Assembly (NCBI GenBank): GCA_016288815.1
Contig: JAEELF010000056.1
Location: 1-64,000 of the forward strand
From: Ruminococcus sp.
GTDB lineage: Bacteria > Bacillota > Clostridia > Oscillospirales > Ruminococcaceae
Length of the DNA stretch: 64,000 nt
Direction of reading: 5' to 3'
The notes under the pieces are model-generated. The model ran no database searches. It was not told where the DNA came from and saw only the letters and a program-made list of their open reading frames with translations. This document shows positions 1 to 64,000 of the stretch, piece by piece. A program made the position numbers and the translations under genes. The stretch's first letter is position 1, and the number at the start of each line of letters is the position of its first letter.

Positions 1-49
1 CAGAGGCGCTGCCTCTGGACTCCGCCAAAGGGTCAGTCGACCCTTTGGA
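1..49. repeat. Double-hairpin intergenic repeat
   Basis: Two adjacent palindromes are visible: CAGAGG-cgctg-CCTCTG and CCAAAGGGT-cagtcg-ACCCTTTGG. There is no T tract directly behind them. The pair looks like a dispersed intergenic repeat, but no second copy is in this window, so that is inference. It could also be the end of a transcript entering from the left. Confidence 0.45.
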
Positions 50-89
50 ATCCCATTATTGGAAAGCAGCTATGGCGTTCGGGCAGGTC

Positions 90-118
90 TTGCAAATCTG
101 AGCGGGATAGTGTATAAT
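90..118 (+). promoter_or_regulatory. Sigma-A promoter of hpt
   Basis: TTGCAA at 90-95 and TATAAT at 113-118 are separated by 17 bp, about 30 bp upstream of the hpt start. Confidence 0.75.
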
Positions 119-148
119 ATTCCTATAATGCTCCGGGAGGTTTGCAGT

Positions 149-709
149 ATGAACGTCAGCAGTCAGGAAGAATTCAACAATATGATCAAGGGCGTACTCA
201 TCAGTGAGGACGAGATACGCGCTGAGATAGCTAAGGCCGGAAAGCTCATAGATTCGTTCTACGACGGCTCCCCTGTCCTACTCGTGAGCGTGCTCAAGGG
301 CGCGTTCGTCTTCCTCGCCGACCTCGTCCGTGCGGTCAGCGTTCCGTGTGAGGTCGATTTCATGGAGGCGAAAAGCTACTTCGACGCCACGCAGTCCTCG
401 GGCAGCGTTGCGGTGACACGCGACCTCAGACAGGACATCGCCGGTCGGGACGTCGTTATCGTCGAGGACATCATCGACACCGGTCGGACGCTCAGCGAGA
501 TCGTCAAGCTCCTGCGTGCGCGTTCACCGAAGTCGCTGCACATCGTTACCCTCCTCGACAAGCCGAGCCGCCGCATCACTGAGCTCAATGCTGACTATTC
601 GCTGTTCACTATTCCCGATAAGTTCGTCATCGGTTACGGGCTCGACTATGGCGAGCTCTTCCGCAATCTGCCGTATATCGGGGAATTCAATGAGGACTTC
701 TGCAAATAA
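149..709 (+). CDS. hpt: Hypoxanthine phosphoribosyltransferase
   Basis: Salvage enzyme that joins PRPP to hypoxanthine or guanine to give IMP or GMP in the cytoplasm. The PRPP-binding loop VVIVEDIIDTGRTL lies mid-protein, and the N-terminal LLVSVLKGAFVF segment is typical of the family. I start it at the ATG at 149, giving 186 residues, the normal family length. That ATG follows a GGGAGG ribosome binding site at 135-140. An in-frame upstream ATG at 59 precedes the promoter and has no ribosome binding site. The gene is a single unit with its own promoter and a strong terminator just after the stop. Confidence 0.93.
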   Translation: MNVSSQEEFNNMIKGVLISEDEIRAEIAKAGKLIDSFYDGSPVLLVSVLKGAFVFLADLVRAVSVPCEVDFMEAKSYFDATQSSGSVAVTRDLRQDIAGRDVVIVEDIIDTGRTLSEIVKLLRARSPKSLHIVTLLDKPSRRITELNADYSLFTIPDKFVIGYGLDYGELFRNLPYIGEFNEDFCK

Positions 710-713
710 AATG

Positions 714-752
714 CGCCGCGCCCTGCTTTTAAGTGGGGTGCGGCGGTTTTTT
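714..752 (+). terminator. Intrinsic terminator of hpt
   Basis: GC-rich stem (CCGCGCCC pairing with GGGGTGCGG) followed by TTTTTT, beginning 5 bp after the hpt stop. Confidence 0.8.
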
Positions 753-1013
753 GTTTGTGAGCGAGGAGCTTTTGCATAAACCGGAGGGTGTGCAGGAGTC
801 AATGCCTGCATCGATCCGCAGCATTTTCCGTGATGCGAGGGCGCTCAAAGGACGCCCATACTTTGAAGAATAAAGAATAATGAATAATACAGAAACGCCA
901 TAAACAGCATTTTGATTTATTCATTATCCACTATTCATTATGATTTGAGCCCGTCACGTCAGGGACGGGCGTTTCTGTGTATATGTTACAATTCAGATGC
1001 GGTATGGAACGCG
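753..1013. repeat. Gene-free stretch with nested inverted repeats
   Basis: No credible gene is seen here. ACAGAAACGCC at 889-899 is matched by its reverse complement at 968-978. Between them an AT-rich ATAATGAATAAT-like tract is matched by TTATTCATTAT, and there is a GCCCGTC/GACGGGC hairpin at 949-970. The structure looks like degenerate intergenic repeat material. Confidence 0.4.
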
Positions 1014-1048
1014 GAAAAACTAACGCCCCACTTAAAGTGAGGCGCTAA
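1014..1048 (-). terminator. Terminator of ssrA
   Basis: Read on the minus strand, a stem built from TTAGCGCCTCACTT and its near-complement AAGTGGGGCGTTA is followed by GTTTTTC, about 20 bp after the tmRNA 3' end. Confidence 0.75.
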
Positions 1049-1069
1049 CTTGGCTGCGGGGGCTCCCGC

Positions 1070-1439
1070 TGGTGGAGGCGGCGGGAATTGAACCCGCGTC
1101 CGAAAGACCATTCACGCAACTTTCTACGAGCGTATCTTACCTACTATGCTTCCCTCGCCTTACCGCCGGTAATCGGGCTGTATGGCAAGGTAGTCCGTAT
1201 CCGACCGCCGGGCACGGACACTCCCGGCGGACGTTCACCGCTCATCAACGCCCAAGCGGCAGCCGCGGTACTCTGCCGGTGGACGGAAGCTGACTTAAGC
1301 AGCTACCAGTTCGCTATTTCTAGAAACTGTAATGTTATTTCTTGCGTTTATATTTAAACGTGGCGCAGGTTATGGAGATCACGCCATTCTCCGCTCGCTT
1401 ATCACGCTTCAGGTCCCCCGTCGAAACCTTTACGCCCCC
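1070..1439 (-). ncRNA. ssrA: Transfer-messenger RNA (tmRNA)
   Basis: Rescues stalled ribosomes and tags the nascent chain for degradation. The minus strand begins GGGGGCGTAAAGGTTTCGACGG, the usual tmRNA 5' signature, and ends with the T-arm GGTTCAATTCC, acceptor stem and encoded CCA. The tag frame is at 1345-1295 and reads ARNNITVSRNSELVAA then TAA, if the resume codon is the GCA at 1345. The C-terminal LVAA suits Clp recognition. The length of 370 nt is normal. It lies just downstream of smpB in the same orientation, with its own terminator. Confidence 0.95.
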
Positions 1440-1463
1440 ATTTTCAGGGTAGGCTCAACAGTG

Positions 1464-1928
1464 TCACTGCTGCCTTGTCTTCATGCTCCTGTCGATCTCG
1501 CGCTTCGCGTCACGCTTCGCGGCGTCGTCGCGCTTGTCGTAGAGCTTCTTGCCCTTGCAGAGCCCAAGCTGCACCTTCACCTTTGAGTCCTTGAAATAAA
1601 GGCTCAGCGGTATCAGCGACAGTCCTTCCTGCTTCAGAGTGCCGTACAGCTTGTTTATCTCACGCTTGTGCATGAGCAGTCTGCGCAGCCGGAGCGGGTC
1701 GCGGTTGAAGATATTGCCCTTTTCGTAAGGCGAGATGTGCATTCCACGGACGTACAGCTCGCCGTGGTCTATCGAGCACCAGCTGTCCTTCAGGTTCACT
1801 CCGCCCAGACGTATCGACTTTACCTCAGTACCGACAAGCTCTATCCCCGCCTCGTATGTCTCGAGGACGAAATAATCGTGCCGTGCCTTGCGGTTCTCCG
1901 CTATGGTCTTTGTGCCCTTTGAACGCAT
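1464..1928 (-). CDS. smpB: SsrA-binding protein SmpB
   Basis: Binds the tRNA-like part of tmRNA and delivers it to stalled ribosomes. The 154-residue chain has the SmpB core ([32 protein letters not shown]) and a basic C-terminal tail ending in MKTRQQ that would enter the decoding centre. The ATG at 1928 is preferred over an upstream in-frame start because it follows GGAGGTGAAG. It is transcribed from a perfect sigma-A promoter, with ssrA directly downstream, so partner protein and RNA are made together. Confidence 0.95.
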
Positions 1929-1961
1929 ATCTTCACCTCCTCTGCAAAGTGTCCGAATATG

Positions 1962-1990
1962 ATTATACAGCATTTGCGGCGCGTTGTCAA
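1962..1990 (-). promoter_or_regulatory. Consensus sigma-A promoter of smpB-ssrA
   Basis: Minus strand TTGACA (1985-1990), 17 bp, TATAAT (1962-1967): a perfect match to the consensus. Confidence 0.85.
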
Positions 1991-2038
1991 CCGCGAAATA
2001 ATGAATAATTGATTACATTTGCGTAAAGCGTGAGAGAT

Positions 2039-2073
2039 AAAAAAGCCCCGGAAGTAATTGCTCCCGGGGCTTT
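2039..2073 (-). terminator. Terminator of the LRR-dockerin gene
   Basis: GCCCCGG stem with a 9-12 nt loop, then a T-rich run on the minus strand immediately after the stop at 2076. Confidence 0.75.
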
Positions 2074-2075
2074 GC

Positions 2076-4220
2076 TCATACTAAGTATTTTATCCAGTCG
2101 CCGATCTTAAGTGTTCCTTTATCGACCTTGTATGCATTGTACGCGAGTATCAGGGAGGCGTCTATGCCGTCTACAAGTCCGTCGCCGTTGACGTCGGCTG
2201 CACGCTTCTGTCTATCGTCCAGAACTGCGTCAACTCCGTTCGCGTTGGCGTAGAGTATCAGCGAAGCGTCCGCAGGATCGACAAGTCCGTCAGCGTTGAC
2301 GTCGCCGAACTCGTCCGGGTCGGTAGCAGTGGTCGTTGTGGAGGTGGTTGATGATGTGGTGGATGAAGTAGTCGAGGAGGTAGTTTGGGTCGACGTGGTA
2401 GTGGTGGAAGTGGTCGTTGTGGTGGTAGATGTAGTCGTGGTCGTGGAGGTGGTCGATGCAGAGGGATCGCTCAGGTTTATCGTGAACGTGGTCCCGGCTG
2501 TGACGACCTTGTTCAGCACGCTGTTGTAGTTCGAGACGGAGACCGATATCTCCTGCTCGCCGAGGCGGTTCTGGTCGATCTGTCCGATGCTGTACCAGTA
2601 GCCCTGCGGGAGCGCCGTGAGCGGCTGTCCTGCAAGGATCTGCTGTCTGCCGCCGTCGGAGCCCACTGACCACAGATCAAAGGTCAGACCCGTGGTATCC
2701 AGCGACGAGCGGTACTGTATGTAGTCCGTGACATTCGGTGGCGTCGCGACCGTCAGCTCAAGGGTGTAGTCGCCGTCGTACACCTTGGTCGTGGACGCGG
2801 ACGTTGTGGTGGTCTGTGTCGAGGTCGAGGTGGTCGTCGATGAAGTGGTGGAAGTAGTGGTGGAAGTGGTCGTTGAGGTAGTTGTGGTCAGAGATGTTGT
2901 TGCGGTCGTTGTGGTCTCTGAAGTCGATGTGGTTGAGGTGGTGGTAGTAGTGGCGGTGGAGGAAGTAGTAGTCGTTGTTGTGGTGGTTGTTGTGGCTGTT
3001 GTAGTCCTCGTGGTAGTGAGGTCACCGCTCGGTGCGGGTCCCAGCGATACGAATGCATAGCCGTACTTCTTCGCGTATGCCTGCGCCGTGGAATCGTCGT
3101 AGCCGTAGATTGTGCCGTAATAGGTTATCAGTCCGGATTCGTCGTCTATGCTGCAGATGGTCTGAGCTGATTGGTATATCTCGCATTTCGGGTTGAGGAA
3201 GGTGACTGATGTCAGTCCCTTGCACCAGCACAGCACGCCCTCTCCCGTGGTCGAAACGGAGGCGGGTATCGTCACTGAGGCAAGACTCGAGCAGTTCGCG
3301 AATACGAACTTGCCCATTGTAGTCACTGAATCGGGTATGGTCACTTTCGTGAGCATCTCGCAGTCGTAGAATGCGCCGAACTCTATGCTCGTCACGGAGT
3401 CCGGGATATCCAGCTGCTCAAGTCCCGAGCAGCCGCGGAAAAGATACTTCCCTATCTTCGTGAGATTGTCGGGCAGGTCTATCGTTTTCAGGCTCACGCA
3501 CTTGTTGAAGGCATCCTCGCCGATACTCGTAACGCTGTCAGATATCTGCACCGAAGCAAGGTTCTCGCAGCCGTAAAATGCCATTCCGCCTATGCTCGTT
3601 ACGGAATCGGGTATCGTGACGGAAACGAGGTTCGTGCAGCTCTCAAAGGTGTTCCAGCCGATGCTCGTTACCGTATCGGGGACGGTGTATGAGCTGGTTG
3701 GATTTCCCGTAGGATAGCACACTATCGAGGTCATGTCCTTGTTCAGGAGCACGCCGTCAAGTTCGGTGAAATAGGGGTTGCTGCCATCAACTTTTATCGC
3801 TGCAAGACTCGTGCAGCCCGCAAATGCGGCAGTACCGACCGACGATACTGACTCGGAAAGCGTCACCGAGGCAAGGCTCGTGCAGTTCTCGAACGCGTAG
3901 ACGCCGATACTCGTGACGGAATCCGGTATCACTACCGATGTCACGTTCGCGCAGTCCATGAACGCTCCGCCGAGCTGATTGCCCTTTATGCTCGTAACAG
4001 GCACCCCGTTTATCTCCTCCGGTATGACTATCTCGCCCGATGCCGATGCGAGACACGCCGCAAGCTCGGCGTGGTCCGAATACACATCAAAGATGAGCTT
4101 TCCGCTCACTGCTTTTGTGTAGTCCGCAGCAACTGCGGTGGATACGGGCGCTCCTGCGGGTATTGTCCCCCCCGTGACAGCGGCGGCAAGCACTGCCGCT
4201 ATTATCTTTCTGAGCTTCAT
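2076..4220 (-). CDS. Secreted BspA-like leucine-rich repeat protein with dockerin
   Basis: Exported 714-residue protein. Residues 1-32 are a signal peptide. Residues ~33-395 are tandem LRR_5 (BspA/TpLRR) repeats with units like VTSIGVYAFENCTSLASV. Residues ~399-478 are a nearly pure Thr/Ser linker, ~480-585 an unrecognised beta-rich module, and ~585-632 a second Thr linker. Residues ~633-700 are a dockerin with two Ca-binding loops (DVNADGLVD and DVNGDGLVD). LRR_5 proteins usually mediate adhesion and dockerins bind cohesins, so this is probably a cellulosome-attached surface or substrate adhesin. The dockerin differs from the other three in the window (ASLIL rather than AVAIMR). The linkers are encoded by simple GTGGTA-like DNA prone to slippage. 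Confidence 0.85.
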   Translation of the reverse strand: MKLRKIIAAVLAAAVTGGTIPAGAPVSTAVAADYTKAVSGKLIFDVYSDHAELAACLASASGEIVIPEEINGVPVTSIKGNQLGGAFMDCANVTSVVIPDSVTSIGVYAFENCTSLASVTLSESVSSVGTAAFAGCTSLAAIKVDGSNPYFTELDGVLLNKDMTSIVCYPTGNPTSSYTVPDTVTSIGWNTFESCTNLVSVTIPDSVTSIGGMAFYGCENLASVQISDSVTSIGEDAFNKCVSLKTIDLPDNLTKIGKYLFRGCSGLEQLDIPDSVTSIEFGAFYDCEMLTKVTIPDSVTTMGKFVFANCSSLASVTIPASVSTTGEGVLCWCKGLTSVTFLNPKCEIYQSAQTICSIDDESGLITYYGTIYGYDDSTAQAYAKKYGYAFVSLGPAPSGDLTTTRTTTATTTTTTTTTTSSTATTTTTSTTSTSETTTTATTSLTTTTSTTTSTTTSTTSSTTTSTSTQTTTTSASTTKVYDGDYTLELTVATPPNVTDYIQYRSSLDTTGLTFDLWSVGSDGGRQQILAGQPLTALPQGYWYSIGQIDQNRLGEQEISVSVSNYNSVLNKVVTAGTTFTINLSDPSASTTSTTTTTSTTTTTTSTTTTSTQTTSSTTSSTTSSTTSTTTTATDPDEFGDVNADGLVDPADASLILYANANGVDAVLDDRQKRAADVNGDGLVDGIDASLILAYNAYKVDKGTLKIGDWIKYLV

Positions 4221-4256
4221 ATCATAAGCCCTCCTTTATTGATATCCTCTTCCTCA

Positions 4257-4285
4257 ATTATAACCCCGGTCTGCCGAAAAGTCAA
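4257..4285 (-). promoter_or_regulatory. Promoter of the LRR-dockerin gene
   Basis: Minus strand TTGACT (4280-4285), 17 bp, TATAAT (4257-4262). The -35 box overlaps the end of the upstream DUF4236 gene. Confidence 0.7.
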
Positions 4286-4497
4286 TCCTTCTTCGTCTTC
4301 TTGCCGGTATTCTTTTTTCCGTCGAGGTTCGTGTCGTATGAGATGCCAGTTCCGGGCAGGCTCGCGGTCAGCTTCTTCTTGTTGTTCAGCGTCAGGCGGA
4401 ACTTCTTTCCGCCGACGGACACGCTCCCGCCCTTCTTGTTCTTGTTGAATCTGAAAAGATTGCCAATCTTGAAGCTCTTCCTGAAATTAAGTCCCAT
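4282..4497 (-). CDS. DUF4236 small basic protein
   Basis: A 71-residue protein with the DUF4236 pattern: an N-terminal FRKSFKIG segment, GGSVSVGGKKFRLTLN, and a C-terminal LPGTGISYDT motif followed by a Lys-rich tail. Family function is unknown; the domain often sits at the N terminus of phage- or membrane-associated proteins. The start has a good ribosome binding site (GGAGGTAAAACAC before ATG). It lies 29 bp downstream of the TIR-like gene and is probably cotranscribed with it. Confidence 0.75.
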   Translation of the reverse strand: MGLNFRKSFKIGNLFRFNKNKKGGSVSVGGKKFRLTLNNKKKLTASLPGTGISYDTNLDGKKNTGKKTKKD

Positions 4498-4526
4498 TGT
4501 GTTTTACCTCCGTTTCTTCGTTTTTA

Positions 4527-7064
4527 TCAGTAATATGCAGGGAAAAAGCTGTCGAAGTCGTTCTTCAGCCCTGCGTACTCCTCGTTGTCCGGGAACTCCT
4601 CCGCGAGTCTGTCCGCTATCGCGCGTGCCTCGCTCATCAGTTCCTCCTGCCGCTCGTCGGGATCTGCCATCGCAAGCTCGAAGCACGCCGCCGCGAACCA
4701 GAATTCGTCGTCGGGGATATGCTCCGGGCGCTCCATGAGTGAACGGCTCAGCCTTATGGATTCCATGTGGTCCTCTGCTGCCTCGTCGGGGCGGTCTTCG
4801 CCGGTATGGACTATCCCCAGAGTCTGCCACACCCTCGCCAATGTCCGCACGACGTCGAGGTAGTACACCTCGTCCGGGGCGATGACTCCGTGCTCAATGA
4901 AGGAGCTGCACTCCTCCGTGAGGTAGACCAGCAGCCGCTCCGCTTCCTCCGTCAGGCTCTCACCGACAAGGACGTCGGCGGTCTTCTGCAGCAGGGCAAG
5001 GTGGTAGTCGAAGCCCTTGTCGTGGAGCTCGTTCCTGTGGGCGCGGTAGACCTCGTCCGATGACTCCGCACAGCTCACCGCGCTCTCGGGGTCTGAGGCG
5101 TCCATGTATGCGTCGAACAGGAAAAAGTACAGCGTGAGTATCTCGTCAAAGACCGCGCCGCGCAGACGCTCCTGAATGATTTCCGCCATCCGGCTCAGGC
5201 GCGATATGCCCTCGCGGAGACGCTGCTCATCGGAGGTGACCACAGCGTCTTCGGACGTATAGCCGCTGAACATCTGTCCGAATGAGATGATGAGCCGCCA
5301 GCCCAGCACAAGTCCGTGCCTCTCCGGCATGGTGCAGAGGAGCGTATCAAAGCTCTCTGCGGTCTTTGTGCCGTACCCGGCTGCCTCGCCGCCGTAGCCG
5401 GCAAGCCTACTGCACATATCATAGGCGGCATCGAAGACGTCCCACAGGCAGAGGTCGAGCTCGCTGCGCTCGCTCTCTGAGATGAGGCCGGCGGCGTTTT
5501 CGATGTAAGTGCGGCAGCAGAACAGTGCTTCGCTGAAATACTGCTGTCCCATGAAGGGCTCGCCCTGCGCGAAGCAGCCCTCCCCCGCTCTCCGCAGGCA
5601 CCGCGCCCGCTCAAGGTAAAAGTTGAGCTGCGTGAACTCGTCGTCGCGCTCCGCCTGTGCGAATATGCGCTCCGCTGCAAGGTAGAGCTCGCGCGACCTG
5701 CCGTAGTCGAAGAGTTTGCCGAAGAAAAGGTCGGCTGTGTCCTCGCAGACCAGCCCGCACTCCCAGCAGTCTCCCGCGGTGCGGTCTCCCGCTGCGAACA
5801 GCTCCTGCCAGTGCTTCACTGCGGCTTCGTGGTACTGCGTGTGCAGCTCGGGCGGGTCGAGCTGGGAAAGGTATATCTCCGAGCGCATCGCGATGCGCAG
5901 GAAGGCGGTCTCGTCGCGGGCCGTTTCAGCTGCGGATATCTCGCCGAGCAGCTTGTGGAGCTTATGCGCGCCGGCTCGTATCTCCGCGGAATAATCCGCT
6001 GTGCCGAGCGACGATACCCTCTGGCAGGCGTCGATGAGCGCAGTCAGGGCGTCTGCATAGCGGAAGCCGCCGGTGTGCTCGTTCTCGTATATTTTTCCGC
6101 AGAGGGCGGTGTATTCGGGGGCGTATTCGAGGTACCTGACGTCGTCGCCCTTGCCCGCCCAGAACGTGCAGATGTCGCAGAGGGCTTCGAGGCGAAAGCG
6201 GTCGAGCTGGGGAAGGTCTGCGCGGCGGCAGATAGCCAGTATCCGCTCCGCTGCCGGGACGCCGTCCCAGCGGGCGCCGGTCCGCGAGCATATCCCGCAG
6301 TAGCGGTCGAGCGCCTGTACTGCGCACATTATCCGCTCCGGGGAGTCACCTGCACCGAGCGCGGCACAGGCTGAGTCTGCGACCTGCTTTTGCAGGGCTG
6401 CGGCACGGTCGAGGTCCTCCGGGACTGCTATGCCGAGCTCGTACATATTCGCGAGCTGCTCCATTGCGGGGACGTAGCCGACCTCCGCGGAGCTCCTCAG
6501 GAGGGCGAGCGCCTTTTTGCGGTCGGGCGCGGTCATTATGCCGTTGAGGTACGCCATGCCGAGGATATGGTCGGACAAAGGCGTGCGCAGGCGCGGCACG
6601 AAGCCGTATTTCACGATGAACCGGCATATCAGCGACCGCTGGCTTGCCGTGAGCGTTCTGTCGGATATGTATGCGGCAAGCTCCGGGCAGGGCTCGTCCG
6701 GGAGGAGTGTGACGGGGAGAATGTCCCCGAAAAGCTGCCTCAGGGCGTTCTCTGCGGCGCTGCTGAGGCGCTCCGGTACTATAGGCATGACCGGGATATG
6801 CAGCTCTCCTGCAAGTCTTACCGCTGCGGCTGCTGTATCCTCCGCGAGGAGGTGCTCCGTCGCGGCAAAGGCTATGAGCTGCGCGTTTTCGAGGTCGGCG
6901 CGGTCGGGCAGCTCCGTGCAGGCACAGACTGCGCACTCTCCCGCGGACAGGAGCCGGTCTGTCAGTCTGCCGGGGAGCGGGCTGCCGTCCTCAGGGCTGC
7001 ATATCAGCACTATACGCGGCAGAGCTCCGGGGCTCAGTCCGTCTCTGGTCGTATATTTCAGCAT
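4527..7064 (-). CDS. TIR-like domain protein with Sel1 and TPR repeats
   Basis: Large cytoplasmic protein of 845 residues with no signal peptide. Residues ~1-130 look like a TIR/SEFIR-type Rossmann domain: IVLICSPEDG at the start, then LENAQLIAFAATEHLLAED and HIPVMPIVPE, as in proteins where a catalytic or signalling TIR precedes helical repeats. Residues ~165-235 contain Sel1-like repeats (LGMAYLNGI, QLANMYELGIAVPEDLDRAAAL). The remaining ~600 residues are alpha-helical and TPR-like. The gene is divergent from the DUF1846-kinase-PASTA operon with back-to-back promoters, which suggests a linked signalling role. I see no clear catalytic Glu, so NADase activity is not claimed; the TIR call is by pattern only. 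Confidence 0.6.
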   Translation of the reverse strand: MLKYTTRDGLSPGALPRIVLICSPEDGSPLPGRLTDRLLSAGECAVCACTELPDRADLENAQLIAFAATEHLLAEDTAAAAVRLAGELHIPVMPIVPERLSSAAENALRQLFGDILPVTLLPDEPCPELAAYISDRTLTASQRSLICRFIVKYGFVPRLRTPLSDHILGMAYLNGIMTAPDRKKALALLRSSAEVGYVPAMEQLANMYELGIAVPEDLDRAAALQKQVADSACAALGAGDSPERIMCAVQALDRYCGICSRTGARWDGVPAAERILAICRRADLPQLDRFRLEALCDICTFWAGKGDDVRYLEYAPEYTALCGKIYENEHTGGFRYADALTALIDACQRVSSLGTADYSAEIRAGAHKLHKLLGEISAAETARDETAFLRIAMRSEIYLSQLDPPELHTQYHEAAVKHWQELFAAGDRTAGDCWECGLVCEDTADLFFGKLFDYGRSRELYLAAERIFAQAERDDEFTQLNFYLERARCLRRAGEGCFAQGEPFMGQQYFSEALFCCRTYIENAAGLISESERSELDLCLWDVFDAAYDMCSRLAGYGGEAAGYGTKTAESFDTLLCTMPERHGLVLGWRLIISFGQMFSGYTSEDAVVTSDEQRLREGISRLSRMAEIIQERLRGAVFDEILTLYFFLFDAYMDASDPESAVSCAESSDEVYRAHRNELHDKGFDYHLALLQKTADVLVGESLTEEAERLLVYLTEECSSFIEHGVIAPDEVYYLDVVRTLARVWQTLGIVHTGEDRPDEAAEDHMESIRLSRSLMERPEHIPDDEFWFAAACFELAMADPDERQEELMSEARAIADRLAEEFPDNEEYAGLKNDFDSFFPAYY

Positions 7065-7105
7065 TTATCTGCTCCTTATGTTCTTGTTGCTTCTCTTATA
7101 TCACT

Positions 7106-7134
7106 ATTATACTACATCATGCGAGAAAAAGCAA
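7106..7134 (-). promoter_or_regulatory. Promoter of the TIR-like gene
   Basis: Minus strand TTGCTT (7129-7134), 17 bp, TATAAT (7106-7111). Its -35 box is only 8 bp from the -35 box of the divergent promoter at 7143-7171. Confidence 0.75.
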
Positions 7135-7142
7135 CAAAACAC

Positions 7143-7171
7143 TTGCAATCCGGACACATTTGTTATATAAT
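7143..7171 (+). promoter_or_regulatory. Promoter of the DUF1846-kinase-PASTA operon
   Basis: TTGCAA (7143-7148), 17 bp, TATAAT (7166-7171), 31 bp upstream of the start codon. Confidence 0.75.
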
Positions 7172-7201
7172 ATATAGTGATTTGTTTAGGAGGTCTATGC
7201 T

Positions 7202-8677
7202 ATGAATATTGAAAGCCATGTCGGTTTCGACAACGAAAAATACCTGAAAATGCAGTCCGAGCACATCAGACAGCGTATCGCGCAGTTCGGTGACAAGCTC
7301 TACCTCGAGTTCGGAGGGAAGCTCTTCGACGACTATCACGCCTCCCGTGTGCTGCCCGGCTTCAAGCCCGACAGTAAGCTCCAGATGCTGCTCCAGCTCA
7401 AGGACGAGGCTGAGATCGTCATCGTCATCAACGCCGGTGATATCGAGAAAAACAAGGTCCGCGGCGACCTCGGCATAACCTACGACGTGGACGTTATCCG
7501 CCTTATCAACGTCTTCACGAAGATAGGACTGTATGTCAGCAGCGTCGTGCTCACAAGATACGAGGAGCAGCCTGCGGCTGTTGCTTTCCAGAACAGGCTC
7601 GAGTCGCTCGGGGTGAAGGTGTACCACCACTTCAACATCAAGGGCTATCCGTCCAATCTCCAGAAGATAATCAGCGACGAGGGCTACGGCAGGAACGACT
7701 ATATCGAGACCTCACGCAGACTGGTAGTCGTGACGGCTCCCGGTCCAGGAAGCGGCAAGATGGCTACCTGCCTCTCCCAGCTCTACCATGAGCACAAGCG
7801 CGGCGTCAATGCCGGCTACGCGAAGTTCGAGACCTTCCCGATATGGAACCTCCCGCTGCGTCACCCCGTGAATATCGCCTATGAGGCTGCGACCTCCGAC
7901 CTCAATGACGTGAATATGATCGACCCCTTCCACCTCGAGGCCTACGGCAAGACTACAGTCAACTACAACCGCGACGTGGAGATATTCCCCGTGCTCAACG
8001 CGATGTTCGAGAAGATCATCGGGGAGTCGCCGTATAAGTCGCCTACCGATATGGGCGTGAATATGGCGGGAAACTGCATAATCGACGATGATGTCGTTTG
8101 CAAGGCGGCGCGCGATGAGATAATCCGCCGCTATTACATAGGTATGTGCGACTTCCGCAAGGGTCAGATCACCGAGGACGAGGTGTATAAGCTCGAGCTC
8201 CTCATGAATCAGGCGAACGTCACCACCGACGACAGGAAGTGCGTTGCGGCGGCTCTCGCCAAGGAGGAGGAGACTGGTGCTCCCGCTGCGGCTATGGAGC
8301 TCCCCGACGGCACTGTCATCACCGGCAAGACCTCCAATCTGCTCGGTGCGGTCTCGGCGCTGCTGCTCAATGCGCTCAAGTACTTCGGCGGCATTGCGGA
8401 CGACGTGCTGCTCATGTCCCCGCACGTCATCGAGCCTATCCAGAACCTCAAGGTGCAGCACCTCGGCAACAACAATCCCCGCATACATACCGACGAGACC
8501 CTCCTTGCGCTCTCTATCTGCGCAAACACCGACGAGAACGCAAAGAAGGCTATGGAGCAGATCTCCAAGCTGCGCGGCTGTGAGGTCCATTCCACTGTTA
8601 TACTCTCGCCCGTGGACGAGCGCATATTCAAGCGCCTCGGCATAAATCTCACCTGCGAGCCTAAGTATCAGGCGTGA
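7202..8677 (+). CDS. DUF1846 family protein
   Basis: The 491-residue protein matches the full length of the conserved DUF1846 family (for example the DYHASRVLPGF, GDLGITYDVDVIRL and NIKGYPSNLQKI segments). It is cytoplasmic. A glycine-rich APGPGSGKMATCLSQLYHE segment at about residue 180 resembles a Walker A loop, so nucleotide binding is plausible. The biochemical role of the family is not known to me. The start follows TAGGAGG. It is the first gene of an operon whose next gene, a Ser/Thr kinase, begins within or just after its stop codon, so it could be a kinase partner or substrate. Confidence 0.85.
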   Translation: MNIESHVGFDNEKYLKMQSEHIRQRIAQFGDKLYLEFGGKLFDDYHASRVLPGFKPDSKLQMLLQLKDEAEIVIVINAGDIEKNKVRGDLGITYDVDVIRLINVFTKIGLYVSSVVLTRYEEQPAAVAFQNRLESLGVKVYHHFNIKGYPSNLQKIISDEGYGRNDYIETSRRLVVVTAPGPGSGKMATCLSQLYHEHKRGVNAGYAKFETFPIWNLPLRHPVNIAYEAATSDLNDVNMIDPFHLEAYGKTTVNYNRDVEIFPVLNAMFEKIIGESPYKSPTDMGVNMAGNCIIDDDVVCKAARDEIIRRYYIGMCDFRKGQITEDEVYKLELLMNQANVTTDDRKCVAAALAKEEETGAPAAAMELPDGTVITGKTSNLLGAVSALLLNALKYFGGIADDVLLMSPHVIEPIQNLKVQHLGNNNPRIHTDETLLALSICANTDENAKKAMEQISKLRGCEVHSTVILSPVDERIFKRLGINLTCEPKYQA

Positions 8678-8691
8678 GCCGGAGCACCAAC

Positions 8692-10401
8692 GTGAACAAT
8701 ACTGAACTTATTGAACAGATACTCAGCCAGATAAGGCAGCCGCTCTGGGAAAACTGGTATATCCAGGAGAAGATCGGCTCGGGCGCCTACAGCGCGGTGT
8801 ACAGGGTCACTGCGGAACGTATACAGCGCACCGATGTCTCTGCGCTGAAGATAGAACCGCTCGTGCCCGGAGAGAATACCCTCGGCGACGAGGAGCGCAT
8901 GAGGCGCTCAGTCGAGGAGAAGCGTGAGCTCTGCGTGAACGAGTCCACTATCATGTACGAGCTGCGGAACTGTCCGTATATCGTCGCCTACGAGGACGAG
9001 GACATAAGGGAGCTCGTCGTGGACGGGAAGTTCGAGGGGTATTACTTCCTCATACGAATGGAGTACCTCGACTGCCTGACTGATCTCCTGAAAGCTAAAA
9101 AATTCGACGTGACCGAGCAGAACATCGCTGCTCTCGCGCATGACATCGGCAGCGGCATAAAGGCTGCACACGACATAGGAGTCATTCACCGGGACGTAAA
9201 GCCCGCGAATTTCTTCGTGAACGCAAAGGGCGTCTACAAACTCGGTGACTTCAATATCTCCAAGCAGACCGTCTCCTGCGATACCTTCGCGGGGACAAAC
9301 AGCTACATCGCGCCTGAGGTGCGCTTTGCAAAGTCCGGCGACAGCTATACCTGTCAGGCGGACATCTACTCGCTGGGGATCTGCCTCTATCAGCTGATGA
9401 ACGGGCTGTATCTGCCCTTCGAGGACACTATGCCCCTCAAGGAGGCTATCAGCCGGAGAATGTCCGGCGAGGCGCTGCCTGCGCCGAAAAACGCTTCCCC
9501 GGAGTTCGCGAGGGTCATTCTCAAAGCCTGCGCGTTCAGCACCGAGGACCGCTACGGGAACATCGACGAATTCCTCGCTGACCTTGCGGGTATGTACGAA
9601 AAGCATGAGCCTGAAGCCGCTCAGCCGGTCAACACCGCTCAGGCGTATGCGCCGAAGCAGCCGGCTCCGCAGGATCCATACCTCGACCCTGCCGCTTATC
9701 CGGTGCAGAAGAAGAACCCTGCCGTCATCATCGCGGTGATACTCGTTATCCTCGCTGTTGTGGGCGGCGTTGCGGCTTATCTTTTCCTCTCCGGCGGGGA
9801 CGGTGACGATGACGGCGGGAACGCTCCCGCGGCTGAGAAGCTCGTTCCCATTACTGAGATGGAGCTGAGTACAAGGGATATCTACATCGGCGTCTATGAG
9901 GCGCTGGACATAACTGAGCTGAACTGCCCGGACGAGCTGAGCATGAGTGCGGAGCTCCCCGATGATCTGTTCAGCTATTCGTACCGTCCCACTCTTTACG
10001 CGAGAAACGACGAGCTCGTCATCACCGTGAACGATGACGCTACCGAGAACCTGAAGTGCGACGCGCCCAAGGGCGTGGACGTCTCGGCGGTGCTCGAGGA
10101 CGGGGAGTACAATATCTCCATTGACGTCGCCGAAGCCTGCGATGAGCTTGAAAAGGGCGACAGCAGCGATTACAGGATAGTCTTCACCAACTCCGACGAG
10201 AGCATACAGGAGGACGTCGAGGTCAAGGTCGAGCTCGTGGGTCCCTTCTCCGACGAGGGTGTGAAGTTCACCTCCAGCGACGACAGGGTCATCGAGTTCA
10301 CCGAGGACGAGTACTTCCTCCGCGGCACGGGCGAGGCTCTGGTGAATATCGTCTACGACGGGGAGATAATCTACAGCAGAAAAGTCACAATCACAGAATA
10401 G
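8692..10401 (+). CDS. Transmembrane serine/threonine protein kinase
   Basis: Hanks-type kinase of 569 residues. The domain (~20-300) has the P-loop GSGAYSAVYRV, Lys in SALKIEP, HRDVKPANFF catalytic loop and APE in SYIAPEV. The metal-binding DFG is DFN (LGDFNISK). A proline-rich stretch leads to one membrane segment (~342-366), then a ~200-residue acidic extracytoplasmic domain that I do not recognise. It has no PASTA repeats; these are on the next gene. I prefer the GTG at 8692, which has GGAG 7 bp upstream. An in-frame GTG at 8674 overlaps the DUF1846 stop as GTGA, has a weaker ribosome binding site, and would add six residues. Confidence 0.88.
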   Translation: MNNTELIEQILSQIRQPLWENWYIQEKIGSGAYSAVYRVTAERIQRTDVSALKIEPLVPGENTLGDEERMRRSVEEKRELCVNESTIMYELRNCPYIVAYEDEDIRELVVDGKFEGYYFLIRMEYLDCLTDLLKAKKFDVTEQNIAALAHDIGSGIKAAHDIGVIHRDVKPANFFVNAKGVYKLGDFNISKQTVSCDTFAGTNSYIAPEVRFAKSGDSYTCQADIYSLGICLYQLMNGLYLPFEDTMPLKEAISRRMSGEALPAPKNASPEFARVILKACAFSTEDRYGNIDEFLADLAGMYEKHEPEAAQPVNTAQAYAPKQPAPQDPYLDPAAYPVQKKNPAVIIAVILVILAVVGGVAAYLFLSGGDGDDDGGNAPAAEKLVPITEMELSTRDIYIGVYEALDITELNCPDELSMSAELPDDLFSYSYRPTLYARNDELVITVNDDATENLKCDAPKGVDVSAVLEDGEYNISIDVAEACDELEKGDSSDYRIVFTNSDESIQEDVEVKVELVGPFSDEGVKFTSSDDRVIEFTEDEYFLRGTGEALVNIVYDGEIIYSRKVTITE

Positions 10402-10425
10402 AGATAGAGAAAGAGGTGTCAAGAC

Positions 10426-11928
10426 TTGAGAGACAACACAGATAACGAAAATACCGTAGTCTTTAATTCCGGGGACGTCCAGCAGAACGACAGGACGCAG
10501 ATGTTCGTCCCGCCGAATGCACAGCAGCAGAGTCAGTACGCACGTCCTGCACAGCCTGTGAGTGACGGGACGCAGATATTCGCGCCGCCCAGCGCACAGC
10601 AGCAGGGTCAGTACGCACGTCCTGCACAGCCTGTGAATGACGGGACGCAGATATTCGCGCCGCCCAACGCACAGCAGCAGGAGCAGTTCGCGCAGCAGCC
10701 GCAGTTCCAGCAGCCTGCGCCGCAGTACAAGGATCAGCAGATATTCGGCGAGGCTCCCAAGAAGAAAAAAGGGGTGCCTGCCGCGCTCCTTATCGCAGCG
10801 GCTGTGGCTGTAGTCGCGGCTCTGGTCGTGGGGCTGATAGTGCTGCTCGGGAAGAAGGACGAGGAGAATGCGGGCAGCAGTCAGGTGTCTGTCGCTGCCA
10901 CGGAGGACGTTGAGTACAAGAAAGAGGCAAATTCGCTCTGGAAGGCGGCTTCGAGCGCGCTCGCTTCATGGCAGGCCGATGGCAAGGACGTCCGCAAGGC
11001 GCTCATCACCTCAGACTCGGGCTCAGAAAAGTACGACGGCGAGGGCACTGCCGAGGACTTCCGCGAGAAGCTCAGGGAGTACTACCCGGCGCTCGGGAAC
11101 CTCGACTACGTTCTCATAATCGAGAACGGGTCGTGTACGGGAGCGGCAGTCTCAGATGCGCTCACTTCCACAAAAATAGGTACATACGCTGAGGGTGCCG
11201 ACATGAGCGGCTCGACGCTCAGCGAGATGATCGCAAGCCTTTCGGCGTACCTCGGTGATGTGTCCGCTCCCACTACGGAGGACGACAGGGTGACTGTCCC
11301 GAACGTGGTCGGTATGAAGAAGCAGGAGGCTGTCGATAAGCTCGGCGAGCTCGGGCTCAATGTCATCATCGACGGTAAGTACAGCAACGAGTACGCTGAG
11401 GATACCGTCATCGAGCAGAGCGTGAAGTCCGATTCAAAGGTCCCGAAGGACTCCGATATCACTCTCACGATATCGCTCGGCAAGGAGATCGACCCGAATG
11501 TGGTCGAGATCCCCAATGTCATCGGGATACACTATGAGCTCGCGCAGGAGCAGCTCAGGGCGCTCGGCTTCAGCGTAAGTGTCAGCTTCGTCGAGAGCGA
11601 GGAGGCTGCGATGAACGTAATCGCGCAGAGCATTTCTCCCAACACTGAGGTGCAGAAGGGCTCCTCCGTTACGCTGTCTGTTTCCTCCGGAAGCAGCGCC
11701 GAGACTACTGTGGAGGGCGTGGATACCGGCATGGTCATCACCGGTGACGTGCCTGACCTCATCGTGAGAAGGAGTGCTTCGATGGACTCCGATATCATTG
11801 GTTACGTCGATAACGGGAGCTATGTTTCCATTGTCGGGTCGACCGGCTCGGGAGACGATGTTTGGTACCAGATAGAGTTCGACGGCGGATTCGGATATGT
11901 TCCTGCGGATTTCATTGCGGTACAATAA
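10426..11928 (+). CDS. Membrane protein with two PASTA domains and C-terminal SH3 domain
   Basis: A 500-residue single-pass protein. The cytoplasmic N-terminal ~115 residues are Gln/Pro-rich and carry tandem motifs: RTQMFVPPN, GTQIFAPPS and GTQIFAPPN, preceded by NTVVF. A membrane helix lies at ~117-142. Outside follow a ~120-residue unassigned domain, PASTA repeats at ~288-353 (VPNVVGMKKQEAVDKL) and ~355-425 (IPNVIGIHYELAQEQL), and an SH3b domain at ~436-500. PASTA repeats of related receptor kinases bind muropeptides or lipid II. The TQxF motifs resemble the phospho-Thr acceptor of GarA (ETTSVF), so this may be substrate and sensor for the kinase encoded 24 bp upstream; that is inference. 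Confidence 0.85.
   Translation: MRDNTDNENTVVFNSGDVQQNDRTQMFVPPNAQQQSQYARPAQPVSDGTQIFAPPSAQQQGQYARPAQPVNDGTQIFAPPNAQQQEQFAQQPQFQQPAPQYKDQQIFGEAPKKKKGVPAALLIAAAVAVVAALVVGLIVLLGKKDEENAGSSQVSVAATEDVEYKKEANSLWKAASSALASWQADGKDVRKALITSDSGSEKYDGEGTAEDFREKLREYYPALGNLDYVLIIENGSCTGAAVSDALTSTKIGTYAEGADMSGSTLSEMIASLSAYLGDVSAPTTEDDRVTVPNVVGMKKQEAVDKLGELGLNVIIDGKYSNEYAEDTVIEQSVKSDSKVPKDSDITLTISLGKEIDPNVVEIPNVIGIHYELAQEQLRALGFSVSVSFVESEEAAMNVIAQSISPNTEVQKGSSVTLSVSSGSSAETTVEGVDTGMVITGDVPDLIVRRSASMDSDIIGYVDNGSYVSIVGSTGSGDDVWYQIEFDGGFGYVPADFIAVQ
10484..10681 (+). repeat. In-frame 75-bp tandem repeats in the PASTA gene
   Basis: CAGTACGCACGTCCTGCACA starts at 10534 and again at 10609, a 75-bp (25-codon) period. 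Partial units on both sides give three copies of the TQ[IM]F segment. The copies are nearly identical at DNA level, so copy number may vary between strains. Confidence 0.8.
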
Positions 11929-11943
11929 AATAAGGATCAATGC

Positions 11944-11974
11944 GGGGCGATGCGGACATCGCCCCTGTTTTTTT
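11944..11974 (+). terminator. Terminator of the kinase-PASTA operon
   Basis: GGGGCGATG-cgga-CATCGCCCC followed by TGTTTTTTT, 15 bp after the stop. Confidence 0.9.
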
Positions 11975-11978
11975 GCGG

Positions 11979-12020
11979 AAAAGAACTCCCGGCAGACTGT
12001 TTCCAGTCCGCCGGGAGTTC
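11979..12020 (-). terminator. Terminator of the Cthe_2159-like gene
   Basis: Long stem AACTCCCGGC...GCCGGGAGTT around an inner GACTG/CAGTC stem, with a T-rich run on the minus strand. Confidence 0.8.
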
Positions 12021-12054
12021 TGGTCTATAGTGCTAAGCGTTGATCACTTTGTTA

Positions 12055-15000
12055 TCAGCCCCAGGGGTTCCACGGGTTCTGTCCACCGGAGCTTGAACCG
12101 GAGCCGAGCGTCATCGCTGTGCCGCCGGAAGCCTTGCCGGAGATGTATGTTGCAGGCTGGCCGAGCGTCGAGATGTTCGTGCCGCCGGATACCTGTGCGC
12201 CGGAGTATGCGAGCACACTCGAATCACCGTATGCGTAGGTCACTCTCGAGCCTGTCATGCTGGTGGCGAGGACTGTGCCGTCACTTGTGGTGAATACCAT
12301 CTGTGTGGTCATGTCGTAGCCGCTGCCACCGTTCATGCCGAGTCCGCCGAATGCGTAGCCGCCGTTGTATGTGATGGAGTAGCCGTCGCCGCAGTCGAAG
12401 GAGTCGCCGCCGTTGCCGAAGTAGTAGCCGCCGTTGAAGTAGACCGGGCCGTTGGAGTCGAAGCCGTCAGCGTCCTGGAAGGAGGTGTTTACGGATACGA
12501 TACCGCCGTTGAGGTGCATCTCGCCGTATGCGCCGCCGCCCATTCCGCCGCCCTGTCCGGGGAATCCGCCGCCCTGACTCCAGCCGCCTGTGCTGGTGTT
12601 GCCGGAGCCGTCTGCGCCGCCTGCTGCGTTGAAGCCGTCATCCTTGGAAATGATGTAGATGTTGCCGTTGTTCTGGTAGATGTATGCTGCCTCGAAGCCC
12701 TCGTAGCAGGCTGTTACATATACCTCAAGGCTCGTGTAGTCGGTGCCGGCTGTCATGCCGCCGACATAGAGCTTGGAATCGGAGTGTACAGCGTCGTCGC
12801 CGGAGGTGAGCTTCAGCTTTCCAGCGTTGAGGACAAGTGTGCCTGAGCAGTGGAGGGAATCGTCCTTGGAGTCAACTGTTATCATACCGCCGTTAACTGT
12901 GAGTGTACCTGCGCTCTGGTAGGTCGTACCTGCTGCGTCGTACAGTCCTACAGACTTGATACCCTTTGAGGAGTCGTTGCCTGTGCCGGTGGTCGTGATG
13001 TTGATAGTGCCGTCGTTGATGACTACGTCCTGCTCGCCCTGAATGCCGTCACCGAAGGAGGTTACGTTGACAGTACCGCCGTTGATCGTTACTACGCCGT
13101 ATGCCTTGTCGGTCGCTGTATCTGTTGCAGTGGACTTGATGCCGTCGCCTGCTGTGGTCTTTACTGTTACGGAAAGTCCGCTGTTATCGGCTGCTGTGCC
13201 GTCGGACTTAGTCGTGTCGCCGATTGTTACGCTGTCCTTGCCGCGGATAGCGTCGTCAACTGCGTTTACCACGATCTCGCCGTTGTAGATCTTGAGGTCG
13301 TTCTTGCAGACGATACCGTCAGCTGCCTTGCCGTTTACTGTGAGCTTGCCCTTGCCCTTGATCTTGAGGTCGTCGCAGGAGTAGATCGCGCCCTGTGCAG
13401 CGTCTGCGTTGGTGTAGTTAGAACCGTCTGTGATGGTGTTCTCGGTCCCGTTCTTTGCTACGATCACTACCTCGTCGCCGATAGATGTGACGTAGACCGG
13501 GGAGTTCTGCTCGTTCGTGAGGCTCATGCCTGCGAGGTCGAGCTCAACTACTGAGTTCGGGTATGCATTCTTGTCAACGTTTACGTTGATCTGTGTGCCT
13601 GTGCCCTGACCTGTTACGGTGAATGTGCCTTCCTTTGTGATAGTGAGCACGCCGTTGCTGATGCTTGCTACGTCGGAAGGAGCATTCGTTGCGATAGTCG
13701 TTCCGTTAAGGGTGATCGTGTAGCCGTCAGTCACGGGGTCTGTGACTACAACGGAGGAGCCGTCCTTGCCTGCGGGGTTGACCGCGTCGAAGGTGGTCAC
13801 GGAATTAGTTACGCTGAACGAATCGTTAGCGTCGTTATTATATGTTACTGTTGCGCCTGTAGAAGCGTTCTTGAGGGTGTAGCTCTGACCTGCCCTGATA
13901 GAAGCATCGCTGATAAGCACATACGAATACTTCTTCATGAAGGTCGTGGAGAGATTTCCTACTGTTATGGAGTTAGCCTTCTTCCATGTGCCGTCTGTGG
14001 AGTCGGGGCAGGCTATGCAGTTGAGGAGCATTGCTGCCTGATTTGCGGAAGTGAGGTTGGTTATCTGAGCGTCTGTGGCTGTTGCAACTACTGTACCGCC
14101 GGTGATATTTACATTTGTAACAGCTGTGAGACCTCTGTCGCCGCCTGCGTATACTGTACCGCCGGAGATGTTGATCTCTGTCTCGGACTGGACAGCGTCG
14201 TTGCCTGCCTTGATGTATACGGTGCCGTCGGTGATGTCTACGTTGCCCTTGGAGGACTTGATTCCGTCGCCCTCTGCTTCAACGTTCACTGTGCCGCCTT
14301 TTACTGTGAGGGAAGTCTTGCCGTTGATACCGTTGGTCTCGTCGGTAGCGTTGAGAGCCGTTACGTTGAGCACGCCGCCTGTTACCTTGATGTCGTTGTT
14401 GCAGACGATACCGTTCTGGGTGTTCGCTGTAACGTTGAGGATACCTGTGCCGAGGTCGCCGCCCTTGATGGTGAGGTCGTCCTTTGCCTCGATAACTGCT
14501 GCGCCGCTGACGTATGCTGTGTCGCCGTCTGTTACGGTGTTCTCGGTGCCGTCAACGAGATTGATAGAGGTGTTCTCTGCGTTCGTGATAAGGATAGCGG
14601 AGTCGCTCTTTCCTGTGATAGATGCGCCGTTGAGGAAGAGCTTTACGGTCTCGGGGTCAGCTGCTTCGTCGGCTACGTTTACCTCGATCTGGCCGTCGTC
14701 GAGAGTGCCGTCGATGTAGTATGTGCCGGAGTGACTGATAGTTACCTTTGAGCCGGAAACTGCTGTATATCCGGAATTATCGCCATCTACCGCGATAGAT
14801 GTGCCGTTGAGGTGGATATATACTGTATCCGTAACGGGATCCTGCGGGGTGGTAGTAGTGGTAGTTGTCGTTGTTGCAGCTGTTGTGCTGGTTGTGGTCT
14901 GGGTCTGCTTCGAGGTGGTAGTGGTGGTGGTGTCTCCGCCCTCCTGATAGGACTCGGGGAGCTCAGTTACGATGCCTGCCTCGAACTTCTGGATAGAGAG

Positions 15001-15264
15001 CGCGTCCATGTTGGTGACGCCGTCTCCGCGCAGGAATACGTCGGCAAGGTCCTTGCCCTCCGCAGAGAGCTGGTAGTCGTCGGGGTCAGCCTGAAAACGC
15101 ATTATCGCTACTGCATCAGCCATGTTGACTTCGCCGTCACCGTTCGCGTCGCCGTACTTGGGAGCCGCTGCTGACGCTGAGAGGGACGAGAACGTGATCG
15201 CAGCAGCTGCTGCACAAACTGCTGAAGTGCTTGTGATCAGCTTTCTGAGGGTCGATTTCTTCAT
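12055..15264 (-). CDS. Cthe_2159-type carbohydrate-binding protein with N-terminal dockerin
   Basis: Secreted protein of 1069 residues: signal peptide 1-33, dockerin ~36-105 (GDANGDGEVNMADAVAIMRF, then GDGVTNMDALSIQK), Thr linker ~110-140. Two large beta-helical regions follow (~145-480 and ~490-1000), each beginning with VYIHLNGTSIAV- or YTITLNGTTIAT-like strands and rich in repeated GTVNV, GDGIKS and NDDIKV units. This is the pattern of Cthe_2159 (DUF4353), which binds cellulose and polygalacturonate. The C terminus is Gly/Ser-rich. Having the dockerin at the N terminus is less usual. It likely brings pectin or cellulose affinity to the cellulosome. The promoter carries three TTTAAG direct repeats (15350-15377), suggesting control by an OmpR-type regulator. 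Confidence 0.82.
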   Translation of the reverse strand: MKKSTLRKLITSTSAVCAAAAAITFSSLSASAAAPKYGDANGDGEVNMADAVAIMRFQADPDDYQLSAEGKDLADVFLRGDGVTNMDALSIQKFEAGIVTELPESYQEGGDTTTTTTSKQTQTTTSTTAATTTTTTTTTPQDPVTDTVYIHLNGTSIAVDGDNSGYTAVSGSKVTISHSGTYYIDGTLDDGQIEVNVADEAADPETVKLFLNGASITGKSDSAILITNAENTSINLVDGTENTVTDGDTAYVSGAAVIEAKDDLTIKGGDLGTGILNVTANTQNGIVCNNDIKVTGGVLNVTALNATDETNGINGKTSLTVKGGTVNVEAEGDGIKSSKGNVDITDGTVYIKAGNDAVQSETEINISGGTVYAGGDRGLTAVTNVNITGGTVVATATDAQITNLTSANQAAMLLNCIACPDSTDGTWKKANSITVGNLSTTFMKKYSYVLISDASIRAGQSYTLKNASTGATVTYNNDANDSFSVTNSVTTFDAVNPAGKDGSSVVVTDPVTDGYTITLNGTTIATNAPSDVASISNGVLTITKEGTFTVTGQGTGTQINVNVDKNAYPNSVVELDLAGMSLTNEQNSPVYVTSIGDEVVIVAKNGTENTITDGSNYTNADAAQGAIYSCDDLKIKGKGKLTVNGKAADGIVCKNDLKIYNGEIVVNAVDDAIRGKDSVTIGDTTKSDGTAADNSGLSVTVKTTAGDGIKSTATDTATDKAYGVVTINGGTVNVTSFGDGIQGEQDVVINDGTINITTTGTGNDSSKGIKSVGLYDAAGTTYQSAGTLTVNGGMITVDSKDDSLHCSGTLVLNAGKLKLTSGDDAVHSDSKLYVGGMTAGTDYTSLEVYVTACYEGFEAAYIYQNNGNIYIISKDDGFNAAGGADGSGNTSTGGWSQGGGFPGQGGGMGGGAYGEMHLNGGIVSVNTSFQDADGFDSNGPVYFNGGYYFGNGGDSFDCGDGYSITYNGGYAFGGLGMNGGSGYDMTTQMVFTTSDGTVLATSMTGSRVTYAYGDSSVLAYSGAQVSGGTNISTLGQPATYISGKASGGTAMTLGSGSSSGGQNPWNPWG

Positions 15265-15333
15265 AATAGATCATACTCCTTTTTTGTGATTTTTATATTT
15301 CGCATAAATATGTTTCGCGGTTTCTATGGCTTG

Positions 15334-15377
15334 ATTATATCCGGGCATTCTTAAAATAATCTTAAAGTTACCTTAAA
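15334..15377 (-). promoter_or_regulatory. Promoter with triple TTTAAG direct-repeat operator
   Basis: Read on the minus strand, TTTAAG occurs at 15377-15372, 15366-15361 and 15355-15350, each separated by 5 bp (11-bp period). The last repeat ends 10 bp before a TATAAT -10 box at 15339-15334. There is no good -35 box. This matches the layout of OmpR-family activator sites such as CiaR boxes. Confidence 0.7.
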
Positions 15378-15469
15378 GATCATTTTAAGAATTTGTACAT
15401 ATTTTGTGTGTGCTGAGTTTTTGGCGGTATAGCGCGGTTTTGAGGCGGTCAAACATTTTAAGCGGCATG

Positions 15470-15503
15470 AAAAAAGTCCGTCCCGGTATCAGGCGGGGCG
15501 GAC
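15470..15503 (-). terminator. Terminator of the MBL-fold gene
   Basis: Minus strand GTCCGCCCCGC...CGGGACGGAC followed by TTTTTTC. Confidence 0.8.
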
Positions 15504-15515
15504 TTCCTTTAAGTT

Positions 15516-16364
15516 TTATCTGGACTGTTTCTCGCAGCTGACGGTCAGCTGAGCGCCGTTGCTAACGGCGGTTATCCTGCCGTTGTAGCAGGTGGCGTAT
15601 GTGGTTATCTTGCGCGACTCGAGCGCGTCCTTTACCTTGCCGGAGAACTCGTCGTCGGAGGTGCAGACCACTGCGCACTTCGGCTTCACGGCGTCGAGGA
15701 ACTGCCCGAGGTTGTCGAGCTTGCGTCCGTGGTACGGGACCTTCAGGAGCGTGCATTCACCGATGCCCATTATCTCGTCGAGGCGGGTCTCCATGGCGTC
15801 GCCGGTGAACAGGAACGAGGTGTCGTGGTAGACTACCTTGGTCACGAGGGAGAAGTCATTGTCGTTGTCCTTGCCGTAATCGTTCTGCCGGGGCGCGTAA
15901 ACGGTGTACTCCGCGCCGTCGAGCGTGAACGAAAGGTCGCTCGTCAGCTTCTGCGGTATGATCTCCTTCTCGTTGAGGGCGCTGTAGTATTTGTCCATTT
16001 CCTCGCTGACCTCGGGGTAGTCAGGCGCGAGGACGTTCTTTACGTCGAAGTTCTTCAGCACCTTCGACGCGCCGCCGACGTGATCCTGATCGTAGTGGGT
16101 GATTATGAGGTAGTCCAGCGTCGTAACGCCCTTTTCCTCAAGGTATGCAACAATGTCCTTGCCGTCGCCCTTCTTTCCGCAGTCGATCACCACCGCGCTG
16201 TTCGCGGTCGTGAGGATCATCGCGTCTGCCTTGCCGGCGTCGAGGAAGGTCACGGTGAGGTCGGGGTAGGTCTGCTTCTCCTCCGCCTTCTTTCCGCACG
16301 AAAAGCCCGCGATCATGCATACTGCCGCCGCTGCCGCTGTTACTGCTCTTTTTATGATACTCAT
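15516..16364 (-). CDS. Exported MBL-fold hydrolase, ComEC C-terminal-like
   Basis: A 282-residue protein with an N-terminal hydrophobic export signal ending in AGFSCGKK, so it may be a lipoprotein although the lipobox is not canonical. The metallo-beta-lactamase fold is shown by the metal motif HYDQDHVGG at about residue 90, preceded by LTVTFLDAGKADAMIL and followed by FLFTGDAM and LLKVPYHGRK. This is the ComEC/Rec2 C-terminal-like branch found as stand-alone secreted proteins, sometimes nucleases. It is divergent from the GHL10 gene across 92 bp containing a possible OmpR-type operator. The substrate is unknown. Confidence 0.8.
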   Translation of the reverse strand: MSIIKRAVTAAAAAVCMIAGFSCGKKAEEKQTYPDLTVTFLDAGKADAMILTTANSAVVIDCGKKGDGKDIVAYLEEKGVTTLDYLIITHYDQDHVGGASKVLKNFDVKNVLAPDYPEVSEEMDKYYSALNEKEIIPQKLTSDLSFTLDGAEYTVYAPRQNDYGKDNDNDFSLVTKVVYHDTSFLFTGDAMETRLDEIMGIGECTLLKVPYHGRKLDNLGQFLDAVKPKCAVVCTSDDEFSGKVKDALESRKITTYATCYNGRITAVSNGAQLTVSCEKQSR

Positions 16365-16407
16365 ATTTTTCCCCCTTTTGGGTATACTCCCGCATTATGT
16401 ACTGTAT

Positions 16408-16440
16408 ATTATATATAGCGTTGCTTTAAATAATCTTAAA
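16408..16440 (-). promoter_or_regulatory. Promoter and possible OmpR-type operator between MBL and GHL10 genes
   Basis: Minus strand TTTAAG (16440-16435), 5 bp, TTAAAG (16429-16424), 10 bp, TATAAT (16413-16408). The first half-site and the next 7 bases (TTTAAGATTATTT) are identical to part of the operator at 15350-15377. Confidence 0.55.
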
Positions 16441-16456
16441 TCGGGAGACTTTTAAA

Positions 16457-17599
16457 ATGAAACGGATTTTTTTCGCTGCTGCCGCTGCCTTGTCGCTTTT
16501 TTCGTGCTCTGCACAGGACGTCCATGAGATGTCTGCCGAGCCGCCAACTATGTACGTCCAGGACGGAGCGCAGCTCGATATCGAGGTGCCGAAGGGGTAT
16601 GTCCCGCTGAATTACAGCTGTCAGCACGGACTGTGGCTGCCGTATATGCACTTCGAGGACTATATGCTGGGCAGGTCCGAGGAGGAGTTCCGTGCGGGGC
16701 TGCGTGAGATACTCGTACAGGCACAGGCAGACGGCATAAATACGGTCTATTTTCACGTCCACCCCTGCGGGGACGCTTACTACCAGTCCGATATCTTCCC
16801 GCGGGGAGTATGCTGGGACGGTGACTACGACCCGCTCGCGATAGCTCTCGAGGAGGCGCACGCTCTGGCGATATCTGTCCATGCGTGGCTGAATCCCCTG
16901 CGCTGTCAGACACAGGAGCAGATGTCCGCGCTGCCGGAGACGTTCATCGTCAGGCAGTGGACTGCCGACGGACGCGCGAAGCTCCTCGGGGAGCGATGGT
17001 ACCTCGACCCGTCCTACCCGGAGGTGCGGGAGCTGGTCGCGGAGTGCGCGGACGAGATACTCTCCCGATATGACGTGGACGGCGTCCACATCGACGATTA
17101 TTTCTACCCGACCTCCGACCCCGCTTTCGACGCGGCGGAGTTCGCTGCCTCCGGCTGCTCAGACCTCGCGCAGTGGCGGCTCGGCAACATAAACAGTCTC
17201 GTGAAGCTGCTGTACGACACCGTGAAGTCCCACGGGAGCCGTTTCCTCTTCGGGATAAGTCCGCAGGGGAACATCTCCGCCGACTATTCCACGCAGTTCG
17301 CGGACGTCCGGCTCTGGGGCTCGTCGCCCGGCTACTGCGACTACCTCCTCCCGCAGATATACTACGGCTTCCGCAATGAGTCCCTCCCCTTCGACTCGAC
17401 CCTCGCGCAATGGGAGGAGCTCGTCTCCGCGCCCGGGGTCTCGCTGGTTGTCGGGCTCGCGGCGTATAAGGTCGGAAGAGAGGATCAGTGGGCGGGCGAG
17501 TCGGGCAGGCTCGAATGGATCGAGGACAGTACCGTCCTCAGCCGCGAGATAGAAATGGTGGAGAGCTCCAGCGCTGACGGGTATGCTCTGTATCGTTAG
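16457..17599 (+). CDS. GHL10 (DUF187) family lipoprotein, putative glycoside hydrolase
   Basis: A 380-residue exported protein with a lipoprotein-type signal (LSLFSCSAQ). The rest is a TIM-barrel-like domain of the glycosyl-hydrolase-like 10 (DUF187, YngK) family: GINTVYFHVHPCGDAYY, LGERWYLDPSYPEVRELV, DVDGVHIDDYFYP and SPQGNISADYS. Members are thought to cleave peptidoglycan glycan or related polymers. The acidic residues in HIDDYF are candidates for catalysis. The ribosome binding site is a modest GGGAG. It is divergent from the MBL-fold gene. Confidence 0.78.
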   Translation: MKRIFFAAAAALSLFSCSAQDVHEMSAEPPTMYVQDGAQLDIEVPKGYVPLNYSCQHGLWLPYMHFEDYMLGRSEEEFRAGLREILVQAQADGINTVYFHVHPCGDAYYQSDIFPRGVCWDGDYDPLAIALEEAHALAISVHAWLNPLRCQTQEQMSALPETFIVRQWTADGRAKLLGERWYLDPSYPEVRELVAECADEILSRYDVDGVHIDDYFYPTSDPAFDAAEFAASGCSDLAQWRLGNINSLVKLLYDTVKSHGSRFLFGISPQGNISADYSTQFADVRLWGSSPGYCDYLLPQIYYGFRNESLPFDSTLAQWEELVSAPGVSLVVGLAAYKVGREDQWAGESGRLEWIEDSTVLSREIEMVESSSADGYALYR

Positions 17600-17625
17600 C
17601 GGTGCCTGCGGCGCTCCGATAAACA

Positions 17626-17662
17626 ATACCTCCCGGCAGTCAGTGGACCGGGAGGTATTTGT
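17626..17662. terminator. Bidirectional terminator between GHL10 and GH5 genes
   Basis: ATACCTCCCGG...CCGGGAGGTAT with T-rich flanks, lying between two convergent genes. Confidence 0.75.
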
Positions 17663-17668
17663 ATTTGC

Positions 17669-19444
17669 TTAGTCTACCGGGAGAGTCGTGACTATGCCGG
17701 CTTCGTATTTCTGGATCACCAGCGCGTCGTTGTTGGTGATACCGTCCCCGCCGCCGGTAACGTCGCCGTTCTTCCTGCCCTGATCGCTGAGCGCATACTC
17801 ATCAGGGTCCGCCTGAGAACGCATTATCGCTACGGAGTCAGCCATGTTGACGTCGCCGTCCTCGTTCGCATCGCCAGCCTTGTACTTGCCGATCTCTGAG
17901 GAGGTCGCGGCAGCTGTGGTCGTGGTGGTCGTGTCAGCGGAGGAGGTGGTGGTGATAGTGACTGTGGTGGTCTTGGTCGTGGAAGTCGGAGGAATGACAG
18001 TTCCCGAGTAGTAATCGCTCAGGGAGATGCCGTTGCCGGACTGTCCGAGCGGGATAGTGTGGTCGAGGCTGATGAACCTGCCGTATTCGTCCTGCCAGAG
18101 AGCCGGCTCCACGAACTCGTACTTCTCCTCGTCCCAGTGATCCCAGTTGCAATCACTCGCGATAAGTCCGCCGGTGTCGCTCGAATTCTCGTTGAAGCAC
18201 CAGAAGGTGTGGTGGATACGCTTCTCTATCATGTAGTCGCGGAGGACCTCCATCCAGTGCCGGTTCGCACCTGACGGATCATTCTCAGAATCAATGCGTC
18301 CTCCCCACTCGCCCATGAGCAGCGGGGAAATATTCTCCTCAACGAGGTAAGCCCATGTGTCGTACCAGTATTCTTTCAGCAGCGATTCTCTGTCGAAATC
18401 GTAGCTCGTAAAGGCAGGGGCTTCACCTTCAAGGTGGAACCACGACTGAGGATGTACGAGCGGGCCGTAGTCGTGGGGGGAGTAAACGAGCTGTGACTGA
18501 TACTGTCCGAGGTCAACGGGGTAGTCCCTCGCGCCGCGGAAGTTACCGCCCCACCATGCGCCGTGGTACGGCTGGTACTCGGGGTCACCGTAATGACCGT
18601 AATCTGTGGAATTTGAATTCCAGTCGAAGCCCTTTTCAAACTTCGGATACACCTCGATACCCTCGACCATGATGAGGAGGTTCGGGTTCTGGTCGAGGCA
18701 GGCTTTAGCGCCCTTTTCTGCGGCATAACGCCAGTTGTTATCGTCGCTCGAGCCGTCCCACTTGGCGAAGGTACCGTCGTCCTTCTTGCCGTGGGGCTCG
18801 TTTTTGAGGTCGATAGCGATAATTGTATCGTCGTCCTTGTAGTAGTCCGCGAACCACGCGAGAGCGTCGAGCCAGTCCTGCTCACTGAAGTTGCTATCGT
18901 ACCAGAGCGGATATTGATGACCGGCAGCATTCGTTGAAGCGCTGTGGATATCCATCATTATCTTGATGCCGTTCTCCCTGCACCAGTTTACAGCCATGTT
19001 CCAGATCTCAAAGCTGTATTTCGGCGTGCCTCCAACGATACCCTCTTCGGTGAGCTCGGGGTTCTTCCACTCATTGATCTTTATGATCGGATCGGGCTTG
19101 CCGTCCTTCCACTGGAGTATTATCTCCGTGGACATCGGCACGCGCAGGAGGTTGAAGCCGTGGTCTGCTATCTCGTTGAGCGCCTGATGCATATTTATGC
19201 TCCTCTCGCCGTCGAAGACCTGACTTCCTACGTTATAGCCGAACCAGTTACAGCCGGTGAGCCACACGGGGTTGCCGTACATATCGACTATCTCTGCGTT
19301 CTCGTTGACGTGCAGCCAGTCGTCGTGGTACTCGTCGGGAGCCGCTGCCGCCTGATTCGCGGGGAGCGTGCCGTACTGCCCGGCGATCGGGAGCGTCACA
19401 GCACAGGCGAACAGTGCTGCCGCTATTTTCTTTATAAATGACAT
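17669..19444 (-). CDS. Cellulosomal GH5 glycoside hydrolase (cellulase-type) with dockerin
   Basis: Secreted endoglucanase-type enzyme of 591 residues: signal peptide ~1-35, GH5 barrel ~40-490, Thr linker ~500-530, dockerin ~532-590 (AGDANEDGDVNMADSVAIMR, then GDGITNNDALVIQK). The proton donor is Glu in DLKNEPHG (~219), and the nucleophile is Glu in LLMGEWGG (~379). The opening WLTGCNWFGYN is typical of bacterial endo-beta-1,4-glucanases of this family. The ATG at 19444 follows AGAGGAGAG. An 80-residue upstream in-frame extension has no ribosome binding site. It has a perfect consensus promoter and is divergent from the GH26 gene. Confidence 0.9.
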   Translation of the reverse strand: MSFIKKIAAALFACAVTLPIAGQYGTLPANQAAAAPDEYHDDWLHVNENAEIVDMYGNPVWLTGCNWFGYNVGSQVFDGERSINMHQALNEIADHGFNLLRVPMSTEIILQWKDGKPDPIIKINEWKNPELTEEGIVGGTPKYSFEIWNMAVNWCRENGIKIMMDIHSASTNAAGHQYPLWYDSNFSEQDWLDALAWFADYYKDDDTIIAIDLKNEPHGKKDDGTFAKWDGSSDDNNWRYAAEKGAKACLDQNPNLLIMVEGIEVYPKFEKGFDWNSNSTDYGHYGDPEYQPYHGAWWGGNFRGARDYPVDLGQYQSQLVYSPHDYGPLVHPQSWFHLEGEAPAFTSYDFDRESLLKEYWYDTWAYLVEENISPLLMGEWGGRIDSENDPSGANRHWMEVLRDYMIEKRIHHTFWCFNENSSDTGGLIASDCNWDHWDEEKYEFVEPALWQDEYGRFISLDHTIPLGQSGNGISLSDYYSGTVIPPTSTTKTTTVTITTTSSADTTTTTTAAATSSEIGKYKAGDANEDGDVNMADSVAIMRSQADPDEYALSDQGRKNGDVTGGGDGITNNDALVIQKYEAGIVTTLPVD

Positions 19445-19484
19445 AGTATCTCTCCTCTTTCGGGAACATATTTGGTCATTATAT

Positions 19485-19513
19485 ATTATACTACTATTAT
19501 TATGCGGTGTCAA
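19485..19513 (-). promoter_or_regulatory. Consensus sigma-A promoter of the GH5 gene
   Basis: Minus strand TTGACA (19508-19513), 17 bp, TATAAT (19485-19490): a perfect match. Confidence 0.85.
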
Positions 19514-19540
19514 GTCAATTTGGGGGCGATGTTTTTTGGG

Positions 19541-19614
19541 GGGGAGGCGTCCCCTACACCTGTACCGTATGCGATGTTCGGGTGTGGTCGCTGTTAAGAG
19601 TGAGCGAGCTTGCA
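19541..19614 (+). repeat. Dispersed intergenic repeat, distant copy
   Basis: GGAGGCGTCCCCTAC is followed by CACCTGTACCGTATGCGATG and a GTTAAGAGTGAGCG end. The same order of segments occurs twice at 55438-55623. The remaining gene-free part of 19514-19703 holds an AT-rich palindrome (TAATTTAATTAAATTA) and nothing else recognisable. Confidence 0.65.
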
Positions 19615-19703
19615 AGCGGCAGCGTGCAGGCGTGCAGAGCGCTGCCTGCCATAATTTAATTAAATTATCGCTGGATTTATGCATTATGCCGAACGCCCAG
19701 ACC

Positions 19704-19732
19704 TTGACAAATCCCCGCTTTAATTGTATAAT
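19704..19732 (+). promoter_or_regulatory. Consensus sigma-A promoter of the GH26 gene
   Basis: TTGACA (19704-19709), 17 bp, TATAAT (19727-19732): a perfect match. Confidence 0.85.
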
Positions 19733-19779
19733 ACTGGTGTATAGTAACGTCTCTCACGATTAAAGGAGGATATTAAAAC

Positions 19780-21855
19780 ATGAGAAACATACTTAAAAGA
19801 ACAGCCGCTCTCTCTTCGGCTGCCGCCCTCACTGCGATGTCCCTCACATCTGTAGTCCCTGCGGCGGTAACTGCCGTAGATGAAGGCGCAGTCGTTTTCC
19901 AGGCTGAATGCGAGACCCTCGAAGGCGCAGACTGCTGGACTTCGGTCTACGAGACACAGCTCCCCGGTTACTCCGGCGAGGGCTTTGCCTACCAGTCTGC
20001 CAACACTATCAGCTTCGAGTTCGAGGTCGAGGAGGAGACCATGTACGACATCTCCTTCCGCTGCGCTCAGATCCTCAGCACTGAGGGCAGAATGCAGACT
20101 ATCTCGATAAACGGCACCGACTACACCTACAATCTCCCCTACCTCGACGAGTGGAAGGATGTGAGCTTCGGTGTATTCCGTCTCAAGAAAGGTGTGAACA
20201 CTATCGAGATCAAACCGCAGTACGGCTACGCCGAGTACGACACCGTTACAGTCACGAAGGCTCAGCTGCCTGAGCTCACCGGCACCGGTGAGACCTGTGA
20301 CCCCGACGCCACTCCCGAAGCCAAGGCGCTCATGAAGTACCTGAATTCCGTTTACGGGGAGTATGTCCTCTCGGGTCAGCAGGAGATATACGGCGGCGGT
20401 CACTCCGTCAGCACTTCTATCCGCTACGACGCACAGGCTGACAAGTGCGTTGACGAGAAAGGCAACGAGTACGAGATCGACCGCGACTCCAAAGACACCG
20501 ACGAAGGCGGCAACATCTTCTACTGGCACTGCTCCGATGCGAACGGTCAGGTCTATACCTACAGCACCCAGAACCACAACTACGGCTACAATGACTACAA
20601 CGTTGAGTGTAATTACCTCTACGACCTCACGGGTCACTATCCCGCGATACGCGGCTTCGACTTCAACTGCCACAACCCCGGCTTCGCGTGGGAGGACGGA
20701 GTTGCGGACCGCATGATCTCCTGGGCTAAGGACAAAAACGGTATCGTCACTGCGAGCTGGCACGTCACTGTCCCCAAGGACATGAGCACCCTCGAGATCG
20801 ACGATGAGGGCAATATCACTGCTATCTCCAACGACTGGCAGCAGTTCACCTATACTCCCCAGACCGACTTCGTGACCGCGAACTGCATGGTCGAAGGCAC
20901 TAAGGAATACGCTTTCTTCAATGCAGCTGTTGAGCTCCTTGCGGCTGAGCTCACCAAGCTCCAGGACGCGAATGTGCCGATAATCTTCCGTCCGTTCCAT
21001 GAGGCTGAAGGCAACCCCGGCAAGAACGGCGACGGCAGCGGTGCGTGGTTCTGGTGGTCCAAGGAGGGCTATCAGGTCTACAATCAGCTCTGGAAGACGC
21101 TCTACACCAAGCTCACTCAGGACTACGGCCTCCACAACATCATCTGGGAGCAGAACCTCTACGCATGGTCGAGTGAGTCTGCGCTCTGGTACACCGGCGA
21201 CGAGTGGGTGGACATCGTGGGCTTCGATAAGTACAATACTGTTTACAACCGCCACGACGGAAAGACTTCCGGTCCTAACGAGGACGCCGAGAGCAAGATC
21301 TTCTGGACGCTCGTGGACTTTGTGAGCAATAAGAAAATGGTATCCATGCCCGAGAACAGCTCTATCCCCAGCATGGACAATATGCTCGTGGAGAAGGCGA
21401 TGTGGCTCTACTTCTGCACATGGTACGACGACGGGGATAAGTTCATTTCCGGCGAGGAATACCAGAATGCGGACACCGTAAAGGCGGTTTATCAGAGCGA
21501 CTACTGCATTACTCTCGATGAGCTCCCCGCTGACCTCTACTCCGGCGGCGGCTCCGAGCCCGGTACTACTACGTCTAAGGTCACCACGTCTTCCGTGACT
21601 ACGACTACCACTTCGGCGGTATCCTCCGGCGAGGTCGGCGGCTATAAGGCCGGCGACGCAAACGAGGACAGCGAAGTCAATATGGCTGATGCGGTCGCGA
21701 TCATGCGCTCGCAGGCTGACCCCGATGAATTCGCGCTCACTGCACAGGGCAGGAAGAATGCGGATGTTGTCGGCAATGACGGCGTTACCAACGAGGACGC
21801 TCTCACTATCCAGAAGTATGAGGCGGGTATCGTTACTGTACTGCCGGTAGAATAA
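19780..21855 (+). CDS. Cellulosomal GH26 beta-mannanase with CBM35-like domain and dockerin
   Basis: Secreted 691-residue enzyme expected to hydrolyse beta-1,4-mannan. The order is signal peptide ~1-32, a CBM35-like beta-sandwich ~33-165 (VVFQAECETLEG at its start, KKGVNTIEI near its end), GH26 catalytic domain ~185-600, Thr/Ser linker, and dockerin ~627-690 (AGDANEDSEVNMADAVAIMR, then NDGVTNEDALTIQK). The acid/base is E408 in RPFHEAEG, and the likely nucleophile is E525 in VSMPENSS. The ATG follows AAAGGAGG. The dockerin is nearly identical to that of the divergent GH5 enzyme, so both probably dock to the same cohesins. Confidence 0.92.
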   Translation: MRNILKRTAALSSAAALTAMSLTSVVPAAVTAVDEGAVVFQAECETLEGADCWTSVYETQLPGYSGEGFAYQSANTISFEFEVEEETMYDISFRCAQILSTEGRMQTISINGTDYTYNLPYLDEWKDVSFGVFRLKKGVNTIEIKPQYGYAEYDTVTVTKAQLPELTGTGETCDPDATPEAKALMKYLNSVYGEYVLSGQQEIYGGGHSVSTSIRYDAQADKCVDEKGNEYEIDRDSKDTDEGGNIFYWHCSDANGQVYTYSTQNHNYGYNDYNVECNYLYDLTGHYPAIRGFDFNCHNPGFAWEDGVADRMISWAKDKNGIVTASWHVTVPKDMSTLEIDDEGNITAISNDWQQFTYTPQTDFVTANCMVEGTKEYAFFNAAVELLAAELTKLQDANVPIIFRPFHEAEGNPGKNGDGSGAWFWWSKEGYQVYNQLWKTLYTKLTQDYGLHNIIWEQNLYAWSSESALWYTGDEWVDIVGFDKYNTVYNRHDGKTSGPNEDAESKIFWTLVDFVSNKKMVSMPENSSIPSMDNMLVEKAMWLYFCTWYDDGDKFISGEEYQNADTVKAVYQSDYCITLDELPADLYSGGGSEPGTTTSKVTTSSVTTTTTSAVSSGEVGGYKAGDANEDSEVNMADAVAIMRSQADPDEFALTAQGRKNADVVGNDGVTNEDALTIQKYEAGIVTVLPVE

Positions 21856-21861
21856 GATATC

Positions 21862-21897
21862 AAAAAGCGCACCAGAGGGTATCCGGTGCGCTTTTTT
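21862..21897. terminator. Bidirectional terminator between GH26 and transketolase genes
   Basis: AAAAAGCGCACC...GGTGCGCTTTTTT between convergent genes. Confidence 0.88.
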
Positions 21898-21904
21898 GCT
21901 GCTG

Positions 21905-22855
21905 TTATTTCTTGAGCTTGAGTGCTTCCTTTGCCTTCGCAGCGATGTTCTCTGCGGAAAGTCCGAATTCTTTGAGGAGGTCAACTGCGGGTCCGGAGTG
22001 TCCGAACTCGTCGTTCACGCCGACCTTCACTACCGGTACCGGGCAGCCCTCTGTTACTGCTTCCGCTACTGCTGAGCCGAGTCCGCCGATCACGCTGTGC
22101 TCCTCGGCTGTTACGATAACGCCGGTCTCCTTCGCACACTTCACGATGAGCTCCTTGTCGAGCGGCTTGATAGTGTGGATATTCACCACTCTTGCGGAAA
22201 TGCCCTCTGCTGCGAGCGTCTCCGCTGCCTGTACTGCCTCGTTGACCATGAGTCCTGTTGCAACTATGGTGAGGTCAGTGCCGTCACGCATGGTCACGCC
22301 CTTGCCGAGCTCGAACTTGTAGGTGGCGGGGTCGTTTATCACCGGAACTGCAAGGCGTCCGAAGCGCATATACACCGGTCCGTTGAAGTCGAGGGCAGCC
22401 TTTACGGCAGCACGCGCCTCGACGTCGTCGCAGGGATTGATGATGGTCATGCCGGGGATAGTACGCATGAGGGCGATGTCCTCGTTGCACTGGTGGGTAG
22501 CGCCGTCCTCACCGACGGATATACCAGCATGAGTTGCGCCGATCTTGACGTTGAGGTGCGGATAGCCGATAGAGTTGCGGACTATCTCATATGCGCGTCC
22601 TGCCGCGAACATAGCGAAGGTGCTCGCGAAGGGGATCTTTCCGCAGGCTGCAAGTCCGGCTGCTACGCCCATCATGTTTGCCTCGGCGATACCGCAGTCG
22701 AAGAAGCGGTCGGGGTAAGCCTTCTTGAAGATGCCTGTCTTGGTCGCAGCTGCAAGGTCTGCGTCGAGGACAACGAGCTGCGGATACTCCTCTGCAAGGT
22801 CTCTGAGCGCCTCGCCGTAGCTCTCTCTGGTAGCCTTTTTGATAACGTCTGCCAT
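21905..22855 (-). CDS. Transketolase, C-terminal subunit
   Basis: The 316-residue Pyr and C-terminal half of a split transketolase of the non-oxidative pentose phosphate pathway. Typical segments are the catalytic Glu region FFDCGIAEANMMGVAAGLA, the H(Q)CNEDIALMR phosphate-binding part and the C-terminal HSVIGGLGSAVAE. It lies 4 bp downstream of the N-terminal subunit gene, so the two are translated together and form one enzyme. Split transketolases are common in Clostridia. Confidence 0.93.
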   Translation of the reverse strand: MADVIKKATRESYGEALRDLAEEYPQLVVLDADLAAATKTGIFKKAYPDRFFDCGIAEANMMGVAAGLAACGKIPFASTFAMFAAGRAYEIVRNSIGYPHLNVKIGATHAGISVGEDGATHQCNEDIALMRTIPGMTIINPCDDVEARAAVKAALDFNGPVYMRFGRLAVPVINDPATYKFELGKGVTMRDGTDLTIVATGLMVNEAVQAAETLAAEGISARVVNIHTIKPLDKELIVKCAKETGVIVTAEEHSVIGGLGSAVAEAVTEGCPVPVVKVGVNDEFGHSGPAVDLLKEFGLSAENIAAKAKEALKLKK

Positions 22856-22859
22856 TGTA

Positions 22860-23699
22860 TTAGTCCTCCAATCCCTTTAACTGCGCGGTAAGCTCCGCCA
22901 TTGCCTGATCGTACTGCTCCTTGTTGGGGGCTGTTCCGTGCCAGCCGACCTGGTTCTCCATGAACGATACGCCCTTGCCCTTTACGGACTTCTGTATGAT
23001 CACTACAGGCTTGTCCTTTACGGAGTCAGCCTCGGTGAACGCGCGGTCGATGTCGTCGAAGTCGTGGGCGTCCATTGTGATGACGTGCCAGCCGAATGCT
23101 GCGAATTTATCGGTGATGGGCTCGGGTGAGCAGACCTCGCTGATCGGTCCGTCTATCTGGAGACCGTTGTTGTCAACTATCGCAACAAGGTTTGTCAGAT
23201 CCTTGTGAGAAGCGAACATCGCTGCCTCCCAGACCTGACCCTCCTCTATCTCGCCGTCGCCGAGGACTGCGTAGACCTTGTAGGACTTGCCGTCGAGCTT
23301 GCCTGCGAGAGCCATTCCGCACGCTGCGGATATGCCCTGTCCGAGCGAGCCGCTCGACATATCTACGCCGGGAATGTGTATGCAGGGGTGACCCTGGAGC
23401 ATTGCTCCGATGTGGCGGAGGGACTTGAGCTCCTCCTCCGGGAAATAGCCCTTCTGCGCGAGGACTGCGTACAGTGCAGGGGCTGTGTGTCCTTTGGAGA
23501 GCACAAGGCGGTCCCTGTCGGCGCTGTCGGGAGACTTGGGGTCAACGTTCATCTTGTTGAAGTAAAGGTATGTGAGCGTGTCTGCTATCGAGAGCGAGCC
23601 GCCCGGGTGGCCGGACTTGGCGTTGTAGGTTCCCTCGATGACGCCCATCCTTACCTTGCAGGCTGTTCTCTGAAGACGCTTTTTAGTGTTCTGTTCCAT
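22860..23699 (-). CDS. Transketolase, N-terminal subunit
   Basis: The 279-residue thiamine-diphosphate-binding half of the split transketolase. It shows SGHPGGSLS, LSKGHTAPALYA, and the ThDP/Mg motif GDGEIEEGQVWEA followed by the conserved Asn pair in VDNNGLQIDG. It ends 4 bp before the C-terminal subunit gene and starts behind GGAGGT. With cellulose and mannan breakdown in the same window, it would supply pentose interconversion. Confidence 0.93.
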   Translation of the reverse strand: MEQNTKKRLQRTACKVRMGVIEGTYNAKSGHPGGSLSIADTLTYLYFNKMNVDPKSPDSADRDRLVLSKGHTAPALYAVLAQKGYFPEEELKSLRHIGAMLQGHPCIHIPGVDMSSGSLGQGISAACGMALAGKLDGKSYKVYAVLGDGEIEEGQVWEAAMFASHKDLTNLVAIVDNNGLQIDGPISEVCSPEPITDKFAAFGWHVITMDAHDFDDIDRAFTEADSVKDKPVVIIQKSVKGKGVSFMENQVGWHGTAPNKEQYDQAMAELTAQLKGLED

Positions 23700-23713
23700 A
23701 TTTACCTCCGTTA

Positions 23714-23866
23714 TCAGAAATCATAGTAATCTTCATCGTAGTCGTAATACTGCTGATAATGCTGTGAAGCAGCCTCAGACGCTGCCTTGGACTTCTTCAC
23801 ATAGCCCAGCATCGCAGGTACGAGAAGTACGAACAAAAATGCGAATATCATGAAAAACTTGCTCAT
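23714..23866 (-). CDS. Small membrane protein, 50 residues
   Basis: A short gene with a clear ribosome binding site (CCGGAGGGACC before ATG) and a coherent product: MSKFFMIFAFLFVLLVPAML forms one membrane helix, followed by a short Lys/Ala segment and a Tyr/Asp-rich tail (HYQQYYDYDEDYYDF). It sits between the zinc-ribbon membrane protein and the transketolase pair in the same orientation, with its stop 15 bp before the transketolase N-subunit start. I do not recognise a family. The reading frame plus ribosome binding site support it as real. Confidence 0.65.
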   Translation of the reverse strand: MSKFFMIFAFLFVLLVPAMLGYVKKSKAASEAASQHYQQYYDYDEDYYDF

Positions 23867-23896
23867 AATGGTCCCTCCGGTAATTATATTAAGCGG

Positions 23897-24460
23897 TCAT
23901 TCGCCGCTCTCAGACGTTGGTTCTTCTTCCTCGCCGGATTCCTTGCCTGTCGCGCGGCGAGTTCTCTCACGGAGCCTCAGCAGCAGCGCCAGCAGGACGA
24001 TGTGAAGTGCGAGCGACACATACACCAGCGGGAATCTCGTGAACGGCATGATGCCGTCCTCGGGGCTCGTGCAGGCGATGTCGTATATCACGACGCCTAT
24101 GAGCGTCAGCAGCACCCAGCCCGCTGCGCGTCCCACGAGCATATCTTTTTTGTCGGTCAGCTCCTCGCGGGCGAGCACGATGTTCACCGCAGCAGCCAGT
24201 CCCGCAATGACACGCGCGGCTGCTATCAGCTCTATCGCGCGTCTTCCGGCGTCTGTGTGGGCGACGTCGCCGGGCGATGTGCCGGAAAACATCACTCCGC
24301 TGCCGAAAAGTATCAAGCACATGGTCAGCACCGCGGTGAGTATCAGACGTTTGTTCACTGACCTCAGCTCAGGGGTGAGCTCGAGCTTCAGACGCTTTTT
24401 GCAGTGCGGGCAGAATTCGTCATCCTCGCTCACTCTGCCGCGGCAGTGCGGACACCTCAT
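23897..24460 (-). CDS. Zinc-ribbon membrane protein
   Basis: A 187-residue protein with an N-terminal zinc ribbon (CPHC...CPHC, residues ~3-21), then about four hydrophobic segments (for example LILTAVLTMCLILFGSGVMF and VSLALHIVLLALLLRL), and an acidic C-terminal tail. The function is unknown; zinc-ribbon membrane proteins of this kind are common in Clostridia. The ATG at 24460 overlaps the upstream hydrolase stop as ATGA, implying translational coupling, and is preferred over an upstream GTG at 24484. Confidence 0.72.
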   Translation of the reverse strand: MRCPHCRGRVSEDDEFCPHCKKRLKLELTPELRSVNKRLILTAVLTMCLILFGSGVMFSGTSPGDVAHTDAGRRAIELIAAARVIAGLAAAVNIVLAREELTDKKDMLVGRAAGWVLLTLIGVVIYDIACTSPEDGIMPFTRFPLVYVSLALHIVLLALLLRLRERTRRATGKESGEEEEPTSESGE

Positions 24461-25293
24461 TTTGCACCAGCCTCCGCTCCGCACCGCTCGATGATGAGGT
24501 CGATGAACTCAGCCACCGCACCCTCGTCATTCGTGCGCGAGAGGACGATGTCCGAGCGGTTTTTTACGGGCTCCTCGCCGTTCGCCGGGCAGGCTCCGAG
24601 GTCTGCCTCGACTATCATCTCGAGGTCGTTGTCGAAGTCGCCTATCGCTGCGAAGGTGAAGTCACTGAAACCGGGCAGCCTGCGGTATTCCGCCAGCGCC
24701 GAGCCCTTGCTCACGCCTATCGGCAGCATCTCGTAGAAAATGTCCGCGGACTTCACGAAGCTCACGCTGTCGATCCCAAGCTGCTGCACGAGCAGTTCGG
24801 CGTGCGGGATATCCTCCGGCGCCATTGAGAACAGTACCTTCAGCCAGCCGCCCTCGGGTATGTCGGGGAGGTCGGCGTAATCCGGTACTATATTGCACAG
24901 CTTTGTGTGGAGCTGCTGGTAATCGGTATTGCTGAAAACGTAGGTGCCGTCAGCGCGCAGCACCTCGCCGCCGAGCTCCGGCATAGCCTCCATGATCTGC
25001 ATAGCTACTGGCTTCGCTTCGGGCGGGAGCGGCTGCGTGAAGAGCGTCTCTCCCCTTGCGTAGTCGTGTATCGCTGCACCGTTGTACATGATGACGGGGT
25101 CGGGCAGTCCGATGATAGGACAAAATTGCGCAAAGGACTGTATCGTTCTGCCGGTCGCGACGGAGAAATGTCCGCCGAGCTCCCGGAAACGGCGTATCGC
25201 CGCCATGTCGCGGTCGGTTATCTGCTTCTTCGAGTTGAGCAGAGTGCCGTCCATATCGCTCAGCAGCATTACTTTTGTTATATCTTCAAACAC
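24457..25293 (-). CDS. Cof-type HAD family phosphatase
   Basis: A 278-residue HAD hydrolase of the Cof/YidA type. Motif I is LLSDMDGTLLNS near the N terminus, motif II is in HFSVATGRT, and motif IV is AAIGDFDNDLEMI near the C terminus, all with the expected residues. Such enzymes dephosphorylate sugar phosphates, FMN or related small metabolites in the cytoplasm; the substrate here is not evident. Translation starts at GTG behind GAGGTGACA, 9 bp after rluD. Confidence 0.87.
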   Translation of the reverse strand: MFEDITKVMLLSDMDGTLLNSKKQITDRDMAAIRRFRELGGHFSVATGRTIQSFAQFCPIIGLPDPVIMYNGAAIHDYARGETLFTQPLPPEAKPVAMQIMEAMPELGGEVLRADGTYVFSNTDYQQLHTKLCNIVPDYADLPDIPEGGWLKVLFSMAPEDIPHAELLVQQLGIDSVSFVKSADIFYEMLPIGVSKGSALAEYRRLPGFSDFTFAAIGDFDNDLEMIVEADLGACPANGEEPVKNRSDIVLSRTNDEGAVAEFIDLIIERCGAEAGAK

Positions 25294-25302
25294 ACTGTCA
25301 CC

Positions 25303-26217
25303 TCACATCTTTCCGAGCCGCCGCAGGACCGCCTGAAAGTACTCCGGCAGGTCACTGGTGAACTCCATGTACTCGCCCGTCGAGGGGTGGATAAAGCCGA
25401 TCTTTCGGGCGTGGAGGCACTGTCCCTCCAGTCCCTTGTACGGCTTTCCGTAGACGTCGTCCCCGAGGACGGGGTGCCCGATGTAGGCGAGGTGGACGCG
25501 GATCTGGTGGGTGCGCCCCGTTTCGAGCCGCAGCCGGACGTGGGCGTAGCCGCCGTACTGCCGCAGCACCTCGTAGTGGGTGACGGCATTCCGCGAATTT
25601 TCGGACGTTACGCACATTTTCTTGCGGTCGGTCTTGTGGCGTCCGATGGGCGCGTCGATAGTGCCGGACGGCTCCTTGAAGGCTCCCACCGCGACAGCCT
25701 CGTACTCGCGCGTGAAGCTGTGCGCCTTTATCTGCTCGGCAAGGCGGAGGTGCGCTGCGTCGTTCTTCGCGACGATGAGCAGCCCGCTCGTGTTCTTGTC
25801 GATACGGTGGACGATACCGGGTCTGATGACACCATTAATCCCCGATAATCCGCCCTCACAGTGGTGCAGGAGCGCGTTCACGAGGGTGCCCGTGCGGTTG
25901 CCGTGCGCCGGGTGGACGACCATGCCCTTCGGCTTGTTCACGACGAGAAGGTCGGCGTCCTCGTAGACGATGTCGAGCGGGATATCCTCCGGGAGCGCGT
26001 CCATGGGCTCGGGGTCGGGTATCTCGGTCTGCACCTCGTCGTGTGCGCGGAGCTTGTAGTTCTTCGCGGCTGCCGTGCCGTTCACCAGCACCGCTCCCCT
26101 CTCGATGAGGTTCTGCACTGCCGAGCGGGTCAGCTCCGCAATATTGTCCGAAATATATTTATCCAGACGTGTCCCAGAATCCTCCGGGGCGGCGGTCAGG
26201 GTAACGGTCTCACTCAT
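25303..26217 (-). CDS. rluD: RluD-type 23S rRNA pseudouridine synthase
   Basis: A 304-residue synthase of the RluA/RluD group. An N-terminal S4 domain (TRLDKYISDNIAELTRSAVQ) precedes the catalytic domain with HRIDKNTSGLLIVAKN, where the Asp is the nucleophile, and GRTHQIRVHLAYIGHPVLGD. It would modify large-subunit rRNA. The ATG at 26217 overlaps the end of lspA by 8 bp; the lspA-rluD pairing is widespread in Firmicutes. A longer in-frame start upstream is rejected because it lies deep inside lspA. Confidence 0.92.
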   Translation of the reverse strand: MSETVTLTAAPEDSGTRLDKYISDNIAELTRSAVQNLIERGAVLVNGTAAAKNYKLRAHDEVQTEIPDPEPMDALPEDIPLDIVYEDADLLVVNKPKGMVVHPAHGNRTGTLVNALLHHCEGGLSGINGVIRPGIVHRIDKNTSGLLIVAKNDAAHLRLAEQIKAHSFTREYEAVAVGAFKEPSGTIDAPIGRHKTDRKKMCVTSENSRNAVTHYEVLRQYGGYAHVRLRLETGRTHQIRVHLAYIGHPVLGDDVYGKPYKGLEGQCLHARKIGFIHPSTGEYMEFTSDLPEYFQAVLRRLGKM

Positions 26218-26725
26218 CGGAAACCGCCTTTGCAGTCTCTGCTTCCTTCGCCTTCTGGATCTTCGGCTCAATGAAGAAGCAGTAGATCACCAGCAGCGCC
26301 ATTCCTACCGTCACGCAGATGTCGGCGAAGTTGAATATCGCGAATCTGAACAGCTTTATCTCGAACATATCCACGACGTAGCCCTGACGGTAACGGTCGA
26401 TGATGTTCCCGATACCGCCCGCAAAGACCAGCGTGGCCGATATGGTGAGCAGTTTTGAGCGTTTTCTCGTCATTACGATGAACACCGCGAGCGCGATCAT
26501 GGCGATCGTCGTGAAGCCTACGAGGAACCAGCGCTGTCCGGACATGCTCCCGAAAAGGGCACCGTCGTTCTCGAGGTAGGTGAGGTCGAGTATCTTGAAT
26601 TTCCCGAAATGTATGAACTCCATGCTGCCCTTCGGCTGGAGCGTATGCACTGCCCAGTACTTTATGAGCTGGTCCGCGCCGACGAGCACTGCTGTGAATA
26701 TCAGTAAAAGTATTAGTACAGCCAC
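26210..26725 (-). CDS. lspA: Signal peptidase II (prolipoprotein signal peptidase)
   Basis: Membrane aspartyl protease that removes lipoprotein signal peptides; the window encodes several lipoprotein substrates. Four membrane helices are visible, with the catalytic aspartates in GGIGNIIDRYRQGYVVDM and FNFADICVTVG. A GTG start at 26725 with GGA 7 bp upstream gives 171 residues, the family norm. Longer in-frame extensions run back into ileS and add a non-hydrophobic leader, so they are unlikely. Confidence 0.9.
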   Translation of the reverse strand: MAVLILLLIFTAVLVGADQLIKYWAVHTLQPKGSMEFIHFGKFKILDLTYLENDGALFGSMSGQRWFLVGFTTIAMIALAVFIVMTRKRSKLLTISATLVFAGGIGNIIDRYRQGYVVDMFEIKLFRFAIFNFADICVTVGMALLVIYCFFIEPKIQKAKEAETAKAVSDE

Positions 26726-26747
26726 AGTTTTTCCTTTCAATAAATAC

Positions 26748-26773
26748 GCCTGCCGCCACTCCCGGCAGCAGGC
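26748..26773 (-). terminator. Hairpin between ileS and lspA
   Basis: A 10-bp stem, GCCTGCTGCC with GGCGGCAGGC (one G-T pair), followed only by a weak GTATTTATT run. It may be a partial terminator or an RNA processing site. Confidence 0.4.
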
Positions 26774-26787
26774 AATATTGTCCGAAG

Positions 26788-29559
26788 TTACGCCTCTATC
26801 GCGATCGCACAGCGCTCGCAGAGCGTGGAGTGGGTGTGGTTCGTGCCGACGTACTTGGAGTAGCACCAGCAGCGCTCACACTTCTCGCCCTCTGCCTTTG
26901 CGACCTCGAACGAGGTCTCGCCCTCGCCCTTTACGACATCGACTGCCGATACGATGAGTATCTCTGCAAGGTGGTCGGAGATCGCGCAGTAACGGTCGTA
27001 GTCGTCTGCGGAAGCCTTGACGGTTATCTTTGCCTCGAGCGACTTGCCGATGAGCTTGGCATTTCTCGCTTCCTCGAGTGCCTTGTTCGCTGACTCGCGG
27101 GCGGAGTAGATGAAGCTCCACTTGTCCACATACTCAGGGGAGAAGGTCATGCCGCTCTTCTCGGGCATCTGGTTGAGGAAGACGCTCTCTGTGTCGTCCC
27201 CGGAGGTGTGAGGCATGAAGCTCCATATCTCCTCGGCTGTGAACGAGATGATAGGCGCAGCAAGCCTTGCAAGTGCGCTCAGTATGCGGTACATAGCCGT
27301 CTGAGCTGCGCGGCGGAGGACTGATGTCTCCTTCTCGCAGTAGAGTCTGTCCTTGATGATGTCGAGGTAGAAGTTGGACATATCTATTACGCAGAAATTA
27401 TGTATCGCGTGGAATGCGATGTGGAAGTCGAAGGTCTCGTAGCCCTCTTTTACCTTGTCGATGAGGGCGTCGAGGCGCATGAGCGCCCATTTATCGAGCT
27501 CTGTGAGCTGATCGTCTGATACGGAGTCCCTGTCGGGGTCGAAGCCTGCGCCGTTGCCGAGGTTTCCGAGAATGAAGCGCGCGGTATTGCGTATCTTCTT
27601 GTAGGCGTCGGAGAGCTGGCTGAGGATAGGCTTTGACACTCTGATATCGCTGTGATAGTCGGAGGAAGCCACCCACAGACGCAGGATATCCGCGCCGTAC
27701 TGGTCGGTTATCTCGCTCGGGTCGATACCGTTTCCGAGGGACTTATGCATGGTCTTGCCCTCGCCGTCAACTACCCAGCCGTGGGTGCAGACAGCCTTGT
27801 AGGGAGCGGTGCCCTTGTATACTACCGACGTGAGAAGCGACGACTGGAACCAGCCTCTGTACTGGTCTGCGCCCTCGAGGTAGAGGTCAGCCGGCCATGA
27901 CAGGCAGTCGTACTGATCCATTACGGAAGTGTGCGACACGCCGCTGTCGAACCATACGTCCATGATGTCGAATTCCTTGGTGAATTCGCCGCAGCCGCAC
28001 TCACACTTCACGGAGGCAGGAATGAACTCGGATACCTCGCGGGTCCACCATGAGTCGCTGCCTTCCTTACGGAAGAGGTCGGCGATGGCCTTGATCGTCA
28101 CGTCGTTCACGATCGGCTTGCCGCAGTCCTTGCAGTAGACGATCGGGATCGGTACGCCCCATGTTCTCTGACGGGAGATGCACCAGTCGCTGCGGTCGCG
28201 GACCATGCCCTTGATACGGTCCTCACCCCACTCGGGGATCCACTGCACGTCCTCGATAGCCTTTATTGCCTCGTCCTTGAAGCCGTTCACCGAGCAGAAC
28301 CACTGCTCAGTTGCGCGGTAGATGATGGGGCTGTTGCAGCGCCAGCAGTGCGGGTACTGGTGGACGATCTTCTGTATCGCGAGCAGTGCGCCGAGCTCCT
28401 CGAGCTTCGCGGCGATAGCCTTGTTCGCGGTATCTGTGTCCATACCCTCGAACTCGCCTGCTTCGGCGGTCTGTCTGCCCTTTGCGTCAACGCATACGAG
28501 TATGCCGATGTCGTCGTAGTTCTTGCACACCTCAAAGTCCTCGACACCGTAGCCGGGAGCGGTATGAACGCAGCCGGTACCGGATTCGAGCGTGACGTGG
28601 TCTCCGACGATTATCGGGGACGGACGGTCATACAGGGGGTGCTTGGTCTTCATTCCCTCGAGCTCTGCGCCGGTGAAGATGTGGTCTGTGGTGTAGTCGG
28701 TGATACCGGCAGTCTCCATTGTGGTGCGCACGAGCTCCTCTGCCATGACGTAGTACTCGTCGCCTACATGGACGAGGGTGTAGTTGTACTCAGGTCCGAG
28801 GCAGATAGCAAGGTTTCCGGGGATAGTCCATGTTGTAGTCGTCCAGATAACGAAGTATATCCTGGAAAGGTCGAGACCGAGGGCTGTGAAGATGCCCTTG
28901 TCGTCGGTCACGTTGAACTTTACATAGATAGAGTGGCACGGGTCGTTGGAGTACTCTATCTCAGCCTCCGCGAGGGCGGTATTGCAGTCGGGGCACCAGT
29001 ATACGGGCTTGAGTCCCTTGTACATATAGCCCTTCTTCGCCATTTCGCCGAATACCTCGACCTGACGCGCCTCGAACTCAGGCTTCAGGGTGAGGTAGGG
29101 GTCATCGTAGTCGCCGAGGGAGCCCATTCTCTTGAAGCCCTTCATCTGGTTCGCGACCTGCGTGAGGGCATATTCGCGGCAGTGCTTACGGAGCTCAGTG
29201 GGCGGGATAGCGCCGTTCTCGACGCCGATAGCCTTCATCGCCTTGAGCTCGATAGGCAGTCCGTGGGTGTCCCAGCCGGGGACGTATGGAGCACAGAATC
29301 CGCTCATATTCTTGTACTTGACGATGAAATCCTTGAGGGACTTGTTAAGGGCATGACCAAGGTGTATCTCGCCGTTGGCGTAGGGAGGTCCGTCGTGGAG
29401 AATATAGGACGGCTTGCCCTTGTTCTTCTCGATCATTTTGTAGTAAAGTCTCTCGCTCTCCCACTTTGCGAGCGTTTCGGGCTCTCTCTTGGGGAGATTT
29501 CCTCTCATCGGGAATTCTGTCTGCGGTAGGTTAAGAGTGCTGTTGTAATCCTGTGCCAT
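26788..29559 (-). CDS. ileS: Isoleucyl-tRNA synthetase
   Basis: Class I synthetase of 923 residues that charges tRNA-Ile. The HIGH motif is in PPYANGEIHLGHALNK, the KMSKS equivalent is KTMHKSLGNG, and the editing domain and the C-terminal zinc site (CERCWC...CERC) are present. The ATG at 29559 follows GGAG. It lies 71 bp downstream of divIVA in the same orientation, and there is no room for a T-box leader, so expression seems tied to the sepF-ylmH-divIVA operon. Confidence 0.96.
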   Translation of the reverse strand: MAQDYNSTLNLPQTEFPMRGNLPKREPETLAKWESERLYYKMIEKNKGKPSYILHDGPPYANGEIHLGHALNKSLKDFIVKYKNMSGFCAPYVPGWDTHGLPIELKAMKAIGVENGAIPPTELRKHCREYALTQVANQMKGFKRMGSLGDYDDPYLTLKPEFEARQVEVFGEMAKKGYMYKGLKPVYWCPDCNTALAEAEIEYSNDPCHSIYVKFNVTDDKGIFTALGLDLSRIYFVIWTTTTWTIPGNLAICLGPEYNYTLVHVGDEYYVMAEELVRTTMETAGITDYTTDHIFTGAELEGMKTKHPLYDRPSPIIVGDHVTLESGTGCVHTAPGYGVEDFEVCKNYDDIGILVCVDAKGRQTAEAGEFEGMDTDTANKAIAAKLEELGALLAIQKIVHQYPHCWRCNSPIIYRATEQWFCSVNGFKDEAIKAIEDVQWIPEWGEDRIKGMVRDRSDWCISRQRTWGVPIPIVYCKDCGKPIVNDVTIKAIADLFRKEGSDSWWTREVSEFIPASVKCECGCGEFTKEFDIMDVWFDSGVSHTSVMDQYDCLSWPADLYLEGADQYRGWFQSSLLTSVVYKGTAPYKAVCTHGWVVDGEGKTMHKSLGNGIDPSEITDQYGADILRLWVASSDYHSDIRVSKPILSQLSDAYKKIRNTARFILGNLGNGAGFDPDRDSVSDDQLTELDKWALMRLDALIDKVKEGYETFDFHIAFHAIHNFCVIDMSNFYLDIIKDRLYCEKETSVLRRAAQTAMYRILSALARLAAPIISFTAEEIWSFMPHTSGDDTESVFLNQMPEKSGMTFSPEYVDKWSFIYSARESANKALEEARNAKLIGKSLEAKITVKASADDYDRYCAISDHLAEILIVSAVDVVKGEGETSFEVAKAEGEKCERCWCYSKYVGTNHTHSTLCERCAIAIEA

Positions 29560-29630
29560 ATACTTCGATCTCCGGCGGCTCGCCGGAAATCCTCCTTTCA
29601 ACGTAATTCAGACGGCTCTGTCACCGTTGC

Positions 29631-30185
29631 TCATTCTTCCTCGGCAGCTACAGCCGCAGCGATCTCCTCGGCTGTCTCAGCCTCAGCGTATTCCTCTGCG
29701 TCGTCAACTGTCTCGGGCATGGAGGAAATGAGCTCAAGGTGGGTCTTGTACATATCGAACAGGCTCTTCTTGAAGTCAGCTACCTGCTGCTGAGCCTCGA
29801 TGAGAGCTTCCTTCTCCTTGGCGATCTCAAGGCGGTTCTTCTCCATGCTCTCAGCGTGCTGGCGCACTGCCTCGTCCTCGAGGGCTGCTGCCTTTTCCTG
29901 AGCCTCTGCGAGGATCTGCTCTGCCTTCTCGTTGGCTTCTGCGATGACCTGATGTCCCTGCTTCTGAGCGCCGAGGAGGGCGTCCTTGAGGGCTTCCTCG
30001 TCCTTCATGTACTCGCGTACCTTGTCGGCAAGGATCTGGATCTTGTTGTTTGTCTCTACGCGCTCGCGCTCCATTTCGTCGAGCTCTGCCTCGAGCTGGC
30101 TGAGAAATTCGTCGATCTCCTCCTGCTTGTAGCCGAATGCAGCCTTCTCGAATCTCTTATTTCTGACGTCCTTTGAAGTTATCAT
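29631..30185 (-). CDS. divIVA: DivIVA-type cell division and polarity protein
   Basis: A 184-residue coiled-coil protein. The N-terminal membrane-binding lipid domain (ITSKDVRNKRFEKAAFGYKQ, then EEIDEFLSQLEAELDEM) is characteristic, and is followed by long Glu/Lys/Ala heptads to ~150 and an acidic tail. DivIVA proteins recognise negative membrane curvature at septa and poles. It lies directly after ylmH and before ileS, the standard Gram-positive order, with AGAGGTGAAG as ribosome binding site. Confidence 0.92.
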   Translation of the reverse strand: MITSKDVRNKRFEKAAFGYKQEEIDEFLSQLEAELDEMERERVETNNKIQILADKVREYMKDEEALKDALLGAQKQGHQVIAEANEKAEQILAEAQEKAAALEDEAVRQHAESMEKNRLEIAKEKEALIEAQQQVADFKKSLFDMYKTHLELISSMPETVDDAEEYAEAETAEEIAAAVAAEEE

Positions 30186-30197
30186 GTTTCTTCACCT

Positions 30198-30956
30198 CTA
30201 AATATATTTACGCATTTCTATGTGTATGCGGCCTTTCTTGGTAAGACCGTTGATACCGGATAAAATGAATCTCCCGTATCCTCTTACGGACAGGGTATCT
30301 CCCTCGCGGAGCTCGCGGGACACTGATGTGACGGTGAAATGGTCTACATCGACCCGTTCCGAGCGGATAAGCGCTGCCGACTTGTCGCGGCTGAGACCGC
30401 AGGCAAGCCCTACCACGCAGTCGAGCCGCAGCGATGCGACCGTTCCGCTGATCTCCATGTACTCCTGCTCCGCGTCGAGGCAGAACTCTCTGCCGCCGGA
30501 TACCTCCACGCCGACCCTGCCTACCTTCGATACTGACGAGAGTATCGCCTTCGCGGCAGTTTCAGTGACAAAGACCTGCGCAATGCCTTCGTCGGTGACG
30601 ATATCCCCTACGGCTTCGCGCTTCAGCCCGAGAGCCATGAGCGAGCCAAGGAAGTCCCTGTGGGTGAGCTTATCCTCCCTGCGGAACGTGAACGTCACGC
30701 ACTCCATAGGGAAGTCCTCCATGACGCTGTCACGGAGATATTCGGGGTAGACCGCGAGCATCTTTCTCCTCGCCTCCGGGAAGCCGCCCCAGAGCGTGAA
30801 CAGCTTGTCCCCTGCACTCCTGCGCAGGTACTGCTCCGCGAGCGCGGACTGCCTTTCATCGAGGAAACGGGAGAACGCTGCGCAGCCGCTGCGTTCGGCG
30901 CGGTCGAGCAGGTCTCCCAGTCTCGCGTAAAATAGCTTTTCCTCTGACGGGTCCAT
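30198..30956 (-). CDS. ylmH: YlmH, S4-domain RNA-binding protein
   Basis: A 252-residue protein of the YlmH family, which lies in division operons of Gram-positive bacteria and has been linked to ribosome rescue. The C-terminal S4 domain is visible in RLDCVVGLACGLSRDKSAAL and GDTLSVRGYGRF. The N-terminal region has the family signature around DFLGSLMALGLKREAVGDI. Its ATG shares one base with the sepF stop (TGATG), so translation is coupled. Confidence 0.9.
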   Translation of the reverse strand: MDPSEEKLFYARLGDLLDRAERSGCAAFSRFLDERQSALAEQYLRRSAGDKLFTLWGGFPEARRKMLAVYPEYLRDSVMEDFPMECVTFTFRREDKLTHRDFLGSLMALGLKREAVGDIVTDEGIAQVFVTETAAKAILSSVSKVGRVGVEVSGGREFCLDAEQEYMEISGTVASLRLDCVVGLACGLSRDKSAALIRSERVDVDHFTVTSVSRELREGDTLSVRGYGRFILSGINGLTKKGRIHIEMRKYI

Positions 30957-31411
30957 CAGATGAACACGCCGTTGTTCTCAAGCTCGCCTACGAGGTCCTC
31001 GCCGATGAAGCCGACGTTGTAGGGAGTGATGATGTATGTCAGGTTCGCAACAGGCTTGAGGCTGCCGCCGTTAGCGTATGCAACACCCACGAGGAAGTCG
31101 ATGATGCGGCGCTTGTTCTCGGGGGAAGCGGTCTCAAGGTTGAGAACTACTGTCTTCTTTGCGATAAGGTGGTCAGCGATCTGCTTTGCGTCCGTGAAAG
31201 CCGAAGGCTTTACAAGTACTACCTGGAGCTGGGCAGTGGTCTGGATATTCACTACCTTGTTCCTTCTGCCGCCGCTTACGTTCTCGCTGCCCGAGGGCTC
31301 GTCGCCGTCGAAGGAGGCACGCTCACTGTGGCGTACCGGAACGTCGTCCTGGTCCATGTCGTCGTCCTCTGCCGGAAAAAAGTATTCCTTGATGTTCTCA
31401 AAAAGTTTCAT
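30956..31411 (-). CDS. sepF: Cell division protein SepF
   Basis: A 151-residue FtsZ-membrane tether. An N-terminal amphipathic segment (LFENIKEYFFPAED) would bind membrane, and an acidic linker leads to the SepF core (LVKPSAFTDAKQIADHLIAK, RRIIDFLVGVAYANGG, LTYIITPYNVGFIGE). The typical YggT gene between sepF and ylmH is missing here; the two genes overlap instead. Confidence 0.92.
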   Translation of the reverse strand: MKLFENIKEYFFPAEDDDMDQDDVPVRHSERASFDGDEPSGSENVSGGRRNKVVNIQTTAQLQVVLVKPSAFTDAKQIADHLIAKKTVVLNLETASPENKRRIIDFLVGVAYANGGSLKPVANLTYIITPYNVGFIGEDLVGELENNGVFI

Positions 31412-31487
31412 TTTTTACTCCGTTCTCCGCACGTTTTTATTTATTTATCTTGACGCAGCTCGTGTACGGACCGCGCTGCGCTGCATT

Positions 31488-31507
31488 AAACGGGGACCTC
31501 CCCGTTT
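31488..31507. repeat. Perfect inverted repeat upstream of sepF
   Basis: AAACGGGGA-cc-TCCCCGTTT, two 9-bp arms in the 118-bp gap between yggS and sepF. There is no T run, so it may be an operator or RNA stem rather than a terminator. Confidence 0.5.
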
Positions 31508-31529
31508 GGGACTTAGTGGATACGGGTGC

Positions 31530-32213
31530 TCACTTATACACCCTCTCGCCGAAGAGCCCCGAGCCTATCCTTACGAGGTTCGAGCCATGCCTTACGGCGT
31601 CGGCGTAGTCGTGGGTCATGCCCATGGAGAGCACGTCCATCGCTATGCCCGATGTTTCTCTGACTTTGTTGTAGAGCTCCTCCATGCGCCCGAGGAAGAT
31701 GTCCCCCTGCGCCGGCGGCGGTATGGTCATGAGTCCCCTTATCCGCACGCCCGGGAGCTCGCTGAGCTGGGTGAGCAGTCCGCTGAGTCCTTCAGGCGCT
31801 ATGCCGCTCTTGGACTCCTCTCCGCCGATGTTCACCTCGCACAGGATATCCATGACCCTGCCGTTCTTCACGGCGAGACGGCTTATCTCCTGCCCGAGCT
31901 TCAGGCTGTCTACAGACTGTATCATCGTCATGTCGTTTATGATGTATTTGACCTTGTTGGTCTGGAGGTGGCCGATGAAGTGCACCTCAGCGCGCTTGTC
32001 GTAGCTTTCCGCCTTGGAGAGGTACTCCTGCACGCGGTTCTCACCGAGAAGGTCTATCCCGAGCTCCACCGCGCGGTTGACGAGCTCAGGAGCGACGGTC
32101 TTGGTGACTGCCATTATCCTCACTGTTTCGTCTTCTCTGCGGTATTTAGCCACTGCGTCCGCGACGTTCGCGCGTATCACACGCAGGTTTTCGTCTACAC
32201 GGCTAAGCTCCAT
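31530..32213 (-). CDS. yggS: YggS/YlmE family PLP-binding protein
   Basis: A 227-residue PLP homeostasis protein, single-domain alanine racemase-like barrel. The PLP lysine is in IMAVTKTVAPELVN, and GENRVQEYLSK, FIGHLQTNKVKYI and SMGMTHDYADAVRHGS are hallmark segments. The ATG at 32213 follows the preceding stop directly. A GTG four codons upstream is possible and overlaps that gene. It is part of the ylm division cluster. Confidence 0.92.
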   Translation of the reverse strand: MELSRVDENLRVIRANVADAVAKYRREDETVRIMAVTKTVAPELVNRAVELGIDLLGENRVQEYLSKAESYDKRAEVHFIGHLQTNKVKYIINDMTMIQSVDSLKLGQEISRLAVKNGRVMDILCEVNIGGEESKSGIAPEGLSGLLTQLSELPGVRIRGLMTIPPPAQGDIFLGRMEELYNKVRETSGIAMDVLSMGMTHDYADAVRHGSNLVRIGSGLFGERVYK

Positions 32214-32214
32214 A

Positions 32215-33462
32215 TCAATCAGCACCTTCGATCATTATGTCGTCATACAGCGCAAGATATCCGGGGTCGGCATCGTGCACCGCCGAGAGGACGTAGTCAC
32301 CGCCCTCGTAGATGACGTCTATTTTCTTGAACTCCACCTGCTCGCCCTTCTGGACGTAGACGCCCTTCTGGGTGACGGTGGTCACTCCGCCCGCTTCCTT
32401 GGGGGAGCCGGTCTGCACCTCCGCAAAGCGTATCGCCTCGCGCGGGACCCTGAGTCCGCTGTAATCTCCCTTTATGATCTCGACAGTCGCTGCGCGGTGC
32501 TGCACGAGGTCGTAGTTGAACTGGCTGCACCAGAGCACGATTATGCTCTGCTTCTGGTCGCCCTCATCGCGTATCTCTGTGACCTCCGCATCGAAGGTCT
32601 CGGCGGACGATTCAAACCTCAGCTTGACCTCCTCGCCTACGGAATACTCCAGTCCGGAGTTGTCCACTATGCCGGCAAAGTACCAGCCGTAGCCATCTAT
32701 GAGCTTCCCGACGACGGTGCTGCTCTCCTGACGGCTGTCCTTTACGCTGTTTATCTGCTCTGCGGTCAGGTTGGGGAGCGAGGCGCTCGTGAGGACCTTC
32801 TCGTAGCCGTCGCTGTAGCTTACGAAGTAGGCTGAGCGCGGGGACTTCTTGACCTCTACGGGCTGTGCCGAGCTCATCCTGAGCTTTGCGAGCTCCGCTT
32901 CTATATCAGCGATCTGGGAGTTGAAGTCGCTGACCTCGTCGGTGACTATCTGGTAGGTGCTGAGCTGGACGACGAGTCCCTCCGCCTCTGAGGCGATGGA
33001 GCTGTAATCCCTGCGGTCGCGGCAGGCTATCAGGCTGCGGTAGCCGTCGCGTATGCTCTCCGAGAGAGACGTGGGCTGGGCGGACTCGAGCGTGCCGGGG
33101 TTCTGTATCTTCTTCAGCAGTGCGAGCCGCTTCTCAAGAGCTTCTATCTGGCGGTTAAGGGCGATCTGGCTGTCGGAGGAATAGACCTCCGCGATGACCG
33201 TCCCGCTGCCGAGCTTGCCGCCGTCGGCGACACAGTAGCTCAGGACGCCGCTGCCGCTGAAGGTGACGACCTCCTCGTCGCGGACGAAGATTCCCTTGAC
33301 CTCCTTTGACAGCGTTGCTTCTGCCATGAGCGCGACCTCTGTGGAGCTGTCCCTGTTGCGGAAATTGTACACGATACTCACGAAGATGACTATGAAGAGT
33401 ATCAGCACGGTATCGCGCAGTATCCTGACGGGCAGGCTCGCTTCAGATCTGATCAGGCGCAT
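32215..33462 (-). CDS. HlyD-like membrane protein
   Basis: A 415-residue protein with one N-terminal membrane anchor (ILRDTVLILFIVIFVSIVYNF), a biotinyl-lipoyl-like hairpin segment (FVRDEEVVTFSGSGVLSY), a coiled-coil region (~120-220) and C-terminal beta strands (VPREAIRF, KKIDVIYEGGDYV), the layout of HlyD-type periplasmic adaptors. No exporter gene is next to it. Related proteins lie beside yggS and sepF in Clostridia, so a role at the division site or cell envelope is plausible but not shown. Confidence 0.75.
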   Translation of the reverse strand: MRLIRSEASLPVRILRDTVLILFIVIFVSIVYNFRNRDSSTEVALMAEATLSKEVKGIFVRDEEVVTFSGSGVLSYCVADGGKLGSGTVIAEVYSSDSQIALNRQIEALEKRLALLKKIQNPGTLESAQPTSLSESIRDGYRSLIACRDRRDYSSIASEAEGLVVQLSTYQIVTDEVSDFNSQIADIEAELAKLRMSSAQPVEVKKSPRSAYFVSYSDGYEKVLTSASLPNLTAEQINSVKDSRQESSTVVGKLIDGYGWYFAGIVDNSGLEYSVGEEVKLRFESSAETFDAEVTEIRDEGDQKQSIIVLWCSQFNYDLVQHRAATVEIIKGDYSGLRVPREAIRFAEVQTGSPKEAGGVTTVTQKGVYVQKGEQVEFKKIDVIYEGGDYVLSAVHDADPGYLALYDDIMIEGAD

Positions 33463-33474
33463 TTATATCACCGC

Positions 33475-33714
33475 TCAGTCGTTCTTCTCGGAAGCGTCGA
33501 GGATAGATACCGCTCTCGCGGGGATTATCGTTGAGATAGCGTGCTTATATACGAGCTGCTGCTTGCCGTCGCAGTCAAAAATAGCGACGTAGCTGTCAAA
33601 TCCTCTTACCATGCCCTTGAACTGGAAGCCGTTGGTAAGGATGATCGTTACCATGATCCTGTCCTTTCTGCACTGGTTGAGGAACACGTCCTGCAAATTG
33701 ATAGCCTTGTTCAT
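33475..33714 (-). CDS. hfq: RNA chaperone Hfq
   Basis: A 79-residue Sm-like protein. Sm1 is in [25 protein letters not shown], and Sm2 contains the conserved YKHAISTI. It binds small RNAs and mRNA 3' ends. I choose the ATG at 33714, 8 bp after GGAG; the ATG two codons upstream is too close to the ribosome binding site. It lies downstream of miaA as in many bacteria, but here has its own sigma-A promoter at 33780-33808. Confidence 0.94.
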
Positions 33715-33779
33715 ACACATTACTCCATTCTATATTGATTTTGTTGTCCGTGTGAACAGAAAAAAGTTACACACAAAAC

Positions 33780-33808
33780 ATTATAACACACATTTACCGA
33801 TAATGCAA
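33780..33808 (-). promoter_or_regulatory. Promoter upstream of hfq
   Basis: Minus strand TTGCAT (33803-33808), 17 bp, TATAAT (33780-33785), between miaA and hfq. Confidence 0.7.
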
Positions 33809-33869
33809 CAGTCCGGGGGCAAAAAATTTTGCTTACGGCAAATTTTGCCACGGAAAGGGTCGTTTTTTG

Positions 33870-34820
33870 TCATATGCCCCATGCCTGAGACACTGTCTCA
33901 GCCGCTTTTTCCGGCAGAAATGCTGTATCTCCGCCCGCGGGGACGGTCAGCCAGTGTATCGCCTCGTTGCGGCGGAGCCATGTCAGCTGGCGCTTGGCGT
34001 AGCGGCGGGTGCTCTGTTTTATGCGGTCTATGCACTCTTCAAGGGGAGCTGTGCCCTCAAAATAGGGTATGAGCTCCTTGTAGCCGATGGCGTTCGCTGC
34101 CGTTGCCATGCCGCTCCTGCGCCAGAGCTCCTCCGCCTCCGCGACGAGCCCGCGCTCCGCCATTATGTCCACTCTACGGTCAGTGCGGGCGTAGAGCTCC
34201 GCTCTGTCCTCGAAGTTTATGCCTATTATCAGAGGCTCGTATGGGCATTCCCCGAGCCGGCTCTCCGCCTTCAGCTCGCTGAACGTCCTGCCCGTCACAT
34301 GGCTGACCTCGAGCGCACGTACCACGCGGATAACGTTGTTAGGGTGTATCGACGCAGCTGCCTCGGGGTCGGTCTCCGCGAGCATTGCGTGGAGTGCCTC
34401 GCAGCCCTGCGTTTCGGCAAGCTTGTACATTTTTGCGCGGTACTCTTCGTCGCTGCCGCCCTCTGCGGCGAACCGGACGTTGCCGAGGAGGGAGTCCACA
34501 TACAGCCCCGTGCCGCCGACCACCACCGGCAGCTTCCCGCGGGAGCTGATCTCGCGTATCTTCTCCCCCGCGAGGGCTACATAGTCCGCGACGCTGAAAG
34601 CTGTGTCCATTTCCAGAACGCCGATGAGGTGGTGCGGTATGCCCTGCATCTCCTCCTCCGACGGCTTCGCGGACGCGATGTCCAGCCCTTTGTATATCTG
34701 CATGGAATCGGCGGAGATGACCTCCCCGCCGTACCTTTTGCAAAGCTCTATGCCGAGCCCGGTCTTCCCGGACGCCGTCGGTCCGACGACTGCCAGCACG
34801 CGCAGCTTACTGTTTTTCAT
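33870..34820 (-). CDS. miaA: tRNA dimethylallyltransferase MiaA
   Basis: A 316-residue enzyme that adds the isopentenyl group to A37 of tRNAs; MiaB, also in this window, then methylthiolates it. Walker A is VGPTASGKTGLGIEL, and SADSMQIYKGLDIASAKPS and VGGTGLYVDSLL are family hallmarks. The start overlaps the end of the preceding 64-residue gene by 14 bp behind AGGAGAAAAAGG. It is a member of the mutS-mutL-miaA-hfq cluster. Confidence 0.95.
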   Translation of the reverse strand: MKNSKLRVLAVVGPTASGKTGLGIELCKRYGGEVISADSMQIYKGLDIASAKPSEEEMQGIPHHLIGVLEMDTAFSVADYVALAGEKIREISSRGKLPVVVGGTGLYVDSLLGNVRFAAEGGSDEEYRAKMYKLAETQGCEALHAMLAETDPEAAASIHPNNVIRVVRALEVSHVTGRTFSELKAESRLGECPYEPLIIGINFEDRAELYARTDRRVDIMAERGLVAEAEELWRRSGMATAANAIGYKELIPYFEGTAPLEECIDRIKQSTRRYAKRQLTWLRRNEAIHWLTVPAGGDTAFLPEKAAETVSQAWGI

Positions 34821-35001
34821 CCTTTTTCTCCTGTTCCAGCCTGTCCAGACGCTTTTTCAGGTGCCGGCAAGACACTGCCGCTATCGCTATGCACACCGCC
34901 GCTCCGACGATCAGAACGACCGCAAGTATCACATACGCCGCTTCGATCATCTCGAAAAAGCCGCTGTAGTGCGACAGGCAGCCCTCATACGCCGCGGTCA
35001 T
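34807..35001 (-). CDS. Small single-pass membrane protein
   Basis: A 64-residue product with one strong membrane helix (VILAVVLIVGAAVCIAIAAV) and a short basic coiled-coil tail (RHLKKRLDRLEQEKKDEK). It overlaps the upstream 98-residue gene by 17 bp and miaA by 14 bp, suggesting a tightly packed operon. The ribosome binding site is weak (GAAGAAG). No family recognised. An alternative start at codon 17 has no better signal. Confidence 0.5.
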   Translation of the reverse strand: MTAAYEGCLSHYSGFFEMIEAAYVILAVVLIVGAAVCIAIAAVSCRHLKKRLDRLEQEKKDEKQ

Positions 35002-35281
35002 CGTCTTCTTCGCGCAGCTCTGCGTCTTCCTCTATCTCCTCCGTCACGCCGGTCTCCTCACCGCTGATCCAGCCGTACAGCGAGGTTATGCTCTTCGCGC
35101 AGAGGGACGCTGCCAGCACTCCCGGCACGAAGATGAGTGCGAACAGCACTGCCGCTCTGACGCAGCGGTTGCGGCTCTTCGCGATGTGCGGCTTCCTGAT
35201 GAACAGGATCATCACCAGCACGAATGTCAGTACAAATCCTATGAGGAACCTTATCAGTATCCCCCTCATCTCTGAGTCCAT
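34985..35281 (-). CDS. Small two-helix membrane protein
   Basis: A 98-residue protein with two hydrophobic helices (ILIRFLIGFVLTFVLVMILF and VRAAVLFALIFVPGVLAASL) and a strongly acidic C terminus (EEIEEDAELREEDDD). It starts behind GGAGGATATC. It lies between mutL and miaA, 26 bp from the MITE-like inverted repeat that separates it from mutL. No family recognised. Confidence 0.62.
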   Translation of the reverse strand: MDSEMRGILIRFLIGFVLTFVLVMILFIRKPHIAKSRNRCVRAAVLFALIFVPGVLAASLCAKSITSLYGWISGEETGVTEEIEEDAELREEDDDRGV

Positions 35282-35307
35282 GATATCCTCCGTGTGTGTA
35301 TTATGTC

Positions 35308-35467
35308 ATACTAATCTCTGACCGGTTCGATAAAAAGATAAGCCGATAGGCGCTCGCTGATTTAGGAAAACGCCCGCAGGCGGGCTGTCGCCCTACAAGG
35401 GCGTTTGACGACGAGCAGCGAGTGGATAGCGGTTTAGTTTTTTATTGGTTCGGTCAGAGATTAGTAT
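35308..35467. mobile_element. MITE-like 160-bp inverted-repeat element
   Basis: Perfect 16-bp terminal inverted repeats (ATACTAATCTCTGACC) at 35308-35323 and 35452-35467. The similarity continues inward over about 70 bp per arm (AATAAAAA, the GCTCGCTG/ACTCGCTG block, AAACGCCC), with a short palindromic centre. No coding capacity. The right end reaches the last base of the mutL stop codon (TGA at 35469-35467). No second copy is in this window. Confidence 0.7.
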
Positions 35468-37443
35468 CAGGTACGCCCGAACTGGTGGGCGATGTTGTTC
35501 TTCGTCATCGTGAACATAACAGGTCTGCCGTGGGGACAGTGCCTGATACGCTCGTCGTTATAGACCTGCTCCACGAGCGATTGCAGCTCGGGCAGGCTGT
35601 TTTTGTCGTTCGCCTTTATCGCGGACTTACAAGCTACAGTATGCAGCATATCGTCTAAAATATGCGACTGCGGGTCGTGGCGGTAGCTGCGCAGGTTCGC
35701 CGCTATCTCCGAAACTATGTCCTCGAGGTCGAGGTCCGTCACGAAGGTCGGCACGGCGGTCGCGGTCACGCAGGGACGGGCGGTGAGATCGAACGTGAAG
35801 CCGAGGTCGCTCAGCAGCTCGAGGTTGTCCTCTATCGCGCTGAACTCGTCCGCGGTGAGCAGCACCTTCACTCCCGTCAGCAGCGACTGGCTGTACTGCC
35901 GGCAGTTTCGGCTCTTCAGTCTCTCGAAGATGATGCGCTCGTGGGCGGCGTGCTTGTCCACCATGACGACGGTGTCGCCTATCTCCGCGATGACGTACAG
36001 TCCGAATGCCTCGCCGATGACCTTTATCTTCGGCTTCTCCGTCCACACGGACTGCGGCTTTTCGGGCTCCTTTGCGGGCTCGGGCGTCTTCGCGAAGGAC
36101 TTCTCGCTGATGTAGCTGAAGCCCTTTATCGGGGCGGGAGCTTCCTCCCTGACGGGCTCCGGGGCAGGTCTGACCGGCTCCGGGGGCGGTGCGGGAGCTG
36201 TGAACGCCGCAGGAGCGGGCTTTTCAGGCTCGGGAACGTGTACAGGCTGAACGTCCGGGACGGTCTGTGTGACGGTCGGCGCGGGAGCAGGAGCAGCGGG
36301 TGCTTCCGGCTGTTGTCCGGCGTTCATGGCGAGCTCAGTCTTCTCTATCTCGTTCACGGGCGTGAAGATGAACTCCTGCTGCGGGAGCTCGGTCACCTCC
36401 GGGACGGGCTTAGTCCAGTCGGTCCTGGGCTTGAGCTCGAATTCGTATATCAGGCCGTCCTTCATCAGGGCGTCCTTTATCGCGAAATATATGGCGTCGG
36501 AGACCGTTTTCTCCTCCGTGAAGCGCACCTCCGCCTTCGTCGGGTGGATATTGACGTCCATTGCGGCGGGCGGGAGGTCTATCATCAGGACGCACGCGGG
36601 GAATTTTCCCGTCATTATCATGTTCGTGTAGGCGCTCTCCAGCGCGACCGAGCACAGCCGCGAGCGGACGTAGCGCCCGTTCACGAAGAAGTTCTGGAAT
36701 GAGCGGTTGGTCTTCGAGTAGAGCGGCTTGACCGTGAATCCGCTCACCTTCACGCCGTGAAACTCATAATCCACGGGGATAAGGTCGCGGGCGAAGTCGC
36801 GTCCGTAGACGGCGTAAACGGCTGAGAACAGCTCGCCGTCGCCGCTCGAGGTGAATTCGGTGCGGTTGTCCCTGATGAGCCTGAACGACACCGCGGGGTG
36901 CGACATCGTGATCTTCTGCATTATCTGGCTGACCGCGTTCGCCTCGGTGACGTCCTTTTTCATGAACTTCTGGCGCGCGGGAACGTTGTAGAAGAGGTCG
37001 CGGATAATTATGGTCGTGCCGTCCGGACAGCCGCCCTGCTCGTGCAGGGTCTCCACGCTGCCCTCGATGTTGTAGAGGGTGCCGTAGGTCTCGCCGCGGA
37101 GCTTCGTCATGACCTCCACGCGCGATACCGCTGCGACAGACGCGAGCGCCTCGCCGCGGAAGCCGAGCGTGCAGATGTTGTCAAGGTCGTCCTTCGTGAC
37201 TATCTTGCTCGTCGCATGGCGCAGAAATGCCGTTGGGACGTCGTCAAACGCCATCCCGCAGCCGTCGTCAGTCACGCGCATATAGGTGGAGCCGCCGTTC
37301 TTTATCTCGACGGTGATGTGCTCCGCGCCCGAATCTATGGAATTTTCCACGAGCTCCTTGATGACCGAGGAGGGTCGCTCGATGACCTCTCCGGCGGCTA
37401 TGAGCTCGGATATCTCCTTGCTCAGTACGTTTATCTGCGGCAT
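35467..37443 (-). CDS. mutL: DNA mismatch repair protein MutL
   Basis: A 658-residue GHKL ATPase that couples MutS to strand removal. N-terminal ATPase motifs are ELVENSIDSGA, DDGCGM and GFRGEALASV (residues ~1-330). A Pro/Ala-rich linker (~370-460) follows, then the dimerisation/endonuclease domain. The metal motif reads VDKHAAHERIIFE, with Lys where most have Gln or Met, and ACKSAIKAND and CPHGRPV are present, so it is an endonuclease-type MutL. The ATG at 37443 follows CGGAGGAAG. The stop lies at the edge of an inverted-repeat element. Confidence 0.95.
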   Translation of the reverse strand: MPQINVLSKEISELIAAGEVIERPSSVIKELVENSIDSGAEHITVEIKNGGSTYMRVTDDGCGMAFDDVPTAFLRHATSKIVTKDDLDNICTLGFRGEALASVAAVSRVEVMTKLRGETYGTLYNIEGSVETLHEQGGCPDGTTIIIRDLFYNVPARQKFMKKDVTEANAVSQIMQKITMSHPAVSFRLIRDNRTEFTSSGDGELFSAVYAVYGRDFARDLIPVDYEFHGVKVSGFTVKPLYSKTNRSFQNFFVNGRYVRSRLCSVALESAYTNMIMTGKFPACVLMIDLPPAAMDVNIHPTKAEVRFTEEKTVSDAIYFAIKDALMKDGLIYEFELKPRTDWTKPVPEVTELPQQEFIFTPVNEIEKTELAMNAGQQPEAPAAPAPAPTVTQTVPDVQPVHVPEPEKPAPAAFTAPAPPPEPVRPAPEPVREEAPAPIKGFSYISEKSFAKTPEPAKEPEKPQSVWTEKPKIKVIGEAFGLYVIAEIGDTVVMVDKHAAHERIIFERLKSRNCRQYSQSLLTGVKVLLTADEFSAIEDNLELLSDLGFTFDLTARPCVTATAVPTFVTDLDLEDIVSEIAANLRSYRHDPQSHILDDMLHTVACKSAIKANDKNSLPELQSLVEQVYNDERIRHCPHGRPVMFTMTKNNIAHQFGRT

Positions 37444-37456
37444 TTTCTTCCTCCGT

Positions 37457-37783
37457 TCAGATGCCAAGTATCTTGAAGCAGTCTGCCTTTTCAAAGGCGT
37501 CGGCTGCCCATTCTGCGAGCTCTGCGGCTATCTCCGCGGCTTCGCCCTGTGCGTTCTGCGTGACACGCTCCCATTCCTCCGGGTAGACGTCCGTCTCGCC
37601 GTAATAGTCATAGTCATCGACGCTGCCGCGCAGGAGCTTTTTCAGCCCCGAGCCGGTCAGCAGGTCGTCGCTCAGATAAAGCGAATCCTCGCCCCAGAAG
37701 CGCTCGTCCCACTCTCCGCTCACGAATTCGTGCCAGAGCGTGCCCTTGCCTTCTATCTGGTCCTTTGTGCAGAAATATCTCAT
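37457..37783 (-). CDS. Uncharacterised acidic protein between mutS and mutL
   Basis: A 108-residue cytoplasmic protein rich in Asp, Glu, Trp and Tyr (WHEFVSGEWDERFWGEDSLY, DDYDYYGETD), with a helical Ala/Glu-rich C-terminal part. It starts one base after the mutS stop and ends 13 bp before mutL, so it is cotranscribed with the mismatch repair genes. No family recognised. The ATG at 37783 is preferred over a GTG at 37792 inside mutS because of its distance to GGAAGG. Confidence 0.6.
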   Translation of the reverse strand: MRYFCTKDQIEGKGTLWHEFVSGEWDERFWGEDSLYLSDDLLTGSGLKKLLRGSVDDYDYYGETDVYPEEWERVTQNAQGEAAEIAAELAEWAADAFEKADCFKILGI

Positions 37784-37784
37784 G

Positions 37785-40409
37785 TCACGCACCGCCTTCC
37801 ATTGCCGAGAGCATATCCCTCAGCAGCTCGCGGCATTCGCCGTCCGAGAGCTCGTCGATGTTGGTCTTTTCGAGCATATTCAGCGCTGCCTCGCGTCCCT
37901 GTCCCGTGAAGCTCATCTGGTCGGTGTCCACCGTGACCGTCACCCTCTCGGATGCGTGGGAGCGCTCCATTTCTTCGAGGAGCTCCTTCGCGCGGGAGAC
38001 TACCTTGGGCGGGAGTCCCGCCAGCTTCGCGACGTCAACGCCGTAGCTCTCGTCCACGCCGCCCCGCACTATCTTGCGCAGGAAGCGTATCGTGCCGCCG
38101 TGCTTGTTCACGGCGATGCTGTAGTTCTTTACGCCCTCAAGCTCGTTTTCAAGCCCGATGAGCTCGTGATAATGCGTCGCGAAGAGCGTCTTGCAGCCGA
38201 GCTTCCGCGACGAGCAGATGTGCTCCGCGACCGCGCGTGCTATGCTCACGCCGTCAAAGGTGGACGTGCCGCGTCCGACCTCGTCGAGTATCACGAGACT
38301 GTCGGGGGTGGCGTTTTTGAGGATATCCGAGACCTCGCTCATCTCCACCATGAACGTGGACTGTCCCGCAGTGAGGTCGTCGGACGCGCCGACGCGGGTG
38401 AATATCTTGTCAACAACGGATATTTTTGCTGAGTCAGCCGGCACGAACGAGCCGATCTGCGCCATGAGCACGATGAGCGCGGTCTGGCGCATATACGTCG
38501 ATTTACCGGACATATTCGGTCCTGTGATTATCGACATCCGGTTCGACTTCATGTCCATGTAGACGTCGTTCGGGACGAACATCTCCTCGGTCAGCATGAG
38601 CTCGACTACGGGGTGTCTGCCCGCCTTGATGTCGATTGAGCCGTCGAGCGATATATCGGGCTTTACATACTGGTTGCGCAGCGCGACCTCCGCGAACGAG
38701 CACAGCACGTCCACTGCCGCGACCGACGAGGCGGTCTTCTGCACGCTCTCAAGCTTGGTAGCGAGGAAGTCCCTGACCTCCGCGAAGATGTCAGCTTCGA
38801 GCATGAGTGCCTTGTCCTTGGCGCCGAGTATCGAATTTTCGGCGTTTTTCAGTTCCTCGGTGATGAAGCGCTCGGCGTTGGCAAGGGTCTGCTTGCGTAT
38901 CCAGCCCTCGGGGATAAGGTCGTAGTAGGAGCGGGTGACCTCGAGGTAGTAGCCGAACACGCGGTTATAGCCTATTTTCAGGTTCTTTATGCCGGTCGAG
39001 TCCTTCTCGCGCTGCTCTATCTCAGTGATGATGTCGCGCCCGTGGTTCATGATGTGGCGCAGTCCGTCGAGCTCCTCGTTGAAGCCCTCCTTTATCACGC
39101 CGCCGTCCTTCACGGAGATGGGCGGCTCGTCCATTATCGCGTTCTCAACAAGGCGGACGATGTCCTCAAGCGTCGAGATATCGGCGTTCAGCTTCGCAAG
39201 GAGCTTTGAGTCGCCCAGCTTGGCAAGCTCCTCCTTTATCATCGGGAGCTGCATCGCCGTCGCGGAAAGAGACTTCAGGTCGCGCGGGTTGGCGCTCTTG
39301 TACATGACCTTCGTCATCAGGCGCTCGAGGTCGTAGACACGCTCGAGCAGCGCTGAGATGTCGGACAGCACCACGCTTTTGCGCGTGAGGGATTCAACTG
39401 CGTCGAGCCTTTCGATTATCCTTGCGGGGCTCTTCAGGGGCTGCTCGATCCAGTTTTTCAGCATTCGCCTGCCCATTGAGGTCTTGGTCGAGTCGAGCAC
39501 CCACAGCAGTGAGCCCTTCTTCTCCTTGCTGCGCAGGGTCTCGGTGAGCTCAAGATTTCTCCTTGCGTTGAGATCGAGCCCCATGAACTGCTCGCCGTTG
39601 AGGAGGGTCAGCTCCGTGAAGCGCGAGACCGAGGTCTTCTGCGTGTCGGTGATGTAGTCGAAAAGCCCGCAAAGGGCGGCGCAGTCCGCTCCGCTCTCAG
39701 ATACGCCGAGCACGCGGATATCCTCCGCGCCGAACACTGATGCGGTCTCCCCTCTTTTCTGCTCCGGGGAGAATCTGTCTGCGTCGCGCAGTGTGACCGC
39801 GCAGTTCAGGCGGGTCTTGATGAAGTCTGCGACATTTTTCAGTGAGAGAAAGCTCTCCGGGAAGATCACCTCCGCCGGCTGGCAGCGGGAGAGCTCGTTT
39901 ATCACGCCTGCCTCGAGGTCCTTGCCCTCAAAGGCGCACAGAGCTGCCTCGCCGGTCGAAATATCGGCAGATGCGACCGCGCAGGTCTTGTCAGTTTCGT
40001 CGTAAAAAATGCTGCAGATGTAGTTGTTGCGCCCGTCGTCGAGCATGGAGCTCTCTGTGAGCGTTCCGGGCGTGACTACGCGGATAACGTCGCGGACGAC
40101 GATACCCTTAGTCTCGGCGGGGTCAGTGAGCTGCTCGCACACTGCGACCCTGAAGCCGAGGTCGATGAGCCGCTTGATGTACATATCCGCGGCGTGGTAC
40201 GGGACTCCGCACATGGGCGCACGCTCCTCGAGACCGCAGTCCCTGCCTGTGAGCGTGAGTTCGAGCGCCTTCGACACCGTCACTGCGTCGTCGAAGAACA
40301 TCTCATAGAAGTCTCCCAGACGGAAGAACAGCACGCAGCCGGGGTATTTGTCCTTGACCTCGAAATACTGCTGCATCATCGGGGATATTTTGCTTCTGTC
40401 GATCTCCAT
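37785..40409 (-). CDS. mutS: DNA mismatch repair protein MutS
   Basis: An 874-residue mismatch sensor. The N-terminal mismatch-binding Phe-x-Glu is in FFRLGDFYEMF. The C-terminal ABC-type ATPase has Walker A TGPNMSGKSTYMRQ, signature region SDDLTAGQSTFMVEM and Walker B LVILDEVGRGTSTFDG. The length is normal. It starts behind AAAGGAG and is followed directly by a small acidic protein and mutL. Confidence 0.97.
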   Translation of the reverse strand: MEIDRSKISPMMQQYFEVKDKYPGCVLFFRLGDFYEMFFDDAVTVSKALELTLTGRDCGLEERAPMCGVPYHAADMYIKRLIDLGFRVAVCEQLTDPAETKGIVVRDVIRVVTPGTLTESSMLDDGRNNYICSIFYDETDKTCAVASADISTGEAALCAFEGKDLEAGVINELSRCQPAEVIFPESFLSLKNVADFIKTRLNCAVTLRDADRFSPEQKRGETASVFGAEDIRVLGVSESGADCAALCGLFDYITDTQKTSVSRFTELTLLNGEQFMGLDLNARRNLELTETLRSKEKKGSLLWVLDSTKTSMGRRMLKNWIEQPLKSPARIIERLDAVESLTRKSVVLSDISALLERVYDLERLMTKVMYKSANPRDLKSLSATAMQLPMIKEELAKLGDSKLLAKLNADISTLEDIVRLVENAIMDEPPISVKDGGVIKEGFNEELDGLRHIMNHGRDIITEIEQREKDSTGIKNLKIGYNRVFGYYLEVTRSYYDLIPEGWIRKQTLANAERFITEELKNAENSILGAKDKALMLEADIFAEVRDFLATKLESVQKTASSVAAVDVLCSFAEVALRNQYVKPDISLDGSIDIKAGRHPVVELMLTEEMFVPNDVYMDMKSNRMSIITGPNMSGKSTYMRQTALIVLMAQIGSFVPADSAKISVVDKIFTRVGASDDLTAGQSTFMVEMSEVSDILKNATPDSLVILDEVGRGTSTFDGVSIARAVAEHICSSRKLGCKTLFATHYHELIGLENELEGVKNYSIAVNKHGGTIRFLRKIVRGGVDESYGVDVAKLAGLPPKVVSRAKELLEEMERSHASERVTVTVDTDQMSFTGQGREAALNMLEKTNIDELSDGECRELLRDMLSAMEGGA

Positions 40410-40433
40410 ATGCTTTGCTCCTTTTGCTTTTTT

Positions 40434-40461
40434 GCGGGACGACGAAGGCGGCGTCCCCTAC
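40434..40461. repeat. REP-like palindrome, copy A
   Basis: GCGGGACGACGAAGGCGGCG-TCCCCTAC: a 28-bp imperfect palindrome in the gap between mutS and the YlbF gene. It differs at three positions from the copy at 55353-55380. Confidence 0.65.
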
Positions 40462-40479
40462 ATCGTGGTTTCCGGAATA

Positions 40480-40884
40480 TCAGTGGCAGCCGCCGCAGGT
40501 AGCGCAGCTTCCCGTGCAGCCGGTGGTCGGCTCGCAGGTGTCGGGATCCTCGCCGTTCGCGCACATCGAGATTATCTGGTTGATGTTGTTCACAAGGCTC
40601 TCGAGAGCGTTCTGTGCGGCGTTGAACACGACCATGTTCTTGTTGGCCATGATCTTCGCGTAGGTGGACTTTATCCCCTCGTCGATCTCCTTGAGGCGGT
40701 CTGCGTCCTTGTCCTCCTTGGTTATCTCGGCTGTCAACTCCTCACGCAGCTTCGTGAACTTCTCGATGTCTGCCTGGAGCTCCTTGTCCTCGTCGTTGAC
40801 CTGCTTTGCAAGGTTGTATGCGATGTAGCGGTCGTCCTGCTGAAGAGCCTTTCCGAGGGCTCTCGTCATTTCCATTATATCCAT
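40480..40884 (-). CDS. YlbF/YmcA family regulator with Cys-rich tail
   Basis: A 134-residue all-helical Com_YlbF-type protein (residues 1-105, ALGKALQQDDRYIAYNLAK at the start). It ends in a seven-Cys tail (CANGEDPDTC, then GCTGSCATCGGCH). In Bacillus subtilis YmcA, YlbF and YaaT form a Fe-S-containing complex that affects RNase Y and development. The gene order miaB-...-this-mutS mirrors B. subtilis ymcB(miaB)-ymcA-cotE-mutS, supporting the YmcA side of the family. The tail probably binds a metal or Fe-S cluster. The start follows AGGAGG. Confidence 0.82.
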   Translation of the reverse strand: MDIMEMTRALGKALQQDDRYIAYNLAKQVNDEDKELQADIEKFTKLREELTAEITKEDKDADRLKEIDEGIKSTYAKIMANKNMVVFNAAQNALESLVNNINQIISMCANGEDPDTCEPTTGCTGSCATCGGCH

Positions 40885-40902
40885 ATTTATCCTCCTGAAT
40901 GG

Positions 40903-42216
40903 TCACTGTGCCGAGACAGCGCGTACCTCGGACTCAGTGTATATGCCGTCTGCGACGTTCGCTGCAGTGCCGCTGTCGAGCTCGTTGTCGCCGCCGAGCC
41001 ATACATAGTGCTCGGTGCTGTGCTCTGCGAGGGCTGCGTCGTATTCGTCCTTCGTGACGGGCTTGTCGTTTATCTTGTACTCGTAGTCAGCTTCGTTCTC
41101 GACTGCGCCGCAGTTGTTGTAGTACTGGAACACCCGGACGAAGCGGCAGTCGCGGATCTCGTAGTCTCCGCCGTATTCGTAGCCCATGTGCATATCGTAG
41201 TTCACTATGGTCTGCGGCTCGACGTTGTAGGTCGTTCCGCCGTAGGTGCCGATAGTGCCTATGCTGCGCAGTCTGCCGTCGAATGTGTAGACAAGGACGC
41301 GGGCAACGTGCGCCCAGCCCTCAGAGATGAACAGCTCCGGTACATCGTCGCCGGTGATGTCGCAGAGCGAGAACGTCGGGTACATCTCCTCATAGGTGCG
41401 TTTATCAGCTATCTCGGTAAGGTACTCGCTGTAGACCTTCTCCCACGATGAGCCGCCGTACAGGGCAAGCTCTATCTCCGTGATGTTCGCGCGGAACTCG
41501 CGTCCGAGGGTTTCCCTGCCGCCGTCGTACATCGCGACCATTTCGTCGTAGGTCTTCTGATCCACGCACTCGTCGTTGACGTAGACGTTGAAGAGCTCAC
41601 CGAGCTCGTTGTACTCGGTGCCGGTGGTGATGACTGTCACGAGCTCGCCGTCGTTCAGACCCATGTAGGAATCAGTCGTTATCCTTACCGTGGTGTTGTA
41701 ATCGCTGTTGACGAGCAGCTTCTTCTCCGGGATATAGTTGATGTAGCCGTATTCGCCTGCCTCACCGATGTAGGTGATGTCGTCGCCCTCGCAGGTATAC
41801 ACTTCAACAGGCTGCTCGTAATTATAGGAGAGGAACAGCTCGGGAGTGCCGTCGGCGTCAAGGTCCTCGAGGGAGAAGCACGTTCCGCCGTCCCAGTCCG
41901 AGCTATAGTCTGGCGAGGCTATGACCGCCATGAGCTTGTTGTAGTAGACGTCCTGCCAGTTTTCGATAACGACTGCGGGCTCAGTCGGGGGCTCGGTGGT
42001 CTCCTCGGTCTCGGGCTCTGTTTCCGGCTCGGACTCTTCATCGTCCTTCTTTTTGCGGGAGCGCTTGGTGGTCTCCTCCTCTTCGCCCTCGTTTTCGTCG
42101 TCGGAGACGGAGGACTTTGAGGACTTCTTCTCTCCTGCGTCCTCGTCGTCATCTCCGCAGGAGAACGCTGCTGTCATCATTCCGAGCGCAAGCAGCAGAC
42201 ATATAAGTTTTTTCAT
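40903..42216 (-). CDS. Acidic lipoprotein, paralogue 1
   Basis: A 437-residue putative lipoprotein. The leader MKKLICLLLALGMMTAAF ends at a Cys, followed by a ~70-residue Glu/Asp/Lys/Thr-rich linker. The rest contains FG-GAP/VCBS-like segments (SLEDLDADGTPELFLSY and SLCDITGDDVPELFIS) typical of calcium-binding beta-propeller repeats. Its leader is nearly identical to that of the next gene upstream, so the two arose by duplication. The function is unknown. Both are carried in the miaB-mutS operon. Confidence 0.72.
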   Translation of the reverse strand: MKKLICLLLALGMMTAAFSCGDDDEDAGEKKSSKSSVSDDENEGEEEETTKRSRKKKDDEESEPETEPETEETTEPPTEPAVVIENWQDVYYNKLMAVIASPDYSSDWDGGTCFSLEDLDADGTPELFLSYNYEQPVEVYTCEGDDITYIGEAGEYGYINYIPEKKLLVNSDYNTTVRITTDSYMGLNDGELVTVITTGTEYNELGELFNVYVNDECVDQKTYDEMVAMYDGGRETLGREFRANITEIELALYGGSSWEKVYSEYLTEIADKRTYEEMYPTFSLCDITGDDVPELFISEGWAHVARVLVYTFDGRLRSIGTIGTYGGTTYNVEPQTIVNYDMHMGYEYGGDYEIRDCRFVRVFQYYNNCGAVENEADYEYKINDKPVTKDEYDAALAEHSTEHYVWLGGDNELDSGTAANVADGIYTESEVRAVSAQ

Positions 42217-42228
42217 TCGTCACTCACC

Positions 42229-43140
42229 TCAGCCTACATAGCCATCTTCTAAAACGCTCTGGATATTGTCCTCAGTGACGTTGTAGAAGATAGGCTTTTC
42301 CTCCTTGGCGCTGCCGAAGAGGGTGTCGTACCACTCGTCATAGACAGTGACGTCTACGGGGTCGGGCTCACCTCTGCCGTCGTCTTCCGGCTTTGTTTCG
42401 TAAATGTAGTACACGAAGCCAGAGCCGCTCGTATCGGCTTCATCGGGGAATTTCTCGTTGGTGTAGTAATTCTCCGGGAATTCTTCCTTGTCCCATGCGG
42501 AAACGTAGTATATCCATTCGTAGACGCCTGTCTCAGCGTTGTACTGGCAGACAGAATGAGGCCAGAAGCTGCCCGAAACGCCCTGATTGTGCGAATCATC
42601 GACAGTTATGAGGCCGTTTGAATAGAAGTGCATGAATGGTGCGCTGCCCAGCTTTTCATAGAGCTCGCCGTTCTCGTCAACGCCGTAGACATATCCCACC
42701 ATACCTGCCATGCAGGTAGCTGTGTGCAGGAAGATGAGCTCGTCGGTGCCGTCCTTGTCAACGTCGAATACAGCGAACTCGTCGTCCGAGATCATGTAGT
42801 CGGGGTCGGAGAGGTCGTAGCCGCTGAGGGGCTCCTCTGCCGCGTAGTAGATGTGGCTCATAGCCTGAGCGTATACGGGCAGGACGTCGATGCCGTCACT
42901 TCCGGCAGCCCCGGTGGTCTCCTCGGGTTCCTTTTCGGTCTCCTTCTCCGTCTCCTCTTCGGTCTCGGGCTCAGTTTCCTCCTCGGACACTTCCTTGGTC
43001 TCCTCCGCAGAGGTGTCCTCAGTTTCGTCCTTCTCGGACACTGAGGTCTTCGCGGACGTATCTGCGTCTTCGTCCTGTCCGCATGAGAATGCGGCTGTCA
43101 TCATTCCGAGCGCGAGTGCTAAGCATACCAGCTTTTTCAT
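42229..43140 (-). CDS. Acidic lipoprotein, paralogue 2
   Basis: A 303-residue putative lipoprotein with leader MKKLVCLALALGMMTAAF then Cys, a long Glu/Thr-rich acidic linker (~20-80), and a globular domain with one clear Ca-binding-like segment (FAVFDVDKDGTDELIFLH). It overlaps the 3' end of miaB by 4 bp (ATGA-type) and precedes its paralogue by 12 bp. The function is unknown. It is probably surface-exposed and anchored after LspA processing. Confidence 0.72.
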   Translation of the reverse strand: MKKLVCLALALGMMTAAFSCGQDEDADTSAKTSVSEKDETEDTSAEETKEVSEEETEPETEEETEKETEKEPEETTGAAGSDGIDVLPVYAQAMSHIYYAAEEPLSGYDLSDPDYMISDDEFAVFDVDKDGTDELIFLHTATCMAGMVGYVYGVDENGELYEKLGSAPFMHFYSNGLITVDDSHNQGVSGSFWPHSVCQYNAETGVYEWIYYVSAWDKEEFPENYYTNEKFPDEADTSGSGFVYYIYETKPEDDGRGEPDPVDVTVYDEWYDTLFGSAKEEKPIFYNVTEDNIQSVLEDGYVG

Positions 43141-44519
43141 AAGTTGTCCTCCAATATTACCTTTCCTTTTACCGCCCAGTTCATGGTCTCTGTAACATGA
43201 ACACGGACGAACTTTCCTATGAGGGAGGCGTCTCCCTCAAATTCAACGATGATGAACTCATCGCTTTTGCCTGTTAAATATCCCGGGTGCTTACGCGACT
43301 CGCCGTCTGCGAGCACCCTCAGTGTCTTCCCGAGGAAGCGCTTGTAGCCCTCCGTCGAGACCTCCCGCTGGACCTCGAGCAGCTCGCGCATACGGCGACT
43401 CTTGACGTCCTCCGGGGTCTTGTCCTCGATCTCCGCTGCCTTCGTGCCGGAGCGCTTTGAGTAGATGAACGAGTAGATGTTGTCATAGCCGACCCGCCTG
43501 ATGAGGTCGAGCGTCGCGGCGAATTCCTCGTCGGTCTCGTTCGGGAAGCCGACTATTATGTCGGTCGTAAGCGAGAAGCCGGGGTCGCGGCGGCGTATCT
43601 CATCGACTATGCCGAGGTATTTCTCTGCGGTGTAGTTGCGGTTCATGCGGCGGAGCACCTCGCTGCTGCCGCTCTGCACGGGAAGGTGCAGGTGCTTCGC
43701 GACCTTTTCGCAGTCAAATATCGCGTCTATCAGCTCCGGGGAGGCATCCTTCGGGTGGGACGACATGAAGCGTATCACGAAGTCGCCGTCTATCGCGTTC
43801 AGCTCGCGCAGGAGCTGCGGGAAGCTCATCTCTCCGCCGAGATCCTTTCCGTAGGAGTTGACGTTCTGCCCGAGGAGCATTATCTCCTTGTAGCCCTCCC
43901 CGACGAGCCCGCGCACCTCGGAAATGATGTCCTCCGGGCGGCGGCTGCGCTCACGTCCGCGGACGTAGGGCACGATGCAGTAGGTGCAGAAATTGTTGCA
44001 GCCGAACATTATCGGCACCGACGCCTTGAAGCTGCTCTCGCGCACCTGCACCGCTGCCTCGGAGAAGTCGTCGTACTCGGTGATGTCAGCGGAGAAGCCC
44101 CTCCCCTGAAGCGCTCCGAGCAGAAGCTCCGGCAGCGCGTTTATCGCTGAAGTGCCCACTACGAAGTCAACCTGCGGGTAGGAGGTCTTTATCTTCTCGG
44201 CGATGTGGCTCTGCGCGGTCATGCAGCCCGCTATGCCGATCATCAGTCCCGGCTTCTGCTCCTTGAGCTTCTTCATGCTGCCGACTATGCCGAAAACTCT
44301 GTCCTCGGCCGACTCGCGCACCGCACAGGTGTTGAGGATCACGAGGTCGGCGTCCTGCTCGGAGTCCGTGAAGCCGTAGCCGAGCTGAGCGAGCACTCCC
44401 TTTATCTTCTCGCCGTCGGATACGTTCAGCTGGCAGCCAAAGCTCCGGACGTATGCAACAGGCTTGCTTTCGCCTATGATACGGCGTATCTCGGCGTTTA
44501 TGTTAGTGTTGTCCTTCAA
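43137..44519 (-). CDS. miaB: tRNA-i6A37 methylthiotransferase MiaB
   Basis: Radical SAM enzyme of 460 residues that makes ms2i6A37 from the MiaA product. The N-terminal UPF0004 domain has the auxiliary cluster Cys residues (SFGCQLN, NTCAVR, IAGCM), the radical SAM motif is FGCNNFCTYCIVP, and the C-terminal TRAM domain ends near KGKVILE. I choose the TTG at 44519, with GGGAGG 8 bp upstream; an ATG 21 codons further upstream lacks a ribosome binding site. It heads the long minus-strand cluster, behind a perfect promoter. Confidence 0.93.
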   Translation of the reverse strand: MKDNTNINAEIRRIIGESKPVAYVRSFGCQLNVSDGEKIKGVLAQLGYGFTDSEQDADLVILNTCAVRESAEDRVFGIVGSMKKLKEQKPGLMIGIAGCMTAQSHIAEKIKTSYPQVDFVVGTSAINALPELLLGALQGRGFSADITEYDDFSEAAVQVRESSFKASVPIMFGCNNFCTYCIVPYVRGRERSRRPEDIISEVRGLVGEGYKEIMLLGQNVNSYGKDLGGEMSFPQLLRELNAIDGDFVIRFMSSHPKDASPELIDAIFDCEKVAKHLHLPVQSGSSEVLRRMNRNYTAEKYLGIVDEIRRRDPGFSLTTDIIVGFPNETDEEFAATLDLIRRVGYDNIYSFIYSKRSGTKAAEIEDKTPEDVKSRRMRELLEVQREVSTEGYKRFLGKTLRVLADGESRKHPGYLTGKSDEFIIVEFEGDASLIGKFVRVHVTETMNWAVKGKVILEDNL

Positions 44520-44587
44520 TCCATCGCCCTCCCGGGTAGTGAATAATACTTTAAAAAACAGGGCATAACGCTTATGACCCACTATAC

Positions 44588-44616
44588 ATTATATCAATTG
44601 ACACAAAAAATGTCAA
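44588..44616 (-). promoter_or_regulatory. Consensus sigma-A promoter of miaB
   Basis: Minus strand TTGACA (44611-44616), 17 bp, TATAAT (44588-44593): a perfect match. Confidence 0.85.
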
Positions 44617-44618
44617 TT
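44596..44618. promoter_or_regulatory. Palindromic operator-like site over the miaB promoter
   Basis: AATTGACA-N7-TGTCAATT, a perfect 8-bp inverted repeat covering the -35 box and most of the spacer. A dimeric regulator here would block the promoter. One arm is the -35 box itself, so chance plays a part. Confidence 0.4.
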
Positions 44619-44735
44619 CCAAATAGGAGTCCCCGCAGCAGCAGGATTTAGATGATTCTGCACAAATACCCCCGCGGCAGCTGCGGTCGGGGGAGGCGTC
44701 CGGCGGCGGGAAAATCGTTTTGTTCAAAAAAATCA

Positions 44736-44764
44736 TTGACTATTTCGCCGTTTTGGTTTATTAT
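44736..44764 (+). promoter_or_regulatory. Promoter of the GH74 gene
   Basis: TTGACT (44736-44741), 17 bp, TATTAT (44759-44764). The rest of the 44620-44735 gap is GC-rich with a GCGGCAGCTGC palindrome and no gene. Confidence 0.6.
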
Positions 44765-44816
44765 ATAAGTGTATATGTGTTCACAGGCACACCAACGCAG
44801 CAACAGGAGGAGCACG

Positions 44817-47012
44817 ATGAATATCAGGAAGGCAGTTTCAGTCCTCGCCGCCGCAGCTACCCTCACCTCGGCGTCCGCGGGCTGTTCAAAAAAGAAGGAC
44901 GCAGACAGCACCGGGGTGTCCTACACATGGAGCAACGTCGCGATAGGCGGCGGAGGCTATATCACTGGTATAGTCTACAATCCGAAGGAGGAGGGGCTGG
45001 CTTACGTCCGCACCGATATCGGCGGCGCGTACCGCTACGATAAGTCCGCGGAGAGATGGGTGCCTATCACCGATCAGTTCGGCGGCGACGAATGGAACCT
45101 CATCGGTATCGAGAGCATCGCCACAGACCCCGTCGAGCCCAACCGCGTGTATGCGGCGTGCGGCACCTACACCATGGAGAACGGCGCTATAATCGCGTCC
45201 GACGACTACGGGAAGACATGGAAGCGCTTCGACCTCAGCTTCGGCTGCGGAGGAAATCTCTCCGGGCGAGGCGTGGGCGAGCGTCTCATGGTGGACCCGA
45301 CTGACAATAAAAACGTATACTTCGGCTCGCGAAGCGAGGGGCTGTGGAAGTCCTCCGACTACGGAGAGACGTGGGAGAAGGTCGAGTCCTTCCCAGTGAA
45401 GGGCGATTTCACGCAGGAGGCTACCGCTGTCGGTATCATGTGGGTCATCTCTGACCCCTCCACCGGCGACATCTACGCCGGCGCGGCGATGACCGACGGC
45501 AAGTGCATTTACAGGTCCGCAGACGGAGGGGCTTCGTGGGAGGCGCTCCCGGCACTGCCGGCGGGTATGTACCCGCTGCAGGCTGAGATATCCACCAACG
45601 GGAAGCTCTACACGGCCTGCTCGGATAACTGCGGTCCCAACGCCGACCCCAAGAACGGCGCGGTCTACGCTATCGACCTCGCGACCGGAGATATCGAGGA
45701 TATCACTCCCGATACCGGGGACGGTCACTACGGCGGATACGGCGGTATCTCGCTCGACGGACAGGACCCCGATACACTCGTCGTGACCTCGCTCAGCTTC
45801 TGGCACGACAACGGCGACAACCTCTACCGCACCACCGACGGCGGCGCGACGTGGAGCTCGCTCTATACTTCAACTGAAAAGAATTACGTCATGGATACCT
45901 CGGGGGCGCAGTGGCTCGACTGGGGCAGGAGCGAAGCCAAGACCGGCTGGTGGACTGCCGCTGTCGCGATCGACCCGCACAATTCCGACGAGGTCAGCTA
46001 CGGCACAGGCGCTACGCTCTTCGCGACCGAGAACCTCACCGACCTCGGCTCGGGCAAGCCTGTAACGATAAAGTTCCACGCGCAGGGCATCGAGGAAACA
46101 GCTGTGTTCGATATGCGCACTCCCCTGACGGACGGCTCAACCCCGCAGATGTACTCGATAATGGGCGATCTCACGGGCTTCGCGCACATGGACGTCAATG
46201 TGATACCCGACGACGCGCACTTCATGAAAAACGGCAAGCCGGTGTCTGTTGACTGTGCGTGGCAGAACGGAAATTACGCCGTTTACACCACCGAGGACGG
46301 TGCTGCGCCTATAAACTATACCACCGACGGCGGAGTGACATGGGGCTCCATAAAGAAGCTCCCTGAGAAGGCTATGGGAGGCTGTGTCGCGATGGCGGCG
46401 GACGGCTCGGCTGTCATCTGGAAGCCCTCATCCCTGACCGGCAAGCCATATGTCACCTACGACTTCGGGGAGACATGGTACAACTGCGACGGTCTGAGCT
46501 ACGGCGCAAGGATCGCCGCTGACCGCGTGAACCCCAAGGTCTTCTACGCTTCGTGCAACAACAATTTCTATGTGTCAAGGGACGGCGGGCATACCTTTGA
46601 GTCCACCGGCGCGATTCTCACGGACAGCTGCGAGCTCATTCCCAGCGGCACCCGCGAGGGCTGCGTATGGGTCTGCAACGGGACGTCCGTGTTCTTCACC
46701 GAGGACAGCGGGCAGACATTCACTATGCTGGATAATATCACCGCAAAGGCCGTCGGCTTCGGCGCTCCCGAGAAGGAGGGCGGCTGCGAGACTGTGTACG
46801 TCATAGGGGCAGAGCCGTCGAATGCGGACGACTATCAGGTGGGCATATACCGCTCGACCGACAACGGTAAGTCGTGGGTGCGGCTCAACGATGATATGCA
46901 CCTCTTCGGCAACATCACTCCGAGTATCACCGGCGACCCGAACGTCTTCGGGCGGGTGTACTTCGCGACGAACGGCCGCGGGATCGTTATGGGGGATATC
47001 GCAGACCAATGA
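44817..47012 (+). CDS. GH74 xyloglucanase-type lipoprotein
   Basis: A 731-residue enzyme of two seven-bladed propellers (BNR-like repeats: ASDDYGKTW, RSADGGASW, RTTDGGATW, RSTDNGKSW). It belongs to GH74, which cleaves xyloglucan. Candidate catalytic Asp residues lie in YVRTDIGGAYR (~68) and QWLDWGRSE (~367). A lipoprotein signal ends SASAGC (Cys23), so it is cell-anchored rather than cellulosomal; there is no dockerin or CBM. The ATG at 44817 follows AGGAGGAGC; an in-frame ATG at 44769 would spoil the signal peptide. The next gene overlaps by 4 bp. Confidence 0.9.
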   Translation: MNIRKAVSVLAAAATLTSASAGCSKKKDADSTGVSYTWSNVAIGGGGYITGIVYNPKEEGLAYVRTDIGGAYRYDKSAERWVPITDQFGGDEWNLIGIESIATDPVEPNRVYAACGTYTMENGAIIASDDYGKTWKRFDLSFGCGGNLSGRGVGERLMVDPTDNKNVYFGSRSEGLWKSSDYGETWEKVESFPVKGDFTQEATAVGIMWVISDPSTGDIYAGAAMTDGKCIYRSADGGASWEALPALPAGMYPLQAEISTNGKLYTACSDNCGPNADPKNGAVYAIDLATGDIEDITPDTGDGHYGGYGGISLDGQDPDTLVVTSLSFWHDNGDNLYRTTDGGATWSSLYTSTEKNYVMDTSGAQWLDWGRSEAKTGWWTAAVAIDPHNSDEVSYGTGATLFATENLTDLGSGKPVTIKFHAQGIEETAVFDMRTPLTDGSTPQMYSIMGDLTGFAHMDVNVIPDDAHFMKNGKPVSVDCAWQNGNYAVYTTEDGAAPINYTTDGGVTWGSIKKLPEKAMGGCVAMAADGSAVIWKPSSLTGKPYVTYDFGETWYNCDGLSYGARIAADRVNPKVFYASCNNNFYVSRDGGHTFESTGAILTDSCELIPSGTREGCVWVCNGTSVFFTEDSGQTFTMLDNITAKAVGFGAPEKEGGCETVYVIGAEPSNADDYQVGIYRSTDNGKSWVRLNDDMHLFGNITPSITGDPNVFGRVYFATNGRGIVMGDIADQ

Positions 47013-47731
47013 GAGCTAAACGAATGATCGCCTGCTGTCTCGCAGGGGCAGTCATGACCGGGGCAGCAGTGCTCGGGGCGTGCTACTTCTCGACCGCAGC
47101 TCCGGATACGGGCAGATTCCCCGTGTTCGGCGTGGACGTTTCCAACTATCAGGGAGACGTTGACTGGCAGGCTCTTGAGGAACAGGGTGTGCAGTTCGCC
47201 TTTGTGAAAGCGACCGAGGGCAGCGGACATACCGATGAGTCCGCGCGGCGCAACCTTGTAAATATCCGCACCACTGATATCCGCGTTTCGGCATATCACT
47301 TCTTCAGCTTCGACAGCGCCGGCGAGACTCAGGCTGCGAACTATATCGCTGCGGTGTCCCCCGACGAGATAGATATGCCGCCGGTCGTGGACATCGAATA
47401 CTACGGAGACAAGCGCTCAAACAAGCCCTCACAAGCGGAGACGGAGGCTATCCTGCGTCCTCTGCTGGCGGAGCTTGAGGCATATTACGGCACCAAACCG
47501 ATCATCTATACCACCCTGCCTGTGTATTACAGGTATGTTCGGGCGGACTTCGCGGACTATCCGCTGTGGATACGCAGCGTGAACTTCGAGCCGGATATCG
47601 TCGACTGGAAGTTCTGGCAGTACTGCGACACAGGGGAGCTGTACGGCTTCAGCGGCGATGAAAAGTACATCGACCTGAACGTATACTGCGGCAGCAAAGA
47701 GGATTTTCTGGCTGAATATCCGAAAAAATGA
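47009..47731 (+). CDS. GH25 lysozyme-like muramidase
   Basis: A 240-residue membrane-anchored or secreted protein. The N-terminal hydrophobic segment (CCLAGAVMTGAAVLGACYF) precedes a GH25 barrel: FGVDVSNYQGDVDWQAL, FAFVKATEGSGHTD, YHFFSF, VVDIEYYGDKRSN and FWQYCDTGELYGFSG. The catalytic pair is expected in DIEYYG. It likely trims peptidoglycan. Its ATG overlaps the GH74 stop (ATGA), so the two are translationally coupled, which is an unusual pairing. Confidence 0.9.
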   Translation: MRAKRMIACCLAGAVMTGAAVLGACYFSTAAPDTGRFPVFGVDVSNYQGDVDWQALEEQGVQFAFVKATEGSGHTDESARRNLVNIRTTDIRVSAYHFFSFDSAGETQAANYIAAVSPDEIDMPPVVDIEYYGDKRSNKPSQAETEAILRPLLAELEAYYGTKPIIYTTLPVYYRYVRADFADYPLWIRSVNFEPDIVDWKFWQYCDTGELYGFSGDEKYIDLNVYCGSKEDFLAEYPKK

Positions 47732-47743
47732 CAGGAGGCAATA

Positions 47744-48718
47744 ATGACACCATTTCTTTTGGAAGCACCTATAAAAGACTATATCTGGGGCGGCACACGC
47801 CTGCGCGAGGAATTCGGCAAGGAGAGCACGCTCGAGCGCCTCGCGGAAAGCTGGGAGCTCAGCTGTCACCCCGACGGCACGAGCATTATCGCTTCGGGCG
47901 AGCTCAAAGGCACGCCCCTCACGGAGTTCCTGAACGGGCACCCCGAGGCTCTCGGCAGGAACTGCACACGATTCGACCGCTTCCCTGTGCTGGTGAAGCT
48001 CATCGACGCAAGGAACGATCTCTCCGTACAGGTACACCCCGATGACGCCTACGCGCGCAAAAACGAAAACGACAACGGCAAGACCGAGATGTGGTACGTC
48101 CTCGATGCGGATGACGGCGCGGAGCTCGTTTACGGCTTCCGCGGTGAGCTCACGCAGGAGGAGTTCCGCGGAGCGATAGAGACTAATTCACTCATGGAGA
48201 AGGTCAACCGCGTGCCCGTGAAAAAGGGCGATGTCTTCTTCATCACGCCCGGCACTCTGCACGCTATCGGCAAGGGCATACTCATCGCGGAGATACAGCA
48301 GAATTCAAACGTCACCTACCGCGTTTATGACTACGGCAGGCTCGGTGCGGACGGCAAGCCCCGCGAGCTCCACGTCGAAAAGGCGATAGAGGTCACCAAG
48401 CTCGCTCAGCCGGAGCATAAGTACGGTCAGCCGGAGAGGATAAACCTCGCGGGCGGCTGGAGGACTCCCCTTGCGGAATGCAGGTACTTCCGCGCGGAGA
48501 GGCTGGACATTTTCCGCGGGACGGACGTCGGCTCGGCTGACACGTTCACGCATATCCTCGTCATAGACGGTGAGGCTGAGCTCGGGGGAGGGGCTGAAGC
48601 TCTCCCGCTGAAAAAAGGTTCAAGCGTATTCGTCCCCGCTGGGAGCGAAACGTTCAGAATAAAAGGAAATTGCAGTATGATAATCACTACAATACCGGAT
48701 ATCAAGGAGGAAAAGTAA
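47744..48718 (+). CDS. manA: Mannose-6-phosphate isomerase, class I
   Basis: A 324-residue cupin enzyme that interconverts mannose-6-phosphate and fructose-6-phosphate. Zinc-site segments are SVQVHPDDAYARKNE and TPGTLHAIGKGILIAE, and the N-terminal KDYIWGGTRLREEFGK is typical of short Firmicute ManA. It follows CAGGAGG, 12 bp after the GH25 gene. Together with the GH26 mannanase it would route mannan sugars into glycolysis. Confidence 0.94.
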   Translation: MTPFLLEAPIKDYIWGGTRLREEFGKESTLERLAESWELSCHPDGTSIIASGELKGTPLTEFLNGHPEALGRNCTRFDRFPVLVKLIDARNDLSVQVHPDDAYARKNENDNGKTEMWYVLDADDGAELVYGFRGELTQEEFRGAIETNSLMEKVNRVPVKKGDVFFITPGTLHAIGKGILIAEIQQNSNVTYRVYDYGRLGADGKPRELHVEKAIEVTKLAQPEHKYGQPERINLAGGWRTPLAECRYFRAERLDIFRGTDVGSADTFTHILVIDGEAELGGGAEALPLKKGSSVFVPAGSETFRIKGNCSMIITTIPDIKEEK

Positions 48719-49687
48719 ATGAAATACTATGTAGGTATCGACCTCGGAGGAACAAACATCGTCGCAGGTGTCGTTGACGAGGAGTACAACATCATCGCTA
48801 AGGCAAGCACCAAGACCAACTGCCCGCGCCCCGAAAAGGAGATCGCGGACGATATGGCTAAAATGGCTGTTCAGGCTGTGGAGAACGCGAACCTCACCCT
48901 CGACGACATCGAGTGGATAGGTATCGGTACACCCGGTATCGCAAACAGCTCAACGGGTATCATCGAGTACTCCAACAACCTCGGCTTCAAGGACACGCCT
49001 ATGGTGAAGTACATCACTGAGGCTATCGGCAGGGACGACACTCCCGTGTTCATCGAGAACGATGCAAACGCTGCGGCTTACGGCGAGTATGTTGCCGGTG
49101 CGGCTAAGGGCGCCAAGAACGCGGTCTGCATAACCCTCGGAACAGGCGTGGGCGGCGGTATCATCATCGACGGCAAGATCTACGCGGGCTCCAATTTCGC
49201 GGGCGCGGAGATCGGTCATACCGTTATCGAGGTGGACGGAGCACAGTGCTCGTGCGGCAGAAAGGGCTGCTTCGAGGCTTATTCCTCCGCTACCGGTCTC
49301 ATCAGAATGACCAGGGAGGCTATCGAGCTCTTCCCTGACAGCGAGATGAGCAAGATGGCTCAGGAGCGCGGAAAGGTCACTGCACGCACCTCCTTCGACT
49401 GCATGAGAGCCGGAGACAAGCACGCCAAGGACGTCGTTGATAAGTACATAAAGTACCTCGCGGCAGGTATCACGAACACTATCAATATCTTCCAGCCGGA
49501 CGTTCTCTGTATCGGCGGCGGCGTGTGCAACGAAGGCGACCCGCTCCTCCTGCCGGTAAAGGCGCTCGTCAAGGAGGAGGTATACACACGAAATTCCGAG
49601 AAGAACTGCGAGATAGTCATCGCTAAGCTCGGCAACGACGCCGGTATCATCGGCGCTGCATTCCTCGGAAGAGCTAACCAGAAGTAA
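48719..49687 (+). CDS. ROK family sugar kinase, probable glucokinase
   Basis: A 322-residue ROK kinase. The ATP-binding GIDLGGTNIVAGVVD opens the protein. The catalytic Asp is in FIENDANAAAYGEY, the phosphate loop is TLGTGVGGGIII, and the ROK zinc motif is CSCGRKGCFE. The most likely reaction is glucose to glucose-6-phosphate. It starts immediately after the manA stop behind AAGGAGG, forming a sugar-entry operon with manA. Confidence 0.92.
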   Translation: MKYYVGIDLGGTNIVAGVVDEEYNIIAKASTKTNCPRPEKEIADDMAKMAVQAVENANLTLDDIEWIGIGTPGIANSSTGIIEYSNNLGFKDTPMVKYITEAIGRDDTPVFIENDANAAAYGEYVAGAAKGAKNAVCITLGTGVGGGIIIDGKIYAGSNFAGAEIGHTVIEVDGAQCSCGRKGCFEAYSSATGLIRMTREAIELFPDSEMSKMAQERGKVTARTSFDCMRAGDKHAKDVVDKYIKYLAAGITNTINIFQPDVLCIGGGVCNEGDPLLLPVKALVKEEVYTRNSEKNCEIVIAKLGNDAGIIGAAFLGRANQK

Positions 49688-49709
49688 GTATCGAAGCAAA
49701 TAAGTTCTA

Positions 49710-49755
49710 CAGCCATATGCACAAATCCTTACAGCGGTTTTTGTGCATATGGCTG
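49710..49755. terminator. Long perfect hairpin after the sugar kinase gene
   Basis: CAGCCATATGCACAAA and its exact reverse complement, two 16-bp arms around a 14-nt loop, followed by AACTTTTAGTTTTTC. It probably ends the GH74-manA-kinase transcript, but the stem is AT-richer and longer than the other terminators in the window. Confidence 0.6.
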
Positions 49756-49835
49756 AACTTTTAGTTTTTCATGGACAGTTACGCCATTTTCTGACACTTA
49801 ATGAGTGAATCGGTTCAATGACAGGAGGGAACGCT

Positions 49836-50336
49836 ATGAATGACTTCTCAGCGGACGTGAAGCTCGCCCGGCAGGGCAGCGCAGAGGCTTTCGCAAGACT
49901 TTATTCTGCCGTTTATAAGGATATGTACCACATCGCGCTGTGCAGCCTGCGCAGCAGCCATGACGCCAGTGACGCGGTCAGCGAGGCTGTGCTCGACGCT
50001 TTCTGCACTATCGGGAAGCTCCGCGATGCGGAGAGCTTCCGCGGGTGGATACTGAAAATTCTCTCCGCAAAGATAAAGCGAAAACAAAGGGATTACTTCG
50101 ATGTGCCGGAGGATATCGACGGGACGGAGCTGAGCTCGGGAGATTTCGACTTCATGTCGGTCGAGCTGAGGGAAGCCGTGGGGCGGCTCTCCGGCGAGGA
50201 GCGGCTGCTGCTGTCGATGTCGGCACTCGGAGGTTACTCAAGCACTGAAATATCCAGGATATGCGGCGTAAAGGCGAGCACTGTGCGTTCAAGGCTCGCT
50301 GCCATAAAGGAAAGGCTCCGGACGGAGCTCACCTGA
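49836..50336 (+). CDS. ECF-type RNA polymerase sigma factor
   Basis: A 166-residue sigma-70 family protein with region 2 (AFARLYSAVYKDMYHIALCS, DASDAVSEAVLDAFCTIGKL) and region 4 helix-turn-helix (GYSSTEISRICGVKASTVRS). The ATG at 49836 follows CAGGAGGGAACGC; an ATG six codons upstream is less well placed. The next gene, 20 bp downstream, encodes a membrane protein likely to act as anti-sigma and sensor. Confidence 0.88.
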   Translation: MNDFSADVKLARQGSAEAFARLYSAVYKDMYHIALCSLRSSHDASDAVSEAVLDAFCTIGKLRDAESFRGWILKILSAKIKRKQRDYFDVPEDIDGTELSSGDFDFMSVELREAVGRLSGEERLLLSMSALGGYSSTEISRICGVKASTVRSRLAAIKERLRTELT

Positions 50337-50356
50337 CCACCGAAAGGAGAATGGCT

Positions 50357-52597
50357 ATGAAAAACTACGAAGACAGGCTCAGGGAAGAGTTCTCGCAGGC
50401 TGAGGTGCCCAGCGAGCTCGAGCCCGAGAACATAAAGATCATGCTCGAGGAGAAGGCTCCCAGGAAAAAGCGCAGCGGCATCAAGGTCGCGGGACGTATC
50501 GCGGCGGGCGCGGCTGCCTGCGCGGTCATCGGCGGCAGCGCTATTTACTATGCAGGACGTGCGGGCGAGCTCTCACGGGAGAACGGCTCCTCCGATACTC
50601 TCGATATCGCGGCGGAGGAGTCCTCCAATGCTATCGCTGAGGTCCCCGGCACCGCCGAGGACAGCGAGACACCTACATTCAGCGCTCCATACATGAACGG
50701 TGCGGGCAGCTACCACACCGTCTACAAGATGTTCAGCAGGGCTGCCAGAAACTACAAGGATTCCGGGATCAACTCATATAACGGTATGTACTTCACTGAC
50801 GAAGTCATTGCAGAGGAGGCAGACGGCGAGGCAGAGCTTTCACCCTCGGCAAAATCCGAAGAAGCACGCACCGGCGGCAGCGAGAGCAATGAGCACTCCG
50901 ATACCTTCAATCAGGAGGATGGCGTCCTCGAGGCTGACAAGTTCAAGACCGACGGCAGATACATCTACTACCTCCCCGCTTCATACGGCTCAGACGTAGT
51001 CAATATCGCTGAGGCTGAGGACGGGAAGTTCGTGTCCTCTGCTTCGCTCGATGTGTCTGATATGGTATTCTCCGAGGAGAACAGCACGAGCTCATACTGC
51101 TCGGTCACGGAGATGTACCTCTACAACGATATGCTCATGCTCATCGGCTCGCATACGGTTTACGAGGATACCGATGACGATGTCTACTACTGGGGCTGCA
51201 ACAGCAAGCAGCAGACCTTCGTCGCTTTCTTCACGACTGGTACTGACCCACAGCTCATAAATGTATACTATCAGGAGGGCTGGTACAACGATGCGCGTAT
51301 CTCCCCCGACGGCTACCTCTACCTCATAACCAACTACAACTCGTGCTCGTTCAGCACTATCAAGAACGGCAGCGAGATCGAGAAGTTCATTCCTGCCGCA
51401 GGTATGCAGGAGAACGTTGAGTGCATACCCGCCGACGATATCCTCCTCCCGAAGGACGGCTTCGAGGACGGCGGCTCGCTCTCCTACACTGTTATCGGCA
51501 GCATAGACCTCAATGAGTCGGGTACACCCAAGAGTGCCGATACCAAGGCTCTCGCGGGCTACAGCGGCACGCTCTACTGCTCCGCGGAGAACCTCTACGT
51601 CACTGTCGGCTGGGAAGATACCGACATCACACGTCTGTCTATCTCCGGCGGAAATATCACTCCCGCTGCCTCCGGCACCGTTGAGGGCTACGTCAACGAT
51701 CAGTTCTCAATGAGCGAGTACAACGGGTACTTCCGCATCGCAACTACTGCAAGAGAGTACGAGGAGGTATTCCACAAGTACCGCGATCTGGAGTGGTTCG
51801 ACGCCGATTACTACGATGACCTCGACCCCGATGACGGCTACTACAGCTATGAGCTCATCAAGCAGGACAACCGCGTTTACGTTCTCGACATGGAACTCAA
51901 TGAGGTCGGTATGATAGGCGACTTCGGTGAGGGCGAGAGCGTCAAGTCCGTCAACTTCAGCGGCGACCTCGCGTATGTGGTCACCTTCCGTCAGACTGAC
52001 CCGCTGTTCGCTATAGACCTCAGCGACCCCACTTCGCCCGCTATCCTCAGCGAGCTCCACATGAACGGCTACAGCTCCTATATGCAGAAGTGGAGCGACG
52101 GCCTGCTCTTCGGATTCGGCGCTGACGCTGACGATAATGGCAGACAGACCGGCATAAAGCTCGCGATGTATGATAACTCCGACCCGAACGACCTCAGGGA
52201 GTCCGGTGTCTACACCATGAACTACACAGACGGCAGCTGGACCTACTCCCCTGCCATCTGGGACAGAAAGGCTCTGCTCGTCGCTCCCGAGAAAAACCTC
52301 ATCGGCGTACCGGTGTACGGCGAGGAGTGGGACGATGATTCCTATAAGTTCACTAGCTCCGTGAAGTTCTTCTCCTACGAGGACGGAGATTTCAGGCTCG
52401 TCGGCGAGATAGCCGCGACAGGAAGTGAAGACTACTACTGGAGCGGAGAGTTCGACAGAGCACTCTATATCGGGAACTATGTCTACGCCCTCAGCGAGCG
52501 GGAGTTCATTTCGGCTGACATGGAGAGCTTTGAGACCTCGGACAGGATAGAATTTGAGTACAGCACAAATTACGGCGACTGGATGTATGCGGAATAA
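50357..52597 (+). CDS. Membrane beta-propeller protein, probable anti-sigma partner
   Basis: A 746-residue protein. A short acidic cytoplasmic N terminus (NYEDRLREEFSQAEVPSELE, ~1-37) and one membrane helix (~41-66) precede a ~150-residue flexible region and a large extracytoplasmic C-terminal beta-propeller domain of the PF09826/COG4880 type, shown by the hallmark FNQEDGVLEADKFKTDGRYI. Being directly downstream of an ECF sigma gene, the cytoplasmic part probably holds the sigma factor and the propeller senses an external signal; this is inference. The ATG at 50357 is 7 bp after AAAGGAG; the ATG at 50351 is too close. Confidence 0.82.
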   Translation: MKNYEDRLREEFSQAEVPSELEPENIKIMLEEKAPRKKRSGIKVAGRIAAGAAACAVIGGSAIYYAGRAGELSRENGSSDTLDIAAEESSNAIAEVPGTAEDSETPTFSAPYMNGAGSYHTVYKMFSRAARNYKDSGINSYNGMYFTDEVIAEEADGEAELSPSAKSEEARTGGSESNEHSDTFNQEDGVLEADKFKTDGRYIYYLPASYGSDVVNIAEAEDGKFVSSASLDVSDMVFSEENSTSSYCSVTEMYLYNDMLMLIGSHTVYEDTDDDVYYWGCNSKQQTFVAFFTTGTDPQLINVYYQEGWYNDARISPDGYLYLITNYNSCSFSTIKNGSEIEKFIPAAGMQENVECIPADDILLPKDGFEDGGSLSYTVIGSIDLNESGTPKSADTKALAGYSGTLYCSAENLYVTVGWEDTDITRLSISGGNITPAASGTVEGYVNDQFSMSEYNGYFRIATTAREYEEVFHKYRDLEWFDADYYDDLDPDDGYYSYELIKQDNRVYVLDMELNEVGMIGDFGEGESVKSVNFSGDLAYVVTFRQTDPLFAIDLSDPTSPAILSELHMNGYSSYMQKWSDGLLFGFGADADDNGRQTGIKLAMYDNSDPNDLRESGVYTMNYTDGSWTYSPAIWDRKALLVAPEKNLIGVPVYGEEWDDDSYKFTSSVKFFSYEDGDFRLVGEIAATGSEDYYWSGEFDRALYIGNYVYALSEREFISADMESFETSDRIEFEYSTNYGDWMYAE

Positions 52598-52614
52598 AAG
52601 AAAGATGGTATAAA

Positions 52615-52649
52615 AAGAGGACGGCATGGGTGCCGTCCTCTTGCTTTTT
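52615..52649 (+). terminator. Terminator of the sigma/propeller operon
   Basis: AAGAGGACGGCA-tggg-TGCCGTCCTCTT followed by GCTTTTT. Its T tract overlaps the -35 box of the tmk promoter. Confidence 0.88.
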
Positions 52650-52669
52650 GCCGGAGTGTGTGGTATAAT
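52641..52669 (+). promoter_or_regulatory. Promoter of tmk
   Basis: TTGCTT (52641-52646), 17 bp, TATAAT (52664-52669). Confidence 0.7.
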
Positions 52670-52700
52670 TATAGGCAAATGATCTGTTGGGAGGATAAGT

Positions 52701-53360
52701 ATGAACGGAAAGCTCATCGTTGTCGAGGGTCTCGACGGCAGCGGCAAGGCAACTCAGACCAAGCTGCTCTGCGAGGCTATGAAAAAAAACGGAAAGAACG
52801 TCATGGCGGTATCGTTCCCGAACTATGACAGCCCTTCGTCGGCGCTCGTCAAGATGTACCTCGCGGGAGAATTCGGAACGGAGGCTGACTCCGTCAATCC
52901 CTACGCGGCTTCATGCTTCTACGCTGTTGACCGCTTCGCCAGCTTCAAGACTATCTGGCAGTCCCACCTCGAGGGCGGCGGGATAGTTATTGCCGACCGC
53001 TACACGACGTCCAATGCCATACACCAGTGCGCAAAGCTCCCGCCGGAGCAGTGGGACGATTTCCTGAAGTGGCTGTTCGACCTCGAATACGGTCACATCG
53101 GCATTCCCGCGCCCGATACCGTCATCTACCTGCGCGTGGACCCAGATGTCAGTCAGGAGCTCATGACCAAGCGCTATCAGGGTCATGAGGAGAAAAAGGA
53201 TATCCACGAGCACGATATGGACTTCCTGCGGCGCTCGCGGCTCGCGGCTGACCACTGCGCTGAAAAGCTCGGCTGGAGAGTCGTGGAATGCGTCAGGGAC
53301 GGCGAGATGAGGTCTATCATGGACATAGCTGCGGAGATAGGCAGTATTGTCGCGGAATAA
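52701..53360 (+). CDS. tmk: Thymidylate kinase
   Basis: A 219-residue dTMP kinase. The P-loop is EGLDGSGKATQTKLL, with Ala where most have Thr. The DR[YFH] motif is IADRYTTSNAIHQ, and the LID-like region is RYQGHEEKKDIHEHD. It phosphorylates dTMP to dTDP for DNA synthesis. It starts behind TTGGGAGGA. A single gene with its own promoter and terminator. Confidence 0.92.
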   Translation: MNGKLIVVEGLDGSGKATQTKLLCEAMKKNGKNVMAVSFPNYDSPSSALVKMYLAGEFGTEADSVNPYAASCFYAVDRFASFKTIWQSHLEGGGIVIADRYTTSNAIHQCAKLPPEQWDDFLKWLFDLEYGHIGIPAPDTVIYLRVDPDVSQELMTKRYQGHEEKKDIHEHDMDFLRRSRLAADHCAEKLGWRVVECVRDGEMRSIMDIAAEIGSIVAE

Positions 53361-53367
53361 CAATTGG

Positions 53368-53407
53368 AAAAGGCTCCCGGAAATTTAACTCTCCGGGAGC
53401 CTTTTAT
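53368..53407. terminator. Bidirectional terminator between tmk and the histidine kinase
   Basis: AAGGCTCCCGGA...TCCGGGAGCCTT with A/T-rich flanks, between convergent genes. Confidence 0.85.
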
Positions 53408-53413
53408 TGTCTG

Positions 53414-54631
53414 TCAAGCGAGACGCACGACCAGCGTTGCACTGAAGCAGCCGTCACGGACGTCTGCGTAGACCTCGCCGTTCATGAGGTTCATCAGCCT
53501 GCGGCAGATGAACAGTCCCAGGCCGTTGCCGGGGACTCCGTCGGCGTTCTTTCCGCGCTGGAAGCTGCTGAATATCTGCGGTAGCTCCTTGGCTTCGAGC
53601 GTGCAGCCGGTGTTCGTGACGGTGATGAGCTGGCAGCCGTCCATGCGGTCAAAGCTCAGCCTGATACGGACTCCGTCACCGTACTTCATCGCGTTCTCGA
53701 TGAGGTTTTGCAGGCACTCCGCGAGACGGTCGGGGTCGCACGCGAGCAGACAGTCGCTGTAGGTGTCCACTGCGAAGTCAGTTCCTGACATAGCGAGCTG
53801 GGCTGCGTAACGCTCGGTAATGCGGGTGATGATGCGGCTCAGGAACTCCTCGCCCTCGGTGACATCGAAGTTCATGAAGTCCTCGCTCGCTGCCTGTGTT
53901 ATCTGCGTGATGAAATGCTCTATCTCGTCCGCGCGTGCGCTTATGCTGTCGGCGACCTCGCGGCGCTTATCTGGATCGGTGTAGAGCCCCTTGGAGAGCG
54001 CCTTCGCATTCAGTTTTATCGCGGAGAGCGGGGTCTTGACGTCGTGGGAGAGCGAGAGCAGCAGCAGCTTCTTGTCGCGCTGCATGGAGACCTCCTTTTT
54101 GCGGCTGTCCTCTATGCTCTCGCGCAGGAGGTTGACTCCCCATGTGAATCTCCCGAAAAACCGGCTTTTCTCCTCCGGTATCGGGACTGCGAGGTTGCCC
54201 TTTGCGAGCTCCTGCGGGACCTTGTTGATACGTCCGAACGGTCTGATGATGTGCCGCCAGAAGTACCAGAGCAGCCATGCGGTCAGCAGGAACAGCACTG
54301 CGAGGGCGATGTTCACGGGGAGCGCGTACCAGTTGTCGGTGTCGGCGGAGTACTCCACGCGGTAGAGCTGCCCGCCGGCTTCAATGATGACGTAGGGCTC
54401 CTCGGACTTGTAGAGGTCGCTGCCGTCCGCGCTGAACACGCCCGTGAGCTGCGGGTAGTCCGCGAGGTCGTAGGTGCCGGTCTCGTTTATCGAGTCAGCG
54501 AGGCGCTTCGCCTCCACGCGGTACTGTCCAGCCGCGCTTTTCGCGTGCATGGCAAGACTGATGTTAAGGCCTGCGGCGAGTGCTGCAAAAACGAGCACGA
54601 CCGCTATGCATATCCTCCTGAAAGCCTTCAT
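53414..54631 (-). CDS. Sensor histidine kinase
   Basis: A 405-residue membrane kinase. Membrane helices lie at ~6-28 and ~104-125 with a ~75-residue extracytoplasmic sensor between. HAMP-like and HisKA regions follow with the phospho-His in LLSLSHDVKTPLSAI (~198), then HATPase with N-box ECLQNLIENAMKYG and G-box GVPGNGLGLFICRRL. Its ATG overlaps the regulator stop (ATGA). It forms a two-component system with the upstream regulator gene, next to an FtsX-type ABC transporter. Confidence 0.92.
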   Translation of the reverse strand: MKAFRRICIAVVLVFAALAAGLNISLAMHAKSAAGQYRVEAKRLADSINETGTYDLADYPQLTGVFSADGSDLYKSEEPYVIIEAGGQLYRVEYSADTDNWYALPVNIALAVLFLLTAWLLWYFWRHIIRPFGRINKVPQELAKGNLAVPIPEEKSRFFGRFTWGVNLLRESIEDSRKKEVSMQRDKKLLLLSLSHDVKTPLSAIKLNAKALSKGLYTDPDKRREVADSISARADEIEHFITQITQAASEDFMNFDVTEGEEFLSRIITRITERYAAQLAMSGTDFAVDTYSDCLLACDPDRLAECLQNLIENAMKYGDGVRIRLSFDRMDGCQLITVTNTGCTLEAKELPQIFSSFQRGKNADGVPGNGLGLFICRRLMNLMNGEVYADVRDGCFSATLVVRLA

Positions 54632-55290
54632 ACGAACTTATACCCCACTCCCCAGACGGTCAGCAGGCGCTTGGCGTTCTTGGGGTCGTCGCCGAGCTTC
54701 GCGCGGAGCCGGTTTATATGTACATGGAGCGTTTGCAGCTCGGAGTCGGAGTCGCTGCCCCAGACCGTGCTGAACAGGTACTCCTTCTTCATTGCCTTGC
54801 CGCAGTTCTCGACGAGCAGCACAAGGAGGTCGAATTCCTTTGCGGTAAGCTCGAGCGGGATCCCTTCAAGGTCTGCGGTGCGGTCGGCAAGGTTAAGCGT
54901 CACGCCGTCCGCGGAGATGGTCTCCCGCTGATAGCGGCGCTTGAATATCCCCCTGATCTTGGCGATGAGAAGGTCGATGTCGAAGGGCTTTTCTATGTAG
55001 TCGTCCGCGCCGAGGTCGAAGCCGTTCAGCTTGTCCTCCTTGTCGGTGCGGCAGCTTACGATAAGTATCGGGGTGTCGGTGTCCTCACGGAGCTTCGAGC
55101 AGACCGCAAAGCCGCTCATGTCCGGCAGATTTATATCGAGCACGACGAGCTTCGCGCCGTAGCGCTCATAGAGCTGCACCGCGCGCTCGCCGGTGTCCAC
55201 TGCGGAGACAGTGTAGCCCTCCGCACGCAGGAAGTCGGTCAGCAGTGCCGAGAGCTCGGGATTGTCTTCAACTATCAGTATGTCTGTCAT
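54628..55290 (-). CDS. OmpR-family response regulator
   Basis: A 220-residue regulator. The receiver domain has DILIVEDNPELSALL, phospho-acceptor Asp in KLVVLDINLPDMSG (~51) and the Lys in YIEKPFD. The winged helix-turn-helix DNA-binding domain ends the protein (LTAKEFDLLVLLVEN, LQTLHVHINRLRAKLG, VGYKFV). The ATG at 55290 follows AGGAGGCGAGACC. The long upstream in-frame extension translates intergenic repeats and is rejected. It is a candidate for binding the NTTAAG direct repeats at three promoters in this window. Confidence 0.92.
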   Translation of the reverse strand: MTDILIVEDNPELSALLTDFLRAEGYTVSAVDTGERAVQLYERYGAKLVVLDINLPDMSGFAVCSKLREDTDTPILIVSCRTDKEDKLNGFDLGADDYIEKPFDIDLLIAKIRGIFKRRYQRETISADGVTLNLADRTADLEGIPLELTAKEFDLLVLLVENCGKAMKKEYLFSTVWGSDSDSELQTLHVHINRLRAKLGDDPKNAKRLLTVWGVGYKFV

Positions 55291-55309
55291 GGTCTCGCCT
55301 CCTGTTGTT

Positions 55310-55338
55310 ATTCTAACATAAAGCCGGGGGTTTTGCAA
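55310..55338 (-). promoter_or_regulatory. Promoter of the two-component operon
   Basis: Minus strand TTGCAA (55333-55338), 17 bp, TAGAAT (55310-55315). Confidence 0.6.
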
Positions 55339-55352
55339 GGGGAAAACGAAAA

Positions 55353-55380
55353 GCGGGACGCCGAGGTCGGCGTCCCCTAC
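55353..55380. repeat. REP-like palindrome, copy B
   Basis: GCGGGACGCCGAGGTCGGCG-TCCCCTAC: GGACGCC and GGCGTCC form the stem. 25 of 28 bases match the copy at 40434-40461. Confidence 0.7.
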
Positions 55381-55437
55381 GGTGAGGTGCAGGAAGATCT
55401 GTGTAGAGGCGTGTAAGTATTGCGTGAATCGTTGGAC

Positions 55438-55519
55438 GTCGAGGGCGACGTCCCCTGAAACCTGACACCTGTTCCGTATGCGATGTACGGGTATGGGTGT
55501 TGTTGAGAGTGAGCGCGCG
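55438..55519 (+). repeat. Tandem intergenic repeat, unit 1
   Basis: Begins GTCGAGGGCGACGTCCC, continues through GAAACCTGACACCTGTTCCG and TATGCGATGTACGGGTATGG, and ends GAGAGTGAGCGCGCG. It is repeated directly downstream. Confidence 0.8.
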
Positions 55520-55521
55520 AA

Positions 55522-55623
55522 GTCGAGGGCGACGTCCCATAAACCTGATACCTGAAGCCTGAAACCTGACACCTGTTCCGTATGCGATGTACGGGTATGG
55601 GCGTTGTTAAGAGTGAGCGCGCG
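55522..55623 (+). repeat. Tandem intergenic repeat, unit 2
   Basis: Same order of segments as unit 1 with about 20 extra bases (an ACCTGATACCTGAAGCCTGA expansion) near its start. With unit 1 and the REP-like palindrome it fills most of the 373-bp gap between the response regulator and the ABC transporter; no gene is seen there. Confidence 0.8.
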
Positions 55624-55663
55624 GAGCAAGCGGGAACGTGTCTGGGTGCAGCGTCACGCTGCC

Positions 55664-56434
55664 TTACCAGCCTTGCTCCATGAGCCAGTTGTTGAGGGCG
55701 CGCTCACGGTCACGGAGCTCGTTCTCAGCACCGCTAAAATGTCCCAGTTCCTTCTCGCCCACTACGCCGCCGTCAACAAGATACAGCACCCGGCTGCACT
55801 TCGCCGCTACCTTGGGGTCGTGCGTTACGCACATCACTGTCGTGCCGTCTGCGTTGAGCTTCAGCAGCTCGCTGAGCACCTCGTCAGAGCTCGAGCGGTT
55901 GAGGGAGCCGGTCGGCTCGTCTGCGAAAAGTATCTTCGGGGAGTTTATCATGCTGCGGCAGATCGCCGCTCTCTGGAGCTGTCCGCCGGAGACCTCGTTG
56001 ATGTCGTTGCCGCCGACTTCTCCGATGCCAAGTCTGTGCATGAGCGCACGTCCGCGCTCCTCGGTCTTTTTGCGGCTCTCGCTGGTCTTCTTCGAGCGTA
56101 CTGCTGGGAGGATTATGTTGTCCAGCACCGTGAGGTTCTTCATCATGTACATCTGCTGGAATATGAAGCCCATTTCGTCCAGACGGAGCCTCGAGAGCTC
56201 CTTGTCGCGGAGCTTCGAGATGTCCTTGCCGCCGAAGAGCACCTCTCCGGCTGTTGCCCTGTCCATTCCCGATACGCAGTACAGGAGCGTGCTCTTGCCC
56301 GAGCCCGACGGTCCCATTACTGCTACCATTTCACCCTCGTTGATAGTGAGGTCGATGTTCTTCAGAACGTTGTTCTGTCTCTTGTTTATGATGTAAGTCT
56401 TGCAAAGGCCCTTTGCCTGTAATACTGCTGCCAT
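55664..56434 (-). CDS. ABC transporter ATP-binding protein (MacB/LolD-type)
   Basis: A 256-residue ATPase. Walker A is MGPSGSGKSTLLYCVSG, the Q-loop is GFIFQQMYMMKNLT, the signature is VSGGQLQRAA, Walker B is ILFADEPTGSLN, and the H-loop His is in VMCVTHDPKVAAKCS. It pairs with the FtsX-type permease 13 bp upstream. Such pairs export or detoxify peptides such as antimicrobials and lantibiotics, or sense cell-envelope stress. Confidence 0.92.
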   Translation of the reverse strand: MAAVLQAKGLCKTYIINKRQNNVLKNIDLTINEGEMVAVMGPSGSGKSTLLYCVSGMDRATAGEVLFGGKDISKLRDKELSRLRLDEMGFIFQQMYMMKNLTVLDNIILPAVRSKKTSESRKKTEERGRALMHRLGIGEVGGNDINEVSGGQLQRAAICRSMINSPKILFADEPTGSLNRSSSDEVLSELLKLNADGTTVMCVTHDPKVAAKCSRVLYLVDGGVVGEKELGHFSGAENELRDRERALNNWLMEQGW

Positions 56435-56447
56435 ATATTTATCCTCC

Positions 56448-58805
56448 TTATTCTATGCTTGCCGCGTCGGAAGCCTTTATCGTCTTTGTGTAGAGCGCTG
56501 TAAGGAACGCTCCGATGACTGCCGCACCGATAACTGCTATCGGGCATACTGCGAATATGTCTATGGGGGCGATCGAACACTTGACGCCCTGCACGTCGCC
56601 TATAATGCGGCATATCCAGTTCATCATCGCGTTGCCGACCGGCATCAGGAACGCCAGCGAGAGCAAGTACGCTATGAATGCTACGATCGCGAATCTCAGC
56701 GTGTGCTGACCGATTATGCTCTTATTGGATATGCCTATCGCCTTCATCAGCGCTATCTCGCCCTTTTCCTTTGAGATGAACGAGCGCTCCATGAGTATCA
56801 CTATCATAAGCGTTACGATGACCGTGAGCACTATTATCAGCAGCTTGATCGCTGTGAGCGTATCGGTCATGCCGGTCGCCCAGCCTATCAGTTCTTCGGT
56901 TCCGAATACCTTGTCGGTCTCGAGTATCGTTTTCAGCTCTTCGTTGTTCTTTTCGATCTCCTTGTCGCTCAGGTCGCCGTCATAGCGTATCTGTATGCCC
57001 ATGCTGCTGTTTGCCTTTTCGCTCCTGGCGTCGAACTCGCGGCTGACCCTTGCTACGTGACCGCCGTTCATGAACGATGAGAACTTGCCGGTGATTATGA
57101 ACTCATATTCCTTATCGTCAACGGTCATTGATACCGTATCGCCTATCTTGGCGTTAAGATCCTGCATTGCGTAGCCTGTGAGCGCTATCTCGTCCGCCTT
57201 TGCGGGGGCAGTGCCCTCATCGTAGCGGGTGGGTGCTTCGAGGCTGCCGTAGCTCGTTTCTATCATGACGGTCGCCTTGCTGGCACCGTGCTGCATATCC
57301 TTCACCATGCCTACCGTTATGCCGCACTTTCCGGGCATACCGTGCTCCGCAAGGGCCTTTTCGATATCATCTATCGTATCCTGCGCTTTGTTCTGATCCA
57401 TCATGAAATCGGCGATATATTCAACATCCAGAACGGTCGCGTCGCAGTCAACGATATCGAACAGCCACATTATATCTCTGCTCTTGAGCGTTACCGCAAA
57501 GGTGGACATAAGCATTATCATCAGCATACCGAGCGCGAGTATCACGGTGATTATGCTGAACTGTCTGGGTGCGCTCACGACGTCGTTCGCCGCCATGAAG
57601 CCCGTTGCCGGGAGCTTGGAGCGTCCGAGGTGCATGAGGCTCTTCTTGCGGAAGCGCTCGCCGGTCTGACCGTTTCTCACTGCGTCTACCGGGGAGAGCT
57701 TGCGTACCTTGCGTGTGCAGAAGTAGCAGAACATCACGATCAGGATAACCACTGCAACAGCACTGAGAAGTCCCATTATCACGCTGTGCTCATTGCCGAG
57801 GACCAGGTTCTCGGAGGCTGTGCGCAGCATCACATTGCTGAGCGGTATCGAGCAAAGGAAGCCTATCGCCGCTCCTACGACCGATATCGCGAAGTACTTC
57901 ACTATGTACAGGCTGCGTATGCTGCTGTTGCGTATGCCGACTGCCTTCATGACGCCGATCTCGCGGAATTCCTCGCTGATAGTGAACATTATCGTGAACC
58001 TGAGCACTACGAATGCCGTCAGCATGAGGACTATGCTCACCACCATCATGATGTAGGCGGTTATCATATCGTAGATGTAGACGGCTCTCATGTCGTCGCG
58101 GGGAGTAACGTCGATATTCGCATTCTCCTTAGCCATATCCTTCAGTGTCTGAAGGTCTGACGTGTTGAGGAAGAGAAGGGTGATCGGGAAGAAATCATTA
58201 TCGCCCGATGCCTTGTCGAGGGTATCGTAGTCCGTGCGGTCTACAAGCAGATGAGGCGAAGCACCGGATTCGGTGGATATTCCCGCCGCCTTGAAGCGTC
58301 CCGCGAACTTCAGTGTCACAACTGTATCATTGACCGTGACCTCGACCTCGTCGCCGTACTTCATATCGTTGTTCTCAAGGAACGGCGCTGTACACCAGAA
58401 CCAGCCGGGCTCAACGTCCTTGATGATGTTGTTGTTCGTGTCGAAGAAGTTGTATGCCATACTGTCGTCAGCCCAGAACAGCGCCGGGTTGATGAAGTTG
58501 TCGAGCTTTTTGCCGCCGACACTGAAGCTCTTCGACTTCGAGACCTCGACGAAATGTACTTCCTTTACGTCGCTGACCGAGGGGAGCGACTTTATCTCCT
58601 CCACTGCCTCGGGGGCGTCCGAGACTGTTATCTGCACGTCCTGTAATTCCGACAGCTCGAAGAAGTGGTCGATACCGCCTGTGACGGCAATGATGTTGTT
58701 GACGCTCGCTGCCGCGAACATCGAACACATTATCACGAACAGCAGTATGATGATGTTCATGGTCTTTTTTCTTTTCAGGTCTTTTTTAAGTATCCTTCGG
58801 AACAT
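56448..58805 (-). CDS. FtsX-type ABC transporter permease
   Basis: A 785-residue permease with an N-terminal membrane helix (NIIILLFVIMCSMFAAASV), a ~200-residue extracytoplasmic domain, a first FtsX block (~250-370), a second extracytoplasmic domain, and a second FtsX block near the C terminus (IKLLIIVLTVIVTLMIVILM at its start). This is the full-length layout of macrolide or peptide exporters. It is the first gene of a two-gene operon whose promoter has NTTAAG-like direct repeats. Confidence 0.9.
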   Translation of the reverse strand: MFRRILKKDLKRKKTMNIIILLFVIMCSMFAAASVNNIIAVTGGIDHFFELSELQDVQITVSDAPEAVEEIKSLPSVSDVKEVHFVEVSKSKSFSVGGKKLDNFINPALFWADDSMAYNFFDTNNNIIKDVEPGWFWCTAPFLENNDMKYGDEVEVTVNDTVVTLKFAGRFKAAGISTESGASPHLLVDRTDYDTLDKASGDNDFFPITLLFLNTSDLQTLKDMAKENANIDVTPRDDMRAVYIYDMITAYIMMVVSIVLMLTAFVVLRFTIMFTISEEFREIGVMKAVGIRNSSIRSLYIVKYFAISVVGAAIGFLCSIPLSNVMLRTASENLVLGNEHSVIMGLLSAVAVVILIVMFCYFCTRKVRKLSPVDAVRNGQTGERFRKKSLMHLGRSKLPATGFMAANDVVSAPRQFSIITVILALGMLMIMLMSTFAVTLKSRDIMWLFDIVDCDATVLDVEYIADFMMDQNKAQDTIDDIEKALAEHGMPGKCGITVGMVKDMQHGASKATVMIETSYGSLEAPTRYDEGTAPAKADEIALTGYAMQDLNAKIGDTVSMTVDDKEYEFIITGKFSSFMNGGHVARVSREFDARSEKANSSMGIQIRYDGDLSDKEIEKNNEELKTILETDKVFGTEELIGWATGMTDTLTAIKLLIIVLTVIVTLMIVILMERSFISKEKGEIALMKAIGISNKSIIGQHTLRFAIVAFIAYLLSLAFLMPVGNAMMNWICRIIGDVQGVKCSIAPIDIFAVCPIAVIGAAVIGAFLTALYTKTIKASDAASIE

Positions 58806-58835
58806 GACTTTTCCTCCTTGTTTCTCTGTGTCTAT

Positions 58836-58869
58836 ATCATAACACGGAAATTCTTAAAAAGTCTTTAAC
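58836..58869 (-). promoter_or_regulatory. Promoter of the ABC transporter with direct-repeat operator
   Basis: Minus strand GTTAAA (58869-58864), 5 bp, TTTAAG (58858-58853), 11 bp, TATGAT (58841-58836). Same spacing pattern as at 15334-15377 and 16408-16440, with one imperfect half-site. Confidence 0.55.
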
Positions 58870-58920
58870 TTTCTGAAAGGAGTTGTTCCGTTCCGATTTT
58901 TCGGGGAAGATCCGGCAAAG

Positions 58921-58949
58921 CAAAAGGCGGACCGCTGTGGTCCGCCCTT
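58921..58949 (-). terminator. Terminator of the recombinase-SpoVT gene
   Basis: Minus strand GGCGGACC-acagc-GGTCCGCC followed by TTTTG, directly after the stop at 58954. It is presumably the original spoVT terminator. Confidence 0.8.
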
Positions 58950-58953
58950 ATTT

Positions 58954-61131
58954 TTATCCCTCTATCTGCCGCGAAAGGAACTGCGCTGCGGCGTTGACCA
59001 GACTCTTTTGCAGGTCAGTCGCAGTGCTGCTTTTCTCCGAGCTCAGGAACGCCACCGCACCCGAAACGTCGCCTGCTGTGATTATCGGTACGGCGGCGGT
59101 CGCGGTACGGTCCACTCCCTCCGCCGGACAGAAGCTGTTCGTCGCGGCGTCCGGACAGAAGAACTGTCCCCTGCTCTCCATGAGCTCCTCAAGCTGTGCC
59201 GACACGCGGCGTTCCGCGAATTCCTTCTTAGGCACGCCGGCTGTCGCGACGACATGGTCCTTGTCGAACACCGCGACCGGACAGCCGGCTATCTTGTGCA
59301 TTATCTCCGCGACGTATGAGGCGTTTTCGCTCATCTCGCTTATCGCGGAGTACTTCTTGAATATGACCTCGCCCTCGCTGTTTGTGTATATCTCAAGGGG
59401 GTCGCCTTCACTGATAACATTGACACTGAGATTTTTGCCGGTACTTGTCGTAATTTCGGCAAATCGTGAAGCTGTTTCGGTTATCCCGGTGCCTTGCTTA
59501 AAATTTATGGCTGTCTCCTCGCAGACCTGCTCGGGCAGCGTTCCTGTTTTGAGTAGAGTATCTATGTCAGGTCTGAGCCTGATGTCGACGCGGTCTTCGT
59601 AGACCGTTATCCGCTCGATGATGAAGTCAACGTCGACCTTTGACAGCGTCCCCTTATTTATTATAGCGTCGAACACTTCCATTACCGTCCTGGCTGTGCG
59701 GTTGACGCTCACTATCATATTATGCTTGTCGGCGGCAAGCTGCATCTGATTACGAAGCCCTTCAAGCCGGAGAGTGAGCTCGTCTATCTGCTCGGTGTAT
59801 ATCTCCTCAAGCATCTCTTCACGCTCGGGGTGCCTTGCGATATCCTTGACGTGCTGACGTGCAAGCATTTTTATCTCGGTGCGGGTGTCCTCCATTTGCT
59901 GTTCGAGGACCTCGACTACGGACTTGCTTGATGAAGTCTCGCTGCGCTCCTTGTCGATAGACTCCTGCAACTGTTCGAGCATAGTCTCAGAGTTGTCCCG
60001 TACCTTTTCAACGAATGAGCGGAGCAGCCCGTCAAGCATATCAACACGGGTATGGTGTGAGGTACAGCCCTTGCTTCCACGCTTATGGTATGTTCCGCAG
60101 CGATAGGCTGGCGGTAGGTCGGGGCGGCTCATTGCGAACATCGGGCTTCCGCAGTCACCGCAGAAAAGATAGCCCGAATAGATGTTGTCGTACTTCTTCA
60201 CGCCGCGGTAGTTACTGTTCGTGCGCCGCTTCATCTGCTCCTGTACACTTACAAATAGCTTGTAGTCCACGATGGGAGTGTGGTTGTTCTCGAAGATGAG
60301 GTGGTCGGTCTCTTCGAGCTTCATATCAGAGCCGTTTATCTTCTTGCGGCGGTACTTGCCCTGCCTGAGCGTTCCGATATAGAAATCGTTGCGAAGAATA
60401 TCGCTGACCGTGACTATGCTCCACTCGCTCTTTCCGCGGAGCTTGCACTCCTCTCCTTTAGCCTCACGGCGCTCCTTTTCAGCCATGCGCGGCGTAGGGA
60501 TATGACGGTCGGTCAGGTGATTGGCAATGCGCTTGTAGCCCCAGCCCTCGCTGTAGAGCCTGAATATCTCCCTGACAACTTCCGCAGCTGGCTCATCGAC
60601 TTCAAACTGCATGAGCTTGCTGTTGATCATGATATAGCCATAGGGAACGGCACATATCCACTTGCCCTCCTCCTGACGGCGCTTGACTACTGAGCGGACT
60701 TTCTTAGAGGTGTCCGTAACAGGCATTTCGTTGATGAGGAAGCGAAACTGTATCGCCGTCCAGTCATCAAAGGTCGGGTAGTCGATGCTGTCGCCGATAG
60801 AGATTATACGCATTCCCGCATCTCGCAGATCTTCAAGCTCGACAAGTCCCTTACTGTTGCGTCGGCTGAAACGCGAGAAGTCCTTGATGATGAGGATATC
60901 GTATTCGTGCATGAGCATTTTCTTCCGCAGCTTCTGGTAGCCCTCGCGCTGCTCAAAAGTATAGCCGGAGCGGTCGCGGTCCTCGTAGAAGTCGAGCTCC
61001 GCTGTGGGGAAGGTCTTGCCGATATAATCGGCGATTATCGCTTTCTGGTTCTCGATGGAGGTATTGTCACGGTCAAGCTCCTCATCGACCGAGATTCGGC
61101 AATATCCTGCTATTCGCTGTCTGTTTTCCAT
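58954..61131 (-). CDS. Large serine recombinase fused in frame to the C-terminal part of SpoVT
   Basis: A 725-residue reading frame of two parts. Residues 1 to ~570 are a large serine recombinase: catalytic Ser14 in GYCRISVDEEL, DILIIKDFSRFSRRN, a recombinase domain (PYGYIMINSKLMQFEVDEPA), zinc ribbon (CGDCGSPMF, RCGTYHKRGSKGC) and coiled coil. From about residue 575 (EGDPLEIYTNSEGEVIFKKY) it is SpoVT: the second half of the AbrB domain plus the GAF domain, ending AAAQFLSRQIEG. SpoVT's first ~29 residues are absent. The simplest reading is integration of a recombinase-encoding element inside spoVT. The ATG follows GGAGGAGC. Confidence 0.9.
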   Translation of the reverse strand: MENRQRIAGYCRISVDEELDRDNTSIENQKAIIADYIGKTFPTAELDFYEDRDRSGYTFEQREGYQKLRKKMLMHEYDILIIKDFSRFSRRNSKGLVELEDLRDAGMRIISIGDSIDYPTFDDWTAIQFRFLINEMPVTDTSKKVRSVVKRRQEEGKWICAVPYGYIMINSKLMQFEVDEPAAEVVREIFRLYSEGWGYKRIANHLTDRHIPTPRMAEKERREAKGEECKLRGKSEWSIVTVSDILRNDFYIGTLRQGKYRRKKINGSDMKLEETDHLIFENNHTPIVDYKLFVSVQEQMKRRTNSNYRGVKKYDNIYSGYLFCGDCGSPMFAMSRPDLPPAYRCGTYHKRGSKGCTSHHTRVDMLDGLLRSFVEKVRDNSETMLEQLQESIDKERSETSSSKSVVEVLEQQMEDTRTEIKMLARQHVKDIARHPEREEMLEEIYTEQIDELTLRLEGLRNQMQLAADKHNMIVSVNRTARTVMEVFDAIINKGTLSKVDVDFIIERITVYEDRVDIRLRPDIDTLLKTGTLPEQVCEETAINFKQGTGITETASRFAEITTSTGKNLSVNVISEGDPLEIYTNSEGEVIFKKYSAISEMSENASYVAEIMHKIAGCPVAVFDKDHVVATAGVPKKEFAERRVSAQLEELMESRGQFFCPDAATNSFCPAEGVDRTATAAVPIITAGDVSGAVAFLSSEKSSTATDLQKSLVNAAAQFLSRQIEG
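59395..59425 (-). other. Probable attachment-site junction in spoVT
   Basis: Similarity to SpoVT begins at the EGD codons (59409-59401). On the higher-coordinate side the sequence is AT-richer and recombinase-like. The crossover core should lie within this stretch, but its exact bases cannot be fixed without the other end of the element. Confidence 0.5.
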
Positions 61132-61185
61132 AGTCAGCTCCTCCGTGTCAGTGTTGGTAATAAGCTATCCGATTCGATTATCATC

Positions 61186-61214
61186 ATTGTAACATACTGG
61201 TGCCCGCTTGTCAA
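61186..61214 (-). promoter_or_regulatory. Promoter of the recombinase gene
   Basis: Minus strand TTGACA (61209-61214), 17 bp, TACAAT (61186-61191). Confidence 0.75.
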
Positions 61215-61251
61215 GAAGAAAAAAGAGGTGCGCTTCACGCGCACCCCAGAT
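61215..61251 (-). terminator. Terminator overlapping the end of the 69-residue gene
   Basis: Minus strand GGTGCGC-gtga-GCGCACC followed by TCTTTTTTCTTC. The stop codon of the 69-residue gene lies in the loop. Confidence 0.75.
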
Positions 61252-61444
61252 TATGTTTGAGCAAGCTCTCCGTACAACTGAGCAGGTCGTCGCTGCCAGA
61301 CAGGAAGTACACGACCTTGCAATTTTTTGCGTCCACCTTTTTAAGGAGGCAGCGCGTCAGTTCCTTGCGGTCGTATAGCTGCTGTTCTGCGTTCGTCAGC
61401 CAGACCTCGATGTAGCCCTTGTCACGCTTGTCGTATATCTCCAA
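61235..61444 (-). CDS. Small conserved-looking mobile-element protein
   Basis: A 69-residue cytoplasmic protein (YIEVWLTNAEQQLYDRKELT and NCKVVYFLSGSDDLLSCTES are representative). It starts at TTG behind a G-rich ribosome binding site (AAAGGGGGCAGG). It lies between the DNA-transfer ATPase and the recombinase, the place where integrative elements often carry small accessory proteins. I do not recognise a named family. The terminator stem at its end supports it as a real transcription unit end. Confidence 0.55.
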   Translation of the reverse strand: MEIYDKRDKGYIEVWLTNAEQQLYDRKELTRCLLKKVDAKNCKVVYFLSGSDDLLSCTESLLKHNLGCA

Positions 61445-61510
61445 CGCACCTGCCCCCTTTCATTATGATTTTGCCCGGTATAAGTGCAGGATATTCATTT
61501 AATGCAAGCC

Positions 61511-64000
61511 TTATGCGTGCTCATCATCGTCATAACTGCCCACATATGGTGGACGGTATGTCTCTCCGACGATAGCTGAGCCGAGCTGTATATTCTTCTT
61601 GTGGTAATCGCTATAAACTGCTCCCATGATAGCGCAGTGGAAATCCGGAAGAGTCCGGATAACGTTATCATCGAGCTTTGTGAGCTCAGAAACAGCTTTT
61701 GTGCACTCCTCGCCGAGAGGTCTGAAGAACACATGGGTTCCACAGTAGGCGTAGAAGCGACCAATGGGATCCTTAGCGTCAGTATAATCTTGCGAAGCAA
61801 GGATTGCTGACATATTCAGCTTTCTTCCACGGCTAAGTATTGCCTCAAGAGTGCAGCCTTGGTAGCGATTCAGAGTCTGGAACTCGTCCATTATTATAGT
61901 AACTTTTTCATCGCGATGAATATCCTTATAACTGTAGAGGGAGTCCAAGACTACATCGAAGGGGTTAGCATGTTCATTTGTGTTAGCATTACCGCTTGAA
62001 ATCACCAATATCTTTCCCCTATCAGAAAGGCGATCTGCCCAACAATAAGGTACATTACTTTGCATATTAACAGTGCTGAACAGTGCGGTCATCCTTGGAA
62101 TAATAGCTCGTTCGTCTGCGCTTTCGCTAAACGAAGACGTTAAGGGCAATAATTCCTGTGGGGTGTTGATCGGAGTTTTCTCAAGCCATTCTGCTACTTT
62201 ACTTGTGAGAATGGGCTTCTGCTTAAATCCTGTAAGGTGCATTCCAGATATCAGAAGGCTTGATAATCTCTGCGTCTTCTGCTCTATGTTAGTACAACCT
62301 TCGTAGTCTGGAATGTTAACTGGGAAACCGTCAGTCGACATATCCCAGAATTTAACGTACTCATTAATAATCTCATCTGGGATCATATGTGCAGACAATT
62401 CCTCTCTACAAAAGGCATTGGTGGGGTCGAGAATAACTACAACCTCTCCTGCCTTTGCTCTTTGAACTGCCTGCATCATACACCAGTCCGTCTTGCCTGA
62501 ACCGGGAGTACCAGTTACAGCAATAAACGGATTACCGTTTTTGTAATCAGTAATGACCTGCCCAGCATACATATCCAGTCGAGGATGCTTTATGAAAGGG
62601 GAGAAATGATCGAGATGCTTATCCGGCTTGTGGAACAGATCTGAAGCTACTGCCTCATCAACTATCCTGTTAGCCTCGGGAGTAAGTAAATCCCGCGAAA
62701 ACGAGTAGAATCGCCGCGGTCTCTTTACGCCGTCTTCAGTCTCGACAGTCCAGGTTTTCTGATCCTCTCCCTTGTTAGTGAAGAGGGAATCCTCGTCCTT
62801 TAGATATTGAAGTGCAGTATTCCGTCCTACTGGTATCTCAGGTAATATTTCGTCATCCCAAAAATCCTTTGTCACATTAAGCGACTCATCTCCTGCAACA
62901 AAAGCCTTATCAGGAGCCCAGAACGGAGGACCGTACTGTCTCGCTATCGAAAGTCTGCCGTTGCATATCTCATCGCTCAATGCTGTACCTACAGCTTTAC
63001 AAACACTGCGCTCCATTGAAGTCCTGGACTTAGCCTCGGTACTTAGCCACTGCAGCATAGCCTGCACATCAGCCTCAGTTAGAATACCGCCTTTTTTAAG
63101 CATAAGAGCGGTTGCAATAAACATTACTGCCGAACTGCTATGACTCCGCCTCGGAAGCGCCGTTACCTTTTCCTTTGCTTCGGTTGTCGCTTTTTTTAAG
63201 CGTTGCGCCATCGCATCAGGATTCCGTTCAGCGAACTTCACAATTTTGCAGTCAATCTCTCCAAGGATTCCCTGAATCTGCTCTATATCATCCAAATGAA
63301 GCCTGTCAGTGATAGATATCTGGTGAATCTGGAACTCCTCAGGTATGATCCCGGCATTATCGATAAATAAAGTAGGTATCAACCTGCCGTTGTCATTCTC
63401 TGAATATCCGTTTTGTATCAATTCATATAAATATTTTAATATTTTATTAAAATCGTACATTGAACAGATAGCACAAGAATGACGCATAACTGCAACACAA
63501 TCGACGTATTTCATCAACTCATCTTTTATATGCGGAAGCTGCATAGAAGAGAAGAGTACCTCCGTAGTACGATGATTCCTATTCTGCATTACAGCTACCA
63601 TAGCCTTTGCAGTTGCATTGTCGGAAGTTTCCACTACCCACAACCTATCCTGAACAAGACCCTCCGCCTTGTAGTGAGGAAGAAGGCGACTCGTTGCCGA
63701 AATCACTGTACCGATTTTTATCGGAAGCGCATCCGGGAGCAGGCTGTGGAATTCAGCTGCAACATCATCGAACTCGTGTTCAGCTCTCACTAAGGAAATA
63801 TCGCGAAAAATATTGTGCAGTTTGTTTTTATTGCACTCTTTCTTCTTATCCTCAGCGTCATCCTTCAGGAACAAGCCCTCGAATTCAGGTTTCATCATTG
63901 CCGAATCAACGAATATCAACGATCCATCCGGTTTTATATTCCATCCTGCATGTTGCGGGAGCGAGAGAAAGTAAACCGATTTACAGCTCCTCAAAGCACG
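61511..64000 (-). CDS. HerA/VirD4-like ATPase of a mobile element (5' end outside window)
   Basis: At least 827 residues; the frame stays open to the window edge, so the true start lies beyond it. The C-terminal half is a HerA/FtsK/VirD4-type ATPase: Walker A TGTPGSGKTDWCMMQ, Walker B KVTIIMDEFQTLN, and the following LSRGRKLNMSAILASQDY as in coupling proteins and conjugative ATPases. The N-terminal ~480 residues are not recognised. It probably drives DNA transfer of the element. Base composition is visibly AT-richer than in the genes left of 58.9 kb, consistent with transfer. Confidence 0.72.
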   Translation of the reverse strand, partial: RALRSCKSVYFLSLPQHAGWNIKPDGSLIFVDSAMMKPEFEGLFLKDDAEDKKKECNKNKLHNIFRDISLVRAEHEFDDVAAEFHSLLPDALPIKIGTVISATSRLLPHYKAEGLVQDRLWVVETSDNATAKAMVAVMQNRNHRTTEVLFSSMQLPHIKDELMKYVDCVAVMRHSCAICSMYDFNKILKYLYELIQNGYSENDNGRLIPTLFIDNAGIIPEEFQIHQISITDRLHLDDIEQIQGILGEIDCKIVKFAERNPDAMAQRLKKATTEAKEKVTALPRRSHSSSAVMFIATALMLKKGGILTEADVQAMLQWLSTEAKSRTSMERSVCKAVGTALSDEICNGRLSIARQYGPPFWAPDKAFVAGDESLNVTKDFWDDEILPEIPVGRNTALQYLKDEDSLFTNKGEDQKTWTVETEDGVKRPRRFYSFSRDLLTPEANRIVDEAVASDLFHKPDKHLDHFSPFIKHPRLDMYAGQVITDYKNGNPFIAVTGTPGSGKTDWCMMQAVQRAKAGEVVVILDPTNAFCREELSAHMIPDEIINEYVKFWDMSTDGFPVNIPDYEGCTNIEQKTQRLSSLLISGMHLTGFKQKPILTSKVAEWLEKTPINTPQELLPLTSSFSESADERAIIPRMTALFSTVNMQSNVPYCWADRLSDRGKILVISSGNANTNEHANPFDVVLDSLYSYKDIHRDEKVTIIMDEFQTLNRYQGCTLEAILSRGRKLNMSAILASQDYTDAKDPIGRFYAYCGTHVFFRPLGEECTKAVSELTKLDDNVIRTLPDFHCAIMGAVYSDYHKKNIQLGSAIVGETYRPPYVGSYDDDEHA

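Follow-up and report, generated by a model that had tools for sequence, protein, structure and literature searches.

The window analysed here, a stretch of 64,000 nucleotides from a Ruminococcus sp. genome, contains a reading frame that begins as a large serine recombinase and ends, without interruption, as the sporulation protein SpoVT, raising the question of how a recombinase and a spore gene came to share one frame and what this means for the cell. A sequence-only reading of the locus had proposed that a recombinase-bearing element sits inside spoVT, that the missing 5′ part of the gene lies in the same orientation at the far end of the element, and that the rearrangement could be developmentally controlled. 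Our analysis indicates that the most likely answer is a mobile cargo island that uses spoVT as its landing site and locks sporulation until it leaves, whether by side effect or by design. The arrangement is found in many gut bacteria and could switch sporulation off and on.

Methods

All evidence was drawn from genome assemblies. The source genome assembly (2.33 Mb in 69 contigs, 95% complete) carries the window on contig C1 and the other end of the element on contig C31; the element is incomplete in this assembly, with 8.0 kb on C1 and 1.8 kb on C31, its ends on different contigs and its middle missing. The genus set comprised 125 genomes, which were searched with the SpoVT profile TIGR02851 (spore_V_T) at a match threshold of 1e-5. 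A genome scan confirmed 250 relatives of the recombinase, of which 80 were kept, part of them from the same genomes as the genus set. The comparison of elements considered ORFs of at least 55 aa, leaving out those with masked bases.

Results

The features of the window on which the analysis turns are the following:

56448-58805, minus strand: FtsX-type ABC permease, chromosomal flank downstream of spoVT, outside the element
58954-61131, minus strand: fusion ORF, large serine recombinase plus C-terminal part of SpoVT, 725 aa in one uninterrupted frame
58954-59406, minus strand: host spoVT 3′ part, Gly31 to Gly180 plus stop, with the SpoVT_C sensor (GAF-type) domain
59398-59406, minus strand: core GGCGACCCC common to both ends, predicted crossover dinucleotide GA at 59403-59402
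59407-59427, minus strand: attP left arm AGTGTCAATGTTATCAGTGAA, within the recombinase coding sequence, with the partner arm lying at the C31 end
59407-61131, minus strand: recombinase part, residues 1-575 (resolvase, recombinase, zinc-ribbon, long helical region, and a C-terminal segment ending in the attP left arm)
61144-61156, minus strand: attP-arm-like half-site CAACACTGACACG in the recombinase leader
61186-61214, minus strand: sigma-A-like recombinase promoter, TTGACA-N17-TACAAT, 11 of 12 consensus matches
61235-61444, minus strand: small ORF, 69 aa, of a family found in 9 of the 12 elements compared
61511-64000, minus strand: ATPase gene of the element with weak coupling-protein (TraD/TrwB-like) similarity, continuing to about C1:64642 past the window

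The single frame claimed for recombinase and SpoVT is borne out by its domain composition. Pfam places Resolvase at residues 7-158, Recombinase at 182-303, Zn_ribbon_recom at 318-368 and SpoVT_C at 599-724, and the first three, in this order and all above Pfam gathering scores, fit a large serine recombinase. Positions 27-180 of TIGR02851 match residues 573-724 with a score of 119.2 bits, below the cut-off of 235.9, which is what a truncated copy of SpoVT should give; since intact spoVT copies of congeners also fall below the cut-off, which none of the 125 genus genomes reaches, it says little here. Residues 576-725 correspond to SpoVT from Gly31 onward. The junction read earlier as VISEGDPLEI is real, and the estimate that SpoVT lacks its first ~29 residues shifts to about 30, with the host part starting from about Gly31; likewise, the core that had been placed near 59401-59425 is the shared core at 59398-59406, which overlaps the start of that stretch. 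As anticipated, the fusion places a SpoVT_C (GAF-type) sensor domain on the recombinase, and its predicted structure (mean pLDDT 59.9, with very low confidence at residues 529-602) suggests that this domain is folded after the low-confidence stretch. Membership of an SCC (Ccr) cassette was considered and rejected on scores far below the cut-offs (CcrB 120.4 of 900 bits, CcrC 73.2 of 900, CcrA 62.5 of 700).

The other half of spoVT lies where it had been predicted, at the far end of the element and in the same orientation: C31:1758-1856(-) encodes TIGR02851 positions 1-33 and then passes through the core into element DNA, reaching an in-frame stop 31 codons after residue 33. A glycoside-hydrolase-like gene (named by eye) is found upstream of this piece. 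The profile search of the source genome returns two partial matches, the pattern of a split gene, and a third (E 0.156) inside an unrelated 745-aa protein; an intact spoVT was absent from this TIGR02851 search of 2.33 Mb in 69 contigs, 95% complete. The search among relatives for an uninterrupted gene yielded an empty site in G047, the nearest relative of the source genome in the SpoVT_C tree, in which spoVT is whole at one contiguous locus. The G047 contig aligns with C31 over 1607 bp (93.2%) and with C1 over 572 bp (91.6%); at the core these alignments have 27 bp in common. Its similarity on the C1 side ends about 107 bp past spoVT, where the source genome has the ABC permease. Rejoining the source-genome halves in silico produces a 180-aa SpoVT, with precise junctions and a rebuilt frame. 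The proposed location of the serine-recombinase element inside spoVT is thus upheld by both halves of the gene in a genome in which no intact copy was found.

The attP site forms an imperfect palindrome whose centre is the GA of GGC-GA-CCC (codons Gly31-Asp32). Across 21 genomes (22 had both ends; G098 was dropped because of a contig edge), the reconstructed attP has a mean of 13.4 of 17 arm positions complementary about the GA axis (range 10-16), against 4.1 of 17 for off-axis folding and 5.8 of 17 for attB on the axis, so that a palindromic attP faces a less symmetric attB, as in sites of large serine recombinases. In G060, the 5′ piece and the intact copy fit a change from host DNA to that of the element at this GA as well. 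An exact attP junction pattern occurs in one of the 125 genomes, G094, at a contig end, and corresponds to a circle or a tandem. The motif CAYTGW lies within 45 nt of the recombinase start in 34 of 77 loci, versus 2.2 expected from shuffles, and the half-site CAACACTGACACG in the leader possibly serves autoregulation of the recombinase.

attP forms part of the recombinase coding sequence and is read in frame with spoVT, and the attL side encodes a conserved tail, SLTxExxFCxAMxxIAERLH-like, with the native tail extending about 23-36 aa past the core. In 29 tails (leaving out G007, G093, G098, both G101 rows and one G104 row), the codons beyond the attP arm show pS 0.73 and pN 0.36 in the recombinase frame, without such an excess in the other two frames (pS/pN 0.46/0.43 and 0.36/0.46); within the arm pS (0.33) is not above pN (0.41), as expected if the DNA site is constrained. 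Because the pS excess is frame-specific, the tail looks coding and would be replaced by SpoVT_C on integration; the attL-side tail looks like the native recombinase C-terminus, conserved as protein. The shared frame would give an enzyme whose C-terminus reports its integration state, an idea that bears on the control of direction in serine integrases. A further model, in which the fused isoform, as a natural counterpart of engineered integrase-RDF fusions, would be licensed for excision and, through the ligand-sensing SpoVT_C domain that it carries only when inserted, would read the late-sporulation or germination cue of SpoVT, and the native tail would favour reintegration after excision, is in our judgement distinctly unlikely; were it true, it would amount to a self-resetting, signal-reading DNA switch for forespore fate, horizontally spread across Clostridia.

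Within the genus set, 106 of the 125 genomes have a TIGR02851 match: 71 carry a whole spoVT, 33 the 3′ part only, G097 the 5′ part only, and G108 a gene cut by a contig end. A separate 5′ piece is present in 24 of the 33 interrupted genomes, and in 19 of the 20 with at least 90% completeness; eight of the nine in which it was undetected are less than 90% complete. The fusion is complete and in frame in 22 interrupted genomes (23 with G007), cut by contig ends in 7, and has a broken frame in 4 (G061, G074, G096 and G098). Among 22 named genomes, 19 have the TIGR02851 3′ part only, and 17 of these also have a short 5′ piece (up to 42 positions; by eye), which in 10 lies on the same contig as the 3′ part, about 12-57 kb away; further 5′ matches, spanning about 50-68 positions, we read as AbrB paralogues. 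With 5′ pieces in 19 of 20 and 17 of 19 genomes, these sets do not show the many fusions without an element that the sequence-only reading had named as evidence against it. Exceptions to the pairing are G045 and, with a 3′ part and no 5′ piece, G132 and G138. In G137, one of the 10 with both parts on one contig, the 5′ piece is on the opposite strand, and the element there is therefore not a simple insertion.

Among the 80 recombinase relatives, SpoVT_C lies directly downstream in 74 (all but L113, L120, L143, L150, L157 and L159) and in one open frame with the recombinase in 71 (not in L139, L140 and L155), which goes beyond chance, although shared ancestry means that the 71 cases should not be counted as independent. 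Among the hosts are R. flavefaciens, R. albus, R. bicirculans, Anaerotruncus, Anaerotignum, Lachnospiraceae, Eubacterium and Candidatus Borkfalkia. In plasmid and phage collections, every recombinase match is below 60% identity (213 and 329 records, respectively); two unannotated faecal 'phage' scaffolds match at 53-56%, one (L210) being a SpoVT fusion and the other (L209) stopping just before the junction. Viral contigs yielded 19 recombinase relatives, and the junction was examined in the four nearest, three of which run into SpoVT_C and one of which stops at the core; the remaining 15 are at 34% identity or less. An assembly or binning artefact might be suspected in a source genome of 69 contigs with the element ends on separate contigs, but several isolates carry the same structure, with a split spoVT, on one contig each (R. 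bicirculans 80/3, R. albus KH2T6, R. flavefaciens ATCC 19208 and 007c, and Anaerotruncus massiliensis), one complete chromosome included, which makes such an origin scarcely credible. R. flavefaciens FD-1 also carries an island-split spoVT. Conservation of the frame over wide divergence would suit a fixed, domesticated recombinase-GAF protein that does not excise; against this very improbable reading stand the frequent empty sites, the horizontal spread, the palindromic sites and the conserved native tail.

Divergence was compared between the recombinase and SpoVT_C parts of the fusions. The pair G044/G073 has a pS of 0.047 in the recombinase versus 0.678 in SpoVT_C, and recombinase pS is the lower in 157 of 253 pairs; G007/G064 is an opposite case (0.528 versus 0.271). 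Amino-acid-changing distances of the two parts have a Spearman coefficient of -0.12 (253 pairs, 23 fusions). Interrupted and intact species are interleaved on a SpoVT_C tree built from all 33 interrupted genomes and 22 of the 71 intact ones: the interrupted state switches 18 times, versus a shuffled mean of 17.6. Support for this tree is weak, with stars on 11 of its 52 inner branches, which by themselves require 11 changes. Because the distances are uncorrelated and the state changes are as in shuffles, vertical, skin-like inheritance as the main mode is unsupported and was rejected. Judged from these comparisons, the element family moves horizontally and is gained and lost rapidly.

Of twelve elements that lie on a single contig, 8.0-54.3 kb in length, all 12 have the recombinase and 9 the small upstream ORF, a candidate directionality factor; in 6 the spoVT 5′ piece was among the ORFs listed, and every other family occurs in 3 or fewer. 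A Pfam scan of 10 cargo proteins from 3 elements identified 3 relaxases (in the R. albus, A. massiliensis and G145 elements), MobC (in R. albus), 3 type I restriction-modification subunits, a GmrSD nuclease, Fic and a dockerin protein; no phage structural family was found among these 10 proteins. For transfer genes, the incomplete source-genome element has only its weak coupling-protein match. Relaxases in three elements and MobC in one, varied cargo, horizontal spread and patchy distribution are what would be seen if the element were an ordinary parasitic or cargo island that takes a conserved gene as landing site, knocks out a rarely needed sporulation, and excises for transfer only, an explanation to which we assign somewhat less than an even chance and which leaves the largely conserved shared reading frame unexplained.

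Scars bear on the same explanation. In eight genomes a 5′ piece accompanies an intact spoVT. Piece and intact gene share 139-1134 bp of upstream/5′ sequence at 78-100% in G122, G099, G068, G104 and G060, and 185 bp at 86% in G033. A complete recombinase was not found in the stretches examined near the scars (part of the contig only for G060 and G033), and the G099 scar region holds a 97-residue N-terminal recombinase remnant. We infer that these loci are repaired insertions, which would point to selection for a working spoVT in places from which the element can no longer excise. The scars with intact spoVT in G122, G099, G068, G104 and G060, together with the retained sporulation genes described below, suggest such selection, so that the knock-out would not be free, which counts against a purely parasitic island. 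Mixed populations were considered for G060 and G033 and rejected, the shared flank being short in the former and diverged in the latter; we read their 5′ pieces as probable scars or duplications. G007 has an empty spoVT (C9) as well as contigs ending in attL (C5) and attR (C6), with empty and filled sites 100% identical over 95 and 158 bp of flank; this is the mark of a mixed population, which may reflect a strain mixture instead of excision.

A sigma-A-like recombinase promoter with at least 10 of 12 matches is present in 52% of 77 loci, the source genome included, versus 6% in shuffles (21 named loci taken as repeats of the genus set and loci with less than 160 nt upstream were left out); G001, G007, G008 and others in the genus set score only 8-9. 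Upstream of spoVT, the consensus of 59 aligned regions, in which some genomes appear twice and loci are not counted individually, contains a GaATA-N-AaATAcTA-like sequence, at 5′ pieces and intact genes alike, that we take to resemble sigma-F/G promoters. Among 44 chosen genomes, 20 of them interrupted and 24 intact, all 44 have Spo0A_C and 43 have SpoIVA, which is missing in G064 and split in G096. The median dN/dS of SpoVT_C is 0.043 in 7 interrupted pairs, 0.040 in 2 intact pairs and 0.037 in 16 mixed pairs; as proof that SpoVT_C functions while interrupted these values were set aside, the pairs being few and the insertions, in view of the high turnover, perhaps too young for dN/dS to count.

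The spoVT gene of C. difficile is under sigma-F and sigma-G control, a forespore gene, and its mutant gave zero clones after heat treatment (PMC3789822). The role of SpoVT in Ruminococcus is here taken from C. difficile. Against this background we weighed a programmed, sporulation-timed excision that would rebuild spoVT, as for skin, SPbeta, gin and yin. Both spoVT halves are intact, SpoVT_C dN/dS is about as low in interrupted genomes as in intact ones, the presumed sigma-F/G-like promoter is kept on the 5′ pieces, and Spo0A and SpoIVA are kept. The combination of a constitutive recombinase with a sporulation-controlled RDF is, in addition, known from SPbeta and skinCd (PMC5595907). Excision of skin, however, is confined to the terminal mother cell (PMC5025042). 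Since spoVT is a forespore gene in C. difficile, the logic of skin does not carry over: an element that excised in the compartment requiring SpoVT would leave the germ line, and the spore would lose it unless it reintegrated. For this reason, and because the high between-species turnover weakens the dN/dS argument, we regard timed excision as rather unlikely.

Should SpoVT of these bacteria act in the forespore, as it does in C. difficile, the element could serve development stably only by reinserting itself, in contrast to skin. Such a need would be answered by a switch resembling active lysogeny, in which excision permits sporulation and the circle stays with the cell until the native-tail recombinase puts it back. 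The two recombinase C-termini tied to two states agree with this scheme, a forespore target requires reinsertion for stability, and comK in Listeria offers a precedent (cited in PMC5025042), but no circle-maintenance function was identified and we regard the scheme as unlikely.

Discussion

We hold it quite probable that spoVT is split by an integrative mobile island, which entered at a fixed attB through the action of its own large serine recombinase. Comparison of the loci establishes, at the level of sequence, the structure of the island, its sites, the empty allele, its mobility and the reading frames. The island would integrate at attB over SpoVT codons 31-32, cutting spoVT in two. Because attP at the 3′ end of the recombinase gene shares the spoVT frame, integration would trade the native tail of the recombinase for the SpoVT sensor domain, the tail staying at the attL end, and spoVT would keep its promoter, 33 codons and a foreign tail. 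While the island is integrated, the cell would be without a working SpoVT and, by analogy with C. difficile, would not finish heat-resistant spores; precise recombination of the two GA cores would produce the 180-aa spoVT and a circle with the native recombinase, and excision would restore the option of sporulation. We infer that sporulation is lost during integration and that excision is reversible in living cells, its direction perhaps depending on a separate factor, for which the small upstream ORF is a candidate, and/or on the swapped C-terminus.

The named Ruminococcus carriers of a split spoVT are well studied rumen and gut strains, of which the R. flavefaciens ones keep Spo0A and SpoIVA; if SpoVT works in them as in C. 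difficile, the island would be a direct reason why such bacteria may fail to sporulate. A further use may lie in the conserved attB itself, which, in a gene so widely held, could serve as a landing site for genetic tools in anaerobes that are difficult to engineer.

The closest likeness is to gin, which interrupts gerE in Bacillus cereus ATCC 10987: both are non-phage elements with a serine recombinase, a 9-bp shared core in the coding sequence of a spore regulator, an inverted repeat at the site and a predicted central dinucleotide (PMC5595907). The spoVT element likewise lies inside a gene with a sporulation role, its halves being recognized by TIGR02851 and the role being that described in C. 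difficile (PMC3789822). Excision of gin needs the companion factor GirX, whose counterpart in the spoVT element may be the small ORF; gin differs in that gerE is a mother-cell regulator, that excision was shown experimentally, and that its hosts are Bacillus cereus-group strains, and a recombinase-target fusion goes unmentioned in the abstract and Discussion of that report (PMC5595907). Precise excision also rebuilds the frame of a sporulation gene in skin of C. difficile and B. subtilis (sigK), SPbeta (spsM) and yin (yabG), each with a recombinase and an RDF, putative for yin; these are prophages or prophage-like, whereas the spoVT elements are cargo islands in what is probably a forespore gene (PMC5025042, PMC10747680, PMC4191935). 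Prophage-like content is listed for yin and absent from gin. For skinCd and SPbeta excision has been observed and tied to the mother cell (PMC5025042, PMC10747680).

Other systems share the change of C-terminus or the gene fusion. In the integration-dependent immunity of mycobacteriophage BPs, attP also lies inside an element gene and integration alters the C-terminus and behaviour of its product, but there a repressor is shortened, whereas in the spoVT element the recombinase itself gains a host sensor domain (PMC4557955). Engineered integrase-RDF fusions (Olorunniji et al.) favour attL x attR over attP x attB; they are man-made and carry the cognate RDF, and a comparable effect of SpoVT_C is only hypothetical (PMC5737554). 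The HE-PICIs are alike in that an integrase clade repeatedly enters coding genes without restoring them, and 14 calls with an int-target gene fusion required curation; they target prophage late genes and fuse to an upstream late-gene fragment, whereas the spoVT element sits in a host spore gene, where fusion is the norm (PMC10111431). No report of an element in spoVT was found among the matches listed (titles and abstract starts), and the regulated gene integrity candidates of Mageeney et al. 2020 may include it. Within those listings, the spoVT island appears to be a previously unreported variant, a sporulation-gene intervening element with its recombinase fused to the target protein.

Sequence features at the recombinase start and the element ends

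Immediately before the start codon of the recombinase, whose frame continues into SpoVT_C, lies a half-site resembling an attP arm, one of the sequences flanking the recombination core (positions 61144-61156 of the window), and the same arrangement is found at 33 of 76 other loci. Its position suggests, from the sequence, that the recombinase may repress its own expression. The left end of the element in this genome, carried on contig C31, encodes a further product:

456-1478 (C31, locus L004): secreted-looking protein of 340 aa, with a C-terminus that resembles a dockerin by eye

Variant arrangements of the recombinase and spoVT

Several recombinases of the family are not fused to SpoVT_C. 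At L159/L188 (G129:C107) the tail of the recombinase is shortened by a stop and the gene precedes an intact spoVT by ~2.8 kb; a spoVT 5′ piece, the fragment of first codons otherwise left at the far end of the element, is present on the same contig ~50 kb away; this arrangement is possibly a tandem or a remnant in which spoVT is no longer interrupted. The recombinases at L120 (G139) and L143 (G140) likewise do not run into SpoVT_C, each genome carries an intact spoVT elsewhere, and both loci are possible secondary integration sites.

At L150, the recombinase frame crosses the core and continues into the 5′ part of spoVT on the other strand. This would fit a join to the wrong half, given the outer symmetry of the core (GGG...CCC), or a misassembly. 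In G137:C2 (L173 region), ~24 kb separates the spoVT 3′ part from the 5′ piece and the two have opposite orientations, which may reflect an inversion within the element or its surroundings. G104:C22 and G101:C26 (loci L095, L094 and L081) carry several degenerate 5′ pieces of spoVT, distant from the intact gene, which may record earlier insertions. G096 combines a SpoIVA match split into two pieces that overlap with a frameshift in the fusion, a sign of sequencing errors or decay.

Neighbouring ABC transporter genes

Genes for an ABC permease and ATPase adjoin spoVT in the window (55664-58805). Such genes, judged similar by eye, also lie in other species, within the element of G008 and the scar of G068 (a duplicated upstream region and spoVT 5′ half beside an intact spoVT), and those at spoVT may be cargo left behind at the site.
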